The notes under the pieces: generated by a model
Databases searched by the model: none
The model's input: only the letters and a program-made list of their open reading frames with translations
What the model was told of the DNA's origin: nothing
DNA from: Candidatus Magasanikbacteria bacterium CG_4_10_14_0_8_um_filter_42_12
GTDB lineage: Bacteria > Patescibacteriota > Patescibacteriia > Magasanikbacterales > UBA922
Direction of reading: 5' to 3'
Assembly (NCBI GenBank): GCA_002784795.1
Contig: PFLZ01000020.1
Location: forward strand, 1-9,297
Length of the DNA: 9,297 bases
Part shown: positions 1 through 9,297 of the stretch, piece after piece
How positions within the stretch are numbered: the stretch's first letter is position 1
How the letters are laid out: each line of letters opens with the position of its first letter
Position numbers and translations under genes: made by a program

Positions 1-34
1 TATGAATATCTATTTTGGTTACGTTTCCCACTAA

Positions 35-115
35 TTACCTTATTTTATAACACCATTTGTATTTTTTCCCGCTACCACAAGGGCAAGGATCATATATACC
101 AATTTTTTTGTTCAT
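35..115 (-). CDS. 26-residue SEC-C-like zinc-motif peptide
   Basis: Small ORF: ATG at 115-113, TAA at 37-35, with in-frame stops a few codons upstream of the ATG. The product carries [15 protein letters not shown], which matches the SEC-C motif ([11 protein letters not shown]-x-C-C/H) found at the C-terminus of SecA and on many small bacterial proteins, where it binds zinc. Three of the four usual metal ligands are present; the last Cys/His is Tyr here. That is a one-base difference, since TAT could arise from TGT or CAT. The gene lies about 100 nt after hicA, beyond a hairpin, so it probably has its own promoter. No Shine-Dalgarno sequence is seen. It could be a real micro-protein or the remnant of a longer SEC-C protein. 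The motif is clear; expression is inferred. Confidence 0.6.
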
Positions 116-159
116 AAATTTAAAAATATCCCGTGAATGTTATTATCAGAATTGAATTC

Positions 160-189
160 AGTATACTCACAAATCTCCCAAATCCGCAA
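160..189 (-). promoter_or_regulatory. Possible promoter for the SEC-C peptide
   Basis: On the minus strand TATACT (165-160) is a good -10 box. An 18-nt spacer separates it from TTGCGG (189-184), a poor -35 box. It lies just after the hicA terminator hairpin and upstream of the SEC-C ORF. Support is by motif only. Confidence 0.25.
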
Positions 190-195
190 ATACAA

Positions 196-224
196 AAGAT
201 ACATGCCTGCAATGCATGTATCTT
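196..224 (-). terminator. Intrinsic terminator after hicA
   Basis: A perfect 11-bp inverted repeat (AAGATACATGC / GCATGTATCTT) with a 7-nt loop is followed on the minus strand by a T-rich stretch, TTTTGTATTTG. The hicA stop codon (225-223) overlaps the edge of the hairpin, so the gene ends right at its terminator. The opposite flank is also T-rich, so it might work in both directions. Confidence 0.6.
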
Positions 225-483
225 ATTTTATATACTCTAAAAATTCTTCAACAAACGTATCTCCCCCAAAAGCCCACAATTCTTTCAATATTTCCAACTG
301 GCAGTGAAGTTGTCTTGACCTCGGAACCATGATAAAAGGGGGCTGATTTGCTTGTCTTTGTTGTAATACATGTTCGGGTGCCTTGAATTTGTCATGACTC
401 CCACGTCGTTTATTATCTTTTACAAATCCCAGTTTTAGTAATGCTCGTATACATTGTTTTCTATTGAAATCTTGCCTCCCCAT
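223..483 (-). CDS. hicA: HicA-family mRNA interferase toxin
   Basis: An 86-residue HicA-type toxin. The family folds like a double-stranded RNA-binding domain and cleaves mRNA using a conserved histidine. The expected pattern is visible: an N-terminal helix with ALLKLGF, then RRGSHDKF with the catalytic His at residue 30, then PPFIMVPRS (residues 48-56). A C-terminal LHCQLEILKELWAFGGD segment follows (59-75), as in the longer HicA subgroup with an IMVPR strand. The start at 483 is 5 nt after the hicB stop, so the two are surely co-transcribed. No Shine-Dalgarno sequence precedes it. All expected motifs are intact, so the toxin is probably functional. Confidence 0.85.
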   Translation of the reverse strand: MGRQDFNRKQCIRALLKLGFVKDNKRRGSHDKFKAPEHVLQQRQANQPPFIMVPRSRQLHCQLEILKELWAFGGDTFVEEFLEYIK

Positions 484-488
484 ATGGT

Positions 489-806
489 TTACGCTGGTTG
501 GACAACCTTGTTGTCCTGCAATACAAATGTTCCGTATCCGTCAATAATCATTTTCTCATGGACCACATCTCCTATTTTTTTAGGAACATCATAGTAAGAT
601 AATACGGCATCGTTAAACATTCTTATAAGATCTTTGCCATTTTTTGCCTCTGTTACGAGGCCTGGCAATTCTTCACAGGTCAAGACAAAAAAACCATCAG
701 GAGTAAATCGGATGCGTAGATTAAATTTGTTTGGGATATTATATGTTTTTTTTATTTCAGCAGGCGAAAGCGCTGGAAAGAAAAAACGATATATATAGTT
801 CCACAT
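489..806 (-). CDS. hicB: HicB-family antitoxin (antitoxin-first pair)
   Basis: HicB-like antitoxin, expected to bind and neutralise the HicA made by the next gene. The partial RNase-H-like core is seen as FNLRIRFTPDGFFVLTCEELPGLVTEA, NGKDLIRMFNDAVLSYY. This corresponds to the family pattern of a strand, a D/N-G-F/Y turn, a 'C.elPG..teg' strand and a helix. No clear ribbon-helix-helix or HTH segment is visible at the C-terminus. The frame is open up to an ATG at 920, giving 143 residues. I prefer the ATG at 806 (105 residues), because the extra N-terminal part is A+T-rich, full of TATAC repeats and a promoter-like -10 box, and unlike HicB. Gene order is antitoxin then toxin, the reverse of the classic hicAB order. 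Confidence 0.75.
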   Translation of the reverse strand: MWNYIYRFFFPALSPAEIKKTYNIPNKFNLRIRFTPDGFFVLTCEELPGLVTEAKNGKDLIRMFNDAVLSYYDVPKKIGDVVHEKMIIDGYGTFVLQDNKVVQPA

Positions 807-810
807 ATAA

Positions 811-910
811 TATATACTGCTTAAGAACGTACTTTTTAAGTATACTATACTCTTTGAATTTGTGGTAGAAATCGGAAGTTCCGAGAAGTACCTATACTTG
901 TATACTGTAT
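811..910 (-). promoter_or_regulatory. TATAC-rich promoter/operator region of hicBA
   Basis: TATAC occurs at 813, 841, 846, 893 and 901, with paired copies 5 and 8 nt apart, plus a small palindrome CGGAAGTTCCG at 873-883. On the minus strand TATAGT (849-844) can serve as a -10 box about 40 nt before the preferred hicB start; no good -35 box was found for it. TTGACT (930-925) with TATACA (904-899) is another candidate, but its 20-nt spacer is too long. Paired repeats at a toxin-antitoxin promoter suggest autorepression sites. This is inferred. Confidence 0.35.
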
Positions 911-967
911 GAAATATCATGAAAAGTCAAGTATATGTATCCATCAATCACTCTACCCTCAAATACT

Positions 968-1438
968 TTATTCACTCCTCAACGCATCAACAGGGTCGAG
1001 TTTGCTTGCTTTGAGTGCTGGATAAAATCCAAAAAATAAACCTACAATAGCTGAGAACGTAAAAGACAATATCACTCCAGAAACAGATGGAACAACATAC
1101 CAACCCTCAAATGTATTCAAAATGGGAATGATGATTTGACCAAGTAGCGCCCCTACCATTCCTCCCCCAATGGATAAAATCACGGATTCAGCCAAAAATT
1201 GAGTCAAAATATCTTGTTTTTGTGCCCCAATTGCTTTTGCTATACCAATTTCTTTTGTTCTTTCTGCGACCGTCACAAACATGACATTCATAATACCGAC
1301 GCCAGATACAATAAGCACAATCGTTGCGATCGATACCAACAGTAATGACATGGTATCTGCAGAACTTTGGGCAGCGCCGACAATAGAACCAGGATCAAAA
1401 ATACGAAAATCATCAGCCTGACTTGCTTCTGAGATTCA
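968..1438 (-). pseudogene. C-terminal stub of a MacB/FtsX-type ABC transporter permease
   Basis: Remnant of a MacB-like permease, an integral membrane subunit that couples an ATPase to export or extracytoplasmic work. The signature is strong: SLLLVSIATIVLIVSGVGIMNVMFVTVAERTKEIGIAKAIGA in family order, two further hydrophobic segments, and the normal C-terminal ending DPVDALRSE. An ATG at 1351 opens the stub, but the same frame continues upstream of it with family-like sequence (SEASQADDFRIFDPGSIVGAAQ) until a TGA at about 1438-1436. Coding therefore once extended further, and about two thirds of the protein is missing: the first transmembrane helix and the periplasmic domain. No partner ATPase is in the window. 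A 136-residue fragment with three helices is unlikely to function alone. Confidence 0.8.
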
Positions 1439-1442
1439 GAAG
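1426..1442. repeat. Palindrome at the permease truncation point
   Basis: A 7-bp inverted repeat with a 3-nt loop (CTTCTGA-GAT-TCAGAAG on the plus strand) sits exactly where homology to the permease stops. The TGA that closes the permease frame is part of it. It may be a scar of the rearrangement that removed the 5' part of the gene. Confidence 0.5.
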
Positions 1443-1486
1443 TAGTACAGGGGGGACGTGAGTGGTTTTTTTGTTGAAATAAATTG

Positions 1487-2986
1487 TTATCTTACCGCAG
1501 GTTCAACTGCCGGCTCAGCTCCATCTTTCATCATGAGAATCGGTGGTTCTGTAGGGATCGGGCGGTCTCTTTCTTCATCAAGAATATCTGTGACCAGCGG
1601 GATCGTGATGATGCGTGAGCTGTAGAATGGTTCGTCTGTGGGGATATTTTGCACAGGGAATTGGAGTGCCGGGATGAATACTTCGTACGAACGTGCATTG
1701 CCTTCCTGTGGCAAGTAGTGCTGGATATAGACGAGCGTTGGTGTGCCGAGCTCGAGGACTCGTTCTTCTGACTCTTCTGCATACCATGGATACATGTTGA
1801 GCCCGCCTTGCTCTGCAAGTGAGATCACGCGGCTACTGTCTGTCGTCACATCGTAGTCTGATGCTTCAAATCCTCCTGCCATGAGATTTGAGACATTATT
1901 TACTTTTTTTGTGAAGATGTCGACATTCACACGCATGCCCTCTGGCAATCCGCTATAGTCATGCGCAGTATGATTTTCGAGCTGGAATGGATAGATGATC
2001 GTGATCATATTTGGAATATACCGTTGGGATGCTGCATCTGCAGCTCGTTGTTCTGCTTGCAACGCTTGCCACTGCATATCTACGACCGGTGTGCCATATC
2101 CGGCTGTGCTGATATTGTGTGCGCGCAAAAATGCATCGGCGATGTCAATCAATTGTTGTTCTGGTAACATGTCTGCTTCTGTGGCTTCACGATAGATGTC
2201 CTGACGATTGTCGTAATTTTCATAAATACTTGCTTGCCCATTGGTGACATCTATTGTGATGCGATAGTCATTGTCATAGAGGGAAATCGTCTCTGCGTGC
2301 AGCGTGCCAAATGAGGACAAGTCCACAAGACCTGTGCCGACAGCGCTGAGCTGCGTGCCGAGTGCCTGTGATGCATTTGTTGGCATGATGCGTCGGTAGA
2401 CTGGGAGCGTGGTATCGGTGAGCTCGAGTGGCTCTCCAGTATAGGTGTATGTGTAGTGGTATGGCACTGGCGCGATCATCATCTTTGCATCCACGCCATC
2501 GCCACCCATGCCGACCACCGTATCTGCTGGCATACGGCTGCTGAGCATGCGTGTATCAAATGAGACTGATTCTGCTGTCGGTGCGGCAGCGCTTTCTGTT
2601 GACGAGAGCACACCAAAGGCTCCTGCATTTCTGTGGACGACCTCATTTGGTGAAAAGATCGAAGCAAATTGGCCTCCTGAGAGCATGCTTGTCCGCGAAG
2701 TACCATAGTGGTACACACCCACGAGCAATGCGAGCGAGAGAACTGCACCGGCTGCAATAAAGGCCGGTTGTTTGTTCATAAAAAGATGCGTGAAGAATGA
2801 AGGGGATGACGGTATCGGTGTCCCCACAAGTCGTTTTCGAAGTGAGGATACAAATGCGTCGTCGATATGTACGTCTGGTTTTTGTTCGAGCATGCGCGTG
2901 AGGAGTGTGATGAGTTCTGTTTCATGCGCTTGCAGCGTTGGATCGATGGCGTAGAGTTCTTTGAGAAATGTGTGTATTTTTTTCAT
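1487..2986 (-). CDS. Single-pass membrane protein, putative anti-sigma partner of the adjacent ECF sigma factor
   Basis: A 499-residue protein I cannot assign to a named family. The N-terminal 55 residues look cytoplasmic and helical (ELYAIDPTLQAHETEL; KPDVHIDDAFVSSLRKRLV). One transmembrane helix lies at about 75-94 (AFIAAGAVLSLALLVGVYHYG). The remaining roughly 400 residues should be outside the cell membrane. This part has alternating strands (YRITIDVTNGQASIYENY) and a helix LPEQQLIDIADAFLRAHNI that loosely resembles PepSY/YcdB-type repeats. It ends in a short AEPAVEPAVR tail. It follows an ECF sigma gene on the same strand, and a small cytoplasmic N-terminus, one helix and an exported sensor domain is the usual anti-sigma layout. 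The role is inferred from that. The start at 2986 is the first ATG and has no Shine-Dalgarno sequence. Confidence 0.7.
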   Translation of the reverse strand: MKKIHTFLKELYAIDPTLQAHETELITLLTRMLEQKPDVHIDDAFVSSLRKRLVGTPIPSSPSFFTHLFMNKQPAFIAAGAVLSLALLVGVYHYGTSRTSMLSGGQFASIFSPNEVVHRNAGAFGVLSSTESAAAPTAESVSFDTRMLSSRMPADTVVGMGGDGVDAKMMIAPVPYHYTYTYTGEPLELTDTTLPVYRRIMPTNASQALGTQLSAVGTGLVDLSSFGTLHAETISLYDNDYRITIDVTNGQASIYENYDNRQDIYREATEADMLPEQQLIDIADAFLRAHNISTAGYGTPVVDMQWQALQAEQRAADAASQRYIPNMITIIYPFQLENHTAHDYSGLPEGMRVNVDIFTKKVNNVSNLMAGGFEASDYDVTTDSSRVISLAEQGGLNMYPWYAEESEERVLELGTPTLVYIQHYLPQEGNARSYEVFIPALQFPVQNIPTDEPFYSSRIITIPLVTDILDEERDRPIPTEPPILMMKDGAEPAVEPAVR

Positions 2987-3001
2987 AAGAATGGAGTGGT
3001 T

Positions 3002-3162
3002 AGAGCCAATTTAGAATCTTTTTCCTGACTCCATTTTGTCCTGTTTTGGCTGCAAAATGTTCAAATTTCGTCGTCATAATACATTATCCCTCCTCAATTT
3101 TCTCATTTTTCGCTCAAAACATGAACAAAATAGCTCTAGAAAAAAGATTCTAAACTGGCTCT
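3002..3162. repeat. 22-nt inverted repeat spanning the sigma/anti-sigma gap
   Basis: The arms at 3002-3023 and 3141-3162 are reverse complements at 21 of 22 positions, with a 117-nt spacer. The arm core is AGAGCCA-R-TTTAGAATC followed by a T-run. The right arm covers the last codons of the sigma C-terminal frame; the left arm ends 15 nt before the start of the 499-residue membrane protein. In the mRNA this would form a long stem just ahead of that start codon. The 161-bp size with terminal inverted repeats would also fit a MITE-like element, but I see no target-site duplication directly flanking the arms. Confidence 0.65.
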
Positions 3163-3450
3163 GAGAAATAGGAGGAAGAGATGGAGTGGCATCTGCTTGC
3201 GGAGTGTCTTGATCGATCGGGAGAATGCCATCTTGCAGCTTGCTTCACTCTTGCCGAGCACCTCTGCGATTTCTTTATAGCTTTTTTCTTCCCAGAGTCG
3301 GAGCATCAAGATGTCTCGTTGCTCTGATGACAATTTCGCGAGGTACGGTTTGAGAGATTCTATTTCTATGTATGCGTGAATGTCTGCCATTTGTTCTTTC
3401 ACATCTGGGATATCCCAGGCATCCTCGATAGATACATCATATTTTTTGTT
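3136..3450 (-). CDS. ECF sigma factor, C-terminal half (region 4), out of frame with the N-terminal half
   Basis: This frame encodes the sigma region 2-4 linker and region 4. Useful coding begins near 3450 with KKYDVSIEDAWDIPD and continues through LSSEQRDILMLRLWEEKSYKEIAEVLG, KSEASCKMAFSRSIKTLRK, the helix-turn-helix that reads the -35 element. It ends in a hydrophobic MPLHLFLLFL tail at a TAG at 3138-3136. The frame is open up to an ATG at 3495, but the residues before KKYD are shadow sequence of the N-terminal half. Joined across the A6 run at 3447-3442, the two halves make an ECF sigma of about 192 residues, a normal length. The last residues (RASLESFF) are encoded by one arm of the 3002-3162 inverted repeat, so the tail may have been altered by it. 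Confidence 0.75.
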   Translation of the reverse strand, partial: NKKYDVSIEDAWDIPDVKEQMADIHAYIEIESLKPYLAKLSSEQRDILMLRLWEEKSYKEIAEVLGKSEASCKMAFSRSIKTLRKQMPLHLFLLFLRASLESFF

Positions 3451-3713
3451 CGATAGTGATCGATGACGGCACTGCGAGCGATCGTATAGAGCCATGTGCG
3501 GAACGATCCTTTCATTGCATCAAATGTATCTATCTTGTGCAGTGCTTTGACAAAAATATCTGCCGTGATATCTGCCGCGGTTTCTTTTTGATGTGTTTTG
3601 TAATAGACAAAGCGATAGATCTCTTTGATATACAGATCATAGAGCTGGCCAAAGGCCTCACGATCGCCGTGCGTTGCGGCATCTGCCCAACGCTGTATAC
3701 GTGTGTTGTTCAT
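3399..3713 (-). CDS. ECF sigma factor, N-terminal half (region 2), frame broken at an A6 run
   Basis: Sigma-70 region 2 of an ECF factor, which binds core RNA polymerase and the -10 element. DREAFGQLYDLYIKEIYRFVYYKT, ADITADIFVKALHKI and GSFRTWLYTIARSAVIDHYR follow the family order closely. At residue 90 (…HYRTK) family similarity stops and a short unrelated tail (NMMYLSRMPGISQM) ends at 3399. Region 4 resumes in the -1 frame right after the A6 run at 3447-3442. One added A there would restore a continuous RTKKYDVSIED linker. The cause could be a real mutation, a sequencing or assembly homopolymer error, or -1 slippage: the zero-frame heptamer is A AAA AAT. The start is the ATG at 3713. The gene is followed by its presumed anti-sigma partner. 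Confidence 0.8.
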   Translation of the reverse strand: MNNTRIQRWADAATHGDREAFGQLYDLYIKEIYRFVYYKTHQKETAADITADIFVKALHKIDTFDAMKGSFRTWLYTIARSAVIDHYRTKNMMYLSRMPGISQM

Positions 3714-3718
3714 GTGAA

Positions 3719-3734
3719 AAAAAGATATCTTTTT
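3719..3734. repeat. 16-nt perfect palindrome ahead of the sigma start
   Basis: AAAAAGATATCTTTTT reads the same on both strands and lies 5 nt upstream of the ATG at 3713. A second palindrome, TACTATAGTA, is at 3744-3753. They could be operator half-sites or merely A+T-rich symmetry. Confidence 0.4.
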
Positions 3735-3749
3735 GTATGCTTCTACTAT

Positions 3750-3778
3750 AGTATACGATAGAATGGCGAGAAAGTAAC
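3750..3778 (-). promoter_or_regulatory. Possible promoter of the frameshifted sigma gene
   Basis: TATACT (3755-3750) is a good -10 box about 37 nt before the start codon. The sequence at a 17-nt spacer, GTTACT (3778-3773), does not match a sigma-70 -35 box. An alternative -10, TATAGT (3750-3745), overlaps it and lacks a partner too. An autoregulated ECF-type promoter is possible but not recognisable. The rest of 3779-3873 shows nothing. Confidence 0.3.
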
Positions 3779-3873
3779 ATCCTCTCCAAACAGCTTCTCC
3801 CTCAAAACCCTTTGTCTTTAAATAAACGTTTCTCTAGGTAGAAAAAACAATGAAGGATGAATTAAGAAACAGA

Positions 3874-3899
3874 AGACCACCAGCATGTGCTGGTGGTCT
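3874..3899 (-). terminator. Strong intrinsic terminator of the sigma/DUF5667 unit
   Basis: A perfect inverted repeat (AGACCACCAGC with loop ATGT and GCTGGTGGTCT on the plus strand) gives an 11-bp G+C-rich stem 18 nt downstream of the stop at 3920. On the minus strand it is followed by TCTGTTTCTTAATTC, a moderate T-tract. An outer AACAG/CTGTT pair could lengthen the stem with a small bulge. Confidence 0.8.
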
Positions 3900-3919
3900 G
3901 TTATGTGAACTGTCTCTAT

Positions 3920-5236
3920 TTACAATCCAATGTTCACGCGACTCTTTGATTCGCTGCGTGTCTCTTTGTCGTCAATATCGAGAAGTGCGTCGGTTTCTAT
4001 CTCAATATTGAGTGCGTCATCTTCATCAGTATCATCATCATCTTCTTTCTCGTCTGCATCATCAGCATTTTGCTCGTCGTCTGTATCCTGATCATTCACA
4101 TCTTCATGTTTCTCGTCTGATCTATTTCGGTCGTCATTTTTATCGTCATCGTTGTCAGTATCTATTCGCACTTCAATGCCCACAGCAGCAGAGGTGCGTA
4201 AGAAGAGATGCACGCGATCAAGCATGGTCTGCGCCTTATGATAGAGTTCAAACGCATCACCGTATTCTTTGGCAAGGAGCTTTCGATCTGCTTCTTGTTT
4301 CATAGTGACGGCTGCGTCAAATGCTGCGTGTGCTTCTGTGCGTGCGCCATTTTTTTCTTCAAATGTGAGAAGGATTTTTTCTGTGGTAGTAATTTTTGTT
4401 TCAGTGACTTGTTTTGTCTGGGCGAGTGTCCGAGCTCGGTCGTCTTCATCTTTTTCTTCCAATTTTTCTGCATAGTCTGCGCGAACACGTGCCTGGACAT
4501 CAGCTTTGTGTTCGAGCGCGTTGAGGATATGGGTGATAGGTAAGACATGTTCATCCTCATCTGCATCATCGTCGTCTGTTGATGGTGTTGTGGTGGCACT
4601 GTCATCCGTCGTGTCATCGTCTGTGTCTGCGGTCGCGTCATCTTCGAGCGACTGGAAGATGCGTTGCTGGACGCTCAGGAGCGCTTCCAGCCTACTTTGG
4701 GCATTGGCAGCGGCTTCCAGATTTCCTTTTGCTTCCAGCTCTGCCATGAGCGACTCGGCCTTGTCAATATGTGTTGCGAGCCGGGCTGAGAGATCTGCTG
4801 CAATGTCTGCGTCAAGTGCGCCTTCTGTCTCGAGTGCTGCTGCTTCGTGTGATCGGCGTTCTGCGAGCGTGGTTTCCCATGCTACTTTTGCTTCTGCGTT
4901 CACGGTGAAGGCACCGCGTATTTCTTCATTCACGTTCACTTTTATAGGGTAGAGAACATCTCCTGGCAACGCGCCTTGCGCTGCGAATACGGTTCCTCCG
5001 CTAAAAGCTGCGATAATGGCGAGAAAGATTCCTGCAAACATACGATTGTGTGTTACGAGTAAGTGTAGAGGGAAGTGTTTCCCTATACCCATACTATGTC
5101 GGATAGGATCAGATTTTCTTACAGGACTTACCGCTGCCGGGTGTTCCTTCATGTATGACAACATATCACCACGCATATCTGCCGATTCTTGCTTTGTCAA
5201 TCTGACATGGTTCAATTGTTTGTGTAGCTTTTTCAT
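3920..5236 (-). CDS. DUF5667-like acidic single-pass membrane protein, partner of the upstream ECF sigma factor
   Basis: A 438-residue protein. I start it at the ATG at 5236 because this overlaps the sigma stop as ATGA, implying translational coupling. The open frame to 5383 only adds 49 residues of sigma shadow. Layout: about 60 basic cytoplasmic residues (KKLHKQLNHVRLTKQESADMR…YMKEHP); a transmembrane helix at about 66-85 (MFAGIFLAIIAAFSGGTVFAA); then ALPGDVLYPIKVNVNEEI (about 89-106), typical of DUF5667 proteins; then a helical, Ala/Glu-rich region to about 195. An Asp/Thr linker follows, then more helices, and a C-terminal block dominated by Asp and Glu. Proteins of this design commonly follow ECF sigma genes in Patescibacteria, so an anti-sigma or envelope-sensing role is likely but inferred. 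The acidic exported tail could bind cations. Confidence 0.75.
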   Translation of the reverse strand: MKKLHKQLNHVRLTKQESADMRGDMLSYMKEHPAAVSPVRKSDPIRHSMGIGKHFPLHLLVTHNRMFAGIFLAIIAAFSGGTVFAAQGALPGDVLYPIKVNVNEEIRGAFTVNAEAKVAWETTLAERRSHEAAALETEGALDADIAADLSARLATHIDKAESLMAELEAKGNLEAAANAQSRLEALLSVQQRIFQSLEDDATADTDDDTTDDSATTTPSTDDDDADEDEHVLPITHILNALEHKADVQARVRADYAEKLEEKDEDDRARTLAQTKQVTETKITTTEKILLTFEEKNGARTEAHAAFDAAVTMKQEADRKLLAKEYGDAFELYHKAQTMLDRVHLFLRTSAAVGIEVRIDTDNDDDKNDDRNRSDEKHEDVNDQDTDDEQNADDADEKEDDDDTDEDDALNIEIETDALLDIDDKETRSESKSRVNIGL

Positions 5237-5757
5237 ACCGTTGGGATGTGTTTCATCTTCTGCTGTACCTGACGTTTTGCCCTGGTGATTCTTACTGAGA
5301 TGACATTCACGGTTTCGCCAGTCATCACGGCGATTTCTTTTGGTTTCAATCCTTCGATATAGCGTAAGAGAAAGGCTTCGCAATAGATGTCTTCGAGGGT
5401 GTCGAGTACTGTCATCAGTGCATCTACATCCATCTTGCTATCTGTCGCGTCTTCAATGCGTTCATTACCTGCTGGTTGGAATCCTGTATCTTGCAGTTGC
5501 TCGAGTGAGTCTTCTTTTTTCCGTCGCCGGTAGTCGATGACTGTGTTTGTCGCTATTTTATAGAGAAATGCTTTGGGGTGTTCGAGTGTATTTCCTTTTT
5601 GCAGATAGTCCCAGACCTTCATGAATGCTTCTTGCGCAAGTTCTTTTGCAATCTCACGATGGTAGACACGAAAATAACAATGCCGAAAAATGGCATCTTG
5701 ATACGTGTCGTAGAGTGTCATGAAACGTTGTTCGATATCTTCCTGCGTTGCTGCCAT
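5233..5757 (-). CDS. ECF-family RNA polymerase sigma factor
   Basis: A 174-residue sigma factor of normal ECF length. Region 2 spans about residues 12-80 (FMTLYDTYQDAIFRHCYFR, AKELAQEAFMKVWDYL, PKAFLYKIATNTVIDYRRRKK) and would bind core polymerase and melt the -10 element. Region 4 spans about 115-168 (VLDTLEDIYCEAFLLRYIEGL, KPKEIAVMTGETVNVISVRITRAKRQVQ) and holds the -35-reading helix-turn-helix. No extra C-terminal domain is present. The stop overlaps the start of the DUF5667-like membrane protein by ATGA, a typical sigma/anti-sigma arrangement. It starts 66 nt after proC, with a promoter candidate in that gap. It shares architecture but not close sequence with the broken sigma at 3136-3713. 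The signal sensed and the regulon cannot be told. Confidence 0.9.
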   Translation of the reverse strand: MAATQEDIEQRFMTLYDTYQDAIFRHCYFRVYHREIAKELAQEAFMKVWDYLQKGNTLEHPKAFLYKIATNTVIDYRRRKKEDSLEQLQDTGFQPAGNERIEDATDSKMDVDALMTVLDTLEDIYCEAFLLRYIEGLKPKEIAVMTGETVNVISVRITRAKRQVQQKMKHIPTV

Positions 5758-5779
5758 AGTGATAGTGTATGTATGTCGT

Positions 5780-5809
5780 ATGATATACCACTTTGTCGTT
5801 CATGACAAA
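5780..5809 (-). promoter_or_regulatory. Sigma-70-type promoter with an inverted repeat, upstream of the ECF sigma gene
   Basis: TTGTCA (5808-5803), a 17-nt spacer and TATCAT (5785-5780) form a good vegetative-type promoter about 23 nt before the start codon. An inverted repeat TTTGTC-N6-GACAAA (5809-5804 and 5797-5792) covers the -35 box and part of the spacer, where a repressor or activator could bind. It could instead be a weak hairpin ending the proC transcript. Confidence 0.5.
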
Positions 5810-5823
5810 AGAATAGCAATGTA

Positions 5824-6591
5824 TTACGTCCCCAGACGTGCAGATTGTTCCTTTGCAATTGAGATCATGTCTTCTAATGACTGCGCTATGTGGTGGTCAT
5901 CAAAATAGTGCAATCCAGCTTCTGTCACGCCGCCTTTACTTGCGACTTGTGCAATGAGTTCTGTAATACTTTGCTCTTTGTTTTCACCCAGATATGCGGT
6001 AGTCCCTTTCAGTAATGTTAATACCAGTGATGCAGCTTCTTGCTCAGAAATTCCCAAGGCAATGGCTTGCTCTTGAAAGACGTGCAACACGCGGAGTAAA
6101 AATGCAGGACCACTGCCAAACAGGGCAGTGAACAGATCAAATTTGTCTTCAGTCAGGTGCAATACAATGCCCATTGTTTCGAGTGCGGCGTACACTTTCT
6201 TCACATCATCATCCATCTCACTCGCACAAAACGCAGTGACAGAATGTCCATATTGCAAGGCAAGATTTGGCATGATTCTGACAAGAGGGATATCTGTGCC
6301 GAGTGTTTCTTGCAGTGTTGAGATCTTTACTCCGGCAATAGGGGAGACAACGATCGTGTTTGAGAGATCTGCGCCGCACAGCTCAGAGAGAACTTCGGCT
6401 GCTTGTTGAGGTTTCACGCAAAGCCACAGCACATCTGCCCATGCTGCAAGCTCGCCAATGTTTTTTGCTGCAACAAGATGCTCATCTGGTGTACTCTTTG
6501 AGATATATTTGAATGTGTTGTCTTGATTTTTTTGCAATCCTGCATGGAGGGCGTGCGCAATATTCCCAAATCCAATAAATCCATGTTTCAT
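5824..6591 (-). CDS. proC: Pyrroline-5-carboxylate reductase
   Basis: Catalyses the last step of proline synthesis, NAD(P)H-dependent reduction of pyrroline-5-carboxylate to L-proline, in the cytoplasm. The 255 residues are near the usual 260-280. The N-terminal Rossmann fold shows GFGNIAHALHAGL (residues 7-19) and LCVKPQ at 57-62. The substrate/dimer part has VSPIAGV, RIMPN (105-109), FGSGPAFLLRVL (158-169) and the C-terminal ASKGGVTEAGL (217-227), all family hallmarks. I place the start at 6591 because MKHGFIGFGN is the true fold start. An ATG at 6645 would add 18 unrelated residues that overlap proB. The proB stop is only 1 nt upstream (TAA-T-ATG), so translation is probably coupled. It is the last gene of the proline operon. 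Confidence 0.93.
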   Translation of the reverse strand: MKHGFIGFGNIAHALHAGLQKNQDNTFKYISKSTPDEHLVAAKNIGELAAWADVLWLCVKPQQAAEVLSELCGADLSNTIVVSPIAGVKISTLQETLGTDIPLVRIMPNLALQYGHSVTAFCASEMDDDVKKVYAALETMGIVLHLTEDKFDLFTALFGSGPAFLLRVLHVFQEQAIALGISEQEAASLVLTLLKGTTAYLGENKEQSITELIAQVASKGGVTEAGLHYFDDHHIAQSLEDMISIAKEQSARLGT

Positions 6592-6592
6592 A

Positions 6593-7360
6593 TTAGGTGG
6601 TGGTAAATGTAGTGAATTGAATTTTATGTGCGAGTGCTTCAACAAGAAAGTTTTGTTTTTGACCGTTCACAATCCAGACTTCAATGCCCGCGTTTCTACA
6701 AATTTCAACTGATTTTAGTTTTGATCTCATGCCACCGGTGCCAAGTGTTGTCGTACTTTCCCCAATGTATGATTCGACAGATTTCAGATCAGAGACTTCT
6801 TCAATCAGTATTGCATCTTTGTCAGTATGGATATTTCGATCATACAAGCCATCGACGTCTGATGCAAGCACGACCAACTCTGCCTCAGCGATCACGGCCA
6901 CGTGTGCAGCAAGTGCATCGTTGTCACCAAACATAATTTCTTCGATGGCGACTGTATCATTTTCATTGATGATAGGTGTGTATCCATTTGCAAGCAACAC
7001 ATCAAGCGTATTTTTTATGTTTGTTCGTGAGACATCGTGGTCAATATCGCGATTTGTGAGCAGACACTGCGCCATGTGTAAGCCAAACTTTTCAAACACT
7101 TCGTCATACATACTCATTAATTTTGGCTGGCCAATCGCTGAGAGTGCCTGCTTCAATTCAACGGTGTTGCCATTGCCGGAGAGAGACACAAATTGTTTTG
7201 CTGTGGCGATGGCACCAGAAGAAACAACGATAATATCATACGTGTCACGCAAGGCGAGCAGTTGACGTGCAATGTCTTCTAGTTTTCCATACGAGATATG
7301 GGTGCTGCCTGCTGTGAGGGTCGATGTGCCAAGTTTGAGGACGATTTTTTTTCTGTCCAT
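6593..7360 (-). CDS. proB: Glutamate 5-kinase, form without PUA domain
   Basis: Phosphorylates L-glutamate with ATP to gamma-glutamyl phosphate, the committed and usually proline-inhibited step, feeding ProA directly. The 255 residues form a single amino acid kinase domain: IVLKLGTSTLT (6-16), VVSSGAIATA (45-54), GQPKLMSMY (78-85), INENDTV (131-137), FGDNDALAA (144-152), VVLASDVDGLYD (163-174) and LGTGGMRSKL (206-215). The enterobacterial enzyme has about 367 residues, including a C-terminal PUA domain that is absent here; PUA-less ProB forms are known. The gene starts 6 nt after the proA stop and ends 1 nt before proC. No Shine-Dalgarno sequence precedes the ATG, so translation likely depends on the upstream gene. 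Confidence 0.93.
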   Translation of the reverse strand: MDRKKIVLKLGTSTLTAGSTHISYGKLEDIARQLLALRDTYDIIVVSSGAIATAKQFVSLSGNGNTVELKQALSAIGQPKLMSMYDEVFEKFGLHMAQCLLTNRDIDHDVSRTNIKNTLDVLLANGYTPIINENDTVAIEEIMFGDNDALAAHVAVIAEAELVVLASDVDGLYDRNIHTDKDAILIEEVSDLKSVESYIGESTTTLGTGGMRSKLKSVEICRNAGIEVWIVNGQKQNFLVEALAHKIQFTTFTTT

Positions 7361-7366
7361 ATAATT

Positions 7367-8548
7367 TTATCTAATTTGTCCGGTTCCAGTGATGAACCAT
7401 TTATTTGTAACAAGACTGTCGAGTCCGATAGGGCCACGACAGTGGAGCTTTTGAGTACTGATTGCGATTTCACCGCCAAGTCCAAACTGTCCACCATCGG
7501 TAAAACGAGATGACGCATTGTGATAGACGGCAGCACAGTCAACCTGCTGTTGAAATGTGTTCGCGTGTGCTGCATTGTTTGAGACGATGACTGCTGAATG
7601 TCCGCCAGAATAGGTATTGATCATATCTATCGCTGTGTCGAGAGTGTCTACCACGTGAAGAAAGAGCGTCGCAGAAAGAAATTCTTTTTTGAGAATTGCT
7701 TCCATATCTTCGACGCGAGTCACGCGTTCATCAATTGCTGCAATGTGTTCGTCGCCGAGGAGCGCAATGCCAGCATCATGCACTGCGGATGTGATCATGC
7801 GGATATGTTCGTCAGACACCTGCTCATTGATCAATACTTTATCAAGTGCATTGCACACGCTTATGCGCGATTTTCCGTTTTTTATAATATCAATTGCCAT
7901 GTCGATATCAGCGTCACTATCAAGATAGAGAAAATTGTTGCCGCGCCCACTCACGAGGACAGGAACAGTCGCATTGGTAGTGACAAAGGTAATCAGCCCC
8001 TCACCGCCGCGTGGAATGATGAGGTCAACATCATGTGTGTTGTTTGCAATGAGTGATTGCGTGTCATCTCTGTCCATATCGAGATATGTTACATATGACG
8101 TATCAATATCATGTATAGACAATGCTTTGTGCCAGAGATCGATGAGAGCGAGATTGGTATGGAGAGATTCTTTTCCACCTTTCAGTAGCACTTTGTTGCC
8201 TGCTTTGAAGGCAAGGGCTGATGCTTCTATCGTCACATCCGGACGTGATTCATAGATAATCAAGATCGTGCCAAAAGTCACAGTCATATTTTTTATCACG
8301 AGGCCATTGTCATGCGTGTATGCAGAAATGATTTTTTGTTCAGGATCTGACAGGGAAATGATAGTTTGGATGGAATCAATCATGTGTTGTATTTTTGTTT
8401 TGTTGAGTTGGAGTCGTTCTCGCAGTGCCACATCTAGGTTTTCTGCATGTGCAAGATCTGTTGCATTTGCGTTTAAGATGTCAGCTTCCCTCTCTTTCAG
8501 CAATCGAGCCAAGGAGAAGAGTACATTGTTTTTTTGTTGAGTATCCAT
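7367..8548 (-). CDS. proA: Gamma-glutamyl phosphate reductase (glutamate-5-semialdehyde dehydrogenase)
   Basis: Reduces gamma-glutamyl phosphate to glutamate-5-semialdehyde with NADPH, after which it cyclises to pyrroline-5-carboxylate. The 393 residues compare with about 415 in well-known members; the difference is a shorter N-terminus. Hallmarks: ILNANATDLAHA (24-35), IYESRPDVTIEASALAFKAGN (98-118), LLKGGKES (121-128), LIIPRGGEGL (176-185), and the catalytic cysteine in SRISVCNALDKVLIN (Cys232). The C-terminus GPIGLDSLVTNKW is also typical. It is the first gene of proA-proB-proC. The ATG at 8548 lies 26 nt beyond a terminator hairpin in its own leader, so expression needs read-through of that attenuator. 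No Shine-Dalgarno sequence is seen. Confidence 0.95.
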   Translation of the reverse strand: MDTQQKNNVLFSLARLLKEREADILNANATDLAHAENLDVALRERLQLNKTKIQHMIDSIQTIISLSDPEQKIISAYTHDNGLVIKNMTVTFGTILIIYESRPDVTIEASALAFKAGNKVLLKGGKESLHTNLALIDLWHKALSIHDIDTSYVTYLDMDRDDTQSLIANNTHDVDLIIPRGGEGLITFVTTNATVPVLVSGRGNNFLYLDSDADIDMAIDIIKNGKSRISVCNALDKVLINEQVSDEHIRMITSAVHDAGIALLGDEHIAAIDERVTRVEDMEAILKKEFLSATLFLHVVDTLDTAIDMINTYSGGHSAVIVSNNAAHANTFQQQVDCAAVYHNASSRFTDGGQFGLGGEIAISTQKLHCRGPIGLDSLVTNKWFITGTGQIR

Positions 8549-8574
8549 ATGTTGATAAAAAATAAAGAAAGAAA

Positions 8575-8595
8575 AAACACCCGGATCGGGTGTTT
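8575..8595 (-). terminator. Attenuator terminator in the proABC leader
   Basis: On the minus strand AAACACCCG-ATC-CGGGTGTTT forms a 9-bp stem with a 3-nt loop. It is followed at once by a long U-tract (TTTCTTTCTTTATTTTTT), the hallmark of an intrinsic terminator. It lies between the operon promoter and proA, with no room for another promoter downstream. It must therefore act on transcripts entering the operon. Its 5' arm can instead pair with an upstream segment (see the antiterminator entry). Confidence 0.85.
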
Positions 8596-8644
8596 CTATA
8601 TATGTGGAAATCAGAAAATCTACACACCCGAGGGAGGAGTGTAG
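8586..8644 (-). promoter_or_regulatory. Alternative antiterminator and pause hairpin of the pro leader
   Basis: Four RNA segments can pair in exclusive ways. Segment 1 is CUACAC (8644-8639). Segment 2 runs UCGGGUGU-GUAG (8631-8620). Segment 3 is ACACCCGA (8593-8586), which is the 5' arm of the terminator. Segment 4 is the terminator 3' arm. Segments 1:2 pair over 6 bp, 2:3 over 8 bp (antiterminator), and 3:4 over 9 bp (terminator). The leader-peptide stop codon lies inside segment 2. A ribosome held at the first Pro pair would cover segment 1 and leave segment 2 free to sequester segment 3. A ribosome reaching the stop would mask segment 2 and let the terminator form. Confidence 0.75.
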
Positions 8645-8682
8645 GTTGGCGGTACGACAGTTGTTTGGATATATCGGTTCAT
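8620..8682 (-). CDS. Proline attenuator leader peptide
   Basis: A 20-codon ORF (ATG at 8682-8680, TAG at 8622-8620) encoding MNRYIQTTVVPPTYTPPSGV, between the operon promoter and the leader terminator. Four of its codons are proline, at positions 11, 12, 16 and 17. They are CCG, CCA, CCT and CCC, so every proline codon appears once. This matches the his, leu and trp logic: a control peptide rich in the amino acid made by the operon, followed by competing hairpins. By position, codons 11-12 (8652-8647) are the useful stall site. A ribosome stalled at codons 16-17 would itself cover segment 2. The ATG is only 9 nt after the -10 box, so the mRNA has almost no 5' UTR. No gene name is known to me for it. 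Confidence 0.85.
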   Translation of the reverse strand: MNRYIQTTVVPPTYTPPSGV

Positions 8683-8691
8683 ACTGAAAAT

Positions 8692-8720
8692 ACTATACGG
8701 TGACAGAGGGAGAATGTCAA
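8692..8720 (-). promoter_or_regulatory. proABC operon promoter
   Basis: TTGACA (8720-8715), a perfect -35 box, is followed after exactly 17 nt by TATAGT (8697-8692), a 5-of-6 -10 box. Transcription should begin near 8685, about 3 nt ahead of the leader-peptide ATG. A small inverted repeat TGACA/TGTCA overlaps the -35 box and spacer, which may be chance. It is the clearest promoter in the window. Confidence 0.85.
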
Positions 8721-8773
8721 GAGAATTGCAGGAGATCGTAGAGGGAGTTGGAACTATTGTTGTTTGATGGATG

Positions 8774-9199
8774 TTAAGATTTTAGTACAGATTTTTTTGC
8801 AGAGAAACTCATCATAATTGCAAAAAGCAGTGAACTGACAGCTGCAAACGCAAATAATGAATAGACACTTGCATAGTCTCTAAAAAATATTCCGACTGCA
8901 ATGAGTATAAATCCTGTCAGATAACTATACAGATTTTTTGCTGTATATGATAAATATTTTGCAGTTTTGAGGCATCCAATATATGCGCCAACTGGTATTG
9001 CAAGCGTACTGTAGAAGATCATGCTTGCTCCCATCATAAATTCTTCAGATCCTACCGCGAGTGGAAAGCCGAGATAATCTGCAAACAAGAGACCAATGAG
9101 TCCAAATACAATGCCGAAGCTGATTGCCCCCAAAAGACCTGCAAAAAATATGTAGAGAAAATCTATTGTCGGCATGGGGGAGAGAGTGGGGTTTTTCAT
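8774..9199 (-). CDS. Small four-helix membrane protein of unknown function
   Basis: I do not recognise a family. From the ATG at 9199 the product has 141 residues with four hydrophobic segments: FLYIFFAGLLGAISFGIVFGL, MIFYSTLAIPVGAYIGCL, LYSYLTGFILIAVGIFF and SVYSLFAFAAVSSLLFAIMM. It ends in a basic SAKKSVLKS tail. The frame stays open to a TTG at 9277, adding 26 polar residues. I prefer 9199 because the hydrophobic core begins soon after and a TATACT box lies just upstream; an ATG at 9175 is also possible. No Shine-Dalgarno sequence precedes any of these. It ends 53 nt before the pro promoter with no clear terminator, so some transcription might enter the pro leader. No functional link to proline is evident. 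Confidence 0.6.
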   Translation of the reverse strand: MKNPTLSPMPTIDFLYIFFAGLLGAISFGIVFGLIGLLFADYLGFPLAVGSEEFMMGASMIFYSTLAIPVGAYIGCLKTAKYLSYTAKNLYSYLTGFILIAVGIFFRDYASVYSLFAFAAVSSLLFAIMMSFSAKKSVLKS

Positions 9200-9279
9200 G
9201 GAGGTAAGTATAGCAAACCATTGTGAGAGTTCCAGACCTTGATTTTTTTTATGAAATTGGGTATGATACTCAGGCAAAA

Positions 9280-9285
9280 ATTATA
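9280..9285 (-). promoter_or_regulatory. Possible -10 box for the membrane protein gene
   Basis: A perfect TATAAT (9285-9280) on the minus strand; its -35 box would lie beyond the window edge. A second candidate -10, TATACT, ends 7 nt before the ATG at 9199 and would give a nearly leaderless mRNA. The evidence does not decide between them. Confidence 0.3.
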
Positions 9286-9297
9286 CAAGGGCGCGTC

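Follow-up and report, generated by a model that had tools for sequence, protein, structure and literature searches.

The 150 bases upstream of the proABC operon in the window, by which we mean the whole stretch of 9,297 nucleotides analysed here, very probably act as a ribosome-mediated transcription attenuator that senses the charging of tRNA-Pro and is specific to proline, as models of the folding leader RNA suggest. In the mechanism that we propose, a ribosome on a short leader peptide with proline codons would report tRNA-Pro charging to the RNA polymerase. When charged tRNA-Pro is scarce, the ribosome would halt at codon 11 or 12 and hide a first RNA segment; with segment 1 hidden, segment 2 would pair with segment 3 before segment 4 exists, and the polymerase would enter proABC. 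When proline is abundant, the ribosome would reach the UAG with which segment 2 ends and hide this segment, and the terminator made of segments 3 and 4 would form. Translation would begin on an RNA that is leaderless, or nearly so, in a cell that would couple transcription to translation.

Leader-peptide attenuation is textbook knowledge for several amino acids, and little is known of gene regulation in bacteria of the CPR because few of them can be cultured. If our reading is true, reduced and presumed symbiotic cells couple transcription and translation tightly and meter the charging of their own tRNA-Pro; a working attenuator would also give indirect evidence of such coupling in CPR cells.

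Architecture of the proABC leader

The leader and the proABC genes are read from the minus strand of the window. A consensus scan placed the -35 element TTGACA at 8715..8720 and the -10 element TATAGT at 8692..8697, separated by a 17-nt spacer; this promoter matches the consensus at 11 of 12 positions, and its -10 element ends 9 nt before the ATG at 8682. A pattern devised post hoc from the window promoter itself, with an ATG 9 nt on and one mismatch tolerated, has a single occurrence in the window and a match in one of 200 shuffles. Among 151 ORFs of the host genome, seven promoter-like sites were found, at 11-83 nt 5' of the ATG. From the spacing of the promoter, the +1 of the window RNA is predicted at about 8684-8686, that is, some 2-4 nt 5' of the ATG. 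Inspection of the sequence revealed no visible Shine-Dalgarno-like stretch before the leader ORF of the window, whose peptide is predicted to be leaderless or nearly so.

The leader ORF, MNRYIQTTVVPPTYTPPSGV* (8620..8682), lies upstream of proABC and comprises 20 codons and a stop (ATG AAC CGA TAT ATC CAA ACA ACT GTC GTA CCG CCA ACC TAC ACT CCT CCC TCG GGT GTG TAG), with four of the 20 encoding proline. The first two of these, codons 11-12 (CCG CCA, 8647..8652), are the predicted sensing site and stand immediately 5' of segment 1; the other two, codons 16-17 (CCT CCC, 8632..8637), fall inside the zone in which the switch is predicted to be off. Segment 1, CUACAC (8639..8644), pairs over 6 bp with GUGUAG (8625-8620), and folding adds 3 inner bp to this hairpin. 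Segment 2, UCGGGUGUGUAG (8620..8631), has the stop codon of the leader as its 3' end and pairs with segment 3, ACACCCGA (8586..8593), in an antiterminator of 8 bp formed by UCGGGUGU (8631-8624) and ACACCCGA (8593-8586). Segments 3 and 4 make up an intrinsic terminator, AGAAACACCCG-ATC-CGGGTGTTTTT followed by a U tract (8573..8597), recognised by folding and by the consensus scan, with a stem of 11 pairs, G-C in five of them, that lies 24 nt from the ATG of proA (8548). The 1:2, 2:3 and 3:4 pairings are mutually exclusive in the folding of the window leader, which reaches -27.9 kcal/mol compared with -19.6 kcal/mol for shuffles (z -2.5; equally low in 3 of 200 shuffles).

Most of this architecture had been described in the initial annotation of the stretch. 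Its near-consensus promoter and its 20-codon ORF with Pro-Pro at codons 11-12 and 16-17 are borne out by the sequence, as are two of its three pairings, those of 6 and 8 bp; the third, the terminator, has 11 pairs where 9 had been given, and the U tract and the position of the terminator ahead of proA are confirmed with a gap of 24 nt in place of 26.

Predicted effect of the ribosome position

The consequences of ribosome position were modelled by removing the RNA that the ribosome hides, folding the transcript up to the terminator loop and scoring the upstream pairing of segment 3; the downstream edge of the ribosome was placed 13 nt away from where the A-site codon begins. With the A site at codons 10-14, which include the first Pro-Pro pair, this co-transcriptional folding predicts the antiterminator at 0.99; with the A site at codon 15 or at any later position, the stop included, it predicts 0.00-0.07, and 0.00 at the stop codon itself. 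A ribosome at the start codon gives an intermediate value of 0.52, owing to competition from the 1:2 hairpin. The contrast between the best proline codon and the stop codon was equalled by none of 400 dinucleotide shuffles, and the result was unchanged with ribosome edges of 10-16 nt. Taken on the mean of all four proline codons, the contrast is less striking (9 of 400 shuffles are as good), because codons 16-17 fall in the off zone, where a stalled ribosome is predicted to cover segment 2. The proposal that a stall at codons 11-12 would free segment 2 thus finds support in the ribosome-position folding, in which a ribosome at the stop codon hides that segment; of the two Pro-Pro pairs named with this proposal, the first lies in the on zone and the second does not.

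At equilibrium, the complete RNA forms the terminator with a probability of 0.97-1.00 in every ribosome state, so the decision must fall during transcription. The best fold of the bare RNA, with no translation, is the antiterminator, and the models leave undecided what an untranslated leader would do.

The proABC operon and its host

All three genes of the operon lie on the minus strand: proA, for glutamate-5-semialdehyde dehydrogenase (7367..8548; NCBIfam proA, 364.8 bits); proB, for a short form of glutamate 5-kinase (6593..7360; NCBIfam proB, 246.2 bits, model positions 1-252 of 363); and proC, for pyrroline-5-carboxylate reductase (5824..6597; NCBIfam proC, 177.6 bits, under the cut-off of 196.75, and Pfam P5CR_dimer), whose start codon we assumed to lie where proB ends, the ORF as listed beginning at 6645. 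The host genome has 1,044,817 bases and a completeness score of 100%. For its SecA (956 aa), the best name-bearing matches are Candidatus Magasanikbacteria, with identities of 85-90%. This identity makes it very likely that the host is a Magasanikbacterium and so belongs to the Patescibacteria (CPR), in keeping with the CPR host that had been considered earlier.

ProA is uncommon around this host, being present in 12 of 59 relatives, 12 of 46 genomes in the family and 16 of 86 in the order; more widely, it was found in 30 of 380 genomes sampled from the class and in 19 of 286 sampled from the phylum. One of three genomes of the same genus has a ProA, which is 37% identical to that of the window. 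The type of operon seen here, with a short ProB and the order A-B-C, was seen again in one genome (G392), whose ProA, ProB and ProC are 55%, 58% and 43% identical to the window proteins. The ProB of another genome (G791) is 55% identical to the window ProB, and the closest ProB proteins are P0001 (97%) and P0002 (85%). Since ProA is rare nearby and this operon type was found again only in G392, the window operon may have been acquired or selectively kept. If the attenuator works, a genome of about 1 Mb has kept or regained fine control of a pathway whose ProA most of its relatives lack.

The nearest relative of the operon, that of G392 (loci L059 and L082), has the same gene order with no promoter, leader ORF or terminator, and its proA begins 15 nt past the upstream ORF. 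Searches with ProA and ProB among the relatives and at the family, order, class and phylum levels, which also spanned the orders of G392, G279, G388 and G250, yielded no other genome with an operon of the window type and a leader.

Recurrence of the plan at other proline operons

Our sample consisted of 55 loci (the window plus 17, 20 and 17 stretches) and included every genome in which ProA had been found, plus G791. From it, 65 heads of pro genes or operons were taken, and 60 were kept after dropping five with less than 150 nt upstream. Early listings of short ORFs with at least three prolines contained many chance frames and were replaced by a rule that is blind to proline: a promoter matching at least 9 of 12 positions, an ORF of 8-35 codons that starts 2-30 nt past the -10 element, and, at 3-60 nt ahead of the gene, a terminator. 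When ATG was the only start codon allowed, this rule selected five of the 60 pro heads, and one ORF among 562 controls; with any start codon, it selected six of the 60 and again one of 562, the control match being without proline. The 562 controls contain overlapping and chance ORFs, so the count was redone on non-overlapping genes, where the rule selected 2 of 346 other genes, their two ORFs having 0 and 1 proline. For non-overlapping genes with at least 100 nt free upstream, the proportions were 6 of 39 pro genes and 2 of 150 others (Fisher p 0.001), and p values here are descriptive, because the thresholds were chosen after the leaders at L068, L125, L135 and L139 had been noticed, three of them via a proline filter, and non-ATG starts were admitted after the GTG case at L129 had been noticed.

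Besides the window, the plan recurs in five genomes. At L068 (G017), the leader ORF MKFFKNKIVPPPMRYLV precedes proA and contains three consecutive prolines; the other four precede proB, namely MSNNLPQPKPSNKTPG at L125 (G388), VKTLSSNSIPFPTTSC at L129 (G121), which starts with GTG, and MKKLFSNNQAPHPREIDFSAR at L135 (G250), all three with isolated proline codons, and MLYRSPQPTPPSNLDLWSVGICI at L139 (G279), with a Pro-Pro pair. In all six leaders the -35 element is exactly TTGACA, and the start codon follows the -10 element at 6-13 nt. Their genomes come from five families, all in one class, where the leaders account for 6 of 42 heads, and by the proline-blind rule none of the 18 heads outside the class has a leader. 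A contig scan of 41 further loci, mostly from Streptomyces and Lachnospiraceae, found none that passes the rule directly upstream of proA. An alignment of related genomes had been proposed in the initial annotation, and the outcome of the comparison is mixed: the plan was found in the five other genomes, but the closest operon, in G392, lacks a leader, and the leaders share no significant sequence. The contrary pattern that had been named, a terminator kept with the proline codons lost, did not appear, since all five of the other leaders found in the class have proline codons.

The predicted switch is clean in four of the six leaders (window, G388, G279 and G121), partial in one (G250) and absent in one (G017). 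At L125, the antiterminator is predicted at 0.87 for the first three proline codons, 0.03 for the fourth and 0.01 at the stop (0 of 400 shuffles); at L139, at 1.00 for all four proline codons and 0.00 at the stop (0 of 400); and at L129, at 1.00 for both proline codons and 0.18 at the stop (3 of 400). The switch of L135 is weak, with 0.94-0.98 at its proline codons and still 0.55 at the stop (31 of 400), and L068 shows no switch contrast despite its three consecutive prolines, 350 of 400 shuffles being at least as good; in this last leader, a long hairpin adjoins the terminator with a one-base overlap. The position of the stop codon relative to segment 2 varies: it is inside the segment for L125 and L135, at the edge for the window and L129, and a few bases past the segment for L139.

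No significant sequence likeness was found among the six leaders (the best pairwise BLASTN E value was 0.024, and forced alignment gave 33-53% identity), nor did RNAalifold find a consensus among them; judged by these comparisons, what is common to the leaders is a plan and not a sequence. In a ProA tree of 53 proteins, constructed without L135 (in-frame TAG) and L081 (no ProA found), the five leader-bearing rows are scattered, and the window pairs with G392 (100/100). The leaders have either several origins or a history of frequent loss, and unrelated leaders on one plan resemble repeated evolution. We regard it as an even question whether one class of Patescibacteria has repeatedly built leaderless attenuators with proline codons before its proline operons, a job that T-boxes would do in other lineages of the phylum. 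As a separate observation, codon 62 of the match to proA at L135 (3344-4570, G250) is an in-frame TAG, which might reflect a pseudogene, an error or recoding.

Proline content and alternative explanations

Every one of the six short ORFs has 2-4 prolines. Taken together, proline makes up 19 of 107 leader residues, compared with 24 of 547 residues in a background of 32 short ORFs linked to promoters (p 2e-7), and 15 of 88 when the window is excluded (p 6e-6); across the five ATG leaders tabulated, it is the sole residue enriched at p <0.05. CCN codons are also in excess in frame (19 of 107 codons) over the other two frames (17 of 202; p 0.014), and shuffled leader ORFs contain a mean of 11.9 prolines, 6 of 5000 reaching 19. 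Segments 1 and 2 are rich in C and G, so part of the proline codons come free. The excess of proline is real, yet smaller than the raw comparison implies, because shuffles and other frames yield proline codons too.

The spacing of the proline codons bears on a first alternative, according to which Pro-Pro is intrinsically slow to translate and dependent on EF-P, and the element would sense the state of EF-P or the general speed of translation, not the supply of proline. Pro-Pro pairs do occur in the window and at L139, and three consecutive prolines at L068; stalling at Pro-Pro (PMC8129111) and a role of EF-P in coupling (PMC5021804) are described in the cited parts of these two reports. In three of the six leaders (L125, L129 and L135), however, the proline codons are isolated, with no Pro-Pro, so tRNA charging fits better than stalling at polyproline, and the genes under control make proline. 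We therefore consider a sensor of EF-P or of translation speed improbable.

The partial origin of the proline codons in base composition bears instead on the possibility that the hairpin is a constitutive terminator, or that of an upstream gene, which just trims or ends transcripts, and that the C-rich sequence contains the ORF by chance. The C-rich segments alone yield about 12 of the 19 proline codons, the sister operon of G392 lacks promoter, ORF and terminator alike, and the finished RNA prefers the terminator whatever the ribosome state, all of which speak for such a simple element. Against this stand the position of the terminator, which follows a promoter-like site (11/12) and ends 24 nt before proA, the presence of the whole combination at six of 60 pro heads, compared with one of 562 controls, and a switch contrast that 0 of 400 shuffles equal; a simple terminator is, in our judgement, improbable too. 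That the leader binds a metabolite or a tRNA, as a T-box or riboswitch with an incidental short ORF, is very improbable, since the window has no Rfam family match at the gathering level, no T-box core (GGTGGTACC...) is seen between 8682 and 8573 and the leader measures merely about 110 nt, even though two further genomes of the phylum have T-box-like leaders before proB. The candidate assignments of the window leader that were tried and set aside are membership of the T-box family (RF00230), whose model gave no match at the gathering level, an Rfam riboswitch, and the terminator of an upstream gene.

Comparison with known systems

T-box leaders sense uncharged tRNA via terminator/antiterminator action, and Firmicutes have pro T-boxes. 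In a T-box, the tRNA binds directly and no peptide is involved, whereas the window leader is predicted to use a peptide. The two T-box-like leaders that we observed before proB lie in G175 (L132, 1461-1695; 69.8 bits, E 3.3e-15) and in G469 (L175, 2491-2660; 59.2 bits, E 1.2e-12), both under the Rfam gathering score of 93.

A closer likeness was found in Salmonella, where, according to the cited part of one report (PMC3641672), the mgtP ORF of the mgtCBR leader has 17 codons with three consecutive prolines, low levels of charged tRNA-Pro raise mgtCBR transcription, as shown by codon changes and a proline auxotroph, and the mgtA leader also has an ORF with proline codons. Like the window leader, mgtP is a short ORF with proline codons amid alternative hairpins; in the account given there, mgtP differs in having a Shine-Dalgarno-like site, of which none is seen in the window, in standing in tandem with an ATP-sensing ORF, and in controlling Mg2+ transport and virulence genes, whereas the window leader precedes proA, proB and proC. 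By this analogy, mgtP is the nearest tested relative in both mechanism and signal.

The attenuators of trp, his, leu, thr, ilv and pheA, in which readthrough occurs when the codons for the product are read slowly (PMC1183508), resemble the window leader in that the leader ORF carries codons for the operon's own product; in the cited part of that source, the classic attenuators include no proline operon, the main text makes no mention of proline, and the named examples come from E. coli and Salmonella, not from the CPR. In Streptomyces lividans, leuL, trpL1, ilvL and others are leaderless leader peptides followed by hairpins (PMC8079986), a layout like that of the window, where the peptide is predicted to be read from the first bases of the RNA; S. 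lividans is an actinobacterium, and no proline leader is among the eight named in the cited part of that work.

Among the matches listed in the open-licence literature, we found no leader-peptide attenuator of proline synthesis and none of any kind in Patescibacteria. What looks new is that such an attenuator would serve proline biosynthesis and would do so in CPR bacteria, probably in leaderless form, with a mechanism that is, by prediction, as already known. The initial annotation had called a proline-codon attenuator for proBA non-standard, which holds insofar as none was found for proline synthesis; leader peptides with proline codons are known, from Salmonella mgtCBR and mgtA (as described in the cited part of PMC3641672).

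Other sequence observations

Upstream of proB at L163 (G526), a long inverted repeat, GGAGCCC...TTACCGAATA / TATTCGGTAACGGGCTCC, was noticed by eye. In the window itself, on the minus strand, the region 5233-5757 encodes an ECF-type sigma factor, and 3920-5383 a DUF5667 protein that has an acidic tail of some length; two overlapping ORFs (3399-3713 and 3136-3495) appear, by eye, to be a second sigma factor split across two frames. In the region 223-920, also on the minus strand, a small ORF has a weak match to HicA_toxin (24.9 bits, with a cut-off of 27) and adjoins an ORF of 143 aa that, by its position only, is a possible antitoxin partner.
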